From contig NZ_QLZR01000002.1 in NCBI RefSeq assembly GCF_003289955.1, positions 496,001 through 560,000 of the forward strand: 64,000 nucleotides of DNA, given 5' to 3'. Of the stretch, positions 1 through 64,000 are shown one piece after another (the stretch's first letter is position 1; each line of letters opens with the position of its first letter). The DNA comes from Planococcus halotolerans (GTDB lineage: Bacteria; Bacillota; Bacilli; Bacillales_A; Planococcaceae). Made by a program: the position numbers and the translations under genes. Below the pieces are notes generated by a model. The model saw nothing but the letters and a program-made list of their open reading frames with translations. It had not been told where the DNA came from and ran no database searches.

Positions 1-790
1 GCCAGCCGAGATTCAAAAGTGTTGCTAAGATGAAGAAGCCGATTCCCAATTCCGGTAAAAGGAATGGTAGTGGAAACAGCATCAAAACCCATGCCAGCAT
101 AGATTTTTTTGTCCGGTGGAAGCCTTTCACCACCGGCAGCATCGGGATATTTGCAGCCCGGTACTCTTCCGTCCGTTTCATGGCAAGCGCGTAAAAATGC
201 GGCGGCTGCCAAATGAACATAATCAGGAACAATGCCCAGGCACCGGCACCCAATGTCGGTTCTACTGCGGCCCATCCGATAAGCGGCGGGATTGCTCCCG
301 AGATACTGCCAACAATCGTATTGCTGACGTGCCTTCTCTTGGACCACATGGAATACAGGACCACGTAAGCAAGAACGCCTGCTATTCCCAGAACACCTGC
401 TGAAACAGAAGCGGAAAACAAAAAGATTTCGCCTAGAACTATGAAAGAAACAGCGAGTGCCAAAACAGCAGATGGTTTAAATCTTCCTGTTACCGTTGGC
501 CGTGCTTTTTTGCTCGCCATCAACGGATCGATATCTGTATCAATGTAATTATTCATGGCAGCAGAACCTGCTATGATCAATGCTGATCCGACCAAGGTGT
601 AGACGAGGATGTCCAAATGCTGTAGAAAATGCCTGCCAGAAAACTGAAACGCCAGCCACAGCCCAGTGAAAACTGTAATCAGGTTTGAATTGACAATCCC
701 GATTTTTATAAGTGCCAAAAAGTCCTGGACAAAGGTGGTTGTTTCAGGTGTCCCGTGTGCTTGCGCAGACAAAGACCGGCCGTTTGACAT
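1..790 (-). CDS. ctaB: Protoheme IX farnesyltransferase (heme O synthase), C-terminus cut off by window edge
   Basis: Integral membrane prenyltransferase that adds a farnesyl group to heme B to give heme O, the step before CtaA. My translation from ATG at 790 is open to base 1 (about 263 residues), so roughly the last 40 residues lie outside. It shows the UbiA-family Asp-rich region NNYIDTDID near residue 80, several hydrophobic segments, and the family block [14 protein letters not shown] followed by NIPMLPVV. The start has a strong ribosome binding site (AAAGGAGGAGG) just upstream. It is divergent from ctaA, as in B. subtilis, where cta oxidase genes follow ctaB. Function is assigned from family motifs and neighbours. 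Confidence 0.93.
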
Positions 791-1138
791 TTAACCTCCT
801 CCTTTCAAAGTTGTAAGCATAGTCCGCTAACCATAACTATATCTAAATTCCAGCCGTTTTTCTACATATAACTGAAATTTACCGATAAAAGCTATGAATA
901 TAGTGAGTTAGCCTCAAATTGCACTCACCCTATCATACATCACTGCAGTGCTATTTTTAATAATGAAAAATAATAGTTTTTGAACAGTTTGTGAAGGCTC
1001 AGAGTTATATGTCCAAATATCGAAAGTTTCCGCTATTGCTGATTTTCCGTTGTATTTTAGGCCGACTTTCGCTATTATCGAGTATGCAGGTTATGGACGG
1101 ATAAATGTATTTCCATATAGAAAAAGTAGGTGGCATTC
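791..1138. other. Divergent ctaB-ctaA intergenic region
   Basis: About 350 AT-rich bases between the two divergent heme genes. It must hold both promoters. I could not find a convincing sigma-A pair with good spacing for either gene, and no obvious long palindrome. In B. subtilis this region is a target of the ResD aerobic/anaerobic regulator; whether that holds here cannot be read from the sequence. Confidence 0.4.
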
Positions 1139-2050
1139 TTGCAGCAAAATAAATATATAAAATGGTTCGCAGTGGCAGCATCGGTCGGAATGCTTCTTAT
1201 TCTGTTAGGCGGTGCGCTCGTCACCAAAACTGAAAGCGGAATGGGTTGCGGCCGTCACTGGCCTGGATGTAATGGCCAATTGATACCCGATGTCATAACG
1301 GCAGAAGTGCTGATTGAATTTTCCCATCGCCTGGTTACAGGAGCTGTCAGTTTCTTCATCCTGATTCTCGCAATATGGGCCTGGAGAAAGTTCGGCCATA
1401 TCCGCGAGACGAAATTCTTGGCTATCACTTCTGTTTTCTTCCTTGTTCTTCAAGCATTGATCGGAGCCGCGCAGGTTCTATGGGGCCAAGGTGATTTTAT
1501 CCTCGCCTTGCATTTCGGCATCTCCCTCATTTCATTTGCATCTGTGTTATTGCTGACGCTTCTCGTTTTTGAAGTGGACCGGAAATTCGACACAGAAAAA
1601 TTGAAGATCGGCAGAACAATGAAGTTTCACACAATCGGCGTAACTTTATATTCTTATATCGTCATTTACACCGGTGCGCTCGTACGGCATACGAACTCCA
1701 GCTTGATATGTTCTGATTGGCCGTTGTGCCGCAACGATTCTTTTGCACTTCCTTCCAATATGTATGAATGGGTGCAAATGGGGCATCGCGTCGCAGCCGG
1801 TTTGATCGTCATCTGGATTGGCGTCATCATGTGGCACGCAATCAAGCATTATAAAGACCAACGGGCAATTTACTGGGGCTGGATCATCGCTTTCACAATT
1901 GTAATGATGCAAGCTACGACCGGAATGCTGGTTGTGCTGACAAAATTAAATCTTGCTGTTGCTTTATTGCATTCCCTTTTCATCACTTTATTATTCGGGC
2001 TTTTGTGTTATATGGTACTTCTTGTTTCACGAAGTTATACGAAATCTTAA
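1139..2050 (+). CDS. ctaA: Heme A synthase
   Basis: Membrane enzyme that converts heme O to heme A for aa3-type cytochrome oxidase. It has about eight membrane segments in two four-helix halves. Heme-ligand histidines are visible in SHRLVTG and LHFG of the first half and in GHRVAAG and LHSLF of the second. Both family cysteine pairs are present: CGRHWPGC near residue 35 and CSDWPLC in the second half. I prefer the TTG start at 1139, because AGGTGG at 1128-1133 sits five bases upstream; a GTG at 1130 is in frame but overlaps that site. Length from this start is 303 residues, normal for the family. Confidence 0.93.
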   Translation: MQQNKYIKWFAVAASVGMLLILLGGALVTKTESGMGCGRHWPGCNGQLIPDVITAEVLIEFSHRLVTGAVSFFILILAIWAWRKFGHIRETKFLAITSVFFLVLQALIGAAQVLWGQGDFILALHFGISLISFASVLLLTLLVFEVDRKFDTEKLKIGRTMKFHTIGVTLYSYIVIYTGALVRHTNSSLICSDWPLCRNDSFALPSNMYEWVQMGHRVAAGLIVIWIGVIMWHAIKHYKDQRAIYWGWIIAFTIVMMQATTGMLVVLTKLNLAVALLHSLFITLLFGLLCYMVLLVSRSYTKS

Positions 2051-2292
2051 GAAAAGCGCAAGCGCCTGTATAGATTCGAAAGGCATAAGCCACTCTGGCG
2101 AAGCGGTGTGTTTTCAGCCGCACAGCCTCGAAAAGCGAAAGGGCCTGTTCAGCTCTGACAAGCGTAAGCCGAAACAGCGGAGCGGCGATCTTTGCCGCAT
2201 AGCTGTTTCGGCTTACGTCCCGAAGAGCTAGGCACTGGAGACTAGACAAGAGTGGCTTATGACCCGAGAATCTGGGCGCTGAAGTCTGGACA
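2051..2292. repeat. Long palindromic intergenic repeat, one copy nested inside another
   Basis: The 3' gap between convergent ctaA and pycA starts with AAAAGCGCAAGCGCC and closes with GGCGCTGAAGTCTGGACA. These ends are partly complementary (GCGCC against GGCGC), so the whole can fold into a long hairpin. Members of the same family lie at 16064-16451, 53936-54382 and 58806-59290. Bases 2128-2248 form a second complete copy inserted into the outer one. I see no protein-coding capacity; short reading frames through it are by-products of the palindrome. Confidence 0.85.
2128..2248. repeat. Inner copy of the palindromic repeat, inserted in the outer copy
   Basis: Unit of 121 bases, beginning TCGAAAAGCGAAAGGGCC and ending GGAGACTAGACA. 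Its interior folds as a strong stem: AAGCGTAAGCCGAAACAG pairs with CTGTTTCGGCTTACG around a smaller CGGC...GCCG hairpin. Removing it restores the junction CAGCC-AGAGTGGCTTATGACCCG. That junction is found uninterrupted in the copy near 59000, and with one base change near 54090. Confidence 0.75.
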
Positions 2293-2350
2293 GTGCAACA
2301 CTCTTTTTAAGAACCTTCTTATTAAAAAAAGTTATACTTTTTAACCATAA

Positions 2351-2388
2351 AAAACAGCTGGCGCAAATTTGCGCCAGCTGTTTTTTTA
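2351..2388. terminator. Bidirectional terminator between ctaA and pycA
   Basis: Perfect inverted repeat AAACAGCTGGCGCAAA with TTTGCGCCAGCTGTTT, flanked by A and T runs. It can end ctaA transcription on the plus strand and pycA transcription on the minus strand. The T run overlaps the pycA stop codon. Confidence 0.9.
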
Positions 2389-5300
2389 ATTTCTTTCCAT
2401 TTCAATCAATAAGTCTCCAGTGGAAATACCGTCTGCGGCATTCACATGGATTTCTGTAATTGTTCCATCAAAAGGAGCTTGCACTGTCGTTTCCATTTTC
2501 ATGGCTTCTGTTACAAGCATGTGGTCGCCGCGTTTTACTTTAGCGCCTTTCTCTGCAACGACTTTCAACACAGTTCCCGGCATTGTTGCTGCAATATGGC
2601 TTTCCTGCGTCGGATCAGCCTTCGGTTTCGCAGCACTGTCGGTTTCCACTGTCATATCCGTGATGCTTACTTCACGCGGCTGGCCATTCAACTCGAAGTA
2701 AATCGAGCGGGTGCCGTCTTTTTGCGGTTCCCCAATTGACACCAACCTGATCATCAAGGTCTTCCCTTTTTGGATTTCGACTTCAATTTCTTCCCCAAGC
2801 CTCATTCCATAGAGGAAAGTCAGTGTGTCGAGAACCGAAACGTCGCCGAATGTTTTATTGGTTAATGAATATTCATCGAAAACTTTAGGATACAATGCAT
2901 ATGCCAGAACTTCATGGCTTGTAACCGGACGATCCAATTTTTCATACAACGTTTTGCTGATTTCTTCAAAATCAGCCGGCTCGAGCAACTCTCCAGGGCG
3001 AACCGTAATCGGTTTGCGCTCTTTCAAAATCACTTTTTGCAATTCTTCAGGGAATCCGCCATGCGGCTGTCCGATATAACCTTCGAAGAATTCGATGACC
3101 GACTCAGGGAAATCGATTGTTTCACCGCGAGTGATGACCGTTTCCTCATCCAGATCATTCTGTACCATGAACAGCGCCATATCTCCTACGACTTTCGATG
3201 AAGGTGTCACTTTTACAACATCACCGAACAGCATGTTGACTCGGGAATACATTTCCTTAACATTTTCCCAGCGCATCCCAAGTCCAACCGCTTTCGCTTG
3301 CTGCTGCAGATTGCTGTATTGGCCGCCTGGCATTTCGTGGACGTAGATTTCTGAATGTGGACTGTTCATACCGCTTTCGAAATCACTGTAGTATTTACGG
3401 ACATCTTCCCAGTAATGCGAAAGTTTTTCTTGAGCCTGAATATCCATCCGGACTTCACGGCCGCTTCCGTTCATCGCGTAATACAGGGAATTCGAGCTTG
3501 GCTGTGAAGTAAGCCCTGCCATGGAACCAAGTGCAGTATCGACGATATCGACCCCTGCCTGGATGGCTTTCGAATACATATAAATACCGTTGCCGCTCGT
3601 ATCATGTGTATGGAGGTGGATCGGCATCGATACCGTATCTTTCAGTTCGGACACCAGACGGTAAGCCGCTTCCGGTTTGAGTAGACCAGCCATATCTTTA
3701 ATGGCCAGAATATGTGCGCCTGAAGCTTCCAGCTCTTTTGCCATATCCTTATAATATTGGACGGTGTATTTATCACGGCTCGGATCCAGTATATCTCCTG
3801 TGTAGCAAATTGCCGCTTCTGCAATTTTGCCGCTCTGCCTTACCTCATCGATGGCCACTTCCATGCCTTTGATCCAGTTAAGGCTGTCAAAAATACGGAA
3901 AACATCTATTCCCGCTTCTCCGGATTTACGAACAAAATCACGGATTACATTATCCGGATAGTTTTTATAACCTACTGCATTCGCTCCGCGGAAAAGCATC
4001 TGGAACAAGACATTCGGCATCTGTTCACGCAATTTGATCAAACGCTGCCAAGGATCTTCTTTCAGGAAACGGTAAGAGACATCAAATGTCGCCCCTCCCC
4101 ACATCTCCATTGAAAACAGATCTTTCTGCAAGTGTGCCGTCTCTTTTGCCACAGCAAACATATCATACGAACGAACGCGCGTTGCCAATAAAGACTGGTG
4201 GGCATCCCTGAAAGTCGTATCCGTTAGAAGGACATCTTCCTGCTCGTGTATCCACTTAGCCAGCCCGTCAGCTCCTCTTTCATCAAAAATCTGCTTGGTA
4301 CCTGGAGGTAAAGTTGTGCTCAAATCAATTTCCGGTTTTCTCGGCGCTGCGTGGATTGGTTTCTTTTTCTTTTCAATTCCCGGGAATCCATTAACCGTAA
4401 CATTGCCGATATAGCTCAAAAGCTTGGTTCCACGGTCTTGTCGGACTGGGAACAAAAACAGCTCCGGCGTTGAATCGATAAAACTTGTATCAAAATCACC
4501 TTTGATAAAACTCGGGTGCTTAACTACATTCTCCAAAAATGGAATATTTGTTTTTATACCGCGGATCCGGAATTCCTGTAAGTTGCGGTCCATCTTGCCA
4601 GCCGCTTCCTTGAACGTCAGCGCCCAAGTCGATAATTTCACCAATAGAGAGTCATAATATGGGGAAATTACTGCTCCCTGGAAGGCATTACCGGTATCCA
4701 GACGAACACCGAAACCGCCACCCGAACGATATACCATCAATCTTCCCGCATCCGGCATAAAGTCATTGACCGGATCTTCCGTTGTAACGCGTGATTGGAT
4801 TGCAAAACCGAATAACGGAATTTTATCCTGTGAAGGAATGGAAATCACATCTCCATGAAGGTCATGTCCCCTAGCGATATGGATTTGGGAATGGACGATA
4901 TCAATTCCGGTAATCATTTCCGTAATGGTATGCTCCACTTGAATACGCGGGTTTACTTCTATGAAGTAGAATTCATCATTTGATACAAGGAATTCGACTG
5001 TCCCTGCATTTATGTAATCAATATTTTTCATCAGCTTCACTGCTGCTTCACAGATTTCATTGCGCAGTTCGTTGCTGATTGAATTTGAAGGTGCTATCTC
5101 CACCACTTTTTGGTGGCGGCGCTGAATCGAGCAGTCGCGTTCATAAAGGTGTACGATATTGCCGTATTGGTCACCCAGAATTTGGACTTCGATATGCTTC
5201 GGTTTTTCAACAAATTTTTCTACATACATTTCATCTGAACCGAAAGCCGCTTTTGCTTCAGACTTCGCTCTTTCATACGCTGATGCCAGTTCTTCCTCTT

Positions 5301-5826
5301 TACGGACAATCCGCATACCGCGGCCGCCGCCTCCAAGAGACGCTTTGATCATTAACGGGAAGCCGGCTGTCTTAGCGAATTCTTCCACTTCCTGAAGAGA
5401 TTCCACTGGTCCATCAGTTCCGGGGATTACCGGGATTCCAGCAGCAATCGCTTGTGAACGCGCTTTCACTTTATCGCCGAACATATCCAGATGCGCTGAA
5501 GTTGGTCCGATAAACAGGACGCCTTCCTCTTCACATCTGCGGGCAAAATGAACATTCTCGGATAAAAAACCGTAGCCAGGATGGATTGCATCAGTATCCG
5601 TGTCTTTTGCGATACGGATGATGTCTTCAATATCCAGGTACGCGTCAATCGGTTTCTTTCCTTTTCCTACCAAATACGATTCGTCTGCTTTATAACGATG
5701 ATATGAACCGCTGTCTTCTTGTGAATAAATTGCAACTGTTGGAATTTTCAGTTCTGTACAGGCGCGGAAAACCCTAATAGCGATTTCTCCGCGGTTTGCC
5801 ACCAAAATCTTATTGATCTTTTTCAC
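2386..5826 (-). CDS. pycA: Pyruvate carboxylase
   Basis: Biotin enzyme that carboxylates pyruvate to oxaloacetate, refilling the TCA cycle. Domain order: biotin carboxylase (about residues 1-450, starting KKINKILVANRGEIAIR, with the glycine-rich loop SLGGGGRGMR), carboxyltransferase (about 535-830, with LTDTTFRDAHQSLLATR), and the C-terminal biotinyl domain with biotin attachment motif EAMKMETT. I start at GTG 5826, with AAAGGGTG nine bases upstream. The frame stays open upstream to 5883, but family members begin at this KKINK block. The resulting 1146 residues match the usual length. ftsW ends 16 bases upstream, so the two are probably co-transcribed, as in B. subtilis. Confidence 0.97.
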   Translation of the reverse strand: MKKINKILVANRGEIAIRVFRACTELKIPTVAIYSQEDSGSYHRYKADESYLVGKGKKPIDAYLDIEDIIRIAKDTDTDAIHPGYGFLSENVHFARRCEEEGVLFIGPTSAHLDMFGDKVKARSQAIAAGIPVIPGTDGPVESLQEVEEFAKTAGFPLMIKASLGGGGRGMRIVRKEEELASAYERAKSEAKAAFGSDEMYVEKFVEKPKHIEVQILGDQYGNIVHLYERDCSIQRRHQKVVEIAPSNSISNELRNEICEAAVKLMKNIDYINAGTVEFLVSNDEFYFIEVNPRIQVEHTITEMITGIDIVHSQIHIARGHDLHGDVISIPSQDKIPLFGFAIQSRVTTEDPVNDFMPDAGRLMVYRSGGGFGVRLDTGNAFQGAVISPYYDSLLVKLSTWALTFKEAAGKMDRNLQEFRIRGIKTNIPFLENVVKHPSFIKGDFDTSFIDSTPELFLFPVRQDRGTKLLSYIGNVTVNGFPGIEKKKKPIHAAPRKPEIDLSTTLPPGTKQIFDERGADGLAKWIHEQEDVLLTDTTFRDAHQSLLATRVRSYDMFAVAKETAHLQKDLFSMEMWGGATFDVSYRFLKEDPWQRLIKLREQMPNVLFQMLFRGANAVGYKNYPDNVIRDFVRKSGEAGIDVFRIFDSLNWIKGMEVAIDEVRQSGKIAEAAICYTGDILDPSRDKYTVQYYKDMAKELEASGAHILAIKDMAGLLKPEAAYRLVSELKDTVSMPIHLHTHDTSGNGIYMYSKAIQAGVDIVDTALGSMAGLTSQPSSNSLYYAMNGSGREVRMDIQAQEKLSHYWEDVRKYYSDFESGMNSPHSEIYVHEMPGGQYSNLQQQAKAVGLGMRWENVKEMYSRVNMLFGDVVKVTPSSKVVGDMALFMVQNDLDEETVITRGETIDFPESVIEFFEGYIGQPHGGFPEELQKVILKERKPITVRPGELLEPADFEEISKTLYEKLDRPVTSHEVLAYALYPKVFDEYSLTNKTFGDVSVLDTLTFLYGMRLGEEIEVEIQKGKTLMIRLVSIGEPQKDGTRSIYFELNGQPREVSITDMTVETDSAAKPKADPTQESHIAATMPGTVLKVVAEKGAKVKRGDHMLVTEAMKMETTVQAPFDGTITEIHVNAADGISTGDLLIEMERN

Positions 5827-5842
5827 AATGCAGCACACCCTT

Positions 5843-7009
5843 TTATTTTTTTGTTTTTTCATATTTGTGGAACATGGAGACATTCATTAATACTCCCATA
5901 CCTAACGATAACAAAATTACGGAAGTTCCGCCATAACTTATAAATGGAAGGGTGACCCCTGTTAAAGGAATAAGCCCAGATAATCCACCCAGATTGACGA
6001 AAGTCTGTATGCCAATCATGCTCGCTATACCCGCTGACAGCATACGCGCCAAAGGATCTTTCGTGGTCATAGCAATCGACAGTCCTTTTAATACAATAAA
6101 CCCAAGACCCCCGATTACAAAGAGCACTCCCAGGATACCAAGCTCTTCAGCTACAATGGACATGATAAAATCCGTATGGGGTTCCGGCAGATACCCTAAT
6201 TTCTGGATTGACTGTCCCAGCCCCAAACCACTGATCCCACCAGATCCAATAGCCAGATAACCATTGACGATTTGCATGCCAAAACCCAGTTCATCCACAA
6301 AGGGATTTAAAAATGCTTCAAGACGGCCAAGCCTTTTTTCCGTCAAAATCATATCCTGCGCAAAAATTAGAAAAGGAACAATGAAAATGGCAGCAGCCGC
6401 TGCTACAATCCCCGCCAACTTGAGGAACATACCAAACCGAATTCCGCTGGCAGCCATGACACTGAGCCCTACCAATGCAATGATTCCCATCGAACCAATG
6501 TCCGGTTCACGAAAAACAAGGAACAATGCAAATGCCAGAACGATAACCGGTGGAATAATTGATTCATTCAATTGATTGATGGTCCCTTTTTTATATTTAT
6601 TTGAAAATACACCAGACAGATAAAAGATTAACCCTACTTTCGCAATTTCCGAAGGCTGGATGCTGGCAAAACCGATGTAAATCCAACTTTGTGCCCCACC
6701 GCCTGCATAACCGATGAAATGCACCAGAATCAGGCCGCTGAAAACGACAAAGAGAATCGACATCATCACCCATTTCTTGCTGAAATGCTTATAAGGGAAA
6801 ATGGCACCGAGCACAAAGGCCGGCAAAGCAAGCGCTAAATTTATAACCTGCTGATTGAAGAAGTGGTTTGGCTCCCAGCCATACCTATAGACGGACCAGG
6901 CCATGCTTGCACTGTAAATCATGACCAAGCCGAAGAGGGTTAACGCGAGATAGGTAAAAAGCAGAGGATAATCAAAATTAGCGGCGTACCGCTTTATGTA
7001 CTGTTTCAT
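5843..7009 (-). CDS. ftsW: Septal peptidoglycan polymerase FtsW
   Basis: SEDS-family glycosyltransferase that polymerises lipid II at the division septum with a partner class B PBP. About ten membrane segments are evident. The family signatures are present: YSASMAWS near the N-terminus, LVFREPDIGSMG in the middle, and PLTGVTLPFISYGGTS near the C-terminus. The start chosen is ATG 7009, seven bases after GAGG; a TTG two codons earlier is less well placed. It yields 388 residues. It lies between ylaN and pycA, a conserved Bacillales arrangement. Confidence 0.95.
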   Translation of the reverse strand: MKQYIKRYAANFDYPLLFTYLALTLFGLVMIYSASMAWSVYRYGWEPNHFFNQQVINLALALPAFVLGAIFPYKHFSKKWVMMSILFVVFSGLILVHFIGYAGGGAQSWIYIGFASIQPSEIAKVGLIFYLSGVFSNKYKKGTINQLNESIIPPVIVLAFALFLVFREPDIGSMGIIALVGLSVMAASGIRFGMFLKLAGIVAAAAAIFIVPFLIFAQDMILTEKRLGRLEAFLNPFVDELGFGMQIVNGYLAIGSGGISGLGLGQSIQKLGYLPEPHTDFIMSIVAEELGILGVLFVIGGLGFIVLKGLSIAMTTKDPLARMLSAGIASMIGIQTFVNLGGLSGLIPLTGVTLPFISYGGTSVILLSLGMGVLMNVSMFHKYEKTKK

Positions 7010-7040
7010 ATTCAAACCTCATTTATATTTTATGTTAGTA

Positions 7041-7070
7041 AAAAAACTCAAACAAAAATCGTTTGAGTTT
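7041..7070 (-). terminator. Terminator after ylaN
   Basis: On the minus strand AAACTCAAAC pairs with GTTTGAGTTT around a seven-base loop, followed by a T run. It lies between ylaN and ftsW, so ylaN may be largely a separate transcript, with readthrough or a further promoter feeding ftsW. Confidence 0.8.
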
Positions 7071-7073
7071 GCT

Positions 7074-7355
7074 TTATTTATTCGTATACGCTTCATGAAG
7101 GATAGATAATTTCTTTTCGAGCGTATCCATTAAATTTTTCCCGTCTTCCTTTTCGATCAAACCAAGTTTTACTGCGAAATCAATTTCACGCGAAAGACCA
7201 AACATTTGCGTATCAAGGACTTCTTCATATAACGGGCATGACGGCAAAGTCAGATTGTCCATTTGGACTTTAATCAATTGCTCTATTTTCAGCGCATCGG
7301 CTTTAAGGAGGTCCAATGCTTTATGCTGATAAGTTTGTTCTTCTGTATGCTCCAT
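7074..7355 (-). CDS. ylaN: YlaN family iron-homeostasis protein
   Basis: Small (93-residue) cytoplasmic all-alpha protein of the YlaN/DUF1507 family. In B. subtilis and S. aureus, YlaN is reported to act with the iron regulator Fur and to be needed under iron limitation. Here it keeps the conserved position directly upstream of ftsW. The sequence contains the family stretch [10 protein letters not shown] and a hydrophilic, helix-rich composition without membrane segments. ATG 7355 is preceded by GGGGAG. It has its own promoter candidate upstream and a terminator directly downstream. Confidence 0.9.
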
Positions 7356-7401
7356 GAGGACTCCCCCATTTACTGAAATTTCTTCTGTTCAACCTGTTTA
7401 A

Positions 7402-7430
7402 AGTGTATCTTTTAAACAACGAAATTGCAA
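7402..7430 (-). promoter_or_regulatory. Sigma-A promoter for ylaN
   Basis: On the minus strand TTGCAA (7430-7425), a 17-base spacer, then TACACT (7407-7402). The ylaN ATG lies about 50 bases downstream. Spacing is ideal and each hexamer has two mismatches or fewer. Confidence 0.65.
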
Positions 7431-7522
7431 GCCTCCTCTTCGTTGGAAGCAATCACTTTAGGAACTTGACAAAGACAGGTATACTGATAGAAGAGTGATT
7501 ATCTAGATGGAGGGTTTTACTA

Positions 7523-8029
7523 ATGGAATTTATTATTCAATTTAAGGGCGAAGTGAAATTTAAACTGACTCTTGATCCGACAGTATGGATTTTTGATGAT
7601 CGAAAATTGGATCTTGAGAAATATTTTACAGAGGAACGAATCGAACGCGATGAACTGGAAGAATACAAACGCGGAATGGGTGAACACTGGTCACGCGAAA
7701 TCATGGAAGGCGCAACAGTCCCTCCTACTTTGAATTCTGAAAAGAAATATAAAAAGCAGGAGAAAAAGGATATGCTTACCGGCACATTCGGCATTCTGTT
7801 TAGACCTTTCATTGAAAATGCTGAACCGTATGAAACTGCCAAGACGGTCGTTTTTGAAACAGCTAATGGCGACTTCAGTTTTCCACTTGAGGATTCAAAA
7901 AAATTGGTCCTGAAATTCAGCCAGGAAGGCAAACCGCTCCGTGAAGATGGACCCGTCCATGTCCTTCTGCCTGATGGAAGCAATCTGGACAATCCGATAA
8001 CAAATATTACAGCCATCCGGGTAGAATAG
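7523..8029 (+). CDS. ylaL: YlaL-like conserved protein
   Basis: 168-residue soluble protein without signal peptide or membrane segment. Homologues in this position are sometimes annotated as peptidyl-prolyl isomerase-like, but I see no catalytic signature that proves this. The N-terminal block LTLDPTVWIFDDRKLDLEKY and an acidic/basic central stretch are the most distinctive parts; the C-terminus (HVLLPDGSNLDNPITNI) looks like a beta-rich domain. The name comes mainly from its place between ylaN and ylaI. GGAGG lies a few bases upstream of the ATG. ylaI follows after 12 bases, so the two probably share a transcript. Confidence 0.7.
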   Translation: MEFIIQFKGEVKFKLTLDPTVWIFDDRKLDLEKYFTEERIERDELEEYKRGMGEHWSREIMEGATVPPTLNSEKKYKKQEKKDMLTGTFGILFRPFIENAEPYETAKTVVFETANGDFSFPLEDSKKLVLKFSQEGKPLREDGPVHVLLPDGSNLDNPITNITAIRVE

Positions 8030-8041
8030 GAGTGAAACAGC

Positions 8042-8245
8042 ATGCGTGTTAAATGTGTAATGTGTGACACCATCGAAGAACTGGTGGATGACACGCTTGA
8101 GGCAAAACGCCTTAGAAACCGTCCAATCCATACCCATATGTGCAACAATTGCCATCAGCGGATCGAGCAGCGGACGAAAGAACGGCTGGCAACCGGGAAA
8201 TTTCATTTTTACCGCAGTTCAAGAAAAATTGAGGAAGACTTTTGA
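8042..8245 (+). CDS. ylaI: YlaI family zinc-finger protein
   Basis: 67-residue basic protein of the YlaI/DUF2197 family. It has a four-cysteine zinc-binding pattern: CVMC at residues 4-7 and CNNC about 27 residues later. Function is unknown. The start is supported by GAGTG upstream. Its stop codon TGA overlaps the ATG of the next gene (TGATG), which points to translational coupling. Confidence 0.85.
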   Translation: MRVKCVMCDTIEELVDDTLEAKRLRNRPIHTHMCNNCHQRIEQRTKERLATGKFHFYRSSRKIEEDF

Positions 8246-8694
8246 TGAAGTTCCTGAAAGGTGTTTGGATCGGCTTTTGGAGCGGACTGATTCTGGGATT
8301 GTTATTTAAATGGATACAAGCAGTAACTGGCGTTAATGTATATTTATTATTGCTGAATGTCGATTTTATCCCTGTTATCGGCAAAGTGGAATGGTCTGAG
8401 ATGACTGAATTTTTATTTCATACAGCTGTTTCTGTTGTCATTGGCATCGTCTATGTCTATTTCGCCAAACGCCGTCCCTATACATTCGGGCAATTGACCG
8501 TTCTAAGCCTGGTTCTTTGTTCGCCAACTTACGTTCTCTATTTCCTATTATCATCGTTGGCGATCACCGATCAGGTTCCCGGGCTCACTGACTGGGAAGC
8601 TATTACTTATTGGGTATTCGGCCACCTGGCATATTCCTTGCTGCTGCCTATACTTTATAAAACATTTGAAAGAAAAAACGCTGCATCTCAATGA
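8245..8694 (+). CDS. Four-helix membrane protein of unknown function
   Basis: About 149 residues with four predicted membrane helices: near 7-25, 50-70, 80-105 and 118-138. It is a conserved-looking hypothetical protein; I do not recognise a characterised family. I start at ATG 8245, which overlaps the ylaI stop and has GAGGAAG at 8231-8237; a TTG three bases earlier is less likely. The stop codon lies within the stem-loop of a bidirectional terminator, and the last residues overlap tail to tail with ylaH on the other strand. Confidence 0.8.
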   Translation: MKFLKGVWIGFWSGLILGLLFKWIQAVTGVNVYLLLLNVDFIPVIGKVEWSEMTEFLFHTAVSVVIGIVYVYFAKRRPYTFGQLTVLSLVLCSPTYVLYFLLSSLAITDQVPGLTDWEAITYWVFGHLAYSLLLPILYKTFERKNAASQ

Positions 8695-8707
8695 GATGCA
8701 GCGTTTT
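8673..8707. terminator. Bidirectional terminator that also encodes two C-termini
   Basis: Inverted repeat AAAACGCTGCATCTC / GAGATGCAGCGTTTT with a three-base loop. It ends the plus-strand gene (stop 8692-8694) and ylaH on the minus strand (stop 8690-8688). Both stop codons fall inside the palindrome. Confidence 0.9.
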
Positions 8708-9017
8708 CGCGTTTTTCGCGCCATAAGCGGATTTTATAAAGAATCAGGATAAGCGCGGCAATGACCAAGCCCTCGACAACCGGTAGAAAGAAAGCTAAAA
8801 ATGTTAGCCCCAGACTGCCGGCTGCCAGGAAAAGACCAATTACGATGTTTTTTCCGAGCGGCAGCCTTTTAGCAAAACCCAGTTTATAAACCAAAGCCGA
8901 CAAAAGAAGGATTACCGCAAATAATGCGTACCCAGCCACTTCGAAGTTTGGCAAATTCTGATATAGCACTCGGGCTACCGGATACATACTGTCATAGACA
9001 AACGATTGATCGTCCAC
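8688..9017 (-). CDS. ylaH: YlaH-like membrane protein
   Basis: 109-residue membrane protein with three hydrophobic stretches (about residues 27-47, 57-77 and 80-98) and a basic C-terminal tail. The YlaH name follows from position directly after typA (24-base gap), as in B. subtilis, and from matching size and topology. Start is GTG 9017 with AAGGATG upstream. Role unknown; co-transcription with typA is likely. Confidence 0.8.
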   Translation of the reverse strand: MDDQSFVYDSMYPVARVLYQNLPNFEVAGYALFAVILLLSALVYKLGFAKRLPLGKNIVIGLFLAAGSLGLTFLAFFLPVVEGLVIAALILILYKIRLWREKRENAASH

Positions 9018-9040
9018 GGATTATACATCCTTCCATTCTA

Positions 9041-10888
9041 TTATTCTTCGATGGCCACTTTTTTCTTCTTCGCCATACGCTCACGTTCGTTTTTATCAAG
9101 AATTTTCTTGCGCAAACGGATTGTTTGTGGCGTGATTTCACAGTACTCATCGTCATTCAAGTACTCAAGTGCTTCTTCAAGGCTCATCAGACGTGCTTTC
9201 TTCATAGTCGTTGTCTGATCTTTATTCGCTGAACGGATGTTTGTTGCAGCTTTGATCTTAACGATGTTAACAGTCAAATCACTGTCGCGGTTGTGTTCGC
9301 CGACGATCATGCCTTCATAAATTTCAGCACCAACTTCAACAAATGCAGTTCCGCGATCTTCGATTCCCATTAGGCCGTAAGTCGAAACTTTACCGCGTTC
9401 CATGGATACCAATACACCTTGACGGCGTCCGCCTACGCGGCCTGAAGCTACTGGCTGATAGCTGTCGAATGTGTGGTTGATGATTCCGTATCCGCGAGTC
9501 TGTGTCAGGAATTCAGTTGTATAACCGATCAAGCCACGTGCTGGTACGTTAAATACCAAACGGACCTGTCCATTTCCGTTATTGACCATATCCAGCATTT
9601 CACCTTTACGTTCACCAAGTGATTCAATGATAGCACCTGTATATTCTTCAGGTACATCCACTTGCACACGTTCAACCGGTTCGCAGCGTACGCCATCTAT
9701 CATACGTACGATAACTTCCGGTTTTGAAACCTGGATTTCAAATCCTTCACGGCGCATGTTCTCGATAAGGATCGACAAATGCAACTCTCCGCGTCCTGAT
9801 ACAACCCAAGCGTCAGGTGAATCTGTCGGATCTACACGCAAAGAAACATCTGTTTCCAATTGAGCATCTAAACGTTCCTGAATTTTTCTTGATGTAATGA
9901 ATTTACCTTCTTTACCTGCAAATGGGCTGTTGTTAACAAGGAAAGTCATTTGAAGAGTCGGTTCATCAATGCGGAGAATCGGCAAAGCTTCCTGATGGTC
10001 CTGAGGACATACGGTTTCTCCAACGTTGATATCTTCCATACCTGAAATAGCGATCAAGTCGCCTGCTTCAGCTTTTTGGATTTCAATCCGTTTAAGACCC
10101 ATGAAACCATGGATTTTTGTTACACGGAAATTCTTCACTGAACCGTCAAGTTTCATCAATGCTACTGATTGTCCGACTTCGATTGTTCCGCGGAATACAC
10201 GGCCGATACCGATACGTCCAACATAGTCATTGTAGTCAAGAAGTGCTACCTGGAACTGAAGTGGCTCATCTCTGTTATCGATTGGAGCAGGGACGTTATC
10301 CAGAATTGAATCGTAAAGAACCTGCATTGTCTCTTCTTGATCCGAAGGATCTGGAGAAAGACTTGCAGTACCATTCATAGCTGATGCAAAAATAACCGGG
10401 AACTCCAATTGTTCATCATTAGCTTCAAGTTCAATGAATAATTCGATGACTTCGTCAACTACTTCTTCAGGGCGCGCGAAATCACGGTCGATTTTGTTTA
10501 CTACTACGATTGGTTTCAAGTTTTGCTCAAGTGCTTTTTTCAACACGAAACGTGTTTGCGGCATACAGCCTTCATAAGCGTCCACTACTAATAAAACACC
10601 ATCAACCATTTTCATGATACGTTCCACTTCTCCACCGAAATCGGCGTGGCCTGGAGTATCCAAAATGTTGATTTTAGCGTCTTTATATTGAATCGCAGTG
10701 TTTTTTGCCAGAATTGTAATTCCGCGTTCTCTCTCGATATCATTTGAGTCCATAGCTCGTTCATCCATATGTTCATTTGAACGGAAAATTCCAGATTGCT
10801 GCAGAAGTTGATCCACTAAAGTTGTTTTACCATGGTCAACGTGGGCAATTATAGCAATGTTTCTTAGGTCGTTACGTAAGTTAGTCAT
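9041..10888 (-). CDS. typA: Translational GTPase TypA/BipA
   Basis: Ribosome-binding GTPase related to EF-G that helps 50S assembly and stress or low-temperature growth. The G1 loop [11 protein letters not shown]3 DTPGHADFG and G4 NKID are all visible, followed by domain II and EF-G-like III/V domains and the BipA-specific C-terminal domain. Start is ATG 10888, with GGAGTG five bases upstream; the open frame extends to 10942 but only this site fits the family N-terminus. It is 615 residues, the normal length. It is divergent from ylaF and probably forms an operon with ylaH. Confidence 0.97.
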
Positions 10889-10925
10889 AATTTCACTCCA
10901 ATATTCTTTTTTCATGTCTATAACT

Positions 10926-10940
10926 GTGCTAGTATAGCAC
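10926..10940. promoter_or_regulatory. typA -10 region inside a perfect palindrome
   Basis: GTGCT-AGTAT-AGCAC is a perfect inverted repeat around a five-base centre. On the minus strand it contains TATACT (10936-10931) preceded by TG one base upstream, an extended -10 for typA. The palindrome overlapping the -10 could be a repressor operator or a small start-site hairpin; only the symmetry and the -10 match are observed. Confidence 0.5.
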
Positions 10941-10997
10941 ATATAGGGAAAAAACCCTAAGATTTTATTTCCACATCCACTAGCAGGAGGAAAATTA

Positions 10998-11183
10998 ATG
11001 AAAAATGTAAAATGGATCTTCGTTCTCTACTCGTTTGCTGCATTGTTGGCTATGGTCGGAATCGGCGTTGCAGTAGCGTTCCGCAGTTTCCCGATGATTT
11101 TTCTGGCGATACTATTACTAGGTGCAATTATGGTTATGGGTTTCAAGAAAAAGCGTGCAATGATTGAAGCCGGTTTAATGTAG
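10998..11183 (+). CDS. ylaF: YlaF-like small membrane protein
   Basis: 61-residue protein with two membrane helices (about residues 5-27 and 31-48) and a basic KKKR turn, consistent with the YlaF/DUF5325 family of unknown function. It sits divergently next to typA as in B. subtilis. A good ribosome site (AGGAGG) precedes ATG 10998. Confidence 0.8.
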   Translation: MKNVKWIFVLYSFAALLAMVGIGVAVAFRSFPMIFLAILLLGAIMVMGFKKKRAMIEAGLM

Positions 11184-11202
11184 TTCAGATATAAATATTA
11201 TG

Positions 11203-11305
11203 CTTAACAAAAAAAATAACATTTTTATGTTAAGTCTTCAATAATTTCAATCCCATTATTGAAGAAAATTAAAAGGATGCAGAGATGCATCCTTTTTTTA
11301 TTTTT
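11203..11305 (+). terminator. Terminator cluster after ylaF
   Basis: Three successive inverted repeats: CTTAACA/TGTTAAG (11203-11234, wide loop), CTTCAATAAT/ATTATTGAAG (11236-11264), and GGATGC/GCATCC (11275-11292) followed by seven T. The last is a classical terminator and, with its A run upstream, may also stop suhB on the other strand. Confidence 0.75.
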
Positions 11306-12089
11306 GACGAATATAATCTTTAAGTATCCGGGAATGGATCGAAGGGTTGGCTACAAGAAATGTGTCCTGCTCCAGCAGATTTCCGGGTTCCCCTCTAAAG
11401 TTGGTCGCGATTGCTCCAACTTCCCTTGCAATCACCATTCCTCCGGCAATGTCCCACGGCGACAGCCTCATGGAGATATAGGCATCAATCCGTCCACTTG
11501 CCAAATATGCCAACTCCAGTGCTGCAGAACCATATGACCTGATGCCACGGACATCCTGGATCAACTTTAATGTTCCGTTATGGTCAAAGTGGCGGTTTGG
11601 CACAGCCCAAGTTGCGTTCATAGCAAGAATCGACTCTTCTATAGTTGTGATCCCCAAGGGTCTGAGCCTCTCATCATTGTAATAGGCTCCTCCTCCCTGC
11701 ACTCCATGGTAAAGATCGTCATTTACCACATCGTATATGTAGCCCAATTTGCCGACGCCATCTTCATAAATGCCTAGCGAAATGGCGAAATTGCGTTTCT
11801 GATGGACAAAATTCATCGTTCCGTCAATTGGATCAAGCAACCAGATCACCCCGTTCTGATCCTCAATACGATCACCAAAACCTTCTTCTCCGAAAATCCG
11901 GTGACCCGGAAAATCGCGATTGATGCGGGAAATGAAAAATTGCTCTATTTCTTTATCGATATTAGTAACAAGATCATTTGCATCAGATTTTGACTCAATT
12001 GAAATATCAGACAGGAAAGAGTTCCGTATTTTATGCCCTGCTTCTTTGATAAGTGACTTGATGTACCGGTCCATTGCGTGCAAATCCAT
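11298..12089 (-). CDS. suhB: Inositol-1-monophosphatase family protein (YktC/SuhB)
   Basis: Mg-dependent sugar-phosphate phosphatase, 263 residues. Metal-binding motifs of the family are visible: GEEGFGD, DPIDGTMNF and WDIAGG. Substrate may be inositol phosphate, another sugar phosphate or adenosine bisphosphate; the sequence alone does not settle this. ATG 12089 follows GGAGGAGG with a seven-base spacer. Position next to ykzI-yktB matches B. subtilis yktC. Confidence 0.88.
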   Translation of the reverse strand: MDLHAMDRYIKSLIKEAGHKIRNSFLSDISIESKSDANDLVTNIDKEIEQFFISRINRDFPGHRIFGEEGFGDRIEDQNGVIWLLDPIDGTMNFVHQKRNFAISLGIYEDGVGKLGYIYDVVNDDLYHGVQGGGAYYNDERLRPLGITTIEESILAMNATWAVPNRHFDHNGTLKLIQDVRGIRSYGSAALELAYLASGRIDAYISMRLSPWDIAGGMVIAREVGAIATNFRGEPGNLLEQDTFLVANPSIHSRILKDYIRQK

Positions 12090-12125
12090 AAAAAAGCCTC
12101 CTCCGTTTCCACCATTATAACGTCA

Positions 12126-12161
12126 AAAGGCACCTACTGTCATACTTCAGCAGGTGCCTTT
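12126..12161. terminator. Terminator between suhB and the ykzI-like gene
   Basis: AAAGGCACCT pairs with AGGTGCCTTT, with a further CTG/CAG step inside the loop. A/T runs flank it on the downstream side of the minus-strand ykzI-like gene. Confidence 0.8.
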
Positions 12162-12175
12162 ATAAATGGATGATA

Positions 12176-12370
12176 TTAAAGCGCATGAAGTGCCTCCAGT
12201 TCCACGTGAATTTCCTGAAGCCGTTTTTTGCTCTTATCAATTTCACGATTATCATCTTGCTGCATTGCATCAAATAGGGAAGCAAGCTCATAATCTAATT
12301 CAAGCTTCAATACGTGGATATATTCTTTTTCGACGTCTGCTTTACGGATTATTTGGATCATCTGTTTCAT
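12176..12370 (-). CDS. ykzI: YkzI-like small protein
   Basis: 64-residue charged helical protein with no membrane segment or signal peptide; likely one or two amphipathic helices. The symbol rests on position between yktB and yktC and on size; sequence recognition is weak. The start ATG 12370 has AGGGGTG six bases upstream. The frame is open further to 12448 without a ribosome site, so I exclude that extension. Confidence 0.65.
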   Translation of the reverse strand: MKQMIQIIRKADVEKEYIHVLKLELDYELASLFDAMQQDDNREIDKSKKRLQEIHVELEALHAL

Positions 12371-12533
12371 CTTTAGCACCCCTTCCCCTTTTTGATTCCA
12401 ATAATTCCGAAAAATTAAGGTAGTTATCAATCTTTTACCCGATTGCACAGAATCAAAAACGTCTTTCTATAATTTTTTCTAAAAGTCCTGTAAAATGTTT
12501 TTTATGTGCATCATTAAGGAGGAAATTCACCGT

Positions 12534-13151
12534 ATGTCTTATTGGAACGAAAAACATTTCAAAGTATTCGAAACTCCTGGCCTGGAAGCCAGAATGTCAG
12601 CCCTTATCGAAAAAGTCCGTCCGAAGTTCGAGGAACTCGGCGAGCAGTATTCAGCTTATTTCTCCGGTAAAACCGGCGAAGAATTTCACCCGCATGTAGC
12701 GAAGCATATGCGCCGTACTGTAAATCCCCCAAATGACAGCTGGGTAGCCTTCGCTCCCAATAAACGCGGATATAAAGCTGTTCCCCATTTCCAGATCGGA
12801 CTTTGGGAAAGCCACGTATTCATCATCCTTGCTGTAATCTATGAAGCAAACGGAAAAACCGCTATGGCGGAACGCCTGCTGAATTCTGATGTAATCGGAA
12901 ACCTGGCTGAAGATATGGTTGTATCCGGCGACCATATGAAACCGGAGGCCTCGTCAATTGCGGAATTGGGAGATGAAGGAGTGAACAAGCTTCTTCAGCG
13001 CCTGCGCGACGTAAAAAAAGGGGAATTTGTAATTGGCCGTCACCTGCAGCGTGAAGAAGCCGATGCCTTGAGCAAATCCCAATTTGACGAGCTTGTCGAA
13101 AAGACGTTTGACGAATTGCTGCCGGTTTACAACACCATGCTGAATAAATAA
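12534..13151 (+). CDS. yktB: YktB family (UPF0637/DUF1054) protein
   Basis: 205-residue soluble protein of the UPF0637 family found across Bacilli; biochemical role unknown. The conserved N-terminus (SYWNEKHFKVFETPGLEARM) and the central PHFQIGLWESHVF block are typical. AAGGAGG at 12516-12522 selects ATG 12534 over an upstream in-frame ATG at 12495. A terminator follows directly. Confidence 0.88.
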   Translation: MSYWNEKHFKVFETPGLEARMSALIEKVRPKFEELGEQYSAYFSGKTGEEFHPHVAKHMRRTVNPPNDSWVAFAPNKRGYKAVPHFQIGLWESHVFIILAVIYEANGKTAMAERLLNSDVIGNLAEDMVVSGDHMKPEASSIAELGDEGVNKLLQRLRDVKKGEFVIGRHLQREEADALSKSQFDELVEKTFDELLPVYNTMLNK

Positions 13152-13163
13152 TAGAAGAAACAG

Positions 13164-13198
13164 AAAACCGCAGCGACAAAATGTCCGCTGCGGTTTTT
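13164..13198. terminator. Terminator between yktB and yktA
   Basis: AAAACCGCAGCG pairs with CGCTGCGGTTTT, followed by T on the plus strand and preceded by A. It can serve both convergent genes. Confidence 0.88.
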
Positions 13199-13201
13199 AA
13201 A

Positions 13202-13477
13202 TTATCTGCTCATTTTGATCATCGGACCAATTGCCGATGCTTTCAGTTCTTTGATGACAGGAAAACTGGCATAGCCGCTTTCCTCTTCAAATTCCTTGAA
13301 GTAGGTTTTTTCCTCTGAAATAGCGGGAACCACTTGCTTGAATTTTCGGTATCTCGCCATCATTTCCTCTCGGCTGATCCCTTTTTCATAAGCCATTTCG
13401 ATTCCTTCAAAAAATATTACTACATCCACGATCTCTTCTGTGCTCCAATCAATTGAAAAAGGATATGAATAATCCAT
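13202..13477 (-). CDS. yktA: UPF0223 family protein YktA
   Basis: 91-residue protein of the UPF0223 family (helical, cytoplasmic, role unknown). Family features seen: YSYPFSIDWSTEEIVDVV at the N-terminus and the conserved GISREEMMARYRKFK segment. ATG 13477 follows GGAGGAG. It lies in the speA-yktA-ykzI-yktB-yktC order known from B. subtilis. Confidence 0.9.
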   Translation of the reverse strand: MDYSYPFSIDWSTEEIVDVVIFFEGIEMAYEKGISREEMMARYRKFKQVVPAISEEKTYFKEFEEESGYASFPVIKELKASAIGPMIKMSR

Positions 13478-13492
13478 TCCTTCTCTCCTCCT

Positions 13493-14458
13493 TTACTCAA
13501 ACGCTGCCCATTTACGGCGAATCACTTCAGACTCATCCATCATTCTATCAAATAATTCCTCTACAGTCGGCACGTCATGTATCATACCTGTCACCTGTCC
13601 TGCCCAACCAAATCCGCGTTCATTTTGGCCATCATAAATAAACCGTTTATTCGCTTCACCGCTGATATAATCCTTCAGCGAGTCATATGTCGGGGTCTCG
13701 TGTTCAATTTCAAGAATTTTATCAGTCCAGCTGTTTTTAAGGGTCCTGGCCGGGGCACCGATACTTCGTTTAATAATAACGGTATCGTTTTCAGTACTGT
13801 TGATCAAAGAGTTTTTATAGGCTTCTGACGCATGGACGCATTCTTTGGTCGCGATAAAACGGGTTCCCATCTCTACGCCTTCGGCTCCAAGTGCTAAGGC
13901 CGCCATTAATCCACGACCATCGCCAATACCGCCGGACGCTATGACCGGAATCGACACTGCATCGACAACTTGAGGTATTAATACCATCGTGCCGATATCG
14001 TCCCGGCCTAAATGACCTCCTCCTTCGTGGCCCACTACCATTACTGCATCTGCTCCCAATTTTTCAGCTTTTAAAGCCTGTTTACGGGCGGCTACAAGAA
14101 CCAGCTTCCGGATTGAAGTGCCCTCCAGCTGTTCGAAGATCGGTGTCGGATTTCCTCCTGTCATGGAAACAACCGGCACATTTTCTTCTATCGCTACATC
14201 CAGCATATGGGCAAATTTCCTGCCATGCTCCCCAATGGCGAAATTGACTCCAAACGGTTTATCAGTCAGCTTTCTTACTTTCTGAATTTCTTCTCTTAAT
14301 TTGTCAGGGGAACTTAGGCTCATTGCTGTTATTTGGCCAAGCCCGCCGGCGTTGGAAACGGCAGCGGCCAAATCCGCGTATGCCAAATAAGCGAGGCCTC
14401 CTTGTATAATCGGTATCTGAATACCTAGTAAATCTGTTATGCGGGTAGAGAATTGCAT
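13493..14458 (-). CDS. Nitronate monooxygenase / enoyl-ACP reductase II-like flavoenzyme
   Basis: FMN-dependent TIM-barrel protein, 321 residues, of the nitronate monooxygenase/FabK superfamily. Signatures seen: PIIQGGLAYLAYADLAAAVS at the N-terminus, the GHEGGGHLGRD loop, and ASGGIGDGRGLMAALALGA, the FMN phosphate-binding site. The GHEGGGH motif favours nitronate monooxygenase or a broad flavin oxidoreductase over a true FabK, but substrate cannot be fixed. ATG 14458 has AAGGAGTG five bases upstream; the frame is open to 14482. It is not part of the B. subtilis order here, so it is an addition in this lineage. Confidence 0.85.
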   Translation of the reverse strand: MQFSTRITDLLGIQIPIIQGGLAYLAYADLAAAVSNAGGLGQITAMSLSSPDKLREEIQKVRKLTDKPFGVNFAIGEHGRKFAHMLDVAIEENVPVVSMTGGNPTPIFEQLEGTSIRKLVLVAARKQALKAEKLGADAVMVVGHEGGGHLGRDDIGTMVLIPQVVDAVSIPVIASGGIGDGRGLMAALALGAEGVEMGTRFIATKECVHASEAYKNSLINSTENDTVIIKRSIGAPARTLKNSWTDKILEIEHETPTYDSLKDYISGEANKRFIYDGQNERGFGWAGQVTGMIHDVPTVEELFDRMMDESEVIRRKWAAFE

Positions 14459-14544
14459 ATTGCCACTCCTTTCTTTCTGCATATCCTGTATTCGATATTG
14501 ATATGCAAAATCCTTTTATTTTTATAGAATAGCTTGCATCTACA

Positions 14545-14553
14545 TGCTATAAT
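14545..14553 (+). promoter_or_regulatory. Extended -10 promoter candidate for speA
   Basis: TGCTATAAT, a perfect extended -10, lies 40 bases before the speA start. The base at the -35 position is weak (TAGAAT at 14525-14530), which an extended -10 can tolerate. Confidence 0.55.
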
Positions 14554-14592
14554 TCATTTTGTTTTCATTTTTATAAGCGAGGTGGTAATCCA

Positions 14593-16062
14593 TTGTCACA
14601 ATTAGAAACTCCATTATTCGATGCTTTACTGAAGCACCGTAACCGGCATCCGATACAATTCCATATTCCTGGCCATAAAAAAGGGCAGGGCGTCGATCCC
14701 GCATTCCGCGAATTTGTCGGCGACAATATTCTTTCCATAGATCTGATCAACATTGCACCCCTTGACGACCTGCATTCACCGAAAGGCGCGATTAAAAAAG
14801 CGCAGGAGTTGGCTGCACAGGCATTTGGGGCTGACCATACATTTTTCTCTGTTCAAGGTACAAGCGGTGCCATCATGACCATGATTCTTAGTGTTGTAGG
14901 TCCGAATGACAAAATTCTCGTTCCCCGCAACGTCCACAAATCAATTATGTCGGCCATCGTTTTTGCAGGAGCAGTTCCGATATTCATCCATCCTGAAGTC
15001 GATCCCGAGCTTGGCATTTCCCATGGGATATCAGCCGAAGCCGTAGAAAAGGCGCTGAATGAATATCCCGATGCAAAGGCTGTCCTGGTCATTAACCCAA
15101 CCTATTTTGGTGTGGCAGCTGACTTGAAACGCATCGTCGACATAGCACATGGCCGCGAAATTCCTGTGTTGGTTGATGAAGCACACGGTGTCCATATCCA
15201 TTTCCATAAGGGTCTCCCTGTTTCGGCTATGGCGGCAGGTGCCGATATGGCAGCGACATCAGTCCATAAACTCGGTGGTTCCATGACACAAAGCTCTGTC
15301 TTGAATGTCCGTGAAGGATTGGTTTCAGCGAAACGGGTGCAATCGACTTTGTCGATGCTTACAACTACGTCCACATCCTATCCAATACTTGCTTCTTTGG
15401 ATACGGCCAGAAGACAATTGGCGATTCACGGAGCCGATCTGATTGATCAGGCTATCCGCCTGGCAAATGATGCACGCAAGCGAATCAATAAAATTGCGCA
15501 CCTTCATTGTGTTGGGAAAGAATTGCTGAAGACTTCTGCAACGTATGATATGGATCCAACGAAACTATTGATAAGCGTGAAAAATCTCGGCATCACCGGG
15601 CATCAGGCTGAAGAATGGCTGCGGGAGAATGCCAACATCGAGATTGAGCTTTCCGACCTCTACAATATTCTTTGCCTTGTCACCATCGGTGATACCCGCA
15701 AAGAATTGAATTTGCTTGTGAACGCGCTGCAGCGTATGAGCGAAGCTTATGACAATGAAGCTGCAGTCATAGAACCGACAGTCCTGTTGCCGGATATCCC
15801 TAGACTGGCCATGACACCGCGCGACGCTTTCTACGCAACTACAGAAGTTGTGAAGATTGATGATGCCGTGGGGCGCATTTCCGCAGAATTTATAATGGTG
15901 TATCCACCCGGCATTCCTATTTTCATTCCGGGGGAAATCATTACACAGGAAAATATTGAATATATCCATATGAACGTTGAAGCAGGCCTGCCCGTCCAGG
16001 GACCTGAAGACGATACATTAAAAATGCTGCGTGTTATTAAAGAACAGCTCGCAATCAGATAA
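14593..16062 (+). CDS. speA: Arginine decarboxylase (SpeA/Orn-Lys-Arg decarboxylase family)
   Basis: PLP enzyme of the fold-I Orn/Lys/Arg decarboxylase class, 489 residues, matching B. subtilis SpeA, which makes agmatine for polyamine synthesis. Seen: N-terminal FHIPGHKKGQGVDPAFREF, the DEAHGVHIHFH block with the Asp that contacts the PLP ring, and the Schiff-base lysine in TSVHKLGGSMTQ near residue 225. TTG 14593 has GAGGTGG seven bases upstream. Neighbours match speA-yktA order. Lysine or ornithine cannot be excluded as substrate from sequence alone. Together with potABCD it gives the cell both synthesis and uptake of polyamines. Confidence 0.88.
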   Translation: MSQLETPLFDALLKHRNRHPIQFHIPGHKKGQGVDPAFREFVGDNILSIDLINIAPLDDLHSPKGAIKKAQELAAQAFGADHTFFSVQGTSGAIMTMILSVVGPNDKILVPRNVHKSIMSAIVFAGAVPIFIHPEVDPELGISHGISAEAVEKALNEYPDAKAVLVINPTYFGVAADLKRIVDIAHGREIPVLVDEAHGVHIHFHKGLPVSAMAAGADMAATSVHKLGGSMTQSSVLNVREGLVSAKRVQSTLSMLTTTSTSYPILASLDTARRQLAIHGADLIDQAIRLANDARKRINKIAHLHCVGKELLKTSATYDMDPTKLLISVKNLGITGHQAEEWLRENANIEIELSDLYNILCLVTIGDTRKELNLLVNALQRMSEAYDNEAAVIEPTVLLPDIPRLAMTPRDAFYATTEVVKIDDAVGRISAEFIMVYPPGIPIFIPGEIITQENIEYIHMNVEAGLPVQGPEDDTLKMLRVIKEQLAIR

Positions 16063-16063
16063 A

Positions 16064-16327
16064 GAAAAGCGCAAGCGCCAGTTTAGCCCCGAAAAGCGAC
16101 GGCACCGGTTTAGCTCTGAAAAGCATAAGACGGATCAGCGTAGTGGCTTTGGCCACGCAGACTTGAAAAGCGGAAACGGCCGTTCAGCTCCGACAGGCTT
16201 AAGATGAGCTTTCGAAGCGGCGTTCTTTGCCGCACAGGAAGAACAGCTTAAGTCCGAGGAGTTGGCCGTTGGAGTCTAGACTTGAGCTGGCTTATGACTC
16301 GAAGAGCTGGGTCGCCGGAGTCTGGAC
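16064..16327. repeat. Palindromic repeat with nested inner copy
   Basis: Outer unit from GAAAAGCGCAAGCGCC to GTCGCCGGAGTCTGGAC in the convergent gap after speA. It carries an inner unit at about 16164-16282. Left end GTTTAGCCCCGAAAAGCG and right end GAAGAGCTGGGTCGCCGG partly pair. No coding capacity seen. Confidence 0.8.
16164..16282. repeat. Inner nested copy of the palindromic repeat
   Basis: Starts TGAAAAGCGGAAACGGCC and ends GTTGGAGTCTAGACT. Its interior pairs GGCTTAAG with CTTAAGTC around a GCGGCGTTCTTTGCCGC hairpin. It is inserted shortly before the outer TGGCTTATGACTCG block, the same internal location as the inner copy at 2128-2248. Confidence 0.7.
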
Positions 16328-16330
16328 TAA

Positions 16331-16451
16331 AGAAAAGCGCAAGCGCCCGTTTAGCCCCGAAAAGCGCTGGAAGCCTTGACGATAATGGCGTTCTTTGCCA
16401 TTAACGGTAAGGCTGAAGCGACTCGAGGGGCTGGGTCGCCGGAGTCTGGAC
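16331..16451. repeat. Simple (non-nested) palindromic repeat unit
   Basis: 121 bases, from AGAAAAGCGCAAGCGCCCG to GGAGTCTGGAC. AGCCCC near the left pairs with GGGGCT near the right. An interior stem AAGCCTTGAC.../...GGTAAGGCT carries TGGCGTTCTTTGCCA at its tip. It looks like the basic unit of the family. Confidence 0.8.
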
Positions 16452-16512
16452 ACGGAAACACTTTTCCCTAAGAATCTTCATACTAAAAAAGTTATACTTT
16501 CTTGTCCATTAA

Positions 16513-16552
16513 AAAAATCCGGAAGTGCAGAACTCTGCACTTCCGGATTTTT
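16513..16552. terminator. Terminator for the deacetylase gene
   Basis: AAAAATCCGGAAGTGCAG pairs perfectly with CTGCACTTCCGGATTTTT around AACT. Symmetric A/T runs make it usable from both sides. Confidence 0.92.
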
Positions 16553-16553
16553 G

Positions 16554-17432
16554 TTATTCTACACCTTCAATTGTATCTGGGTCGATAAATTCATAGCCTT
16601 TATCTTCCAAGCCTTGAACGATTGCCGGCAAAGCTTCAGCCGTCCAGACGCGGTCGTGCATAAGAAGATTTGCGCCATCGCGCATAAATTCGGTGTTCAC
16701 CATAATATCAGCCAATGCCGTAGCATCCATATACTGTTTCTCCCAGTCATAGCCGAAAGTCCAGTTCATCAGAACCATTCCTTCTTCTTCCACCAAAGCT
16801 CTGCTGAAATCGGTGTTGACGCCATGAGGCGCACGGAAGAATTCTGGGCGTTCACCGATAATTTCCTCAATTCGATCATTCAATGAAACTATTTCTTCGC
16901 GCTGCTGATCTTCAGGAATTGTTTTCAAGTTTGGATGTGAATATGTATGATTGCCAATGGCAAATCCCATATCATGAATTTTCTTCAGGTTTTCTTCTTC
17001 TTCTTCTGTATCAATGAAGTGGCCGTTCACAAAAAAGATTGCTGGTACATTCAATTCCTTCAGTGTTTCTGCCATTGCTACACCTTGCTTATCAGGTGCA
17101 TCATCAATGGTGATCAAAACTGCCTGCGGATTTGCGCCTGCAATCGGTTCGACTGCAGAGTTGGCAGGATTCACACGGTAAAGTGGTTCAGCTTGTGCCG
17201 GTTCCTCTTCTGCCGCTGTTTCTTCTGCATCCTCTTCTTCGGTAACTTCTGCTTCAGCATCTTCTTCAGCAGAGTCCTTGCTGGATTCCTCTTTTGTTTC
17301 CGAGGTCGTTTCAGAAGTTGTTTCTTCAGTCTCATTATTTGTATCAGTCGCAGCCGGGTTGTCTTCGCCGCTTGAACAAGCGGTCAAAAGAGCCAATCCT
17401 GCTGCCATTAGCATCCATTTTGCATGTATCAT
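16554..17432 (-). CDS. Secreted polysaccharide deacetylase lipoprotein
   Basis: Membrane-anchored lipoprotein with a NodB-type deacetylase domain, probably acting on peptidoglycan or another wall glycan. Lipobox LLTAC near residue 19, then about 70 residues of Glu/Thr/Ser-rich linker, then the catalytic domain. Motif 1 is TIDDAP (the usual TFDD with Phe to Ile), motif 2 is HTYSHP, motif 3 is RAPHG; metal and catalytic residues appear intact. Start ATG 17432 has AAGGTGAT upstream. It occupies the place between pdhD and speA where B. subtilis has slp. 292 residues. Confidence 0.88.
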   Translation of the reverse strand: MIHAKWMLMAAGLALLTACSSGEDNPAATDTNNETEETTSETTSETKEESSKDSAEEDAEAEVTEEEDAEETAAEEEPAQAEPLYRVNPANSAVEPIAGANPQAVLITIDDAPDKQGVAMAETLKELNVPAIFFVNGHFIDTEEEEENLKKIHDMGFAIGNHTYSHPNLKTIPEDQQREEIVSLNDRIEEIIGERPEFFRAPHGVNTDFSRALVEEEGMVLMNWTFGYDWEKQYMDATALADIMVNTEFMRDGANLLMHDRVWTAEALPAIVQGLEDKGYEFIDPDTIEGVE

Positions 17433-17503
17433 CTTTAGTATCACCTTAGCCCTTTCGCACATAATATTACCACATTTCTACAAGTCTTACCAAAACAAAT
17501 CAT

Positions 17504-17552
17504 AAAAAAACACTCCTCATCCGACAAAGAAAATGCCAGCTTGAGGAGTGTT
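17504..17552 (-). terminator. Terminator of the pdh operon
   Basis: On the minus strand AACACTCCTCA (reading from 17552) pairs with TGAGGAGTGTT, with a 22-base loop, and runs into seven T. It lies just after the pdhD stop. Confidence 0.82.
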
Positions 17553-17569
17553 CGACTTTTTTGCAGATT

Positions 17570-18979
17570 TTATTTGATAATGTGGATTGGTGTGCCAAGA
17601 GCAACTTCTGCTGCTTCCATCGTAATCTCAGCCAATGTTGGGTGAGCATGGATAGTCATAGCAATATCTTCCACAGTCATACCTGCTTCAATTGCCAAAC
17701 CTAATTCAGCAATCATATCCGATGCGCCAGCGCCCACGATTTGAGCACCCAACAGCAAGCCGTCAGATTTACGTGACACAAGTTTTACAAAACCATCAGC
17801 CGAATTCAAGGAAAGAGCACGGCCGTTGGCACCGAATGGGAATTTCGCAGCCGCAGCTTCGAACCCTTCTTCTTTTGCCTGTTCTTCAGACAAACCGACA
17901 CTCGCAAGTTCCGGATCAGTAAAGCATACAGCTGGAATAGCCAGGTAATCAACTTCTGATTTTTCACCGGCAATCGCTTCTGCAGCAATTTTGCCTTCAT
18001 ACGAAGCTTTATGTGCCAATTGAAGGCCAGGCACTACATCACCGATAGCGTAGATGTTTGAAATGCTTGTACGGCATTGTTTGTCGACTTCAATCAGTCC
18101 GCGCTCGCCCATTTTAAGGTTAAGCTCTTCAAGACCCATTTCATCTGTGTTCGGACGACGGCCAACTGTTACTAATACATAATCAGCTTCGACGGTTTTT
18201 TCTTCTCCGCCTGCCTCATAAGTTACAGTTACGCCGTTATCTGTTTCTTCAACGCCTTTTGCAGACGCTTTCGTGATAACTTCAACGCCTTTTTTCTTCA
18301 ATCCTTTTTTAACGATGGCTGTCATCTGTTTTTCGAATCCAGCAAGGATATCAGGTGCGCCTTCAAGAATTGTTACTTCTGAGCCCATGTTTGCATAAGC
18401 AGTTCCAAGCTCAGTACCGATATAACCGCCGCCGATAACTACAAGCTTACCTGGAAGTTCAGTAAGAGATAGAGCACCAGTGGAGTTAATCACACGTTTT
18501 GAAAATTTGAATGTTGGAATTTCAACTGGACGAGAACCTGTAGCGATGATCGCATTTTTGAATTTATAAGTTTGCGAAGATTTATCATCCATCACTTTTA
18601 CAGTGTTTTCATCAACGAAATAAGCTTCACCACGGACAATCTCAACTTTATTGCCTTTCAATAAAGACTCAACGCCACCAGTCAATTTCTTAACTACACC
18701 ATCTTTGAAAGCTTGTGCTTTTTCAAAGTTAAGTGTTACTTCATTGGCAATTACACCCATATCTTCTGAGTGTTTTGCTTCTTCAAAACGGTGACCTACA
18801 GAGATCATCGCTTTAGAAGGAATACATCCGACATTCAGACAAACGCCGCCGATATATTCTTTTTCAACGATTGTAACTTTTTGGCCAGTTTGCGCTGCAC
18901 GGATTGCTGCTACATATCCGCCAGGGCCTGAGCCGATGACGAGCGTATCTGTTTCGATTGGGAAATCTCCTACTACCAT
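17570..18979 (-). CDS. pdhD: Dihydrolipoamide dehydrogenase (E3) of pyruvate dehydrogenase
   Basis: FAD flavoprotein that reoxidises lipoamide with NAD+. 469 residues. FAD-binding [15 protein letters not shown], redox-active disulfide [16 protein letters not shown]-binding [10 protein letters not shown], and the C-terminal catalytic base motif HAHPTLAE are all present. It is the last gene of the pdhABCD operon, four bases after pdhC. It may also serve 2-oxoglutarate and branched-chain dehydrogenase complexes. Confidence 0.97.
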
Positions 18980-18983
18980 AATT

Positions 18984-20372
18984 TTACGCCTCCATTAATA
19001 GTAATTCTGGTTCACTTAACAAACGTTTGATGTGGTTCAACGCATGTTGCGCTGTCGCTCCGTCGATCATTCGGTGATCGAAGCTCAATGATAATGCTAA
19101 CACAGGAGCAGCTACAATTTCACCATTTTTAACTACAGGCTTTTCTGCGATGCGGCCGATTCCAAGAATCGCCACCTCCGGATGGTTGATGACCGGTGTG
19201 AACCACTGGCCGCCAGCTGAGCCGATATTGGTGATTGAGCATGATGCACCTTTCATCTCTGCTGAAGTCAATTTCCCTTCGCGCGCTTTGGTTGCAAGGG
19301 TGTTGATTTCATCAGAAATCGCAAATACCGATTTGCGGTCTGCATTTTTAATAACAGGAACCAGCAAGCCTTTTTCGGTGTCAGCTGCAATTCCGATATT
19401 GTAATAATGCTTCTGGATCACTTCGCTTGTTTCATCATCAAACGATGTATTAAGTGCCGGGAATTCACGCAATGTGCTGACCAGCGCTTTTACTACGTAT
19501 GGAAGATAAGTCAATTTAATCTCTTTTTCAGCAGCAATGTCCTTGAATTTTTTGCGGTGTGCAACAAGTTCCGTTACATCCACTTCATCCATCAAAGCAA
19601 CATGTGGAGCTGTGTGTTTCGAGTGAACCATTGCTTTTGCAATAGCTTTGCGCATTCCGGACATTTTTTCACGGGTTTCTGGGAATTCACCTTCAGGAAC
19701 TGCAGATGTTGCCGCAGCTTCTTCGGCTTTAGGCGCTGCTTCTTCAGTTGGAGCAGTTTTTTCTGCTGCCGCTTCTTTAGCAGGTTCAGCAGCTTTTTGG
19801 TCTCCGCTTAGGAATGCTTCCACATCTTCTTTCATGATCCGGCCGTTAGTTCCGGAACCATTGACTTTCTTGATGTCCACATCTTTATCACGTGCAAATT
19901 TGCGGACCGACGGCATAGCGATGATCCGTGCATTTGGATCAGTATCCGCTTCTGCGTCTGCCTGCGGCTGTTTGCCGGCGCCAGTGTCACCTTCAGGTTT
20001 CTGCTCTTGTGCAGGCTCCTTCTCAACATCCTGGCCGGATTCAGCTGTGCCTGCCTGAACTTGCTCTTCTGTTTCTTCTTCCACTTCAGGGGCTGTTTCC
20101 TGTTTTTCTGTTTCGGCTTCTCCGCCATCTTCATCCGGAGAATCAATGCGTACCAGTACGTCACCGACTACTGCCACTGTTCCTTCTTCCACCAGTACTT
20201 CTTCAACTGTACCGGAAACCGGTGATGGAATTTCAACGACTGCTTTATCGTTTTGGACTTCTACTAGTACATCATCTTCTTCGATCTTGTCGCCGGCTTT
20301 GACGAACCATTTTACGATTTCACCTTCATGGATACCTTCTCCGATATCCGGCAAACGAAATTCATAAGCCAT
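18984..20372 (-). CDS. pdhC: Dihydrolipoamide acetyltransferase (E2) of pyruvate dehydrogenase
   Basis: Core of the PDH complex. One lipoyl domain (residues 1-80) with lipoylated Lys in NDKAVVEI; a long Ala/Glu/Pro/Gln-rich linker; peripheral-subunit-binding domain [18 protein letters not shown]; a second Ala/Glu linker; and the catalytic domain ending in [10 protein letters not shown], which holds the active-site His and Asp. 462 residues. ATG 20372 is preceded by AAAGGGTG; a GTG three codons earlier overlaps that site. A single lipoyl domain is usual in Bacillales. Confidence 0.97.
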
Positions 20373-20399
20373 CAGTTTCACCCTTTCTTCTCTATCTAT

Positions 20400-21377
20400 T
20401 TAAAAAGTAAGCACTTTTTTCGCTGTTTCTACTATATCCTTCGCATTAGGAAGCCAAACTTCCTCTGCCTGCGAGAATGCAAATACAGTATCTGGAGCTG
20501 TTACACGCAGAACAGGCGCATCAAGGCTTAAAATTGCGCGATCTGTGATTTCTGCAACAACGTTTGCAGCAATACCGGCCTGCTTTTGAGCTTCTTGAAC
20601 AACCATTGCACGACCTGTTTTCTCTACAGATGCAATAATTGTTTCAATATCAAGTGGCTGGATTGTCCGCAAATCGATAACTTCTACAGAATAGTTTTCT
20701 TTTTCAAGCTCTTCGGCAGCTTTGATGCTTTCCTGCACCATTGCTCCATAAGTGATGATTGAAAGATCTGTTCCTTCACGCTTTACGTCTGCTTTCCCTA
20801 GAGGAATTGTGTATTCTTCTTCTGGAACTTCCTGGCGGAATGAACGATATAACTTCATGTGCTCTAGGAAAATAACCGGGTCATTGTCACGTATTGCAGA
20901 AAGGAGCAAGCCTTTCGCATCATAAGGGTTTGATGGAATTACAACTTTCAGGCCTGGTGATGCTGCCATCAGCCCTTCAAGCGAATCAGCATGCATTTCA
21001 GGTGTGTGTACACCGCCGCCGAAAGGCGAGCGGATTGTTACAGGTGCATGTTGGCTTCCGCCGCTGCGATAACGCATGCGTGCCATTTGGCCACTGATGG
21101 AATCCATCACTTCAAACACGAATCCGAAAAACTGAATTTCGGGAACTGGACGGTAGCCCTGTAAAGCCAAACCGATTGCCAGACCCCCTATTCCTGATTC
21201 CGCTAAAGGTGTATCGAAGACGCGATCTTCACCGAATTCTTTTTGCAGACCTTCAGTCGCACGGAATACACCACCGTTATTTCCGACGTCCTCGCCAAAA
21301 ACAAGAACATTTTCATCATTTTTCAGCTCTGTTTTCAGAGCTTCAGTAATAGCTTGGATCATTGTTAACTGTGCCAT
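20400..21377 (-). CDS. pdhB: Pyruvate dehydrogenase E1 beta subunit
   Basis: 325 residues, transketolase-like fold. Forms the heterotetrameric E1 with PdhA and decarboxylates pyruvate using thiamine diphosphate. Typical sequences: [17 protein letters not shown] near residue 30 and [20 protein letters not shown] in the centre. It starts three bases after the pdhA stop, consistent with operon transcription. Confidence 0.97.
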
Positions 21378-21380
21378 GGC

Positions 21381-22538
<1,158 letters not shown>

Positions 22539-22566
22539 TTAGTAATACAAGCGCATATTCCTATTC

Positions 22567-22595
22567 AGTATACGTTACTTGATTTGCACGGTCAA
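22567..22595 (-). promoter_or_regulatory. Sigma-A promoter of pdhABCD
   Basis: On the minus strand TTGACC (22595-22590), 17-base spacer, TATACT (22572-22567). One mismatch from consensus in each hexamer, about 75 bases before the pdhA ATG. This is among the best promoter matches in the window and fits a highly expressed operon. Confidence 0.8.
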
Positions 22596-22724
22596 TCATG
22601 AGGAACCTTTATACAGCAAGCATCTAAAATACGCAGAATATTCATAACCACAAAATCTGTACCATAAGCCCCTTACCCTCTGTACTATATAACAGATTCT
22701 TTTGTTCCATCTTTTATAGCACAG

Positions 22725-22749
22725 AAAAAAGCGGCCCCAAGGCCGCTTT
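22725..22749 (-). terminator. Terminator of ykyA
   Basis: On the minus strand AAAGCGGCC pairs with GGCCGCTTT around four bases, followed by TTTT. It overlaps the ykyA stop codon. Confidence 0.85.
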
Positions 22750-23392
22750 ATTCGTTGTCTGCATTCATTTTTTCAATAAGGTTATTTTTCATTTCATTGA
22801 ACTGTTCAGTTTGCTCGTTGAATGCTGTAACAGCGTTTTGGACTTCTTTGTTCTTGTCATTTACTGTTACAGTCTTCTCTTGGAGAACCTGCAGTTCAGT
22901 TTCTTCGTTCGACAGCATTTCATAAAGTTCTTTTTGCTCAGCTGCTAATTCTTCATATGCTGTGACAAATTGTTCATGGGCATCGAAACGTTCATGCATT
23001 TTAGTTTTCAAAGCTGTCAGATCGCTTTTCAGTTCTTCGTCTTCTGTCTCTTCAATCACAGTATCAATTTCCTGGAAGGCTTCTTCAGCTGAATCCATTG
23101 ATGCTTTTTCAGTCTCCAGCAGTTCGAGGCGCTGTTCCACAGAAGCAAGGGCTTCTTCAGCATTTGCTCTGACATCTTCCTGCTGCTCCTGGGTCAAAGC
23201 CATGATGGACTCGAATTTCTCCTGCTCTGCAGCTTCAAGTTTCTCCATTTCACTTTGAGTATCGCGATAATCACTCTCTGCTTCAAATGTTTCTTTCAGC
23301 ACTGAATCCAGCTGCTCTTCTGTCGAAGGACCTGAACACGCACTTAAAAGTAACGCACTTGATATTCCTGTTGCCAATATGTATCTTTTCAA
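22748..23392 (-). CDS. ykyA: YkyA-like cell-surface lipoprotein
   Basis: 214-residue lipoprotein: lipobox LLLSAC at about residue 19 followed by an almost wholly helical, Glu/Gln/Lys-rich coiled coil. It belongs to the putative cell-wall-binding lipoprotein family of YkyA, whose precise role is not known. Start is TTG 23392, six bases after GGAGGG. It sits between def and pdhA, as in B. subtilis. Confidence 0.88.
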   Translation of the reverse strand: MKRYILATGISSALLLSACSGPSTEEQLDSVLKETFEAESDYRDTQSEMEKLEAAEQEKFESIMALTQEQQEDVRANAEEALASVEQRLELLETEKASMDSAEEAFQEIDTVIEETEDEELKSDLTALKTKMHERFDAHEQFVTAYEELAAEQKELYEMLSNEETELQVLQEKTVTVNDKNKEVQNAVTAFNEQTEQFNEMKNNLIEKMNADNE

Positions 23393-23471
23393 TCGAAACC
23401 CTCCTTATAACATGACTTAACTATATTATGATGCTCAAAAAAATACAACTGCTAATGTAAGCAATTTTTCT

Positions 23472-23500
23472 TTCACGGAATACTAGCAGTGCGTTATACT
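23472..23500 (+). promoter_or_regulatory. Sigma-A promoter candidate for def
   Basis: TTCACG, 17-base spacer, TATACT (23495-23500), 38 bases before the def start codon. The -10 is near consensus; the -35 matches four of six. Confidence 0.55.
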
Positions 23501-23538
23501 GATAGGCATATGAAAGTTGATTGAAAGGATTGAGTTAA

Positions 23539-24105
23539 GTGATTTTAATGAAAGACATCGTACGTGAAGGACATCCCACTCTTCGCCAGCGGGCAGAAGA
23601 AGTGAAGTTCCCGCTTTCCGCTGAGGATAAAAAATTGGCAGAAGAATTGATGGAATATGTTGTTAACAGCCAGGACGAAGAAATGATTGAAAAATATGAC
23701 CTTCGCCCCGGTGTCGGAATAGCTGCACCACAAGTAAATGTGGCCAAACGGATTTTTGCCATTCATTTTGATGAAGATTCCGGTGAAAATCTGAGCATCA
23801 TTGCCATCAATCCGAAAATTGTGAGCCATTCCGTCGAAAAAGCATACTTGGCTTCAGGAGAAGGCTGCTTGTCTGTCGACCGATTTATTCCCGGCTATGT
23901 CCCGCGTTATGCGAGAATAACCGTCAAAGCCAGCGATCTTGAAGGCAAAGAATATAAAATGCGTCTTAAAGGGCTGCCGGCAATTGCATTCCAGCATGAA
24001 TTGGATCATTTGAACGGCGTTATGTTCTTTGACCATATCAATCCGGACAATCCATTCGCTGAAATAGAAAATGCTATAGCCATCTCTCGGGATATAGAAG
24101 AATAA
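23539..24105 (+). CDS. def: Peptide deformylase
   Basis: Metalloenzyme that removes the formyl group from new proteins. All three signature motifs are present: GVGIAAPQ, EGCLS (metal Cys) and QHELDH (metal His pair and catalytic Glu). At 188 residues with the insertion before EGCLS, it is a type 2 (Gram-positive) deformylase. Start GTG 23539 has AAAGGA ten bases upstream. It is transcribed alone, with a promoter before and terminator after. Confidence 0.96.
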   Translation: MILMKDIVREGHPTLRQRAEEVKFPLSAEDKKLAEELMEYVVNSQDEEMIEKYDLRPGVGIAAPQVNVAKRIFAIHFDEDSGENLSIIAINPKIVSHSVEKAYLASGEGCLSVDRFIPGYVPRYARITVKASDLEGKEYKMRLKGLPAIAFQHELDHLNGVMFFDHINPDNPFAEIENAIAISRDIEE

Positions 24106-24110
24106 TAAAA

Positions 24111-24144
24111 AACAGGCTGGCGGAATTTATCCGCCAGCCTTTTG
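24111..24144. terminator. Terminator between def and the HAD gene
   Basis: AGGCTGGCGG pairs with CCGCCAGCCT around seven bases, with A run before and T run after. It can serve both convergent genes. Confidence 0.9.
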
Positions 24145-24151
24145 TGTGAAA

Positions 24152-24922
24152 TTATATTAAGCCGAGATGGGCAAATGCTTTTGCCAATCCATCTTCATCC
24201 ACATGTTCTGTAATGTAGGAAGCGACTCCTTTCGTTTCCGGATGCCCGTTATCCATCGCAACACTGTATCCTGCCACTTGCATCATCTGCAGATCATTAA
24301 GGCCATCACCAAAAGCGATCGTATCTTCAATGGAATGTCCGGTGCCGGCAATCAGTTTTTTTATGCCGCTTGCCTTCGACCCGCCTTTTGGAAGAATGTC
24401 GCAAGAGACCCGGTGCCACCGCACAAACTGGAAATCTTTGAAATTTTCATGATATTGGGCTTCTTCTTCTTTTGTACAAAAAACGAGCGATTGATAGATA
24501 TCATTGTCCAGGTGAAAATTCCGTTCCGTCACTGGATGAGGAAATTTTAAACTTTTCAGGCTTTCGTCGATATCAGGATGGTAATCAATGGAAGAAATCA
24601 TTTTTTGGCTGTTCATGAAAACCAGCGGATGGTCTCTTTCCTCGGCAAAGTGTACAACTTCTTCAAGCATTGCAGGGTCCAGCGCCTCAGTATGTATCAC
24701 TTTACCACTGTGGACGATATACTGGCCGTTAAATGTGATGAATGTATCGATATTCAATTTCTCCAATATGCTGGTAATCATAAAAGGTGCGCGGCCAGTG
24801 GCAATCGCCAGTTCATGGCCGTTTGCCCGCGCTTTTTGAAGAGCCTCAAAAGCTGAATCCGGCAATTCCTTTTTTGAATTCAATAAAGTTCCATCAATAT
24901 CCAGCAATAATAATTTTCCCAT
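24152..24922 (-). CDS. ykrA: HAD-superfamily (Cof type, YkrA-like) phosphatase
   Basis: 256-residue HAD hydrolase of subfamily IIB. Motif I LLLDIDGTLLN holds the nucleophile Asp, ATGRAP is motif II, and the C-terminal GDGLNDLQMM is motif IV. Likely dephosphorylates sugar phosphates or flavin/vitamin phosphates; substrate unknown. ATG 24922 follows GGAG; the open frame begins five codons earlier. The name follows from neighbours rnjA/rpoY and def. Confidence 0.85.
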   Translation of the reverse strand: MGKLLLLDIDGTLLNSKKELPDSAFEALQKARANGHELAIATGRAPFMITSILEKLNIDTFITFNGQYIVHSGKVIHTEALDPAMLEEVVHFAEERDHPLVFMNSQKMISSIDYHPDIDESLKSLKFPHPVTERNFHLDNDIYQSLVFCTKEEEAQYHENFKDFQFVRWHRVSCDILPKGGSKASGIKKLIAGTGHSIEDTIAFGDGLNDLQMMQVAGYSVAMDNGHPETKGVASYITEHVDEDGLAKAFAHLGLI

Positions 24923-24974
24923 AATTTCAGTCTCCAATCCATTGCCTGGCGGTGTCCGCCGGTCATTTCATTTC

Positions 24975-25003
24975 TTTACATTTGTCAGAATTTACAGTAT
25001 TAT
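24975..25003 (+). promoter_or_regulatory. Sigma-A promoter of the tiny basic-peptide gene
   Basis: TTTACA (24975-24980), 17-base spacer, TATTAT (24998-25003); each hexamer differs from consensus by one base. The predicted start site near 25010 falls right before the ribosome site AGGAGTGAG, giving a leader of about 15 bases. Confidence 0.6.
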
Positions 25004-25024
25004 TTACATAAGGAGTGAGCAGCC

Positions 25025-25096
25025 ATGCTGAAGCGTTTGAAAAGAAAACTACTCAGAAGGCTTAATGGTATCATGAACAAAAAGAAAATAGCATAG
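25025..25096 (+). CDS. Putative 23-residue strongly basic peptide
   Basis: ATG to TAG, 24 codons including stop. The peptide begins MLKRLKRKLLRRL and ends NKKKIA: ten Lys/Arg, no acidic residue, and leucines spaced so that an amphipathic helix would form. AGGAGTGAG lies five bases upstream of the ATG, a promoter ends 21 bases upstream, and a terminator begins nine bases after the stop. So the ORF fills a complete tiny transcription unit of about 125 bases between a HAD gene and rpoY-rnjA. I know no family for it. It could be a small ribosome- or membrane-associated protein, or a by-product of a small RNA. Confidence 0.6.
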   Translation: MLKRLKRKLLRRLNGIMNKKKIA

Positions 25097-25104
25097 CGAT
25101 TATG

Positions 25105-25137
25105 GCCCTTCTTCTTAAAAAAGAAGGGCTATTCTTT
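25105..25137 (+). terminator. Terminator of the tiny peptide gene
   Basis: GCCCTTCTT pairs with AAGAAGGGC around CTTAAAA, followed by TATTCTTTATTTT. Confidence 0.8.
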
Positions 25138-25163
25138 ATTTTAAAACAATGACATGATAATAT
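25135..25163 (+). promoter_or_regulatory. Promoter candidate for rpoY-rnjA
   Basis: Extended -10 TGATAATAT (hexamer 25158-25163) with TTTATT 17 bases upstream, lying in the T tract of the preceding terminator. About 45 bases before the rpoY start. Confidence 0.45.
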
Positions 25164-25208
25164 AAAGAAAGTGAATTTATTTTGAACGTGGAAAAAGGAG
25201 AGCAAACT

Positions 25209-25421
25209 ATGATTTTTAAAGTTTATTACCAAGAGAACCGCAATGAGGTGCCAGTTCGCGAAAATACCAAGAGCCTCTATGTTGAAGCTTCATCCGAGCG
25301 TGAAGTGAGAAATCACCTGAAAGACCGCAATTATAATATCGAGCTTGTTCAATTGCTCGAAGGCAGCCATCTTGAATATGAACAAGGCAGCCAAAACTAC
25401 GAAGTTGAGAGTATCGACTGA
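25209..25421 (+). CDS. rpoY: RNA polymerase epsilon subunit RpoY
   Basis: 70-residue RNA polymerase subunit of the YkzG/RpoY family (phage Gp2-like fold), found in Firmicutes. It is acidic and starts [19 protein letters not shown], with the family segment LYVEA and the paired charged region after it. GGAGAG lies eight bases before ATG 25209; the frame is open for nine more codons without a site. It is immediately followed by rnjA, as in nearly all Bacilli. Confidence 0.92.
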
Positions 25422-25423
25422 TC

Positions 25424-27091
25424 ATGAAGTTCGTTAAGAATGATCAGACAGCCGTTTTCGCGCTCGGCGGACTGGGCGAAATCGGTAAAAATACGTACGG
25501 TGTCCAATTCCAGGATGAAATCATCCTGATTGATGCCGGCATCAAATTCCCGGAAGACGATTTGCTCGGAATCGATTATGTTATTCCGGATTACACTTAT
25601 TTAGTAAAAAATGCTGATAAGATCAAAGGCCTTTTCATCACGCATGGCCATGAAGACCATATCGGCGGCGTAGCTTATCTATTAAAGAAAATTAATATCC
25701 CCGTATACGGCGGCAAGCTTGCATTAGGACTGCTGCGCAAAAAACTGGAAGAGCACGGCCTTCTTCGCCAAACTAAATTAATCGAAATCGGTGAAGACGA
25801 CGTTATCAAATTCCGTAAAACATCGGTGAGCTTTTTCAGTGTAACCCACAGTATTCCAGATGCTTTTGGTGTTGTTGTGAAAACGCCGCCAGGCAATATC
25901 GTCCATACAGGAGATTTCAAATTTGATTTCACACCAGTCGGGGAACCGGCTAACCTGTTAAAAATGGCACAAATCGGCAGTGAAGGCGTTCTTTGCTTAT
26001 TATCCGACAGCACGAATGCTGAACTCCCGGATTTCACTATGTCTGAACGTAAAGTCGGCGAAACGATCAAGGATATTATGCGCAAAGTTGAAGGTCGTCT
26101 AATTTTCGCAACTTTTGCCTCAAATATCTACCGACTTCAACAAGTTACCGATGAAGCTGTTGCACAAGGCCGTAAAATTGCGGTTTTCGGACGCAGCATG
26201 GAAAATGCCATGACAATCGGCCGGGAACTCGGTTATATCAATGCGCCGGAAGATGCCTTCATCGATACCCAGACGTTAAACCGCCTGCCGGCAAATGAAG
26301 CGCTTATTCTCTGCACAGGCTCACAAGGCGAACCAATGGCTGCACTCTCACGTATTGCCAGCGGCACACACCGCCAAATCCATATTCAGCCAAATGATAC
26401 AGTCGTCTTTTCTTCTTCTCCAATTCCGGGGAATACGAGCAGCGTCAACCGAACAATCAATCTATTGTTCCGTGCTGGCGCCAATGTAATCCATGGTTCA
26501 TTGAATAACGTCCATACCTCTGGACATGGTTCACAACCCGAGAATATGTTGATGCTGCGATTGATCAAACCGAAATACTTCATGCCGATCCACGGTGAAT
26601 ACCGTATGCAGAAGCAGCACGCACAATTGGCTATAGATTGTGACGTTCCGCCTGAAAATACATTCATCATGGAAAATGGTGATGTCCTGGCTCTTGGAGC
26701 TGATGAAGCTTCGGTTGCAGGACGCATCCCTTCCGGAGACGTCTATATCGACGGCAGCGGCATTGGCGACATCGGCAATATCGTTCTTCGCGACCGCCGT
26801 GTACTTTCCGAAGAAGGATTGGTCATTGTAGTAGTCAGCGTCGACATGAAAAATAATAAAATGGTATCCGGCCCGGACATCATCTCCCGCGGTTTCGTCT
26901 ATATGAGAGAATCCGGAACGATGATTTATGAAGCCCAGCAAATGCTGAACCGCCACCTTAAAAAGAAAATCCACGGCAAAGATACAGATTGGCCTGAACT
27001 GAAGAATGACATTTCAGATGTTCTTGGACCATACCTGTACGAAAAAACAAAACGCCGTCCAATGATTCTTCCTGTAATAATGGAAGTCTAA
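25424..27091 (+). CDS. rnjA: Ribonuclease J1
   Basis: Metallo-beta-lactamase/beta-CASP ribonuclease with 5'-3' exonuclease and endonuclease activity, central to mRNA decay and rRNA maturation. 555 residues. The metal site motif [11 protein letters not shown] near residue 75, HTGDFKFD, and the beta-[15 protein letters not shown] and HGEYRM blocks are intact. The start lies two bases after the rpoY stop and has no strong ribosome site, so translation is probably coupled. Confidence 0.97.
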
Positions 27092-27100
27092 GAAGACATT

Positions 27101-27134
27101 AAAAAGGAGGTCCCGATATGGGACCTCCTTTTTA
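27101..27134 (+). terminator. Terminator of rnjA (first copy)
   Basis: AAAAAGGAGGTCCC pairs with GGGACCTCCTTTTT around GATAT. A nearly identical copy lies at 27467-27500. Confidence 0.92.
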
Positions 27135-27179
27135 TACTGGCAAAAAAACTTCAACTTCTGTAATCATTTCGTTCTAGAA

Positions 27180-27430
27180 GGATGCTTTCCGCGGGGAGCG
27201 GGTCTGAGCCTCCTCAGTCGCTTCGAAAACCGATGCTCCTGCAGCGCACTTTGCGCTTCGTCGCAAAGGTCCGACCGAATGCTATTCGTTCAAACCTTCC
27301 CTGCAGGGTCTCAGACTCACTCTGTTTCCCGCAGGAAAGACATTGGCCGATGCTTGCGAGGACCAGTCTTTGCGACGAAGCAGCGCAGCGATGCAGGAGC
27401 ACGGGTTTTGGAAAGCGAAGCTGTTTTGCG
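27180..27430. repeat. Palindromic element between two copies of one terminator
   Basis: Bases between the duplicated terminators form a long imperfect inverted repeat. TGCTCCTGCAGCGC...CGCTTCGTCGCAAAG (27234-27269) faces CTTTGCGACGAAGCAGCGC...GCAGGAGCA (27368-27401), and GGTCTGAGCC (27201-27210) pairs with TCTCAGACTC in the middle. It resembles the CCGCGGG...AGCCTCCTC...GGGTCTCAGAC palindromes found in many Bacillaceae genomes. No gene is seen; short frames through it have no ribosome sites. Confidence 0.75.
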
Positions 27431-27466
27431 CAATATCGGTTTTCTCTATTCCTTTAATAGTTATTT

Positions 27467-27500
27467 AAAAAGGAGGTCCCGATACGGGACCTCCTTTTTT
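27467..27500. terminator. Second copy of the terminator, shared with ktrC
   Basis: Same stem as 27101-27134; the only differences are GATAC in the loop and one more T. It lies just downstream of ktrC on the minus strand. Confidence 0.9.
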
Positions 27501-27518
27501 CTCGTTTATATGAAAATA

Positions 27519-28178
27519 CTAATTCAACATCTTCTTCTCAAAACGGTTGATATCTGCATCTGACCCGATGATGATCAGAATATCCTGCAATTGGATCTCC
27601 ATATCCGCCTGAGGCGAAACAATGATATCCTTGCCCCGTTTGATGGCCACGATGTTAATACCGTAATTTGCACGGATATCCAGTCCGATCAGTGTAAAGC
27701 CGGCCAATCTTTCATTGGCCTTCACTTCCATGATCGAATGCTCATCTGACAGTTCAAGATAGTCCAAAACGTTATTCGAAAGCATATTATGCGCAATACG
27801 GATTCCCATATCCCGCTCCGGATGCACTACTTTATCGGCGCCTATCTTATCAAGCACTTTCGCGTGATAATCATTCTGTGCTTTTACGGTTATTTTTTTG
27901 ACGCCAATTTCCTTCAGCATCAGAGTTGTTAAAATACTGGCTTGAATATTCTCGCCAATGGCGACGATAACATGTTCAAAATTACGGATACCAAGTGATT
28001 TCAGAACAGACTCATCAGTCGTATCAGCAACTACCGCCTGTGTCGCGATGCTCGCAAATTCATCCACTCTCTCCGTATCTTTATCGATTGCCATAACGTC
28101 AGCATCCTGTTCGATCAATTCCCGGACGATGCTGCCTCCGAATCTTCCCAGCCCGATCACTACAAATTCCTTTTTCAT
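27519..28178 (-). CDS. ktrC: Ktr potassium channel regulatory subunit KtrC
   Basis: Cytoplasmic RCK protein, 219 residues, gating the KtrB/KtrD K+ channel. The Rossmann nucleotide site GLGRFGGSIVREL starts at residue 9, with acidic DKDTERV at the end of strand two. The RCK_C domain (about 135-219) binds c-di-AMP in homologues. ATG 28178 follows GGAGG at six bases; the frame is open eight codons more. A KtrD partner is encoded at 60704-62053. Neighbours rnjA and rpoY match B. subtilis ktrC. Confidence 0.93.
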   Translation of the reverse strand: MKKEFVVIGLGRFGGSIVRELIEQDADVMAIDKDTERVDEFASIATQAVVADTTDESVLKSLGIRNFEHVIVAIGENIQASILTTLMLKEIGVKKITVKAQNDYHAKVLDKIGADKVVHPERDMGIRIAHNMLSNNVLDYLELSDEHSIMEVKANERLAGFTLIGLDIRANYGINIVAIKRGKDIIVSPQADMEIQLQDILIIIGSDADINRFEKKMLN

Positions 28179-28241
28179 ATCCATCCTCCAAATAGTTGCC
28201 ATAGCTATAGTTTACCATACAATTTCCGCTTCGCTAAACCA

Positions 28242-28268
28242 CAAAAAAACCCCGCTTAACGGCGGGGG
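28242..28268 (-). terminator. Terminator of the zinc-ribbon gene
   Basis: On the minus strand CCCCGC pairs with GCGGGG around six bases, followed by seven T. The gene's stop codon lies in the loop. Confidence 0.8.
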
Positions 28269-28552
28269 TCCAACGGTCTTTTCGGCCGGTTTTCACAGTA
28301 TTCACAGTCAATATCACTGCAGGCTTCTTCTCGCCATTCATTGCAGCTTGCGCAATAGCTTGCATCAAATTCGTCATCGAATGTCAAAGGTGACAAGCAG
28401 TGGTGGCAGTATGTATGTACTTCCATCCAATTGATGACTTTCTTGTTGGCTACGAGGTAAAGTCCTTGCTGATCTTGTTTATAGTTCATTATTGATGATT
28501 TTTGCACTGCCCGATGTTTCGGATCCAGGAAAAAATTCATTTTGTCATTCAT
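28256..28552 (-). CDS. Hypothetical cysteine-rich (zinc-ribbon-like) protein
   Basis: 98 residues. The C-terminal half carries three CxxC-type pairs (CHHC, CASC and CEYC) plus one more Cys, typical of zinc ribbons; the N-terminal half (NFFLDPKHRAVQ) is basic. No membrane segment. I do not recognise the family; an RNA- or protein-binding role is possible. Start ATG 28552 lies eight bases after GGAG. It is transcribed toward ktrC but has its own terminator. Confidence 0.7.
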   Translation of the reverse strand: MNDKMNFFLDPKHRAVQKSSIMNYKQDQQGLYLVANKKVINWMEVHTYCHHCLSPLTFDDEFDASYCASCNEWREEACSDIDCEYCENRPKRPLDPRR

Positions 28553-28857
28553 TTTGGTCACTCCTAAATTAGTGGACAGGCTATTTTCGGCGAACGAGAT
28601 AGTCCTATTTATAACTGATGTTTACATTATAATAAAATAATCTTTTTGCACTTTCTCTATAATAGTAAATTCACATAGAACATTGCAATAGATTCGAACC
28701 AATTAATTTAATTTATTTTCGCATTAATTTCACATAAAGTGTTTGCATTACTTTCAGCCACAATAGTAAACTGTAAGTATATTATTACTAAACTTTAATA
28801 ACTCGAAGTTTGCTATACATAAACATTCATAACTGCCCAAATAAGGGAGGAGCCCGA
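28553..28857. promoter_or_regulatory. Control region of the polyamine uptake operon
   Basis: About 300 AT-rich bases between divergent genes. AATAGTAAA occurs at 28671-28679 and 28762-28770, and a related ACTAAACT at 28787-28794. These could be binding sites of the cupin regulator encoded next door. I could not assign a clear -35/-10 pair. Confidence 0.4.
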
Positions 28858-29397
28858 ATGAATATTGGTTCAAAAATTAAAAGTCTGCGTTTGAAAAATG
28901 GATTGACCCAGGAAGAATTAGGAGAACGAACGGATTTGAGCAAAGGGTTCATTTCCCAGCTGGAACGGGATATGAACTCCCCTTCCATCGAAACATTTTT
29001 CACGTTATTGGAAGTATTGGGTACAACACCGAAGGAGTTTTTTGAGGATGCCGCCTCTCCGCAGGTGATCTATTCTTCAAAGGACCATCGTGTCTATAAA
29101 GATGAGGAATCCGGTTATGAAGTCGACTGGCTTATCCCTACTTCCTATAAGAAGGAAATGGAGCCGATTTATCTGACCTTGTTCGAGGAAGGACAATATA
29201 AAAAATTCGAACCGTCCCAAGCGGAAACCTTCATCTATATTCTTGAAGGCAAAGTCCGGCTTGTTCTTGGCGATGAAGAATATATAGCCGTTGCTGGTGA
29301 TTCCATCTATTACGAAGCTTCACAGCACCATCAATTATCGAATGCCGGGAAAGGCAAATGTGAAATGATCATCAGTGCCACCCACTCATATATATAA
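28858..29397 (+). CDS. HTH-cupin transcriptional regulator (PuuR-like)
   Basis: 179 residues: XRE-type helix-turn-helix at 5-60 (LRLKNGLTQEELGERTDLSKG) and a C-terminal cupin_2 domain (about 105-175, with EGKVRLVLGDEEY). This architecture is typical of regulators of polyamine genes; the cupin pocket may sense a polyamine. GGGAGGAG precedes ATG 28858. potA starts 15 bases after its stop, so it is likely co-transcribed with and controls potABCD. Confidence 0.88.
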   Translation: MNIGSKIKSLRLKNGLTQEELGERTDLSKGFISQLERDMNSPSIETFFTLLEVLGTTPKEFFEDAASPQVIYSSKDHRVYKDEESGYEVDWLIPTSYKKEMEPIYLTLFEEGQYKKFEPSQAETFIYILEGKVRLVLGDEEYIAVAGDSIYYEASQHHQLSNAGKGKCEMIISATHSYI

Positions 29398-29412
29398 ACA
29401 GGAGGTAGTAAA

Positions 29413-30519
29413 ATGTCAGGAAGTTCAATTATACGATTCGATAACGTTACACAAACATATGAAGGTGCAGGAAATGTATTGAATAATGTCAGCTTTGAGT
29501 TGCAGCGCGGCAAATTCTATACACTTCTCGGTCCATCTGGATGCGGCAAGACGACCATCCTGCGCTTAATCGCCGGTTTTATAAAGCCCACAAAAGGCGA
29601 TATCTATATTGAAGGCGAAATCGTCAATGACTTCCCTGCCAATGAACGCCAGGTAAATACAGTGTTTCAGGATTATGCCCTTTTCCCGCATCTTAATGTT
29701 TTTGAAAATGTGGCATTCGGCCTCCGCGTCAAAAAACTGAAAAAAGCAGAAATCGATCAACGGGTCCATGAAGCACTTGAATTCGTTAATCTTCACGGCT
29801 ACGAGAAACGGAACATCGATGAAATGTCAGGCGGCCAACGCCAGCGCGTAGCCATCGCCCGTGCAATCGTCAACGATCCGGAAGTCATTCTGCTGGATGA
29901 GCCGCTTTCTGCCCTGGACCTGAAATTGCGGACAGAAATGCAATACGAACTTCGTGAACTTCAGCAGCGCCTTGGTAAAACTTTTGTGTTTGTCACCCAC
30001 GACCAGGAAGAAGCACTTGCCATGTCTGATGAGATCTTTGTCATGAATGCCGGTGAAATCCAACAGAGTGGTACACCCATGGACATTTATGATGAACCCA
30101 TCAACCGATTTGTTGCAGATTTTATCGGGGAATCGAATATCGTCGATGCCGTTATGATCGATGACTACCGTGTGCGTTTTGCCAACCAGGAATTTGAATG
30201 CGTCGACCAGGGCTTTGATAAGAATGAAAAAGTGGAAATTGTCATTCGTCCCGAAGATTTGCATATCACACGCCTTCATAGAGGAAAAATTACTGTGACT
30301 GTGAACAGCCAATTATTCCGCGGCGTCCATTACGAAATCGCCACAATTGATGAAGTGGGCAACGAATGGCTTGTTCACTCCACAAAAAAAGTGGATGTTG
30401 GATCTAAAATCGGTTTGGATTTTGAGCCGGAAGCCATCCATGTCATGAGATTGAATGAATCTGAAGAGGCTTTTGATGCCAGACTTGAAGCTTATGGAGC
30501 AGCAGGCTATGAAAAGTAA
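29413..30519 (+). CDS. potA: Spermidine/putrescine ABC transporter ATP-binding protein
   Basis: 368 residues. Walker [12 protein letters not shown]-loop FQDYALFPH, signature MSGGQRQRV, Walker [12 protein letters not shown], His switch FVTHDQ, then a C-terminal TOBE domain. It energises uptake of polyamines through PotBC. GGAGG lies nine bases upstream of ATG. The gene overlaps the start of potB. Confidence 0.96.
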
Positions 30520-31327
30520 TCGGACCAATCCTTTTTACCTTATTCCATATTACTTATGGATTGTGCTGTTTGTCATAGCCCCTATCGCTCTGGTCCTTTA
30601 TTTTTCATTTTTCGATATAGCAGGTAATCTGACACTCGATAATTACCGGAACTTCTTCTCATCCGTATACCTGCGGCTGACTTTAAGTTCTTTCTGGTAT
30701 GCTTTCCTGATTACTTTAATCTCCCTTTTGGTGGCATACCCGACTGCCTATTGGTTGACCAAGACGAAACATAAACAATTATGGCTGTTAATGATCATTA
30801 TCCCTTCGTGGATCAACCTCCTATTGAAGGCTTATGCTTTCATCGGAATCTTTGGCTTATACGGCCCTGCCAATAATCTATTGGCTGCAATCGGCTCTGA
30901 ACGGCTGCAGATACTGTTTACAGATTTCAGTTTCATCTTTGTATCGGTTTATATTTTCATACCGTTCATGGTGCTGCCGATATTCAATTCACTGGATCGC
31001 ATCAATCCGGCCTTGATCGATGCTTCGCGTGATCTTGGTGCCTCGTCCTGGACGACTTTCACCCGTGTTATCTTTCCATTGGCCATCAATGGGGTTAAGG
31101 CTGGTATCCAGGTTGTCTTTATCCCTGCCCTGTCGCTGTTCGTTATCACGCGGCTTATCGCTGGCAATAAAGTCATAACACTCGGTACAGCGATTGAACA
31201 GCAATTCCTTGTGACCCAAAACTGGGGCATGGGCTCGACTATAGCTGTTTTCCTGATTCTGTTCATGATTATCGTCATGATGGTCACCGGTGAAAAAGGA
31301 GGTACCATCAATGGAAAAATTAAGTAA
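30509..31327 (+). CDS. potB: Spermidine/putrescine ABC transporter permease PotB
   Basis: 272-residue permease with six membrane segments and the EAA loop [20 protein letters not shown], which contacts PotA. I start at ATG 30509 (GGAG upstream), overlapping the end of potA by 11 bases; an ATG at 30455 would overlap far more. The tail overlaps potC by 17 bases. Confidence 0.94.
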
Positions 31328-32117
31328 GACAGCACGAATTTATTTGGCCGTTGTCTTTATCATCCTTTACGCACCGATATTCTATCTGATTTTCTATTCA
31401 TTCAACAGCGGCGGCACGATGTCGAGTTTCGAAGGTTTCACGCTTGAACATTATGCAGCCGTATTCAATGACACACGGCTTATCATCATCGTGCTGAACA
31501 CTGTCATAATTGCATTGCTTTCTGCACTGATTTCTACTGCGATTGGCGTCCTGGGCGCAATCGGCATTGTCTTTATCCGCAACCGCAAAATGCGCAATGC
31601 CGTTTTATCATTAAATACGATTCTGATCGTCAGTCCTGACGTCATCATTGGTGCTTCGTTCCTGATTCTGTTCACAATGATTGGCATCAAACTCGGTTTC
31701 GCATCTGTATTGATTTCCCATATCGCCTTCAGTATTCCGATTGTCGTAATTATGGTGCTGCCGAAGCTGATGGAAATGAGCGACTCGCTGATAGATGCCG
31801 CGACTGACCTCGGCGCTTCGAAAAGGGATATTTTGACGCGCGTTATTCTGCCGTATATCAAACCCGGCATTTTTGCAGGTTTCTTTTTGGCGCTGACCTA
31901 TTCATTGGATGACTTTGCCGTCACTTTCTTTGTAACCGGCAACGGATTTGCCACATTATCCGTTGAAATTTATTCGATGGCCCGGGCCGGCATCACACTG
32001 ACCATCAATGCGCTTTCCGCTTTGATCTTCCTTGTGACCCTTGGACTTGTGCTCGGCTATTACTTCTTTAATAATCGGACCCGGCTGACCATCCGACCAC
32101 CAGGAGGGGGCAACTGA
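31311..32117 (+). CDS. potC: Spermidine/putrescine ABC transporter permease PotC
   Basis: 268 residues, six membrane segments, EAA loop DAATDLGASKRDILTRVILP. AAAGGAGGT lies eight bases before ATG 31311. Pairs with PotB in the membrane. Followed two bases later by potD. Confidence 0.94.
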   Translation: MEKLSKTARIYLAVVFIILYAPIFYLIFYSFNSGGTMSSFEGFTLEHYAAVFNDTRLIIIVLNTVIIALLSALISTAIGVLGAIGIVFIRNRKMRNAVLSLNTILIVSPDVIIGASFLILFTMIGIKLGFASVLISHIAFSIPIVVIMVLPKLMEMSDSLIDAATDLGASKRDILTRVILPYIKPGIFAGFFLALTYSLDDFAVTFFVTGNGFATLSVEIYSMARAGITLTINALSALIFLVTLGLVLGYYFFNNRTRLTIRPPGGGN

Positions 32118-32119
32118 CC

Positions 32120-33196
32120 ATGAAAGATCTTATACGCGCAAGTCTGGCGATTATTGTCATTTCAGGTGTTTTGATGTACGTTGTTTCATTGCTTGAAGAT
32201 ACCTCTTCTGCTGGAGGCGGCGGTACCATTAACGTTTATAACTGGGGAGAATACATCGACCCTGAACTCGTAAGCCAATTTGAAGAGGAAACCGGCATCA
32301 CGGTCATTTACGAAACATTCGATTCAAATGAAGCGATGATGACCAAGATTGAACAAGACGGCACCACTTATGACGTTGCCATGCCTTCTGAATACGCAAT
32401 CGAAAAGATGAAAGAATCAGATCTGCTCCACCCGATAGATCTGAATAAAATCACCAATCTGGAAAATATCGATCCTTATTTTCTGGATCTGCCATTCGAT
32501 CCAGGCAATGAATATTCCATCCCTTACTTCTGGGGAACAGTAGGTATCGCCTTCAACCCTTCCCTGCTCGAAGGACAGACATTCGAGACTTGGGATGACC
32601 TCTGGGATCCAACGCTTGAACAGGAAGTGATCCTGGTGGATTCTGCCCGGGAAGTAATCGGCATGGGACTGAACAGCCTCGGCTATTCACTGAACTCGAC
32701 TGATATGGGTGAATTGCGTGAAGCAACTGATAAACTGAAAACGCTGGGCCCGAATGTAAAAGCGATTATCGGAGATGAAATTGTCGAGATGATGCGGCGC
32801 GAAGAAGCTGCTGTTGCTCTCACTTGGTCCGGGCAAGCTGCAGATATGATGTGGATCAATGAAAATATCGATTACTCCGTACCCGAAGAAGGTTCAAATT
32901 TATGGTTTGATAATATGATCATTCCGAAAACTGCCGACAATGTAGATGGTGCACATGAATTCATCAACTTTATGCTGGATGCAGAAGTGGCCGCACAAAA
33001 CGCCGATTACGTAGGCTATTCCACTCCGAACCAGGCAGCTCTGGAATTAATGGATCCTGAAGTTACAGGTGATGAACGCTTCTACCCAACAGAAGAAATG
33101 CGTGAGCGGCTGGAAGTCTACGAAAATCTAGGTCTTGAAATGCTTGGCGTTTATAATGAATTGTTTTTGGAATTTAAAATGGATATGGAAAAATAA
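32120..33196 (+). CDS. potD: Spermidine/putrescine-binding protein PotD
   Basis: 358-residue extracytoplasmic solute-binding protein of the PotD/PotF family. NVYNWGEYIDPELVSQFEEE opens the mature domain; tryptophan and acidic residues expected in the polyamine pocket (YFWGTVGIAF, LTWSGQAADM) are present. The N-terminal hydrophobic stretch (residues 7-24) has no cysteine, so there is no lipobox; the protein is probably held by an uncleaved anchor. AGGAGGGGG precedes the ATG. A strong terminator follows. Confidence 0.94.
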   Translation: MKDLIRASLAIIVISGVLMYVVSLLEDTSSAGGGGTINVYNWGEYIDPELVSQFEEETGITVIYETFDSNEAMMTKIEQDGTTYDVAMPSEYAIEKMKESDLLHPIDLNKITNLENIDPYFLDLPFDPGNEYSIPYFWGTVGIAFNPSLLEGQTFETWDDLWDPTLEQEVILVDSAREVIGMGLNSLGYSLNSTDMGELREATDKLKTLGPNVKAIIGDEIVEMMRREEAAVALTWSGQAADMMWINENIDYSVPEEGSNLWFDNMIIPKTADNVDGAHEFINFMLDAEVAAQNADYVGYSTPNQAALELMDPEVTGDERFYPTEEMRERLEVYENLGLEMLGVYNELFLEFKMDMEK

Positions 33197-33202
33197 CAGG
33201 AA

Positions 33203-33242
33203 ATGAGCCGGGCGAAAGTATTTTGCCCGGCTCATTTTTTTA
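33203..33242 (+). terminator. Terminator of potABCD
   Basis: ATGAGCCGGGC pairs perfectly with GCCCGGCTCAT, followed by seven T. Confidence 0.92.
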
Positions 33243-33498
33243 ATCTCATGTAAAGGGATATAAAATTTCTTTACCCTTTAGATACCTTCTAACCCCTTGC
33301 TCCTGTCTCTGTCCCTGCATCGCTTCGCTAGCTTCGTCGCAAATGATACCGGCAAAAATACTTTTTGCCTGCTCATTTTTTTAATCTCATGTAAAGGGAC
33401 AAAATTTTTCTTTACCCTTTAGATACCTTCTAACCCCTTGCTCCTGCATCGCTTCGCTAGCTTCGTCGCAAATGATACCGGCAAAAATACTTTTTGCC
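33230..33498. repeat. Tandem duplication in the potD-MFS gap
   Basis: Two head-to-tail copies, 33230-33370 (141 bases) and 33371-33498 (128 bases), both starting GCTCATTTTTTTAATCTCATG. The first has an extra 12-base TCTCTGTCCCTG. Each carries the short core GCATCGCTTCGCTAGCTTCGTCGC, also found in other intergenic repeats of this window in the opposite orientation. Confidence 0.85.
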
Positions 33499-33507
33499 GG
33501 TATCATT
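33471..33507 (+). terminator. Terminator-like perfect hairpin
   Basis: AATGATACCGGCAAAAA pairs with TTTTTGCCGGTATCATT around a three-base loop. A T-rich run follows some bases later. Only the left arm exists in the first tandem copy. Confidence 0.65.
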
Positions 33508-33599
33508 GCCTGTTATTTTTTATTGAAATGGGGTATAGTAACAAAGTTAATGCAGCGAAATTTAGTCACACGAAGTAATAGATGAAAGAAGGACGCCCT

Positions 33600-34811
33600 A
33601 TGGCAGTTAGATCAAATAAATTCGCATTATATATCCTCATGTTCAATATGTTTATAGCCATGAGCGGCATTGGCCTCATCATTCCGATCATGCCCGCTTA
33701 TCTGGATACGTTCGGAGTTGCTGGACAGGTGCTTGGAACGTTGATCGCCACTTTCGCTTTCGCCCAATTCCTATTCTCCCCGCTTTCCGGCCAATTATCC
33801 GATAAATACGGAAGAAAAAAATTAATTATTTTTGGCCTCGTTGTTTTTGGTATGTCCCAGCTTGTTTTCGGTTTGGCTACCGAGCTTTGGGTTTTATACC
33901 TGGCCAGATTCTTCAGTGGCCTTGGGGCTGCATTCCTGATTCCGCCGATGATGGCTTTTGTTGCCGATATTACGACGTATGAAGAACGGGGCAAAGGGAT
34001 GGGACTGCTTGGTGCTTCCATGTCACTAGGATTCATGATCGGACCCGGTTTTGGTGGATTCCTTGCAGAAGTCAGCCTGGAATTCCCGTTCTATATTGCG
34101 GCGCTGGTTGCTACTTTAGCCGCCATCATGTCTTATATCGCTCTGCCGGATGTCGCTCCAACCATCCAACAGATGGAGAATAAAAAAGAGAATCTCTGGC
34201 AGCAAATGAGACGCTCTGTCTATATGCCCTATTTCGTCATGTTGATCGTCATGTTCATCTTTGCTTTCGGTTTATCGAATTTCCAGTCGACCATTGCTTT
34301 ATATGTCGATAAAGAGCACGGTTTTACGCCAAAGGAAATTTCGATTCTCATCACGGTCGGTGGTTTTGTTGGCGTGATCATCCAGACTTTCGTCATTGAC
34401 CGCCTGTTCAAGCGCTATGGTGAAATGAAAGTGATTCTGGTGAACCTTATCGTATCGGCAGCAGCCATGATCGGTATCCTGTTCGTCGATACTTTCTGGA
34501 CCATTTTGCTTGTTTCAGCCGTATTCTTTACCGCAGCGTCTCTGCTCCGTCCGGCGATCAATACGCTTATTTCCAAACTGGCTGGTGATGAGCAGGGTTA
34601 TGCGGCTGGTATGAACAATGCTTATATGAGCCTTGGCAATATGATTGGTCCTGCATTAGCCGGCATCCTTTTCGACATCAATATGATATTCCCTTATATT
34701 GTGGGAACTGCCATCCTGCTGATCTGCTTCTTCATCGCTTCCAGCTGGTCTTCCAGAAAGCAGCAGCTGCTGCAGGAAACACGTTCAGTTGCGCCAGCAG
34801 GAAAAGGTTGA
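33600..34811 (+). CDS. MFS multidrug efflux transporter (Bmr/NorA-like)
   Basis: 403 residues, twelve membrane helices, DHA1 drug/H+ antiporter family. The motif A loop GQLSDKYGRKKLI after helix 2, and the motif C-like GASMSLGFMIGPGFGG in helix 5, are clear. Substrates cannot be predicted. Start ATG 33600 with GAAGGA seven bases upstream; an ATG at 33582 is also possible. Stand-alone gene with a terminator shared with the convergent VWA operon. Confidence 0.88.
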   Translation: MAVRSNKFALYILMFNMFIAMSGIGLIIPIMPAYLDTFGVAGQVLGTLIATFAFAQFLFSPLSGQLSDKYGRKKLIIFGLVVFGMSQLVFGLATELWVLYLARFFSGLGAAFLIPPMMAFVADITTYEERGKGMGLLGASMSLGFMIGPGFGGFLAEVSLEFPFYIAALVATLAAIMSYIALPDVAPTIQQMENKKENLWQQMRRSVYMPYFVMLIVMFIFAFGLSNFQSTIALYVDKEHGFTPKEISILITVGGFVGVIIQTFVIDRLFKRYGEMKVILVNLIVSAAAMIGILFVDTFWTILLVSAVFFTAASLLRPAINTLISKLAGDEQGYAAGMNNAYMSLGNMIGPALAGILFDINMIFPYIVGTAILLICFFIASSWSSRKQQLLQETRSVAPAGKG

Positions 34812-34838
34812 AATCCAAATTTCTAGTATGAAACAGAT

Positions 34839-34872
34839 AAAACCCTGTCGACAAATTGCGGACAGGGTTTTA
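34839..34872. terminator. Bidirectional terminator (MFS / VWA operon)
   Basis: AAAACCCTGTC pairs with GACAGGGTTTT; T run on the plus side, overlapping the stop of the minus-strand operon. Confidence 0.9.
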
Positions 34873-37452
34873 TTTTTTATTCCGTTGTTTCGCTTTCAAT
34901 AATTGTTCAATGCCTTCATTTTTTTCAGTTTGCGGTTGTGCCGCAGTTTTTTTCGGAATCGCAGGCATTCTCAATCCGAATCGGCGAATTGTGATATCCG
35001 CAAAAAACAGCAGCATTGCCAGCAGTATAAGTGGGATTGTAATGTTTTGCATGGAAGAGCTGCTATAGGGTATATCCCTTAAAGCATCATCCAGGGTGTC
35101 CAGTACCTGGCCTCCGCTTCTTTCGGCAATTGCGGTCAAAAGGTCCATATCCGCAGCTTCACTGCGGTATTCCTCACCATATGGAATCGTAAGTCCTGTT
35201 CTGTAGGCTGCACCGGATTCGTTCGAAACACTGAAAAATACCAGTCCGGGCTCTTCCTCCATGTGGACGTCAATCACTCCGGGTGCGACCGGCTCTGTCT
35301 GGACCGGGATCTCTTCTCCCGCTTCATCAATTACCGTGACATTCAGAATTGCAGAGGACTGTGACGGGTCTTCGATTGTATATAACCCCTGTTGCTTTCG
35401 GCTGACTGAAAAAGGTGCTTCTGTGAAAGATGGCAGAATCTGAGAAACGCTGCGGTTCCAAAATGACGGCCAATTGCTCCAGCTTTGGAAATCACCGCTC
35501 CACGCTCCGCTTCCTGAAGTGAAAGCTACCGTTTTCCCCAGCCCGTAATTCCACTCTGCCAGTACCGGATCTTTCTGTTCGCTTTCTGCCACTATCCTTG
35601 CCGTATCTTTTGCGGTAGTCGCTATATAGCTGTTCAATTGTGGAATTCCATCCTCGAACAGCGGACTCCATGCACTGTCGTAAATAATCGGATAAAAAGG
35701 TTCATCCACAATATATGTGCGCGACATCATGATGGTTTCACGCGACAGTATGGCAGGAATCGTCGTAGCGTCCGTTACGTCGTAAAACCGTCCGCTGCCG
35801 GTCTCTGCAAGAGATTCGAGCAACGCCCTGTCAGCATCCTGTCCGACTGCAACTGTGGATAGTGTGATATTATTTTCCACTCCTCCATCTATGAGGCTCG
35901 CATAATCATTTTGCGTTGCCGACTGGCCGTCCGTCAGCAGAATGATATGTTTACGCTGAAGATCCAGTTCCTCTAATTGGCCATATGCTTCTGCCAATGA
36001 AGAATAGATTTCCGTGCCGCCTCCAGGAGCCACCGTCAGAATGTCGTCGATTGCCTGCTGTCGATCCTCCAGCTTCTCTGTCGGCACAATTTGCCACGGC
36101 TTGTCGTCAAAGGCGATGACGCCGACAACATCATCTTCCCTCAGCAGTTCAACTGACCGTGCAGCTGCTTCCTTGGCCAGTTCCATCTTTTGCCCGGCCA
36201 TACTGCCCGAACGGTCCATCACAATCACGAGCCCCAGAGAAGGCAGCTCATGTTTGCCTTTGACTTCCATTTCCACCGGCAACAGATTTTCTATCGGCGT
36301 TTTAAAATAGCCGCCAAGCCCGAAACTTTGGTCTCCCCCGACCATCATAAAACCCATTCCGAATTCTTTGACTGCCTGTTCGATGACAGCCATTGTTTGT
36401 TCACCGACTTGGGTGCCCGGGACATTATCGAAAATGATACCATCATAAGCCAGAATTGAAGATAAATTTTGCGGCAGACCAGAGGGTGAAATTTCCTCCA
36501 GGTTCAGATTTTCATTATCCAATAAACCCGTAATCGGACTTGCGCCTTCGTTGCTGACAATCAATAACTCCGGGGGCCCTTCGACTTCGGTCAGACTCGT
36601 CAATTGATTGTTCTGCAGAAATTCGTCCCCTTCTATCTCAATGGAAGCTTCAAATTTCAGCAATCCTTCACTTTGTGCTTCATAGCTGTAGGACAGGATG
36701 TTCCTGCCTTCTTCCAAATTCACTGGAATCCGTTCAATTTCAGCGTCGTTGGCAGACAGGATAAGCTCTCCTTCACTTTGCTGGTCTGCTTCGATGATCA
36801 TCGAAAAATTCAGCTCTTCCCCAGAAAATGCCTGTGCCGGTGTTTGAAATTCTGTTAATGCAGCTTCATTTCCGGAAGGAGCCTCAATCGGAAAAACATC
36901 GATTGTCACTCTTTCAACATCGATACGGTCGAGACTTTCCAAGGCGGAGGCTGTGGTTTCGTTACCGTCGCTCAGCAGAATAACTCGTGTAGCAATTTCC
37001 TGTTCACCGCTGTTGGCTGCCAATTCAAGCGCCTGTGCTATGTCGGTATGATCTTCCTCATTAGCGGGCCTGTCGCCTGGCAATTCCGCCGTGTCGGATG
37101 ACAAGGGCAGCAGGGACTGAAAATCCTCTGCAAATGTATATACCCCCACCCTTTGATGATTTTCTTTTTCAGCCAATACCTGATTCAGCTGTTCCGCTAT
37201 GCCATTTCCCGCTTGTGCCATCGACGCCGAACGGTCCCATAGGAAGACGATTTGTTCTTCTTCAATCGGCTGATGAATGGCCGGCGAAGCAAGGGCGACG
37301 ATTAAAAAGAAGATACTCAGCAGTCTGAGCACGAACGAAGTGCGAAAAAGGGATGAAGCTTTGTTATATTGTTTCCACCCTGTCATGAACAAATAGATTG
37401 CTGCAGGAATGACCAGCAACAGCCATAGGGGTTCATCGATACGAAGTTCCAC
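34870..37452 (-). CDS. Large membrane protein with two von Willebrand A domains and a GATase-like domain
   Basis: 860 residues. Two N-terminal membrane helices, a first VWA with FLWDRSASMAQAG near residue 75, Ig-like beta segments, a class-I glutamine-amidotransferase-like region (MVGGDQSFGLGGYFKTPIENLLP), a second VWA with VIVMDRSGSMAGQKM and LLTDGQS, another beta-rich part, and a C-terminal membrane helix. Both MIDAS motifs (DxSxS) look intact. Start GTG 37452 follows GGGAGGTG and overlaps the preceding gene by 20 bases. Last gene of an eight-gene operon. Role unknown; VWA/MoxR partners suggest metal-dependent assembly or remodelling of an envelope complex. Confidence 0.88.
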   Translation of the reverse strand: MELRIDEPLWLLLVIPAAIYLFMTGWKQYNKASSLFRTSFVLRLLSIFFLIVALASPAIHQPIEEEQIVFLWDRSASMAQAGNGIAEQLNQVLAEKENHQRVGVYTFAEDFQSLLPLSSDTAELPGDRPANEEDHTDIAQALELAANSGEQEIATRVILLSDGNETTASALESLDRIDVERVTIDVFPIEAPSGNEAALTEFQTPAQAFSGEELNFSMIIEADQQSEGELILSANDAEIERIPVNLEEGRNILSYSYEAQSEGLLKFEASIEIEGDEFLQNNQLTSLTEVEGPPELLIVSNEGASPITGLLDNENLNLEEISPSGLPQNLSSILAYDGIIFDNVPGTQVGEQTMAVIEQAVKEFGMGFMMVGGDQSFGLGGYFKTPIENLLPVEMEVKGKHELPSLGLVIVMDRSGSMAGQKMELAKEAAARSVELLREDDVVGVIAFDDKPWQIVPTEKLEDRQQAIDDILTVAPGGGTEIYSSLAEAYGQLEELDLQRKHIILLTDGQSATQNDYASLIDGGVENNITLSTVAVGQDADRALLESLAETGSGRFYDVTDATTIPAILSRETIMMSRTYIVDEPFYPIIYDSAWSPLFEDGIPQLNSYIATTAKDTARIVAESEQKDPVLAEWNYGLGKTVAFTSGSGAWSGDFQSWSNWPSFWNRSVSQILPSFTEAPFSVSRKQQGLYTIEDPSQSSAILNVTVIDEAGEEIPVQTEPVAPGVIDVHMEEEPGLVFFSVSNESGAAYRTGLTIPYGEEYRSEAADMDLLTAIAERSGGQVLDTLDDALRDIPYSSSSMQNITIPLILLAMLLFFADITIRRFGLRMPAIPKKTAAQPQTEKNEGIEQLLKAKQRNKK

Positions 37453-39166
37453 GCCGGTACACCTCCCATTCAGCCAGCAGAAGCAGTAAAATCAACAGCA
37501 GAAGCAGTGGGATGACAGAACGCTGTGTTGTGGCTTCTGTTTCTGCCGCGTTTCCTGCTGTGAAACTTTGTCCAGCAGTTAATATCTTTTCTTCAGTGTT
37601 CAATTGAACTATGAAATTTTTCGTTTCACCATCACTCACCGCACGGTAGATCCCCGGTTCTGCGGGCGCCCGAAAACTGCTTTGTCCTTCAATATATGAA
37701 AACTGATATTCTTCTTCCTTGAAGATTTCCCATTCACCAGCAGCAGAGGTCAAAGTGACGGCCCGCTGTTCATTCGGCGAAAAAGTTCCAAGGTAATTTT
37801 CGCTTCCCGATAATTCATTGATAGCGCTCCACAGAAATAAAGGAAAGGACGGATTCAATGGCCAGTCGGTGGCCTGTATATCGGCCAGTACAATAATATC
37901 CCCTTCAGGCGATAGTTGAATGAGCGGTTCGCCGCCGATAGCCGCAAGTGTTTCATAACCTTCAAAACCGGGATAGATTTCAGCGATATAAACATCCTCC
38001 ATAGGAGCAAAAGCAAACAAGGGGTGATCAGCAGTGTCGATTTGTCCTGTTGCTTCAAAAGAAGATTCATCATTCCGGCCAATCAAAAGGATTGGCGCCT
38101 CTCCGCCAAGCAGACTGCTTTGGTTGGTGATAAGCGGTAACCCTGCAAAATTTCCGAGCTGGTCCGGTGATGCGGCATTCACCCGGATTCCAAGTGATTC
38201 CACGCCTCTTGACACCAAGCCGTGCAATGTATTATCAATAATGACGGTGCCAGCGGGGCGATTGATATAGGCGAATGCCCGATTATCCAATATGTAATCA
38301 TCATTAACGTTCAGATTTGCCTGCCATAATTCAGCGTTCGGCAAATTTTCAAAAGGCACCAGCTTCTCCTCTCCGGATGCCAGCTCAATTTCTGCGCGTG
38401 CTTCATAATCTCCATCAGTTAGTTCAAGGGTTCCTGCCATAGCCTCTTCACTGTCATTGACAACCTTTACGATTGCACGGTCTTCCCCATTCCCTTCTGC
38501 CACACCGAATTGGCGAATCGAAACATTGGCCGGCTTTTCTGTATTCGCATGGATTTCATATGCTGTCCCGGTTTTATTGGCCAGAATGGTGCGGTCAAGA
38601 GAATCCGTGAAAATATGAATAACGGTAGAGTCATTGTCAGTCAAGGTTTCAGCGAAGAGAATCGTTTTTTCCAGTTGGGACGATTCATAACTTACAGCAA
38701 TCTCATCAATTTCCTGCTGCAACTTACGCCCCGACTCTTCTTTCCTGACAAGAATTTCAGGCGTACTGCCGGCATTAATGATTGTCACCGGTTTTCCTTC
38801 CGCTTGGGCGGCCAACTCTTTCATCCGCTCTTTTTGCTGTTCCAGCTGGCTTGGAGAACCTGCCAGCATTGAAGCAGAGGTATCGATGATGAAGATGAAT
38901 TCCCCTCCATCGAGACTGTCTGATTTTAAATACGGATTAAGAAGTGCCAGCACAAGCAGTAAAAGGGCTGCCAGCTGCAGATAGAATAATGCATGATGCT
39001 GCAATTTTTTCAGGTAGGGCGATGCCTGCATCTTTTTCATCACTTGCTGCCAATAAAGTATAGAAGAAACTTGCTGGTCCTTATACTTTTTGCGGTACAG
39101 ATAATAAATGATGAGAGCAATGGGCATAACAATTGTCCAGATCAGCCCCCAGTTTGATATCCCCAT
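37433..39166 (-). CDS. BatA-like VWA-domain membrane protein
   Basis: 577 residues. Two N-terminal helices (about 8-23 and 60-80) as in BatA/aerotolerance proteins, a VWA domain with FIIDTSASM (MIDAS) near residue 95, a long beta-rich extracytoplasmic part and a C-terminal helix with Leu/Ile run LLLLLILLLLLAEW. ATG 39166 has GAGGTG upstream. It follows DUF58 by 11 bases and overlaps the next VWA gene. BatA-type proteins work with MoxR ATPases; the substrate here is unknown. Confidence 0.87.
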   Translation of the reverse strand: MGISNWGLIWTIVMPIALIIYYLYRKKYKDQQVSSILYWQQVMKKMQASPYLKKLQHHALFYLQLAALLLLVLALLNPYLKSDSLDGGEFIFIIDTSASMLAGSPSQLEQQKERMKELAAQAEGKPVTIINAGSTPEILVRKEESGRKLQQEIDEIAVSYESSQLEKTILFAETLTDNDSTVIHIFTDSLDRTILANKTGTAYEIHANTEKPANVSIRQFGVAEGNGEDRAIVKVVNDSEEAMAGTLELTDGDYEARAEIELASGEEKLVPFENLPNAELWQANLNVNDDYILDNRAFAYINRPAGTVIIDNTLHGLVSRGVESLGIRVNAASPDQLGNFAGLPLITNQSSLLGGEAPILLIGRNDESSFEATGQIDTADHPLFAFAPMEDVYIAEIYPGFEGYETLAAIGGEPLIQLSPEGDIIVLADIQATDWPLNPSFPLFLWSAINELSGSENYLGTFSPNEQRAVTLTSAAGEWEIFKEEEYQFSYIEGQSSFRAPAEPGIYRAVSDGETKNFIVQLNTEEKILTAGQSFTAGNAAETEATTQRSVIPLLLLLILLLLLAEWEVYRRGTSYR

Positions 39167-39177
39167 TCCCTTTCACC

Positions 39178-40038
39178 TCACCTGATCCATTTTTGTTTAA
39201 GCAATTGATGTAGAAATACATGCTGGATACCATCTTCCACATGGACCGGCATATACTGGACGCCGTATCTGCGGCATAAAGCCTGCAGGCCATCAATGTG
39301 TTCAAGCCGCTTCCGGTTATAATTCTCAGCAGTTTGCGAAGACATCGTAACATTGAAGGCATCTGAACTTTCATCATCGATCAAACGCAGATCTCCCGCG
39401 AACAATGGCTGTCGTTCCTGTTGATCGGATACATGCATAAAACGGACATCTTTTGAATATTTAACTGCTCTGCTGAAAAACCGCTGCCACTCATCCAGTG
39501 TTTCCAAAGCATCCGACAAGACGAACAACACAGTTGATCCTTGCGCCGGCTGAAAGTCCGCAACTTCCGCAAATCTTTTTTCATCAGCTACCGGAAGGGA
39601 CATGATGAAGTGGTTGAATAATTTCTGGGCCGACTTTCCTTTTCTTTTCAGCGGCGGATTTGTGCCTTGTCCAATCGAAAGAGTCAATTTATCATCATTC
39701 AATAACACAATGGATCCCAGTGAAAAAGCCAGCTGTTTTGTAAATAGCCATTTGCCTTTCATCGACTTTGAACCATCGACCATGATGTGGACACGCATTT
39801 CCTGTTCGTCCAGAAACCTTTTGATATAAACTCTTTCCGTTCTGGCAAAGACATTCCAATCAATATGGCGGACGTCATCGCCTGGATGGTATTCCCGGAA
39901 ATCGGAAAAATCCATTGACGAACCAAAACGCCGTGAGCGGCTTGATCCTTTGTGATGCCCTCTTATTTTCGATTTGGTGCCAATCGAGTAACGTCCAAGG
40001 CCGGAAACCCAGTGTTCAGGCAATTGAAGGAAATTCAT
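39178..40038 (-). CDS. DUF58 (VWA-like) protein
   Basis: 286 residues, soluble. The DUF58 signature DFREYHPGDDVRHIDWNVFAR is near residue 50; the VWA-like fold has MVDGSKSM with the MIDAS residues. DUF58 proteins almost always pair with MoxR ATPases and are thought to be their adaptors or clients. Its ATG overlaps the MoxR stop codon (ATGA). Confidence 0.93.
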   Translation of the reverse strand: MNFLQLPEHWVSGLGRYSIGTKSKIRGHHKGSSRSRRFGSSMDFSDFREYHPGDDVRHIDWNVFARTERVYIKRFLDEQEMRVHIMVDGSKSMKGKWLFTKQLAFSLGSIVLLNDDKLTLSIGQGTNPPLKRKGKSAQKLFNHFIMSLPVADEKRFAEVADFQPAQGSTVLFVLSDALETLDEWQRFFSRAVKYSKDVRFMHVSDQQERQPLFAGDLRLIDDESSDAFNVTMSSQTAENYNRKRLEHIDGLQALCRRYGVQYMPVHVEDGIQHVFLHQLLKQKWIR

Positions 40039-41027
40039 CTGCTTCTCCCTCGTCCGGCAGCTTCCAGCACCTGGTCGATCAATAAATCGATATCCGCCCC
40101 GTCGGCCTCTCCTTCATAATTCAGCAGCAGCCGATGACGCAACACCGGTTTTGCGACATATTTCAAATCACCGATTGAAACGTGATACCGCCCTTCAGTC
40201 AATGCACGCGCTTTTGCAGTCCTGATTAAACTTTGCAGGCCGCGTGGTCCGCTGCCATATTGCACAAATCGGATAATGTCTTCTATTTCTGTCTGCAAAG
40301 GATCAGTGCTTTGGATAATATCGACAGCAACCAGCAGAATATCATCAGCTATCAGCACTTCTTTGGCAAGCTGCTGAGCTGCCAGCAGATCGCTTGTGCC
40401 CATTTGTTTCACTAACAATATTTCCTCGGTGCCCGTTGTCCGCCGCACAATTTCAGCCAGTTCTTCACGGGAAGGGGACGGAATTTTTATTTTGCATAAA
40501 AAACGGTCCATCTGGGCTTCGGGCAGCGGATAAGTTCCTTCCATCTCAATGGGATTCTGGGTTGCCAGAACGAAAAACGGCCGTGCCATGTTTTTGGTGT
40601 CGCCAAGGACGGTGACGGTTTTTTCCCCCATCGCTTCCAATAAGGCACTTTGCGTTTTCGGTGTAGCCCGGTTTATTTCGTCAGCCAGCACCATCTGGCT
40701 GAAAATCGGTCCTTCGCGAAAAGTGAATTGTTGTTTACCAGCAGCGTCTCTTTCAATTAAACTGGTACCGGTAATATCAGATGGCATCAAATCAGGAGTG
40801 AATTGGATTCTTGAAAACGACAGATCCAGCACTTCCGCTATTGTGCGGATCAGCATCGTTTTGCCGAGGCCAGGCAAGCCTTCAAGCAATGCGTGGCCAT
40901 CGGAAAGGATGGAATAAAGCGAAAACTCGACAGCTTCTTCCTGGCCCACAATAAAGCGGCCGATTTCATTTCTGACCTGCTGAAGTTTCAAGCTCATTTC
41001 CGTAAATTGTTCCGCTGTCACTGTCAT
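40035..41027 (-). CDS. MoxR-family AAA+ ATPase
   Basis: About 330 residues. Walker A GLPGLGKT, Walker B LADEINRA, sensor ATQNPIE and the MoxR C-terminal lid are intact. MoxR ATPases act as chaperones that mature or insert metal into complexes, commonly with VWA proteins. ATG 41027 lies six bases after AGGG; 41030 is an alternative. Follows the coiled-coil gene and overlaps DUF58. A paralogue is at 56857-57792. Confidence 0.94.
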   Translation of the reverse strand: MTVTAEQFTEMSLKLQQVRNEIGRFIVGQEEAVEFSLYSILSDGHALLEGLPGLGKTMLIRTIAEVLDLSFSRIQFTPDLMPSDITGTSLIERDAAGKQQFTFREGPIFSQMVLADEINRATPKTQSALLEAMGEKTVTVLGDTKNMARPFFVLATQNPIEMEGTYPLPEAQMDRFLCKIKIPSPSREELAEIVRRTTGTEEILLVKQMGTSDLLAAQQLAKEVLIADDILLVAVDIIQSTDPLQTEIEDIIRFVQYGSGPRGLQSLIRTAKARALTEGRYHVSIGDLKYVAKPVLRHRLLLNYEGEADGADIDLLIDQVLEAAGRGRSR

Positions 41028-41045
41028 CATTATCCCTGCTTTCAA

Positions 41046-42464
41046 TTATTTGCTGTCAATTGATGAAAAATATTGTTCCACTATATTTTGTAGGTCCGGC
41101 GGCAATTTCATGCGATTGGCACTGGAAAAATAGGAATCGCTGTAAGACCCCACCACTTCACGATAAGGGCGGATGGTCCCGCGCTCTGCGTCAACAGCTC
41201 CTTCTTCAAAGGACCCAGCTTCTCCTTCTGATAATTCCCCGTCATCGACGGTTGTTTCACCGCTGCCGCCGATTCTTGAAGGTATACTCAGCATTTCCCT
41301 GCTGCCTTGGCCTGTACCCGCTCCTTGGCTGGGAGTCGCGCCGGTGCCTTCACCGCCGCTCTGTCCTCCGCCAGTACCTTCGTCACCGCCTGCTGCAGAT
41401 TCTTCTGAACCTTCACTTTCTTGTGCCGCTCCATCGCCCTCGGTTCCATTCCCGCTCCCAGCTTGCCCCGCAGTTTCTCCTTCACTTGAAGCTCCCGTAT
41501 TTTCACCGTTGTCTCCGCCAGCTTGTTCGCCATCCGTTTTGTCATTGGACGCTGAACCTTCGCTTCCGGATTCACCACTCGTGCCATCTTCTGATCCAGC
41601 GCTTTCTTCCGGTTCTGAACGGTCATTCGCCGCAATTGACTGCTGCAGATCAAACGACACCGGTTTTCCCATTTCACTGAGAGCAGTTTGCGTATCCCCT
41701 GCTTGCTGGGCCAAATGTTGAGATGCTTCTCCCAGGTCTTCCGCTTCTTCGCTTGCCTGCTCAGTGCCTTCCCGTTCTTTCTCCCGCTGTTTCAAAGCCA
41801 GTTCTTTCTGCTTTTTCACCAATTCGCGCAGAGCCTGTTCAGGTGTTTCGCTGTCATTTAACTTTTCCTCAAGGCTTTCGAGTTCTTTTTTTACGTCAGG
41901 TAAATCTGCCAGTTCTTTTTGCTTTTCCACCTTTTCAATCATCTCTTCCACTAACTCCTGCTCCTGCTCATGATCTTTCGCTTCGAGCTGGGCTGAAGCT
42001 GGAAATAATCCTGAAAGTGCGAGTAAAATCATTAGGCCAACAGCTGTAAGGAGCCATTTTGGTGAAAACCATTCATTTTTCTCTTTTTTGAATAATTGAT
42101 AACTGAGATGGATATCCTTTTCGGTCCGGTTTGCCAAATCATCCGCCAACCGGTTGCCAACCGGTATTTGGCTCAAAGTAAGCAATTGGTTATGCGGAGT
42201 AAATTGGTCCAACTCACTGATTGCCTGCTGACGGCGTGGTATTTTCGGAATAGTCAGCAGCACCATGATAAGTATGGTAAGAGCAGCTGCTATATATGAA
42301 TAAAATTCATAATAAGGAATTACGGACAGCCGGGCAATTATCATAATCAACAATGCCGCAGCCAGACCCAAACACAAAGCGATTTGAAGAATTCTTACTA
42401 TATATTGGAGCTTCAGGCGCCGATTAGCCTTTTTGATAAACAATTTGATCTTTTGGCTGTCCAT
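41046..42464 (-). CDS. Membrane protein with coiled coil and low-complexity region
   Basis: 472 residues. Three membrane helices (about 22-42, 53-73 and 135-152), then a Glu/Lys coiled coil (160-240), then about 150 residues of Gly/Ser/Glu-rich disordered sequence, and a short conserved-looking C-terminal segment (PYREVVGSYSDSYFSSANRM, then LPPDLQNIVEQYF). This last part recalls the end of DUF4175-type proteins found beside MoxR/DUF58 genes, but I cannot prove it. ATG 42464 follows AAGGAGG. Possibly the membrane scaffold of the complex. Confidence 0.8.
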   Translation of the reverse strand: MDSQKIKLFIKKANRRLKLQYIVRILQIALCLGLAAALLIMIIARLSVIPYYEFYSYIAAALTILIMVLLTIPKIPRRQQAISELDQFTPHNQLLTLSQIPVGNRLADDLANRTEKDIHLSYQLFKKEKNEWFSPKWLLTAVGLMILLALSGLFPASAQLEAKDHEQEQELVEEMIEKVEKQKELADLPDVKKELESLEEKLNDSETPEQALRELVKKQKELALKQREKEREGTEQASEEAEDLGEASQHLAQQAGDTQTALSEMGKPVSFDLQQSIAANDRSEPEESAGSEDGTSGESGSEGSASNDKTDGEQAGGDNGENTGASSEGETAGQAGSGNGTEGDGAAQESEGSEESAAGGDEGTGGGQSGGEGTGATPSQGAGTGQGSREMLSIPSRIGGSGETTVDDGELSEGEAGSFEEGAVDAERGTIRPYREVVGSYSDSYFSSANRMKLPPDLQNIVEQYFSSIDSK

Positions 42465-42476
42465 AACGCATCCTCC

Positions 42477-43316
42477 TTATCTGTATTTATTCATATTCAC
42501 CCGTAATTTACTTACCGAAAGCCATATCGATCCTACAAAGATTAACATGTAGAAAATCGTATAACTCACCCATAACGGCAGCGGTATTCCCGTCATTTGA
42601 CCGACTTCGTCATTGAATCCTGGTTCAAGCAAAGTCAACAGAACCACTGCAGGATTGATGCTTGCCCAAAAGTAACTGAGCGGGGAAACCCCGGTCCCCA
42701 TGGCAGCTGATGATAGGGAAACAGACAAGATCAGAAAAAATCCCGTAACCGCTGTCAGGAAAATCATCGTGCCATAGGTAACAATCATTGATACGATTGT
42801 TCGGCGGGTCAGCGTTGAATACATGACACCTAAACCGCCGATGACCAATAATGTTAAGAAATAGAACAGAAAAATGATTGCAATCTGGCTCGGGGATACG
42901 CCTCCATATAAAAATACCATACTGTAGATTGGCAACCCCGACACAAGCAGCAGCAACAAGAATGCGATGGAAGACAGCAATTTTCCGAATATGATCTGGA
43001 AACTGCTTTGTGCAGTTGTCAGAAGGATGTTCAAGGTCTGTTTTTCGCGTTCGCTGCTGACGCTTCCGGCGGTAAGTCCCGGCGTGATGAAAAGGATTAA
43101 ACCCAATTGGATATAACTCAGCATACTGAACAGCATAAAACTTTCTTCCGGCCGGAAAAATCCGCTGCCGGAGATTGAACTTGTCAGGTTAATAAAACCG
43201 AAGACGAAGATTCCCATGATCAGCAGATAAAAGAAAAGCCCTGTAAAACTTTTCATATTCCGAAAACGCAATTTTATTTCCTTTACCAGGACAGGATTGG
43301 CGAGGAGCTCCTTCAT
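42477..43316 (-). CDS. ABC-2 type transporter permease
   Basis: 279 residues, six membrane helices, with the ABC-2 family block GSVSSEREKQTLNILLTT after helix 2. Pairs with the ATPase that overlaps its start (ATGA). Whether the pair exports something or acts as an energy module for the VWA complex, as in Gld-type systems, is not known. Confidence 0.9.
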   Translation of the reverse strand: MKELLANPVLVKEIKLRFRNMKSFTGLFFYLLIMGIFVFGFINLTSSISGSGFFRPEESFMLFSMLSYIQLGLILFITPGLTAGSVSSEREKQTLNILLTTAQSSFQIIFGKLLSSIAFLLLLLVSGLPIYSMVFLYGGVSPSQIAIIFLFYFLTLLVIGGLGVMYSTLTRRTIVSMIVTYGTMIFLTAVTGFFLILSVSLSSAAMGTGVSPLSYFWASINPAVVLLTLLEPGFNDEVGQMTGIPLPLWVSYTIFYMLIFVGSIWLSVSKLRVNMNKYR

Positions 43317-44248
43317 AACGTGCCAGCTCCTTTCGTAATTTCCATAAAGACATCTTCAAGGTCCGTTTCTTCTTCAGAGAATGCCAATACTGGCATGCCA
43401 ACGGTAATCGCTTTTCTCAGTAAAGCCAACTGATCCTCTTCTGTGCCTTTATAGAGGAATTGAAGAATACCGCGTTCGCGAATTTCAGTAATTTGGGAAA
43501 CCAGGGGATCATTCTCGAAAAAACGGACCGCATCAGCAAAACTTCCTGTCAATTTCACGCTTATAACTTTTTCGCTCTGCAGTTTTTCCTGAATGCTCTG
43601 AACCGATCCATGCGCGATTAATTCTCCCGAGTCGATTACGCCCAGTGTGTCACACATTTCAGCCAGCTCCGGCAGTATATGGGAAGAAATCAAAATCGTT
43701 TTGCCCATTGCTTTCAACTCTCTCAAAATCTCCCTCATTTCGACTCTTGCACGAGGATCCAGTCCTGAGGCAGGTTCATCGAGTATCAAAACTTTCGGGT
43801 CATGGATCAAAGCCCTGGCAAGACAAAGCCGCTGTTTCATCCCTCTTGACAGCAAATCGACATAGTCGTTCCGTTTATTGGAAAGGTTAACCAGATCAAG
43901 TAGTTTAGGAATCAATACAGCTCTTTGCTGGGCATCCAAACCATAGCTCGCCCCGTAGAAATCAAGATATTCATCTGTCTTTAGTTGGTCATATACACCA
44001 AAGAAGTCCGGCATATAACCAATCTGCTTCCTCACTTCATGCGGACTTTGTGAAATGCTGATGCCATTTATCCAGGCTTCTCCGGAAGTCGGCTGGAGGA
44101 GTGTCGCCAATATTGAAAAGGTTGTGGATTTGCCTGCTCCGTTGGCACCGACAAAACCGAAGACCGTTCCTTCTTCTATTGTCAGATTCAAATCTTTCAA
44201 CGCATAGAAGGATCCGTATTTTTTCGTCAATCCCTTAATTTCGATCAT
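43313..44248 (-). CDS. ABC transporter ATP-binding protein
   Basis: 311 residues. Walker A GANGAGKST, Q-loop IGYMPD, signature LSRGMKQRL, Walker B VLILDEPASGLD and His switch SSHI are intact; about 90 residues of C-terminal extension are typical of ABC-2 exporters. It overlaps both neighbours by four bases, so expression is tightly coupled. Confidence 0.95.
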   Translation of the reverse strand: MIEIKGLTKKYGSFYALKDLNLTIEEGTVFGFVGANGAGKSTTFSILATLLQPTSGEAWINGISISQSPHEVRKQIGYMPDFFGVYDQLKTDEYLDFYGASYGLDAQQRAVLIPKLLDLVNLSNKRNDYVDLLSRGMKQRLCLARALIHDPKVLILDEPASGLDPRARVEMREILRELKAMGKTILISSHILPELAEMCDTLGVIDSGELIAHGSVQSIQEKLQSEKVISVKLTGSFADAVRFFENDPLVSQITEIRERGILQFLYKGTEEDQLALLRKAITVGMPVLAFSEEETDLEDVFMEITKGAGTL

Positions 44249-46611
44249 TGGTCAACCACTCCTTCCAGTTCGATTTTGGGTATAGTGATTTCCGAATAGC
44301 CGGTCATTTCATTTTTAGTGATTCGGATTTCAATATTTCCCCCATCGGAAATATAATTCCCACTGTTTCCGGATAAATCATTTGACCCGGCAGCCAAAGG
44401 TTCATATTCGCCAGTATCTGTCCGTAAGATTGAAAACTCCACATCTGTTGAAGCTGATTGTGTTTCAAAACGGGACCATTCAGTCTCCTTTTCCGTCAAT
44501 GCAGACGGCAATTCATACAGAACTCGATATTCTCCAGGTTCTAAGCCATAAAAATGGGGATTATCAGGATACTTCTCGACATGTCCCATAGCACTTTGTG
44601 GTTGCACATCAATCCTCAAATTATCAGAACTGATGGCAACTTCCCCATCAAAGTTCATGCTCGGTTCAAAACTTTGTGCAAGCAAATGGACTGCCGACAC
44701 ATTCGCTTCCTGCTTCTCCAACGCTACAGGTGCGATTGCCGCATCCGCATAAGCGATTAAATAAGGAGTTGTCGCGTCTCTTCCAAGATGTTCGTATGAC
44801 ATTGCCAATGCACTTTGTTTTCTCGCTTCAATTAATTCCTCTTCACCGCCGCTGCCAATCGTTTGAGGCACCTGGTATTGGGCAATAGGCGATATTGGCT
44901 GCAGCAAGTCTGACTGGACAGCTTCAGCAATCTGCTTTTCTTCATCAGGATTGAAATCCCCCAACGTTATCAGCCTGGTACCGGTCCAGATTGCGGCGTC
45001 CTTGACAGAAAACGGGAATGAATTTCGTACTGTGCCTGTCAGGTTTCCATTTTCCATTGCCAGTTGAATATCAAATTGGCCACTTCCGCTGATATAGGAT
45101 TCTCCTATTACTGAAGCCATTGACCAATAGCGCATATCTCTTACAGTCAATGTGGAGCCTGCTGCCCCTTTTTCCAGTATCGCATTTTGATGTGCATTGC
45201 TTGCTGAGAACTGGTCCCCGGTGGTAGCAGTCATCGTCGTGTTCGCAGGAGCAGTAAAACGATAATCGCCGCTGCGGTTCGATAATAAGGTGTTCATATA
45301 ATAACCATTCAGTCCGCCATCTCCATCCACTTCAAAAAAACCGGTTTGCTGGATTTGGGGATTGGCTATCCTGTCTTTGGCACCTGCGGCAAAAATCCCG
45401 ATAGAGGCAAGTACAGCTATTAAGGGAATTGCCAGCCATGCATATTCCCGTTTGTCTTTTTTAATAAGAAAAATATAAAGCACTGGAACAACAATGATGA
45501 TATACAAAAGAATAATCAGGAACATTGCCGTTTTGGATACAGCAAAACTTTCAAACAATTCATTAACCATTCCGATTTCATACGATATTCTCTCTTTAAT
45601 CGACTGATCCTGCTGATATGCAGAAGATATCTGATCTGCTTCAAATAAATTCACCAGCAATTCTTCGTATCCTTCCTGAGAAATAACGGGCTCGTCGCCG
45701 AGTGAAAAAGCGGTTTGAATAATCGTACCCGCTCCGACCGTTCTTTTCACAGCCAAAACCCGGCCTTGTTCTTCAAGTACCACTTGGGCGTCTTCCCCGA
45801 CATCAGCCTGGTAAACTGAAATTGGGTTCTCAAGTTCTAAAACGGCCATCTCTTCTGAAGAATTAAGCTGCATCGGCAGCAAGTCAGACAGATTTCCTGT
45901 GGCAGCAGCCAAATTGCTGTCAGCGCCTACAAGGACTTTCCCTCCCTGCTCAAGCCACGCCATAGCGGCCTGCTGCGTTTCAACTGGAAGATCACTGTAG
46001 GGGAATTCATCAATCACCAGGTAATCCAGTGTATCCCATGCAAGCGGATCAGAAGGCAGAGAATTTTCACCCTCCATATTAAAATGGAAAACTTGTGCAC
46101 TTGCACCGCTCACCGGCAAAATCCCCCCCAAACCGCGTAAACGATCAGCGTTTTCAGTCAATGTTGCGATAAAAGGAGTCTCTGGCACAAAATAATTCGG
46201 GCGCAGGGTTTTACTTCCCTGAAAATCGATGGCGTCCCCTTTTTCCCAGCCGCCTTCATATACATAGATTGTTTGGTTCGTGATTCCTCCTGTGTAACTG
46301 TTATCCATCATCCCAGGCAGCGACAGATTGAATGTTTTGGTTTCTCCTGCGGCCAGTTCGAGTGGCACCGAAAGTCCTGCCCCAATGTTATAGCTTTCGG
46401 AATAATCGATGACCAGGTCTCCTGAAAATGCCGTACCATTATTGGAAGCGGTAATTTGTAAAGGCAGCCCCCTGTTGTACTTCACCTTATTTTGGAAACC
46501 GGCTTCCGCATCAATTGTGATATCAGCTTCTGCCGAAGTCTGTACCGGTGAAATATTAAACAGCAGCCAGGCTGAAAAAAGTATGAATGCAAATGATATT
46601 GATCTTTTCAT
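44245..46611 (-). CDS. Large extracytoplasmic/membrane protein leading the MoxR-VWA operon
   Basis: 788 residues. Signal peptide (1-27, likely cut after SAEA), a beta-rich ectodomain with ASNNGTAFSGDLVIDYSES (Ig/NEAT-like strands, family not recognised), a central GATase-like stretch (DYLVIDEFPYSDLPVETQQAAMAW in two parts), two membrane helices (about 373-395 and 400-420), and about 370 further residues outside. First gene of the operon: GGGGGG ribosome site before ATG 46611 and an ECF-type promoter about 30 bases upstream. Could be the receptor or scaffold of the system. Confidence 0.82.
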   Translation of the reverse strand: MKRSISFAFILFSAWLLFNISPVQTSAEADITIDAEAGFQNKVKYNRGLPLQITASNNGTAFSGDLVIDYSESYNIGAGLSVPLELAAGETKTFNLSLPGMMDNSYTGGITNQTIYVYEGGWEKGDAIDFQGSKTLRPNYFVPETPFIATLTENADRLRGLGGILPVSGASAQVFHFNMEGENSLPSDPLAWDTLDYLVIDEFPYSDLPVETQQAAMAWLEQGGKVLVGADSNLAAATGNLSDLLPMQLNSSEEMAVLELENPISVYQADVGEDAQVVLEEQGRVLAVKRTVGAGTIIQTAFSLGDEPVISQEGYEELLVNLFEADQISSAYQQDQSIKERISYEIGMVNELFESFAVSKTAMFLIILLYIIIVVPVLYIFLIKKDKREYAWLAIPLIAVLASIGIFAAGAKDRIANPQIQQTGFFEVDGDGGLNGYYMNTLLSNRSGDYRFTAPANTTMTATTGDQFSASNAHQNAILEKGAAGSTLTVRDMRYWSMASVIGESYISGSGQFDIQLAMENGNLTGTVRNSFPFSVKDAAIWTGTRLITLGDFNPDEEKQIAEAVQSDLLQPISPIAQYQVPQTIGSGGEEELIEARKQSALAMSYEHLGRDATTPYLIAYADAAIAPVALEKQEANVSAVHLLAQSFEPSMNFDGEVAISSDNLRIDVQPQSAMGHVEKYPDNPHFYGLEPGEYRVLYELPSALTEKETEWSRFETQSASTDVEFSILRTDTGEYEPLAAGSNDLSGNSGNYISDGGNIEIRITKNEMTGYSEITIPKIELEGVVDQ

Positions 46612-46641
46612 ATCGTCCCCCCTTTTCTCTCTACTAATTAG

Positions 46642-46666
46642 TACGCTCCAACTGTAAAATAGTTCC
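46642..46666 (-). promoter_or_regulatory. ECF-sigma-type promoter of the MoxR-VWA-ABC operon
   Basis: On the minus strand GGAAC (46666-46662), exactly 16 bases, CGTA (46645-46642). This matches the core and spacing of B. subtilis sigma-W/M/X promoters (consensus TGAAAC-N16-CGTA/C) except for the bases before AAC. Start of the first gene is 31 bases downstream. Confidence 0.45.
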
Positions 46667-46680
46667 TTTAGTTAAAAATA

Positions 46681-46708
46681 AAAACGGACAGCAAAGTGCT
46701 GTCCGCTT
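46681..46708 (-). terminator. Terminator of dapH-ykuR
   Basis: CGGACAGC pairs with GCTGTCCG around five bases; the minus strand continues with TTTTTATTTTT. Confidence 0.85.
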
Positions 46709-46709
46709 T

Positions 46710-47825
46710 CTATAGCTCACTGAAATAACGATGGATAAAGCCAGGCATGAAATCCAGGATCTTTTCATCGGGATTTATTTTTGAATGATGAAGTCCGAAT
46801 TCCGAGTTAACACCAGCCCAGAACATCAATCCTGGTATCTGTTCAGTGAAATAGCCAAAATCTTCTCCGGTCATTGCGGCATCTGCGCGGACAGCTGTGA
46901 TGCCATCGGCCGATGAGGCAAACTCCAGAAAATGTTCAGCCAATTGCGCGTCGTTATCAACTTCCCTGTAGGAAGCTCCGTAATCTATCGATATACGGCA
47001 ATTATAACCTGTTTCAACCGCTTTACAGATTGCTTCTATGCGCTCTTTCATTTTCATCATGGAAGTATTATTCAAAGTCCTGATGGTGCCTTCCAAGCGG
47101 GCATTTTCAGCAATAATATTCTGGACGGTGCCCGCTGTAAACTTGCCGACCGTCAAAACCGCTGAATCCATTGGATCGATGCTGCGGCTGACAATCGTCT
47201 GAAGCTGCATTAAAAGTGAAGCTCCTGCCACTGCCATATCATCGGTGAAATGGGGAAATGCAGCATGGCCACCTTTTCCGTGCAAATCAATGAACAGTTC
47301 CGACGTATTGGCAAACAGCATGCCGGGTTTTGTTGAAACCGTGCCGACAGGCAGTTCCGGAGCCACGTGCATGGCATAAATTTCGTCAGGCCATAAATCC
47401 GGCCGCTCGCTTTTCAGCCAGTTTCTGAACGGCAAAGCACCTCCCGGCCCTTCTTCAGCCGGTTGAAAAAGCAATAGCACATCCTGTTTTATCGGATTTT
47501 CTATAAGACGGTCGAGCAATCCGACCGCATTGGCCATATGAACATCGTGTCCGCAGGCATGCATATAACCTGTATGCTCTGAACTGAAAGCAAGTCCGGT
47601 ATTTTCTTCTATCGGCAAGCCATCGATGTCAGTGCGCCAAGCGATTAGCTTGTTCGCATCCAAACCGCTTACTTTTACAGCGATGCCCGTTTGCCATTCT
47701 GCAATTTCCATTCTATCCTGCGGCAGCGAGCGAATCTGTTCGAGCAGATATTGCTGCGTTTTAAATTCGCGGAAACCGATTTCCGGTATTCTATGCAAAT
47801 CTCTTCTGATTTGTATAAGGTTCAT
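46710..47825 (-). CDS. N-acetyldiaminopimelate deacetylase (YkuR)
   Basis: 371-residue M20-family metallopeptidase homologue, the deacetylase of the acetyl branch of lysine/DAP synthesis. Motifs seen: MHACGHDVHMA with metal ligands, PAEEGPGGA, and EDFGYF. ATG 47825 follows AAGGGGCG and lies ten bases after dapH, so the two are an operon. The combination with dapH supports DAP rather than general amidohydrolase function. Confidence 0.92.
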   Translation of the reverse strand: MNLIQIRRDLHRIPEIGFREFKTQQYLLEQIRSLPQDRMEIAEWQTGIAVKVSGLDANKLIAWRTDIDGLPIEENTGLAFSSEHTGYMHACGHDVHMANAVGLLDRLIENPIKQDVLLLFQPAEEGPGGALPFRNWLKSERPDLWPDEIYAMHVAPELPVGTVSTKPGMLFANTSELFIDLHGKGGHAAFPHFTDDMAVAGASLLMQLQTIVSRSIDPMDSAVLTVGKFTAGTVQNIIAENARLEGTIRTLNNTSMMKMKERIEAICKAVETGYNCRISIDYGASYREVDNDAQLAEHFLEFASSADGITAVRADAAMTGEDFGYFTEQIPGLMFWAGVNSEFGLHHSKINPDEKILDFMPGFIHRYFSEL

Positions 47826-47835
47826 ATCTCGCCCC

Positions 47836-48549
47836 TTATAATTGACGAAGTTCTTGTTTGATTTCCGTTTTCGAGCGTGTTTTTTCATCCATCAATTTCA
47901 GTACACGAGCCGGTGTGCCGCCCACTACTGAATTTTCCGGTACATCTTCGATAACGATCGCTCCAGCGGCAACAACTGCTCCTTGTCCGATACGAACGCC
48001 TTCCAGAACTACAGCGTTAGCGCCGATCATTACATTGTCTTCAACAATAACCGGAGTTGCAGAAGCCGGTTCAATTACGCCTGCAAGCACTGCGCCTGCG
48101 CCGATGTGGCAATTCTTGCCGACAGTAGCACGGCCGCCCATGATTACGCCCATATCAATCATCGTACCGTCGCCGATTACCGACCCGATATTGATGACTG
48201 CGCCCATCATGATGATGCAATTATTTCCGATTTCCACATTTTCACGGATAAATGCGCCAGGTTCGATGCGGCTGTTGATGTTTTTCAGATCCAGCATCGG
48301 AATCGCTGAATTGCGGCGATCATTTTCTACTACGTGGTCTTCAATTGCAGCTTCGTTTTCTTTTAATGCTTTTTCAATATCTGACCATTCGCCGAATACG
48401 GTGGCATGAGCACCTTCGCCGAAAACTTTTGCAGACTCTCCGAAATTCAATGAGGCAACGCCTTCACCTTTTACATAAACTTTTACAGGTGTTGATTTCT
48501 TTGCATTCTGTATGTACGAAATAATTTCATTTGCATCCATTTGTTTCAT
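47836..48549 (-). CDS. dapH: Tetrahydrodipicolinate N-acetyltransferase
   Basis: 237 residues. Left-handed beta-helix acyltransferase that acetylates tetrahydrodipicolinate. N-terminal [15 protein letters not shown] and the hexapeptide repeats ([20 protein letters not shown] and following) are typical of DapH. ATG 48549 has GAGG upstream; a TATAAT box occurs at 48588-48583 (minus strand). Supplies meso-DAP for peptidoglycan and lysine. Confidence 0.95.
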
Positions 48550-48615
48550 CAATTAAAACCTCTTTCTATAGTTGATGGTGTAATTATAACGGAAACAGGA
48601 AGAGATTTCATTACT

Positions 48616-49491
48616 CTAGTCTAATAAAGCGGCATGTTTTTGCACAATTTCAACAAAAGCAGATACTTGTCGCAATTCAAATGCCGAATCATAACCGATG
48701 AGCCAGGTATCCCTGGTCAACTCGAGCTCTTCTGCGTTGCTTGCCAAAGCAACTGTATGGACATCTTCTGTTCCATTTAAAGTTATGGCTGGGAGAATTG
48801 CGTAACCGATGCCATTGACTGCCATTTGTTTGCAAGTTTCTATTTGATCCACTGTAATTTGCCTTTTGGGATTGGAAGCAAAGTGTTTTTGCCACCATTG
48901 CTGAATTTCTTCGTAATAATTGGAATCGCTTTTAAATTGGATGAAAGGCCGTTCAGTTTCCATCACCTGCTCCAATGAATCAATTTCTTTATCAACCAGG
49001 TACAAGGTATCCCGGAACAAATGAATCTTCTTCCCTTTCCAATCCGTATGTCCCCTCACTATTCCAATGTGGGCTTCCCCTTCATACAAAGCTCTTGTAA
49101 TTTCTGAACTCCATCCCGTGATCAGCTGGATTTTAGCCTGGGGATATAAAGTTACAAAATCCTTCAGCACTTTTGGCAGCCAATTTTGGCCGATGATGGA
49201 AGCACAGGCTATTTTCAATGTGCCATGCACTTTTGACGTCAGCGTATGAAGCACTTCGAAAACTTCTTCTTTGCGCTGCAGCATCTCATTTGCATAATTA
49301 ATGACCAATTCTCCTGCCGGCGTCGGCGTCAGCCCTTTTTGTGAGCGGATGAATAATTGCTGGCCCCATTCTTTTTCAATGGATTGCAGCCTTTGGGACA
49401 AAGCGGGCTGGGAAAGAAAGAGCCGTTCAGAGGCTTTTCTCATATTTCCTTCTTCAGCCAGGATTTTTATAATCATTTCTTCATTGGACAT
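48616..49491 (-). CDS. ccpC: LysR-family regulator, CcpC-like
   Basis: 291 residues. N-terminal winged HTH (NMRKASERLFLSQPALSQRL) and LysR substrate-binding domain with the stretch GTLKIACASIIGQNWLPKVL, close to what I recall of B. subtilis CcpC, the citrate-responsive repressor of citB/citZ. The neighbourhood with ykuQR supports that. The start ATG 49491 overlaps the upstream MFS gene by 11 bases (GGAGTG site inside it), so the two are co-transcribed; a role in controlling the exporter is an alternative. Confidence 0.7.
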   Translation of the reverse strand: MSNEEMIIKILAEEGNMRKASERLFLSQPALSQRLQSIEKEWGQQLFIRSQKGLTPTPAGELVINYANEMLQRKEEVFEVLHTLTSKVHGTLKIACASIIGQNWLPKVLKDFVTLYPQAKIQLITGWSSEITRALYEGEAHIGIVRGHTDWKGKKIHLFRDTLYLVDKEIDSLEQVMETERPFIQFKSDSNYYEEIQQWWQKHFASNPKRQITVDQIETCKQMAVNGIGYAILPAITLNGTEDVHTVALASNAEELELTRDTWLIGYDSAFELRQVSAFVEIVQKHAALLD

Positions 49492-50959
49492 TTTTCTTCA
49501 CTCCTTTATCCCGCGGCAGGCCAAAAATCAGCAGTAAACTGATGACAGCAAAAACAGCCATCACTGCATAAACATTCTGCAATGCCATTGACAATCCTTC
49601 CTGTAAATAACGCAATGTTTCAGCGGGCATCCCTTCCCTGCTTTCCACAGTCAGAAGCGTATTGATGGAATCGAGGTCGTAACCTTCTTCGCTGTTTGAG
49701 AAATACTTCAAAAGCGATGTGTTGAGAACTGTACCCAGAAGTGCTACCCCAATAGTGCTGCCAAGGTTCCGCATAAACATGTTTGATGCGGTCGCAACGC
49801 CGCGTTTTTCATAAGTGACAGCACTTTGAATCGAAACGATGAAAGCAGTGCTTGTCAACCCCATTCCGATGCCGATGACAAAACTTGATAAAGCCGCCCA
49901 CCACGGTCCTGCTTCAGGACGCATAAGAACGAATAAGGCAGCTCCTGCCACCAGGAACATTCCACCGGCAAGCGAAGTCCGGAAGTATCCGAATCTGATC
50001 AGCAATCTCCCGGATAAAGTTGCAGCAATTGGCCACCCGATCGACATGGCAGTCAACGTAAAACCGGCAATTGCAGCAGGCTGTTCCATGACCCCTGTGA
50101 CGTAGGTCGGCAGATAACTCGAAACAGAGATTAAAATGATGCCTGTAGTGAGGGAAACAAGATTGGCATAAAGAATGGTTTTATTTTTCCATATTTCAAA
50201 AGGCATGATCGGGTCTTTCACTTTTCGTTCAACATAAACGAATAAGGTAATTGCGGTCACTGCGACTGCAATAAGAATTCCTGTCGAAGCTGAAATCCAG
50301 TCGAAGCCGACCCCACCTTCAACCAATAAGTATAACAAGCTTACCAAGCCGATTGTCAGAAGCACAGCACCGGCATAATCGATGGATGGTTTCCCGCTTT
50401 TCTTCGGTTCCTTCAAAAAAAGAAGTACTCCGGCGAGTGCCAGAATTCCAAGCGGGATATTTACCCAAAATACGTATTCCCAACCGACAGTAGCCACCAG
50501 GATTCCGCCAATAGCAGGCCCGGAAACCGCGGAAATGCCCCAGACGCTTGAAAGGTATCCCTGTATTTTAGCCCGCTCTTCAGCTGAATAGATATCTCCC
50601 ACAATTGTCGTAGCAATCGGCAAGACTGCTCCAGCTCCCATTCCCTGTATCAGACGGTAAATGATCAATTGATCCATCGAATTGGCAAGGCCGCACATCA
50701 ATGAACCGACAAGGAATAATATGATGCCAAAAGCGAAAATCGGTTTACGGCCAAAGATGTCGGAAAGTTTTCCATAGATAAGAACGGTCACAGTATTCAT
50801 CAGAAGATATGCTGAAAAGACCCAGCTGTATTTTGAAAATCCACCTAAATCTGCTGCAATGCTTGGCATGGCAGTGGCCACAATAGTCGCCTCTACTGCA
50901 CCTACGAACATCGCCAGCATGACAGAAGCCAGCACGAGTGGACGATTTGTCGTCTTCAT
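49481..50959 (-). CDS. MFS transporter, DHA2 (14-helix) drug efflux type
   Basis: 492 residues with about 14 membrane helices. GKLSDIFGRKPIF (motif A) and WGISAVSGPAIGG (motif C) identify a drug:H+ antiporter of the EmrB/QacA group. Start ATG 50959 with GAGGG upstream. It is co-transcribed with the LysR gene that follows. Substrate unknown. Confidence 0.9.
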   Translation of the reverse strand: MKTTNRPLVLASVMLAMFVGAVEATIVATAMPSIAADLGGFSKYSWVFSAYLLMNTVTVLIYGKLSDIFGRKPIFAFGIILFLVGSLMCGLANSMDQLIIYRLIQGMGAGAVLPIATTIVGDIYSAEERAKIQGYLSSVWGISAVSGPAIGGILVATVGWEYVFWVNIPLGILALAGVLLFLKEPKKSGKPSIDYAGAVLLTIGLVSLLYLLVEGGVGFDWISASTGILIAVAVTAITLFVYVERKVKDPIMPFEIWKNKTILYANLVSLTTGIILISVSSYLPTYVTGVMEQPAAIAGFTLTAMSIGWPIAATLSGRLLIRFGYFRTSLAGGMFLVAGAALFVLMRPEAGPWWAALSSFVIGIGMGLTSTAFIVSIQSAVTYEKRGVATASNMFMRNLGSTIGVALLGTVLNTSLLKYFSNSEEGYDLDSINTLLTVESREGMPAETLRYLQEGLSMALQNVYAVMAVFAVISLLLIFGLPRDKGVKKNVQ

Positions 50960-50990
50960 AAGATAAGGCCCTCTTTTCAAACTACACAAC

Positions 50991-51020
50991 AAAAAAGGCC
51001 TCTTCCCACGAGGCCTTTCA
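50991..51020 (-). terminator. Terminator of the CBS-domain gene
   Basis: AAAGGCCTC pairs with GAGGCCTTT around seven bases; the minus strand ends in TTTTTT. Confidence 0.85.
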
Positions 51021-51021
51021 T

Positions 51022-51471
51022 TCAGTGATTATTTCGGATCTGGTAAATCTGCTTTTTTAATTGTTTCAACACGACGCGCCTAGTCAGAATGCCCATGAAC
51101 ATTCCTTCATCATCGACTACACAAAGGAAGTTTTGGTCAATTAAAAGATCAAGTGCTTTTTGAAAGCGTTCAGTTATTTTTATCAAAGTGATATCCGTCT
51201 GCATAATATCCTGGACTTTTATCTCCGGCAATTTTTCATATTCAATATGGTCGAGCCCTAGGATGGATTCTGTAATCCGCTGTGTATTGATCAACCCTTG
51301 AAAACGGTATTTCATATCCAATACCGGAATCGCCGAATAACCCGTTTTCGTTAAAACAAGCAATGCGTGTTCAGCACTATTGCCCAACTGGACGTGTGCA
51401 ACCTTTTCTGAGGAAATAATATAGTCTTCTATTTGAGTTTCAAGAAAGTCTTTGCTAGGTAATGAAATCAT
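51022..51471 (-). CDS. darB: CBS-domain c-di-AMP receptor DarB (YkuL/CbpB)
   Basis: 149 residues, two CBS motifs (about 15-70 and 85-142). Homologues in Bacillus and Listeria bind c-di-AMP and, when unliganded, stimulate Rel (p)ppGpp synthesis and, in B. subtilis, pyruvate carboxylase. Sequence features: AEHALLVLTKTGYSAIPVLD and VVDDEGMFMGILTRRVVL. Position next to fadH-ykyB matches ykuL. pycA, a possible partner, is 45 kb away in this window. Confidence 0.85.
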   Translation of the reverse strand: MISLPSKDFLETQIEDYIISSEKVAHVQLGNSAEHALLVLTKTGYSAIPVLDMKYRFQGLINTQRITESILGLDHIEYEKLPEIKVQDIMQTDITLIKITERFQKALDLLIDQNFLCVVDDEGMFMGILTRRVVLKQLKKQIYQIRNNH

Positions 51472-51571
51472 GCGCTCTACTCCTTTTGCATCATATATTG
51501 ATGCTAATCACTCCGAGTACATCATAACACATCACTAAATTTGAAACTATTTAAAAGAGAGTATTATTTAC

Positions 51572-52339
51572 TTAAAAAGGAAATTTGTTCAGCCATTGCC
51601 CACCGTCCAGGGTCACGATTTCCCCGTTCATGTATGAAGCTTTATCTGACATGATAAAAGCAGCTAATTCTGCTATTTCTTCCGGCTTGCCCAAACGGCC
51701 AAGTGGAATCGATTCAATTGTGCGCTTCGCCGCTTTTTCCGATTCCCACAACTTGTCTGCTCCGCCAGTTCGTTCAATCGGACCCGGTGCAATGCCGTTT
51801 ACGCGAATTCCGAATTGTGTTCCCCATTCCACAGCAAGAGTGCGGGTCAATGACATGACCCCTGCTTTTGCGGCAGCTGAGTGTGCTACTCCAGCTCCGG
51901 CATTCCAGGCATACGTAGCAAGCATGTTCAGGATATTGCCTTTCGTACCGTTTTCAATCCAATAATTTCCGACGGCATGTGAACAGAAAAATGTTCCATT
52001 CAATACAATATCAACAACCGACTTCCAGCCGTTCGGCGATAGTTTTTCAGCATGTACAATGAAGTTTCCAGCAGCATTATTCACAAGGCCGTCAATTCGG
52101 CCAAATTTTTCATGGGCAAATTTAACCATGGCTTTTGCATGCTCAGGTTCACGGACATCCATTTGAAAAACTTCTACTGTACCTTTAGAGTCTGCCATGT
52201 TTTTAACAGCTTCATTAAGTTTTTCCATGTCTCTCCCTGTAATTATCACATTCGCTCCTTCGGAAGCGAACTTTTCCGCCATATGGTACCCCATCCCACT
52301 TGATCCGCCCGTCACGATAATTGTTTGATCTTGAAACAT
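51572..52339 (-). CDS. fadH: 2,4-dienoyl-CoA reductase (FadH/YkuF)
   Basis: 255-residue short-chain dehydrogenase for degradation of unsaturated fatty acids. NADPH site TGGSSGMGYHMAEKFA, NNAAGNF, and GIAPGPIERTGG are present. A Tyr-x-x-x-Lys is not seen at the usual place; HSAAAKAG is there instead, as in dienoyl-CoA reductases, which use a different catalytic Tyr/Lys arrangement. AGGAGG precedes the ATG. No FadR-like palindrome was found upstream. Confidence 0.88.
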   Translation of the reverse strand: MFQDQTIIVTGGSSGMGYHMAEKFASEGANVIITGRDMEKLNEAVKNMADSKGTVEVFQMDVREPEHAKAMVKFAHEKFGRIDGLVNNAAGNFIVHAEKLSPNGWKSVVDIVLNGTFFCSHAVGNYWIENGTKGNILNMLATYAWNAGAGVAHSAAAKAGVMSLTRTLAVEWGTQFGIRVNGIAPGPIERTGGADKLWESEKAAKRTIESIPLGRLGKPEEIAELAAFIMSDKASYMNGEIVTLDGGQWLNKFPF

Positions 52340-52436
52340 CCCAAATTCCTCCTTTTGTCCTTCTTTGATTTTTGTATGTAATTTTGCCGAATTACGCCTA
52401 TTTCCTTAAATGAACCAATATTCCTGATACTTGTTA

Positions 52437-52465
52437 TACACATTGCAAGAAAATTTTGATATAAT
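52437..52465 (+). promoter_or_regulatory. Sigma-A promoter of ykyB
   Basis: TACACA (52437-52442), 17-base spacer, TATAAT (52460-52465) with TG one base before it (extended -10). ykyB ATG is 44 bases downstream. Confidence 0.65.
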
Positions 52466-52508
52466 GAAGATGTTTTATGAATAAAAACCCGATGAAAGGA
52501 ATGAGCCT

Positions 52509-52970
52509 ATGTCTAACTCCAGAATGGATACTGAAATTGCTCAGGCAATATTCACTGTCAACAGGCACGCAAAGACCGCTTCAGACAATCATTATTTATA
52601 TGCCTTAAAAAAAGAAGCATTAAATAAAATGATTCTTCAGGACCGCGCTCAGAAAATAGGGCTGCACTTCAGTAAAAACCCCCGTAAAAGCCAACAGCAA
52701 TCTTCTGTCCTCGTAAAGTGTGGAGATTATTATTTTCACATGCTGCCGAAAAAAGAAGACTTTGAGAATCTCGACCATCTCGGCCACCTTGATGAATCTT
52801 ACCGAAACCCGGCAAGCAGGATGAATCTTCGTTCAGCCAAAGAAATCCTGAGTGAATTGACCGGCCTGCAGCCTGTAAAAAAAGAAACAAGCGTTTCCAA
52901 TCCGGGAAAGGCCTATCAGCCCCGGGAAATGAACAGATTCTATTCACCTAAAAAATCATATTTCGACTGA
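52509..52970 (+). CDS. ykyB: YkyB family protein
   Basis: 153 residues, basic, soluble. Family features: IAQAIFTVNRHAKTASDNHY at the start and the central LVKCGDYYFHMLP. Function unknown. AAAGGAATG lies upstream of the ATG. It is divergent from fadH as in B. subtilis. A weak terminator hairpin follows. Confidence 0.9.
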   Translation: MSNSRMDTEIAQAIFTVNRHAKTASDNHYLYALKKEALNKMILQDRAQKIGLHFSKNPRKSQQQSSVLVKCGDYYFHMLPKKEDFENLDHLGHLDESYRNPASRMNLRSAKEILSELTGLQPVKKETSVSNPGKAYQPREMNRFYSPKKSYFD

Positions 52971-52974
52971 CACA

Positions 52975-53007
52975 GAGAGCCGGGACTAAATTGTCTTCGG
53001 CTCTTTA
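52975..53007. terminator. Weak terminator between ykyB and ykwC
   Basis: AGAGCCG pairs with CGGCTCT with a 15-base interior that can add GAC/GTC; T-rich on the plus side. Confidence 0.5.
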
Positions 53008-53873
53008 TAATTGCTGTCTTCATACTGTACGATCAATGCCTGCGTCCCCTTATCCTGGTATCCTTTTTCCGACAAACTTTCAAACAGTCTGAGTGAGAGC
53101 TGGAGCGCGGGAAGTTCAAGTCCCATGGCTTCCGCTTCTTCTGTCGCAATTCGCATATCTTTTATGAAATGTTTGATATAGAAACCAGGTTCAAAGTTGC
53201 GCGAAATCATTTTCGGTGCCAGATTCGACAGCGACCAGGAACCTGCAGCTCCGGATGAAATCGACAGCAATACAGTTTCAGGATCCAGTCCGGCTTTCAA
53301 CGCATAAATCAATGATTCGCTCACACCCATCATATTTGAAGCGATGATGATCTGATTGCACATTTTAGTATGCTGTCCTGACCCCGCCGATCCCTGATAG
53401 ACAATATTTCCACCGAATAGATCCAGTAATGGCTGAACTTGTTTAAATGTACTTTTTTCTCCGCCGACCATAATGGACAATAAACCATTTCTTGCCCCAA
53501 TATCACCGCCTGAAACAGGCGCGTCCAAAGCTGCTAGACCCTTTTGCAGAGCTGCCTTGAAAATGTCCCTTGCAAGTTCGGGCTTGGATGTGGTCATATC
53601 GACCAGCACGGTTCCTTCTTTGGCGTTGTTAATGATTCCTTCATCACCAAAATAGATTTCTTCCACGTCTGAAGGATATCCCACCATTGTAAAAATAACT
53701 TCCGAATCTGCAGCAACCAATTTAGGGGAATCTTGCCATTTTGCTCCCGCTTCCAGTAAATTCTGGGCCTTTGAAGAAGTCCGCGTATAGATTGAAACTT
53801 CGTGCCCCTCTTCAAGAAGATGCTTGACCAGGCTATTTCCCATAACTCCTGTCCCGATAAATCCAATCTTCAT
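52986..53873 (-). CDS. ykwC: YkwC-like beta-hydroxyacid dehydrogenase
   Basis: 295 residues, 6-phosphogluconate/3-hydroxyisobutyrate dehydrogenase family. NAD site GFIGTGVMGNSLVKHL, substrate motif DAPVSGGDIGARNG, and catalytic lysine in GQHTKMCNQ are present. Likely reduces or oxidises a small beta-hydroxyacid; substrate unknown. AAGGAGG precedes ATG. Confidence 0.9.
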   Translation of the reverse strand: MKIGFIGTGVMGNSLVKHLLEEGHEVSIYTRTSSKAQNLLEAGAKWQDSPKLVAADSEVIFTMVGYPSDVEEIYFGDEGIINNAKEGTVLVDMTTSKPELARDIFKAALQKGLAALDAPVSGGDIGARNGLLSIMVGGEKSTFKQVQPLLDLFGGNIVYQGSAGSGQHTKMCNQIIIASNMMGVSESLIYALKAGLDPETVLLSISSGAAGSWSLSNLAPKMISRNFEPGFYIKHFIKDMRIATEEAEAMGLELPALQLSLRLFESLSEKGYQDKGTQALIVQYEDSNYKEPKTI

Positions 53874-53935
53874 ATGTATCCTCCTTTTTCAATCTATCTT
53901 CAGTTTAGCAAAAATCTTCTGTATATTCACTATTT

Positions 53936-54137
53936 AGAAAAGAAATGCGACTACGCCCGTTAAGCTCTGACAGGCAAGAGATGGAACAAATGGAATTTGG
54001 TCCATCTCTTTGCGACGAAGCTAGCGTAGCGATGCAGGAGCAATATGGTTTTAGACGATTTGGCGAAGCGGCATCATTTCAGCCGCACAGCCAAAGTGGC
54101 TTATGACCCGAAGAGCTGGGCCGTAGGAGTCTGGACA
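53936..54137. repeat. Palindromic repeat unit carrying a second short element
   Basis: Unit 1 of three tandem members of the intergenic family. Inside it lies AAGAGATGG...CCATCTCTT, a hairpin, followed by the core TTTGCGACGAAGC...GATGCAGGAGCA (54009-54042). The right end GGCTTATGACCCGAAGAGCT with AGTCTGGACA matches other members. The copy at 58806-59047 carries the same insertion. Confidence 0.8.
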
Positions 54138-54140
54138 CTA

Positions 54141-54258
54141 GAAAAGCGACAGCGACCGTTAAGCTCTGAAAGGCATAAGACAGAACAGCAGAGTGGCCTT
54201 AGCCATGGCAGCTGGGCTGGCTTATGACCCGAAGAGCTGGGCCGCGGGAGTCTGGACA
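54141..54258. repeat. Palindromic repeat unit 2
   Basis: Starts GAAAAGCGACAGCGACCG and ends GCGGGAGTCTGGACA. The interior reads GTGGCCTTAGCCATGGCAGCTGGGCTGGCTTATG in two overlapping stems and is an empty site for the nested type of insertion seen near 16 kb. Confidence 0.75.
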
Positions 54259-54260
54259 AT

Positions 54261-54382
54261 AGAAAAGCGACCGCGCCAGTTAAGTCCCGACAAGCGCTGG
54301 AGGGTTTGACCTGCATGGCGTTTTTTGCCATGAAGGACAAATCCGAAGCGACTCGAGGGATTGGGCCGTGGGAGTCTGGACA
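54261..54382. repeat. Palindromic repeat unit 3
   Basis: Starts AGAAAAGCGACCGCGCC and ends GGGAGTCTGGACA, with an interior ATGGCGTTTTTTGCCAT hairpin and GCGACTCGAGGGATTGGG near the right. Beyond it, 54383-54489 holds no recognisable feature and leads into the downstream end of the next gene. Confidence 0.75.
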
Positions 54383-54489
54383 AAAAAAAAATCCAAAAAA
54401 AGAAGCCGATCCAGTTAAGGACCGACCACAAAAGGGGGAAATGAGAATGTTGCTGTGTTCTTTAATAGTATGCCCAGATAAATATGGCT

Positions 54490-55704
54490 TTAAACATTTT
54501 CCCTAAAAAAATTTTTATTTATTTTTTCCAGTTCTTCAACGAAAGGAGACGCTTCACTGGCGGCTATTAATCCGTCGCTGTATCGTACCTTATCATAAGT
54601 TTTAAAAAAGAATTCCGTAAACGGCAATTCCTCACGTTGAGCCCATTCCCTGACCGTTTCATGTTCCATGCGGCCCTTTTCAGCTTCGGTTGCCTGTGTT
54701 TCAAACTCCCTGAATGCTTTCCGGATTTCATGGATATCGACTAGATCGTACCCTCTGGCCGGTTTTGGTTCTTGGGTTTTATCGGCAACTTCAGAAAAAC
54801 GGATGACTTCAGCAATAGATTCCTCTTTTTGATTGGCTAGATCCGGTTTTATCTTCCGGATCAGCAGAATCCCGATAATCACCGCAAGGACAATACCTAT
54901 TCCTGCAATGATTGTATAATCGAATTCCATCGCACCCTGTGAATAAGGGATATCCTCCGTCTGTTCCGCTTGTTGTTCCATATTGCTCAGATTATCCTGC
55001 ATCTCTTCTTCGTTGGAAAGTCCGTTCACAATATTCACCAGCCAATTTAACACGCCTGCAAATGGCCATAAGACCACTGCCAGTATGCCCCCGAAAATCG
55101 TCCCGGCCAGTTGCCGCGCTTCATCAGCCAGTAAATAAACAACGAATGCCACTGCGCCGGAAATGGCGATAATGCCGGCTGAACCGGCAAGTGCCTGCCA
55201 GAATTTCGCGCCTTCCTGCCTAGCGGCAAAATACCGGTAAAGCAAACGTGATACGGTGTAGAAAATAATGGCTGCTGCTGCAACTGGAAACAACAGAAGC
55301 TGTGAACTGCCCAGCGGGTTGAAGATACTCAAAATCAATGCAATGGTGAATATCACCAAATACATTATTATGAAAGGACTTTCTCCGCTGCTTTTATCTT
55401 CTATCTCAGAAAATCTGGCATGCAGGCGGTATAAAGAAATAATTGTTAAAACGATGAACGTACCGACCGTCACCCCGGCAAACACAGATAACGCCATTAC
55501 CAGGCCGGCTGCAATCAGAACAGGTGCCGGATTGTAAGGCTTCCGCCAGCTGACGGCTGCGGCTGTCAATGCTGATGCCAGCACTAACCCCAGCCAGATT
55601 AAAACCAAAGGAAATCTGGCTCCGGCGTCGATAAACAGAAATACAAATGAGAGGAGGAAAGCATCCTGAATATACGCGGTGACCGAAGAAAATCTGGCAG
55701 TCAT
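54490..55704 (-). CDS. Multi-pass membrane protein with DUF4129-like C-terminus
   Basis: 404 residues. Six to eight membrane helices in the first 250 residues, a Gln/Glu-rich loop, one more helix, then a cytoplasmic C-terminal domain (EIRKAFREFETQATEAEKGR, then ETVREWAQREELP) resembling DUF4129. In many Bacilli the third gene after MoxR and DUF58 is a larger YebA-type protein with a transglutaminase-like domain as well; none is visible here. ATG 55704 overlaps the DUF58 stop (ATGA). Confidence 0.78.
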   Translation of the reverse strand: MTARFSSVTAYIQDAFLLSFVFLFIDAGARFPLVLIWLGLVLASALTAAAVSWRKPYNPAPVLIAAGLVMALSVFAGVTVGTFIVLTIISLYRLHARFSEIEDKSSGESPFIIMYLVIFTIALILSIFNPLGSSQLLLFPVAAAAIIFYTVSRLLYRYFAARQEGAKFWQALAGSAGIIAISGAVAFVVYLLADEARQLAGTIFGGILAVVLWPFAGVLNWLVNIVNGLSNEEEMQDNLSNMEQQAEQTEDIPYSQGAMEFDYTIIAGIGIVLAVIIGILLIRKIKPDLANQKEESIAEVIRFSEVADKTQEPKPARGYDLVDIHEIRKAFREFETQATEAEKGRMEHETVREWAQREELPFTEFFFKTYDKVRYSDGLIAASEASPFVEELEKINKNFFRENV

Positions 55705-56855
55705 GCAATCACCCGCCCTTCGCTTGTGCGCAGAATCTTCAATTCTGTTTTTCTGCTCCACTTCGGTATATATTTTTTGACGCTTTCAAGGTTGTCTGTC
55801 ATAAGGTAAGTCGTATAAGGCAATTCCGTATGAAGGTCCAAGTGGGCAATCATCGAAGCAAAAGGCATTGTCGAATTATTTTTCGAAATCACCGACAGCA
55901 GTTCAAGTGCGTGCTGTCTTTGCCTGCTCCCTTCACCGGAAGCCAAATAGAGATAAGGAATCTTGCCGGCGGACCGGACGTTGATTGCTATGGCATAAGG
56001 CACACCTTCACTGAAGCAGTTTTCAATATACGAGGCCAATTCTTCGATTCTTTCTTCCAGATTCGATATCGTCGCATAGCGGTCAGCGACATTCAGTACA
56101 AAAAACATCGCTTCATTCGCCACATGGTTGTAGACCTTCGTCTGATAAGTCTGCATTCTGGCACTTGCCTTCCAGTGAATCTGATTGAATTGGTCTGTCG
56201 AGACGTAATCCCGTGTGCCGATCGGCTGGAAGGGATCTTCAAACAGCGAATGCCGCAAGTTGAATTGCCCCGGTTTTTGTTTTGACGGCGCATAGCGGAA
56301 TTGATATTTGCGCAGTTTCGGATAAACAAGATGTTCTTGCAGAATCATTCCACCGTATTCGAGCATCAGGCTTCCCTGTCCGAACGGATGAGGAATCGAT
56401 AATTCCATTTTCTTGATGCGGGATAAGCCTCGGCGATTCCCTGTAACCGGCACTTTTAAAACCATCGTCTCTTTATATCCCACTGTAAAAGGGACATCAA
56501 GCTCAACAAGCTCCGTATAACTGCCCGCTTCCTGGCCAACTGGTATAACTGTGTCAATAAACCAGATTTTCAGGTTAGCACCCCAAACAGGCAAGCCTTT
56601 ATTTTCAAAGGACAGCTCCCAATGCGAATCTCCGCCATTCAAAACTCTTTTTCGGATTTTTGGATTCTTAAAAACGAGTTTATCTCCCAGTCTTGAAAAA
56701 TATGCTAATTGCAGCGCTACAATAAAGCCGATGAATGCCGTAATCGCGGCAGCTGTAAATTGAAGAAACACCATAGACATAATGAATAGAACGACAGTGA
56801 AGCCGAGAGCCATTTTAGTGTTTTTTATTCCGTAATCATGGCGGATCCAGTTCAT
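55701..56855 (-). CDS. DUF58 protein with membrane anchor (YeaD-like)
   Basis: 384 residues. Two helices near the N-terminus (about 15-55), a beta-rich region, then the DUF58 segment with PIGTRDYVSTDQFNQIHWKA and a VWA-like remainder. Unlike the shorter soluble DUF58 at 39178-40038, it is membrane-anchored. ATG 56855 with GAGG upstream, just after the MoxR stop. Confidence 0.88.
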   Translation of the reverse strand: MNWIRHDYGIKNTKMALGFTVVLFIMSMVFLQFTAAAITAFIGFIVALQLAYFSRLGDKLVFKNPKIRKRVLNGGDSHWELSFENKGLPVWGANLKIWFIDTVIPVGQEAGSYTELVELDVPFTVGYKETMVLKVPVTGNRRGLSRIKKMELSIPHPFGQGSLMLEYGGMILQEHLVYPKLRKYQFRYAPSKQKPGQFNLRHSLFEDPFQPIGTRDYVSTDQFNQIHWKASARMQTYQTKVYNHVANEAMFFVLNVADRYATISNLEERIEELASYIENCFSEGVPYAIAINVRSAGKIPYLYLASGEGSRQRQHALELLSVISKNNSTMPFASMIAHLDLHTELPYTTYLMTDNLESVKKYIPKWSRKTELKILRTSEGRVIA

Positions 56856-56856
56856 G

Positions 56857-57792
56857 TCAATAAGCCTCAACCGGGGATGCCACTGAAGAGGAAATCTCTT
56901 TGAGCAATGTCTCTGGATCCTGGACCAGCATTCCTTCGACCGTTAACAGAAGACGATGGACAGCTACTGGTTCAAGTATGTACTTGACGTCATCAGGTGT
57001 TACAAAATCGCGGCCATCCAAATAAGCTTTTCCTTGGGCAGCGTGGACCAGTGCGAGCGCTGCACGGGAACTGAGACCAAGTTCGATTGATGGATGTTCA
57101 CGGGTTGCGCGCACCAAATTCAGGATATATTTTTCGATATCTTCGTGGACACTGACTTCACTTGCACTCTTGGACCAAGCCGCCACATCATCAACTGATG
57201 CAATGCTCATTATCTCCTTTTTATGGGAGACGTTATCCCGGAAGTTGCGGATGATCGACATTTCTTCATCGTAATCGGGATAGCCGATTTCCAGTCTGAA
57301 CAGAAAACGGTCCAATTGTGCAGCCGGTAATGGAAAAGTCCCTTGCTGGGATTCAACCGGATTTTGTGTAGCAATGACCATGAACGGCTGTGGCAGCTGT
57401 AAAGTCTCGCCATCGATTGTCGCCTGTTTTTCTTCCATGGATTCAAGCAAGCTTGACTGCGTCCGCGGGGTGGCCCGGTTAATTTCGTCAGCCAGTAAAA
57501 TATTTGCCATTACTGCGCCGGGGCGAAGCTCGAACTCCTGATTCTTTGGATTGAAGAACCTGATGCCCGTCACGTCTGACGGCAACACATCCGGCGTAAA
57601 CTGAAGCCGGCGGAACATGCCGCTGAAGGATCCGGCAAAAGCTTTTGCCATCCATGTTTTTCCTGATCCCGGAACGCTTTCAAGCAATACATGGCCTTGT
57701 TGGATCAATGCAATCAACATAAAGTCGATTTCTTTTTCGCGGCCTACAACCAAATGATTCAAATGCTCTTTCACTTCGTTTAACTTCCCCAT
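56857..57792 (-). CDS. MoxR-family AAA+ ATPase, second copy (YeaC-like)
   Basis: 311 residues. Walker A SVPGSGKTW, Walker B LLADEINRATPRTQ, sensor ATQNPVES. AAAGGGGTG precedes the ATG. First of a MoxR-DUF58-DUF4129 set resembling B. subtilis yeaC-yeaD-yebA. It differs clearly in sequence from the MoxR at 40035-41027, so the two loci are old paralogues rather than a recent duplication. Confidence 0.93.
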   Translation of the reverse strand: MGKLNEVKEHLNHLVVGREKEIDFMLIALIQQGHVLLESVPGSGKTWMAKAFAGSFSGMFRRLQFTPDVLPSDVTGIRFFNPKNQEFELRPGAVMANILLADEINRATPRTQSSLLESMEEKQATIDGETLQLPQPFMVIATQNPVESQQGTFPLPAAQLDRFLFRLEIGYPDYDEEMSIIRNFRDNVSHKKEIMSIASVDDVAAWSKSASEVSVHEDIEKYILNLVRATREHPSIELGLSSRAALALVHAAQGKAYLDGRDFVTPDDVKYILEPVAVHRLLLTVEGMLVQDPETLLKEISSSVASPVEAY

Positions 57793-57823
57793 TTAACGCA
57801 CCCCTTTGAATTATGTATGTTTT

Positions 57824-58012
57824 TTATTTACTTGGTTCCTGCGTATATTTATAGATTGTTTTTCCATGGTGAAAAGCTTCTCCGCGGAAATGCTTGAAAT
57901 CTTCCCTGGCGATCAATACCGTACGGAAGTCGAGGAAATCCTCTTTTTCAACAGTTAAAGATTCGATTTCACCTGATTTTAACTGGTCTAACAATTCATT
58001 GTAATCTGTCAT
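57824..58012 (-). CDS. Small hypothetical protein ahead of the second MoxR operon
   Basis: 62-residue, soluble, mixed-charge protein (residues 20-45 read TVEKEDFLDFRTVLIARED and onward). Family not recognised. AAGGAG precedes its ATG 58012, and 31 bases separate it from the MoxR gene, so they may share a transcript. Confidence 0.7.
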   Translation of the reverse strand: MTDYNELLDQLKSGEIESLTVEKEDFLDFRTVLIAREDFKHFRGEAFHHGKTIYKYTQEPSK

Positions 58013-58196
58013 TTTTTAATTCTCCTTTTCCAATATTTCCAGCGCTTCAAGTCTGTTATAATACTTAACGGACAAAGAGTTTGCCGTTAGCCGGCAGCCC
58101 TCTTCCATTTATTATACAACAAGCATAGTTTTCAGACAGTGATTGTTTTACCATAAAACGGCAAAACTTGTCTTTTACATTTTAGGAGGATATTTT

Positions 58197-58805
58197 ATGC
58201 TGCGCTTTTTAATGAAACACAAACTTTTATACATGCTCCCGATCGCTTATGGATTATACAATCTGGCGTTTAAGGACATCTCTATTTTTTGGTATATGTA
58301 TACTTTTGCGTTATTGATATTGATGTCAGCCGCCGTTCTGTTTGGTGAAATCCAGGAAGAAATGCGGACCTGGAAATCCTTTGCTTACGGCATTGCTGCA
58401 GCTATTGCCATGTATCTTATACTGTTTGCAGGCTACCATCTGCTGCAAATGCTGGGTGTCGGATCAGCTTCTTCCACCGCTGATTTCCTAGCAATTTTTA
58501 CTCCGGCTTCGGTCTGGCATCTGTTACTATTGATGTTCATTGTTGTGCCGGGCGAGGAATTATTTTGGCGGGGATTTGTTCAGCAGCAACTCAAGCAATA
58601 TGTACCTGCTTCTATAGCTATTCCGGTCGCATCGGTTCTTTTTGGCCTGACCTTATGGCTGGCGGATTTCTGGCCGGGCATTTTCGCAGGAACGGCGGTC
58701 GGCTTAGTGCTCGGTTATCTCTACGAAAAGAAAAAAAGCATGCCCGCACTTATCATCGCCCATCTAATATTAATGCTGTTAATTTTTATTGTTTTTCCTT
58801 TTTGA
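58197..58805 (+). CDS. CPBP-family intramembrane metalloprotease
   Basis: 202 residues, six or more membrane helices. The CAAX-protease/bacteriocin-processing motif EELFWRGF (EExxxR) near residue 122 and later histidines of the family (IIAHLI) support a membrane-embedded metalloprotease. A second conserved motif near FGLTLWL lacks the usual His, so activity is uncertain. AGGAGG precedes ATG 58197. Confidence 0.82.
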   Translation: MLRFLMKHKLLYMLPIAYGLYNLAFKDISIFWYMYTFALLILMSAAVLFGEIQEEMRTWKSFAYGIAAAIAMYLILFAGYHLLQMLGVGSASSTADFLAIFTPASVWHLLLLMFIVVPGEELFWRGFVQQQLKQYVPASIAIPVASVLFGLTLWLADFWPGIFAGTAVGLVLGYLYEKKKSMPALIIAHLILMLLIFIVFPF

Positions 58806-59047
58806 AAAGAAAAGCGGAAGTGCCTGTTGAGCTCTGACAGGCAAGAGATGGAACAAATGGAATTTGGTCCATCTCTTTGCGACGAAGCTAGCGCAGCGAT
58901 GCAACGCATTTTCATGTCTCGAAGCTAGCGATAGCGATGCAGAGACAGGAGCAATATGGTTTTAGACGATCTGGCGAAGCGGCGTGTTTTCAGCCGCACA
59001 GCCAGAGTGGCTTATGACCCGAAGAGCTAGGCGCTGGAGTCTGGACA
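58806..59047. repeat. Palindromic repeat with second-type insertion
   Basis: From GAAAAGCGGAAGTGCC to GGCGCTGGAGTCTGGACA. It contains the AGAGATGG...CCATCTCT hairpin, the core TTTGCGACGAAGCTAGCGCAGCGATGC (58876-58902), then a partial second core with an AGAGACAGGAGCA variant. It also holds the uninterrupted CAGCCAGAGTGGCTTATGA, the empty form of the site filled at 2128-2248. Confidence 0.8.
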
Positions 59048-59052
59048 GTGTT

Positions 59053-59242
59053 AGAAAAGCGGAAGCGCCCGTTTAGCCCCGACAAGCAATAGATGGCTCA
59101 AAGGTAATTTGAGCCATCTATTTGCGACGAAGCGCGCAGCGATGCAGGAGCAGCAATAAGTAGTTATAAATTGTAATGGCCTTCTTTGCCATTAACGGTA
59201 ATGCTGAAGCGACTCGAGGGGCTGGGCGCTGGAGTCTGGACA
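59053..59242. repeat. Palindromic repeat unit
   Basis: From AGAAAAGCGGAAGCGCCCG to GGCGCTGGAGTCTGGACA. The interior has AATAGATGGCTCAA...TTGAGCCATCTATT, the core 59121-59152, and ATGGCCTTCTTTGCCAT. Confidence 0.8.
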
Positions 59243-59245
59243 GTT

Positions 59246-59290
59246 AGAAAAGCGGAAGTGCCTGTTCAGCTCGGGAGACTGGAAAGAGAT
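59246..59290. repeat. Truncated left end of a repeat
   Basis: AGAAAAGCGGAAGTGCCTG and a few more bases match the left end of the other units; the rest is missing. Confidence 0.55.
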
Positions 59291-59347
59291 ATATTTCTTT
59301 CGAAGCTTTGGTAAACAAAAAAATATTTACTTATTTTTAAATAATAA

Positions 59348-59373
59348 TGAAACGATTTCCATTTTCATGCGTC
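59348..59373 (+). promoter_or_regulatory. ECF-sigma-type promoter of the acidic lipoprotein gene
   Basis: TGAAAC (59348-59353), exactly 16 bases, CGTC (59370-59373). This is the full sigma-W/M/X-type consensus. The ribosome site begins about nine bases after the -10 and the ATG is 26 bases after it, a short leader. Confidence 0.65.
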
Positions 59374-59399
59374 TACTTTATAAAGGGAGTGAATTTAAT

Positions 59400-60074
59400 A
59401 TGAATAAAAAATTATTTTTTGCAGCATCTGTATTGGCACTTAGTGGTTTAATGGCTGCCTGCGGGTCGGACGAAACATCTGAAAACACCACTCAGGACAC
59501 AGCCACTGAAACTGTACAAAATGAAAACGAAACCGCAACTTCAGAAGAAACTGCACCGGAAGAAAGCACTGAAGCTGAAAGTGCTGATCAGGAAGAAGCC
59601 ACAGAAGAACCTGCCGAAGAGAGCGCAGAGCCAGCACAGGAAAACTCTGTTGCAACTGAAGGCACATTGACTGTCAGTGAATCGCAATCATACGAATTTT
59701 ATTTATTGCCAGGTTACGAACTGACTGCTGAAGAGCCCAACAAAGACGTGATCTTTTCATCTGAAAATGACGAATTGTTTATGCGTGTTGAGACTTTCAA
59801 ACCCGAAGAAGCGGATTTCGCATTCGCCAACGATTCCATCCAACAAACTTTGAAAGCTGCGAACGAAGGTGCCGAGCTGACAGAGTTACCGGCTTTTGAA
59901 GAAGCTGAATTCAAAAGTTCAGCTGTTTATGAAATCCCTACAGAAAACGGTAAAGTTACTGGTGCAGTCTTTGAAAAAGAAGGTTTGATCGTTAAACTTA
60001 CAATCTTTGATCTTACCGACGCTGGAGTTACAGAAGAATTCCTTAATATGGGCAAAACGATTACTGCTGAATAA
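59400..60074 (+). CDS. Acidic lipoprotein of unknown function
   Basis: 224 residues. Lipobox LMAACG, with Cys near residue 21, then a long Glu/Thr/Ala-rich acidic linker (to about 100) and a small globular C-terminal domain (SESQSYEFYLLPGYELT and following). Probably anchored on the outer membrane face with the domain near the wall. Not recognised as a known family. AAAGGGAG lies ten bases before the ATG. Confidence 0.82.
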   Translation: MNKKLFFAASVLALSGLMAACGSDETSENTTQDTATETVQNENETATSEETAPEESTEAESADQEEATEEPAEESAEPAQENSVATEGTLTVSESQSYEFYLLPGYELTAEEPNKDVIFSSENDELFMRVETFKPEEADFAFANDSIQQTLKAANEGAELTELPAFEEAEFKSSAVYEIPTENGKVTGAVFEKEGLIVKLTIFDLTDAGVTEEFLNMGKTITAE

Positions 60075-60125
60075 CGAGCAATTGTTTTACCTCGATAGAC
60101 GCTGCAAATTAGTTATAAGCAAAAG

Positions 60126-60165
60126 AAAACCGGCTATCCTGGAATTTCAGGATAGCCGGTTTTTT
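60126..60165. terminator. Bidirectional terminator (lipoprotein / MarR)
   Basis: AAAACCGGCTATCCTG pairs with CAGGATAGCCGGTTTT around GAATTT, T run after and A run before. Confidence 0.92.
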
Positions 60166-60168
60166 CAA

Positions 60169-60612
60169 TCAATAGGACAAATCTTTAATGGAAAGCCCCA
60201 ATTTCTTCATCAATTCGATAGCTGTGTCTTTTTCTTCCGGTGACAACGCATCTGTTAAATCATGAAGATGTTTTTCATGTTCCGGAAAAATGCGTGCCAT
60301 AAATTCTTTTCCTTCTTCGGAAATTTCGGCATAGGTAACCCGACGATCTGTCGGGCAGTTAACCCGGGTAATATACCCGCGTTTTTCCAATTTATCAATT
60401 ACATACGTAATTGAACCACTCGCAAGCAGTATTTTTCCGCCGATTTTCTGAAGAGGCTGTTTTCCTTTATGGTAAAGCAATTCCATAACGGCAAATTCTG
60501 TAGGATTTACCCCATTGGCTTGAAAAAACTGATTGGCCTGTTCGGAAATTGCTTTATGTGCTCGTGACATGACAATAAATAATTTTAAAGATCTTTGTAT
60601 TTCTTCATTCAT
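60169..60612 (-). CDS. MarR-family transcriptional regulator
   Basis: 147 residues. Winged helix: LASGSITYVIDKLEKRGYI (recognition helix) and the wing CPTDRRVTYAEISEEG. Resembles B. subtilis YkvE in size and sequence, but that name is not secure. ATG 60612 follows GAGTGG. It is on the same strand as ktrD, 91 bases downstream. Target genes unknown. Confidence 0.85.
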   Translation of the reverse strand: MNEEIQRSLKLFIVMSRAHKAISEQANQFFQANGVNPTEFAVMELLYHKGKQPLQKIGGKILLASGSITYVIDKLEKRGYITRVNCPTDRRVTYAEISEEGKEFMARIFPEHEKHLHDLTDALSPEEKDTAIELMKKLGLSIKDLSY

Positions 60613-60703
60613 ACTATCCACTCTTTTCCACTTATTAAACGCTATAAATTAGATTATAGCCTTTTTCCAAGAAAATGGCATCTCCAGTGTTTCACCTTAA
60701 ATA

Positions 60704-62053
60704 TTAACCAATAATGACACGTTCCTTCGGATAATGGAATTTGGTCGGATCGGTTTTGCCTCCGATTGTAAACAGGAAGGAAATTAGCCCGACTCGTCCT
60801 ATGAACATCAATACCATAATCGTCAACTTACCGAAAGAAGAAAGATCATCTGTAATACCAAGAGACATTCCACAAGTTCCGAATGCACTCGTTATCTCAA
60901 AAATAATTTCAATTGCCGATGCTTCCGGTTCAGTGATGAACAAAATCATTGTGGAAACAATGACCATAAATACAGCAAGGATAATCACTGCATACGAACG
61001 GAATACATCAATCAACTGAATTTCCCTTTTGAAGATTTGAATCGTATTCTTGCCTCTCGCAAAGTTAATCAGGAACAAGATGGCGATGGCCAGGGTGGTT
61101 GTCCGAATACCACCACCGGCAGAACTTGGTGAAGCTCCGATGAACATCAGGACACTCATGAATACATTTGTAGCCTCATCAAATTGGGTGATATCAAAAG
61201 TTACCAGCCCACCGGACCTTGAGGATACCGAGTGGAAAATTGCTGCAAACAAGCTTTCATGCCACGACAAATCCTTGAATGCTCTGAAGGATTCAAGAGC
61301 CAGTATCCCTAACGTCCCAACTGCCAGCAGAATACCAAACGTGCTGACAGTGATTTTTGTAAATAAGGAAAATCGGAAATTTTTATCTTTATTCGACAAA
61401 AATTCCTTCAGCTCAATCAATACCGGGAAACCGATTGCTCCGAGTATGATAAGCATCATATTGATCACCTGGACAAAATAATCATTGAAATATGGCACAA
61501 GCGATGCACCGGTAATATCAAATCCACCATTTGTCGTTGCGGTGACTGATGCAAAAACGCCCTGCAGCAAAGCTTCTCCAAACGTATCGTAAAATTGCAT
61601 GAAATAAAGCGTAAGGATAATTGCACCAATCAGTTCGATCAATAGCAGAATCGAGATGATGTTGCGAATCAGCTTGACCACCCCAGCCATGCTCAATTGG
61701 TTATGGTCAACCATGATCAATTGGCGCTCGCGGAGACCGATCCGCTTTCCTACCAATAGCCAGAAGAAAGTTCCGATCGACATGATGCCGATGCCTCCCA
61801 GCTGAAGTATAATCATCAGCAGCACAATGCCAAAGACTGTGTATGTCTCCGAAATATTAATTACTGTCAGGCCTGTGACACTAACGGCACTTATGGCGGT
61901 AAAGAGTGTATCGATCAAAGGAATGCTGACTCCATCCTGATGAACCCCTGGAAGCCTCAGTAAAAGGAAAGACATGGCGATTGCGGCAAAATAATAAGCG
62001 GCAATTGCCTGTGCTGGTGTTAGATTACGAATTTTTTGGAACGATTTATTCAT
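60704..62053 (-). CDS. ktrD: Ktr potassium channel membrane subunit KtrD
   Basis: 449 residues, Trk/Ktr/HKT superfamily with four M1-P-M2 repeats. Selectivity-filter glycines are visible in SVTGLTV, TTNGGFD, SSRSGGLV and FGTCGMS. Na+-dependent K+ uptake under control of an RCK subunit, here probably KtrC at 27519-28178. AAAGGA precedes ATG 62053 with a ten-base spacer. Confidence 0.94.
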   Translation of the reverse strand: MNKSFQKIRNLTPAQAIAAYYFAAIAMSFLLLRLPGVHQDGVSIPLIDTLFTAISAVSVTGLTVINISETYTVFGIVLLMIILQLGGIGIMSIGTFFWLLVGKRIGLRERQLIMVDHNQLSMAGVVKLIRNIISILLLIELIGAIILTLYFMQFYDTFGEALLQGVFASVTATTNGGFDITGASLVPYFNDYFVQVINMMLIILGAIGFPVLIELKEFLSNKDKNFRFSLFTKITVSTFGILLAVGTLGILALESFRAFKDLSWHESLFAAIFHSVSSRSGGLVTFDITQFDEATNVFMSVLMFIGASPSSAGGGIRTTTLAIAILFLINFARGKNTIQIFKREIQLIDVFRSYAVIILAVFMVIVSTMILFITEPEASAIEIIFEITSAFGTCGMSLGITDDLSSFGKLTIMVLMFIGRVGLISFLFTIGGKTDPTKFHYPKERVIIG

Positions 62054-62148
62054 ATGCTGGAAATCCTTTCGACTTCGGTTATCTACCTATTCTAAGTAAA
62101 CTATTTGAAAAAAGAAAGGGAAATCCGAAATTCCCCTTTTATGCATTC

Positions 62149-62178
62149 AAAAAACAGCAGAAAAGTACTTTCTGCTGT
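62149..62178 (-). terminator. Terminator of sigI-rsgI
   Basis: ACAGCAGAAA pairs with TTTCTGCTGT around five bases; the minus strand continues with TTTTTT. Confidence 0.85.
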
Positions 62179-62185
62179 CAGGATT

Positions 62186-63433
62186 TCACTCTTTCTTATT
62201 TTTCTTTTTAGTGTCATTCTTTGGCTGGTTCAATGTACCATTCGGCTGTGCAGAATTAGTTTTCACTTTTGAATCTTGCTGTCCGGAAACTGCCGGTTTT
62301 GATTTTTCTTTATTATCCTGCGCTTTTGAAGATTTTCCTTTGTCGTCCCCTTTGTTATCCTTCTTTTTTTGCTGGCCGGGAGCCTCTTTAACTTCTTTTT
62401 TTACAGGAGCTCCATCTGTTTTAGTATTGGTTTCTTTTTTAATTTGGCCGGGAGCTTCATAGCGCTTCTCCTGTCCTGGAGGATTAGGATTCCCTTTTTC
62501 AGCAGCTGGTGTTTCTTTGCGTTTTTCCTGGCCCGGTGGTACTTCTTTTTCTTTTCCAGAAGGGCTATTTTTAACTTGGGCGTCAGCTTTTTCTTTTTCT
62601 TTTTCTTTTTCTTTTTCTTTTTCTTTTTCTTTTTCTTCTTTAACTTTAACTTGTTCTTCTTTCTTCTCAGCTTTCTCAGCTGATTTTAATTCTTTTTTTA
62701 TCTGTTTATCACTAGCAGGTTGATTTTCTTTTACGTTAGGGAGTTGGCCGTTTTTTTCTTTTGCGGGCTTGTCTTCAGCTTTGTCATTCTTCAGATTTTG
62801 TGAGTTATTGATCAATTGTCCGACTGGCACACTTTTTTCCACTGAAGTTCTCCATTGCTTTTTCGAAGCTTCCTTCAGCTTGACTGTAACATTTTTGGCC
62901 ATCGCTTTAGCGGAAATTGCCATAACAGAATCTACGACCGCCTCATCAGCGACTTCATCTTCGTCGTCTGCCACAGTTGTAATAACGATTTCATCAGTAG
63001 TCGACTTCATTGACAAGGCAATCACTTCATCAAGCACCTCTTCGAGCGGATGATGTTCCCATTCTCCAAGTTCTCCTATCAATTCACGCCCATCATCGTT
63101 TAATTCCCTGACGGATACAACTTCATATTCCTTATCAATTCCCAGCTCTATTCCCGGATTGACCTGAATCTGGACATAAGCAAACGCTTCCTGTCTTGGC
63201 AACAGTACAGACAGGAACAAAACAGCGACTGCCAAAGCAGCGGTAACAGGCGCCCAAAACGGTTTCCTGGTTTTATGCTTATTCGTTGAAGCAAGCTGTA
63301 CAGGGTAGAATAAACCTTCTTCACCCACAGCTATTTTCCCTGCGGGCCGGCCTTGGACAAACTCCCCGTTTTCCCCCATAAAAACGGAAAACTCTTCATT
63401 GAATTCGATACACAGTCCTTTTTGCATTCTCAT
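62186..63433 (-). CDS. rsgI: Anti-sigma-I factor RsgI
   Basis: 415 residues. N-terminal cytoplasmic RsgI domain (KGLCIEFNEEFSVFMGENGE, about 1-55) that binds SigI, one membrane helix (about 62-81), a beta-rich periplasmic-like domain (YVQIQVNPGIELGIDKEYEV), then about 200 residues of Lys/Glu/Pro-rich disordered tail with PPGQEKR-type repeats and an EK dipeptide run. ATG 63433 overlaps the sigI stop by one base (TGATG). Sigma-I/RsgI respond to heat and cell-wall conditions in Bacillus. Confidence 0.93.
   Translation of the reverse strand: MRMQKGLCIEFNEEFSVFMGENGEFVQGRPAGKIAVGEEGLFYPVQLASTNKHKTRKPFWAPVTAALAVAVLFLSVLLPRQEAFAYVQIQVNPGIELGIDKEYEVVSVRELNDDGRELIGELGEWEHHPLEEVLDEVIALSMKSTTDEIVITTVADDEDEVADEAVVDSVMAISAKAMAKNVTVKLKEASKKQWRTSVEKSVPVGQLINNSQNLKNDKAEDKPAKEKNGQLPNVKENQPASDKQIKKELKSAEKAEKKEEQVKVKEEKEKEKEKEKEKEKEKADAQVKNSPSGKEKEVPPGQEKRKETPAAEKGNPNPPGQEKRYEAPGQIKKETNTKTDGAPVKKEVKEAPGQQKKKDNKGDDKGKSSKAQDNKEKSKPAVSGQQDSKVKTNSAQPNGTLNQPKNDTKKKNKKE
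62587..62634. repeat. Hexanucleotide microsatellite in rsgI
   Basis: Eight perfect CTTTTT units (GAAAAA on the coding strand), encoding alternating Glu-Lys. Changes by one unit stay in frame. Confidence 0.9.
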
Positions 63434-64000
63434 CAACGCAACCGCCCCTTTAGATAGTCCTTTAAATAATGCAAATCACTCATCAACAATAAAGCGACCG
63501 CAATTATGTATTTTCTATTGCGCTCGATCGTTTTTCGCGATACCTGCACCAGTTGCTCTATCTCTTTAACCGGCAATTTCTTTTTTTGAAGCAGATACTG
63601 CTTATATTCTTCTGTTTCTGTAACCAATTGTGCAATCTGTATCGCTGTCGTCCTGGCGTCTTCATGGGAAGGCGACACTTTCACCAGATCCTGGAAAGAC
63701 ATTCCGTAACCGGAAAGCAATTTTTCATATTCAGCAATCTCTTCCCGGCGAACAGCTGCTTGCTGATGCTCCGAAAAATCTTGTATCGAAGCTGAAGTAT
63801 CAATGCCGCTGTGAAAATCCTCTGCTTCAGATAATCCTTGAAAATCATGCACAAACTCTTTCCTGCCGGCTTCTTTGCGAATGAAATCAATAACTCTTCT
63901 TCTGATGACCATGTGTGCAAACGTCAAAAAAGATGCATTCTTTTCCTGATTGAAGCCGTTAACCGCTTCATGGAAAGCTGAGAGTGCAATACTGAACTCT
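63433..64000 (-). CDS. sigI: RNA polymerase sigma factor SigI, N-terminus cut off by window edge
   Basis: The frame is open to base 64000; about 188 C-terminal residues are inside. Region 2 begins at EFSIALSAFHEAVNGF and continues with ASFLTFAHMVIRRRVIDFIRK in two parts, typical of the sigma-70-like SigI family. The C-terminal helix-turn-helix (VKEIEQLVQVSRKTIERNRK) is present. The ATG and TTG inside are not starts. Stop overlaps the rsgI ATG. Confidence 0.92.
   Translation of the reverse strand, partial: EFSIALSAFHEAVNGFNQEKNASFLTFAHMVIRRRVIDFIRKEAGRKEFVHDFQGLSEAEDFHSGIDTSASIQDFSEHQQAAVRREEIAEYEKLLSGYGMSFQDLVKVSPSHEDARTTAIQIAQLVTETEEYKQYLLQKKKLPVKEIEQLVQVSRKTIERNRKYIIAVALLLMSDLHYLKDYLKGRLR

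Follow-up and report, generated by a model that had tools for sequence, protein, structure and literature searches.

A non-coding hairpin repeat of Planococcus halotolerans that nests at a single position within its own copies

How small gene-less bacterial repeats spread is largely an open question. A composite repeat directly downstream of a presumed heme A synthase gene of Planococcus halotolerans gives the question a concrete form: how did one copy of a hairpin repeat come to hold a complete second copy of itself, and can the unit move? The locus was examined in a window of 64,000 nucleotides (positions 496001–560000 of contig C10) from a genome of 3.62 Mb in 17 contigs. The original prediction, made from the letters of this window, described an outer unit at 2051–2292 carrying a complete inner unit, and took filled and empty versions of one site in the same genome as direct evidence that the unit moves.

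The outer unit begins with GAAAAGCGCAAGCGCC at 2051 and finishes with ..GAAGTCTGGACA at 2292, while the inner unit extends from GAAAAGCGAAAGGGCC at 2130 to ..GGAGACTAGACA at 2248 (Table 1). The nested structure was therefore confirmed, with the outer and inner ends located where they had been placed and with family matches elsewhere in the genome, and removal of 2128–2248 does give the expected CAGCC-AGAGTGGCTT. Judged from clean pairs at other loci, the insertion point of the composite lies after CAG (2125), with an ambiguity of 2 bases. The two end motifs were found 16 and 11 times in the window, compared with shuffle means of 3.0 and 0.9 and with none of 100 shuffles reaching either count, and all 242 bases of the composite are matched again in the genome, so the nested repeat is more than a chance arrangement. 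The segment 2048–2292 folds into one long hairpin with a z score of −8.37, and the inner unit alone gave a z score of −5.96. The TAA stop codon of the upstream gene (2048–2050) directly abuts the start of the element; we take this gene to be ctaA-like from its protein sequence, and the convergent gene on the other side is presumably pycA-like. A search of the window against Rfam gave no match at the gathering score; around the locus there were 33 weak matches at E values up to 5, all below the gathering score and mostly on the side of a terminator near 2350. The unit has no gene of its own and contains no transposase, as had been noted.

Table 1. Positions of the composite repeat, its neighbouring genes and the other copies of the repeat in the window.
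Feature	Position	Strand	Remarks
ctaA-like heme A synthase gene (presumed)	1130..2050	+	ORF list; locus retrieved across Planococcaceae by protein
Outer unit, left half: GAAAAGCGCAAGCGCC ... apical hairpin ... CCGCACAG	2051..2125	+	Aligns with empty units of the genome
4-nt prefix CCTC belonging to the inner unit	2126..2129	+	Nested junctions compared; boundary uncertain to within 2 nt
Inner unit, counted as subfamily I, 119 bp: GAAAAGCGAAAGGGCC ... CTGGAGACTAGACA	2130..2248	+	
Outer unit, right half: AGAGTGGCTTATGACCC ... GGGCGCTGAAGTCTGGACA	2249..2292	+	
AT-rich right tail of the element	2293..2346	+	Common to many copies
pycA-like pyruvate carboxylase gene (presumed), convergent	2386..5883	-	ORF list
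Second composite, inner unit of subfamily II at 16165-16282	16091..16328	+	Orthologous outer unit of Y74 empty
Single unit in tandem after the second composite, then tail	16332..16452	+	
Three-unit array, first unit with module B	53942..54382	+	
Unit empty at the nesting site but with modules B and C (~58843-58953)	58809..59047	+	
Next array unit, with B-type module	59054..59242	+	

The repeat belongs to a family of which P. halotolerans carries well over 100 non-coding hairpin copies. The right-end motif, allowing one mismatch, was found 159 times in the genome compared with 3 times for its reversed control pattern, and the left-end motif, allowing two mismatches, 182 times compared with 25. 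The stretches of this genome examined were those around the first 100 places of each end motif together with the composite matches, and the copies are therefore at least those counted. A unit-sized query matched all 24 genus genomes searched, P. halotolerans included, and none of 16 genomes from other families of the same class; the unit plus tail had no match in plasmid and phage collections. Single units are mostly 112–122 bp. Their consensus stem-loop contains 34 predicted pairs, 25 of which have a double change that keeps the pair in an alignment of 62 P. halotolerans units, a double change being scored when at least one sequence differs on both sides. Tandem arrays with spacers of a few nucleotides are common in the family, and many arrays (L011, L018, L059, L060 and others) end, after their last unit, in a conserved AT-rich tail of about 55–60 nt that is missing together with the element at empty sites.

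At least 110 clusters were present in the P. halotolerans stretches examined. For 59 of the 110 the left end lies between −60 and +30 nt of a same-strand stop codon, in 53 of these within 6 nt, compared with a mean of 10.25 and a maximum of 17 for random positions in 20 repeats, the stop codons counted being those of open frames of at least 100 codons. The repeats near stops run in the direction of the upstream gene, and a further 21 clusters are situated immediately upstream of an open frame that diverges from them. In 72 of 110 clusters the strand of the element is the one that is C-rich in that region, which, as the clusters are not independent, is a weak hint of a replication-strand preference. 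Of 100 pairs of neighbouring clusters, 63 share an orientation, compared with a mean of 51.6 and a maximum of 70 after shuffling.

The comparison within the window does not itself demonstrate movement. Of the two uninterrupted copies that had been proposed as the empty state, the one at 58809–59047 is indeed empty at the nesting site, but it is a paralogue with a different inserted module and not a second version of the same site; the copy near 54090, in the unit ending at 54137, reads CAGCCAAAGTGG, which is one base off, and is likewise a paralogue containing a different inserted module. The filled and empty versions in the window are paralogous, and are not direct evidence from one site. The module concerned, module B (AAGAGATGG...TTTGCGACGAAGCTAGCGCAGCGATGCAGGAGCA), is a second repeat that lies inside many units at another place than the nested units, and module C (...TGTCTCGAAGCTAGCG...GATGCAGAGACA) is a third repeat located inside module B. 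In the P. halotolerans stretches examined the core of module B was found 42 times inside unit clusters, 39 of them in the same orientation, and 27 times beyond the cluster limits used. An orthologous pair was also found for module B, with P. halotolerans L040 filled and the corresponding site of Planomicrobium sp. Y74 empty.

Comparison with relatives gave the before-and-after states that the window does not hold. The nearest named relatives by the ctaA gene were Planomicrobium sp. Y74 (98%), P. okeanokoites (96%) and Planococcus sp. MER TA 32b (95%), in a search from which records very near P. halotolerans itself were possibly left out. Among the 31 distinct ctaA loci listed, the element is present in Y74 alone, and the sites of P. 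okeanokoites and MER TA 32b are empty; in P. okeanokoites the tail (2293–2346) is missing along with the element. The Y74 locus has kept the inner unit and the right half of the outer unit while the left 79 bp of the outer unit are gone, the pattern expected if an element that was already nested had undergone a deletion between its two GAAAAGCG repeats. Because Y74 retains a remnant of the nested element, the nesting at 2051 is older than the split from Y74.

Filled and empty pairs had been proposed as something to seek in related strains, where their absence would have counted against the idea, and they were found in relatives that are other species, at loci other than the composite. In the first pair Y74 L198 is filled and the orthologous P. 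halotolerans L008 is empty, with an outer identity of 1.000 and the insert between CCGCACAG and CCAAAGTGG. The second pair consists of adjacent units of Y74 L201 with identical outer sequences (1.000), of which the second is filled, with the insert between GCCGCGCAG and CTGGGCTGG. In the third pair P. okeanokoites L213 is filled and P. halotolerans L015 is empty, with junctions GGCCGCGCAG and TTGGACTGG and flanks that are 87–88% identical. In each of these three pairs a unit of 116–119 bp with a 4-nt prefix in front of it has been placed after CAG, with no target duplication and no base lost, so that the target-site duplication suggested as a further check is absent from the clean nested pairs. 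For whole elements a weak target-site duplication signal was obtained among 50 loosely selected cases (p 0.0055) and was not significant among 27 strictly selected ones (p 0.12–0.41). A fourth pair is formed by the second composite of the window, which is empty in Y74, where the right junction is 2 nt off a clean insertion and the surrounding array is also rearranged. The orthologous and adjacent-copy pairs support the mobility of the unit that had been proposed, and insertion into existing units has been both repeated and recent.

Movement is not confined to existing units, since the bare unit L026 of P. halotolerans occupies a site that has no unit in Y74, MER TA 32b or P. okeanokoites. The interior of this unit is like subfamily I (defined below) and its end signature is not, and its ends are not clean, as the adjacent host bases also differ between the genomes. 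P. halotolerans also has two whole elements, tail included, that Y74 lacks. When 26 P. halotolerans clusters were compared with the Y74 stretches, 5 had no match in the stretches examined. Of the 21 collinear sites, 19 also hold family DNA in Y74, and a comparison by eye showed 16 of these 19 to differ in unit number, type or nesting. The sites of the repeat appear from these alignments to be stable while their contents are not.

The position of the nested unit was examined with an open scan that allowed offsets of 10–118 on either strand. This gave 28 nestings (13 in P. halotolerans, 10 in Y74, 3 in MER TA 32b and 2 in P. okeanokoites), all at an offset of 70–79, more narrowly 74–79, and none inverted, in the same stretches as a first geometric search that had presupposed the orientation and rough position. 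Thirteen of the 28, comprising 8 of the 10 from Y74 and all 5 from MER TA 32b and P. okeanokoites, lie in stretches picked by a match to the composite, which favours this geometry; the 13 from P. halotolerans and 2 from long Y74 stretches lie in stretches that were not picked by geometry. At least three orthologous filled pairs are counted twice (L054/L199, L075/L196 and L077/L205). Read by eye on the consensus structure, an internal loop underlies the apical hairpin, and the insertion point falls a single base pair beneath that loop on its 3' side. Among the matches listed for 15 genomes of the genus, the composite was mostly covered in P. halotolerans (G000), G005 (probably the Y74 genome), G009 and G011; in G003 the matches were end fragments. 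G009 also has a copy nested at the same site, and G011 one whose ends have decayed, giving nested copies so far in P. halotolerans, Y74, P. okeanokoites, MER TA 32b, G009 and G011 and traces in G003.

A further 10 inner units without a detected outer left end bring the total to 38. All 38 belong to two subfamilies, I (29) and II (9), compared with only 18 of 115 free units (6 of I and 12 of II); the subfamily call is an 8-base signature set after the nested units were seen, and the 115 free units include a Y74 unit in L193 that has lost its outer right half. Of the 28 filled outer units, 5 fall in subfamily II, none in I and 23 in neither, and they are of several hairpin types.

The junctions of the inner units carry a further regularity. 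In 34 of 37 inner units the 4-nt prefix follows directly on an AG. The prefixes found with subfamily I are TCTC, TCCC, TCTA, CCTC and CCCC, those found with II are ACTT, ACTC and CTTC, and ACAC occurs with some of both, so that the prefix tracks mainly the inner subfamily and not the outer type. Allowing wobble, AG plus prefix can form 5 or 6 of the 6 possible pairs with the right end GAG(A/T)CT in 29 of 37 inner units compared with 1 of 115 free units; the other eight inner units have fewer than 5 pairs. Shuffling of prefixes among the inner units gave a mean of 4.82 pairs compared with 5.03 observed (p 0.0005), and as the shuffled mean is only slightly lower, the pairing is mostly shared consensus with a smaller part of covariation. 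The right junction is less regular: in copies other than the clean pairs it varies by a base or two, and in many outer units of type GCCGCACAG (P. halotolerans L015, L054, L075 and others) it is one C short of the empty units.

The explanation that we favour, with modest confidence, is that this is a high-copy non-coding mobile hairpin repeat of Planococcus whose nested form is made by discrete insertion at a fixed position. A unit of subfamily I or II with its short prefix, usually of 4 nt, would insert into another unit at one fixed place, immediately 3' of an AG in the 3' arm below the internal loop, and in the same orientation as the host unit. The arrays would afterwards be altered by recombination between the conserved ends, as in Y74 at the window locus, where the left arm of the outer unit is gone. 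Confidence in insertion over gene conversion is held at this level because the stretches of the relatives were picked by the composite and because many right junctions are one base short.

Gene conversion or homologous recombination is the strongest of the alternatives, though we regard it as unlikely. On this view there was a single original nesting event or a small number of them, and recombination through the homologous outer arms later converted empty units to filled ones without any transposition. A constant position in all nestings would be expected equally from conversion, and the churn of units at conserved sites, with 16 of the 19 shared Y74 sites differing, agrees with it. The filled outer units are also somewhat clustered on a tree of 143 outer and free units, 28 of them filled: at least 20 changes between filled and empty were needed, fewer than in any of 300 shuffles (mean 25.8, minimum 22). 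Read with caution, since the units recombine, this count would mean some shared ancestry of the filled outers but many separate events; the closest sequence to a filled outer unit was an empty unit in 14 cases and a filled unit in 12, with 2 ties. Conversion does not readily explain why the filled outers span several hairpin types, or why L026 is a bare unit where three relatives have none. In the pairs L198/L008 and L201, moreover, the filled and empty outer arms match exactly as far as the junction, the empty unit being an ortholog in the first case and a neighbour in the second, with no donor outer variant. These unchanged arms in pairs 1 and 2 make conversion less likely, though it may have contributed.

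An error of replication, in which template switching at a fork or single-strand annealing at the hairpins copies the unit without any repeat-specific enzyme, is considered improbable. In its favour, forks could stall at hairpins of 120 nt, templated synthesis would produce the observed complementarity between the prefix and the right end of its own unit, and arrays and direct-repeat deletions differ between sister genomes. The recurrent ends, the single target position in 28 of 28 nestings and the restriction to two subfamilies are nevertheless more precise than such errors would be expected to be. Local tandem duplication with drift that merely looks nested, the alternative named in the original prediction, agrees with the abundance of tandem arrays in the family but is contradicted by the filled and empty pairs with intact outer arms, by inner units of subfamily I or II within outers of which 23 of 28 are neither, and by the order left–left–right–right, and is very improbable.

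For the favoured discrete insertion, the unit may move as a folded single strand with an IS200/IS605-like or REP-like enzyme acting in trans. This is suggested because insertion is oriented, occurs without target-site duplication, and takes place beside a hairpin with AG plus prefix complementary to GAG(A/T)CT. The transposase of RAYT/REP or IS200/IS605 type that the original prediction proposed to look for was not found tied to the repeats. P. halotolerans has two RAYT-like Y1 transposase genes, L080 (G000 C10:843172) and L081 (G000 C1:37090), for both of which the best match was NF047646 at 72 and 54 bits, with a cut-off of 80. Next to the L080 gene are a presumed comM-like gene and a presumed transposase frame of IS3 type. 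No unit was present in the roughly 3.3-kb stretches surrounding the two Y1 genes, which contained a single left-end-like match with 4 mismatches. Y1 genes were present in 10 of the 15 genus genomes searched, P. halotolerans included, one of them (G006) as a fragment only; they were undetected in the other five (G001, G003, with an assembly of 350 contigs, G004, G007 and G009), and all 15 carry repeats. G009 has a nested copy and no detected Y1 gene. The pattern across these assemblies would argue against a strict present need for a Y1 transposase. The RAYT genes were rejected as drivers, as they have no flanking units and do not co-occur with the repeats.

A more speculative version, which we consider doubtful, is that the two subfamilies are specialised site-specific parasites of their own family. 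In this case a single strand would insert beside its cognate internal loop, guided by the pairing of AG and prefix, without a RAYT and through a transposition system that is yet to be described.

The closest known systems share some of these properties. IS200/IS605 elements move as single strands and leave no target-site duplication. They and their non-autonomous derivatives resemble the Planococcus repeat in oriented insertion 3' of a short motif, in hairpins and, at the clean pairs, in the absence of target-site duplication and in precise empty sites; oriented insertion 3' of a fixed motif was found for the nested copies only (AG in 34 of 37, orientation in 28 of 28). They differ in that the Planococcus target lies inside a unit of the same family and no enzyme is linked to it.

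REP and REPIN sequences mobilised by RAYTs are also high-copy, gene-less intergenic hairpins that form tandem arrays, and RAYT-like genes are likewise present in P. halotolerans. In the available part of one source TnpA-REP cuts single-stranded DNA at CT, and in one system also CA, beside the hairpin, with the choice of cleavage site proposed to depend on complementarity with GTAG bases, AG for CT (PMC8266576). A 5' tail complementary to the 3' end is noted for excised REPINs in the available part of another (PMC3116915). The Planococcus units differ in being about 120 bp with an AT-rich tail, in not surrounding Y1 genes, and in being present where Y1 genes are undetected. No GTAG or CGTC tag was conserved before the units: by eye, varied AT-rich host DNA lies ahead of the free units and AG plus prefix ahead of the nested ones. 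Self-nesting at a fixed position was not found in the available parts of the REP/RAYT literature (PMC8266576, PMC3116915). Membership of the REP/RAYT group would therefore not be granted on present comparisons, given the absence of a GTAG tag and of a flanking RAYT and the 5 of 15 genus genomes in which Y1 was undetected.

The bcr1/bcr repeats of the Bacillus cereus group are similar as structured, MITE-like intergenic repeats of Gram-positive bacteria; the sections seen of two sources describe bcr repeats as often forming parts of UTRs (PMC3446304) and list Bcr1 at about 150–170 bp (PMC2267715). They belong to another group of organisms and were compared by description only, and those sections of PMC3446304 and PMC2267715 do not mention self-nesting. 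BOX elements of Streptococcus pneumoniae are modular, stem-loop-forming repeats for which the available text reports 36 of 58 gene overlaps at the 3' end and an internal module number that varies between strains (PMC3049150). That variation concerns the number of boxB modules between boxA and boxC as far as this text describes it, whereas in Planococcus a whole unit enters another unit at a single position; the word 'nested' is absent from the main text of PMC3049150. The Correia/NEMIS, ERIC and RUP MITEs are also small and non-autonomous and have no proteins of their own, but they are listed, in the portion available, with terminal inverted repeats and target-site duplications (PMC2229807), while the Planococcus repeat has no evident terminal inverted repeat and no demonstrated target-site duplication. 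By eye no clear inverted repeat was seen between the left end GAAAAGCG and the right tail end CTTATCC. The SDR elements of Nostoc are a possible parallel.

The family is a small gene-less mobile repeat that stands out for self-nesting at a fixed position. A search of mostly non-subscription journals found no earlier description of the Planococcus repeat or of fixed-site self-nesting. With before-and-after pairs, a single target position and two inserting subfamilies, the ends, target and substrate of this repeat are known nearly to the base, and the repeat-in-repeat structures of such genomes reflect a recurring process and not assembly noise.

Two other kinds of sequence were observed in the same stretches. 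Minimal units of about 40 bp that keep the two ends only were found at L040:2978-3016, L033:14245-14285 and Y74 L185, and one site has a full unit in P. halotolerans and a minimal unit in Y74. A possible other, longer intergenic repeat, sharing ...GCAAAACAGC..., lies beside some arrays (Y74 L179 and L192; P. halotolerans L037).
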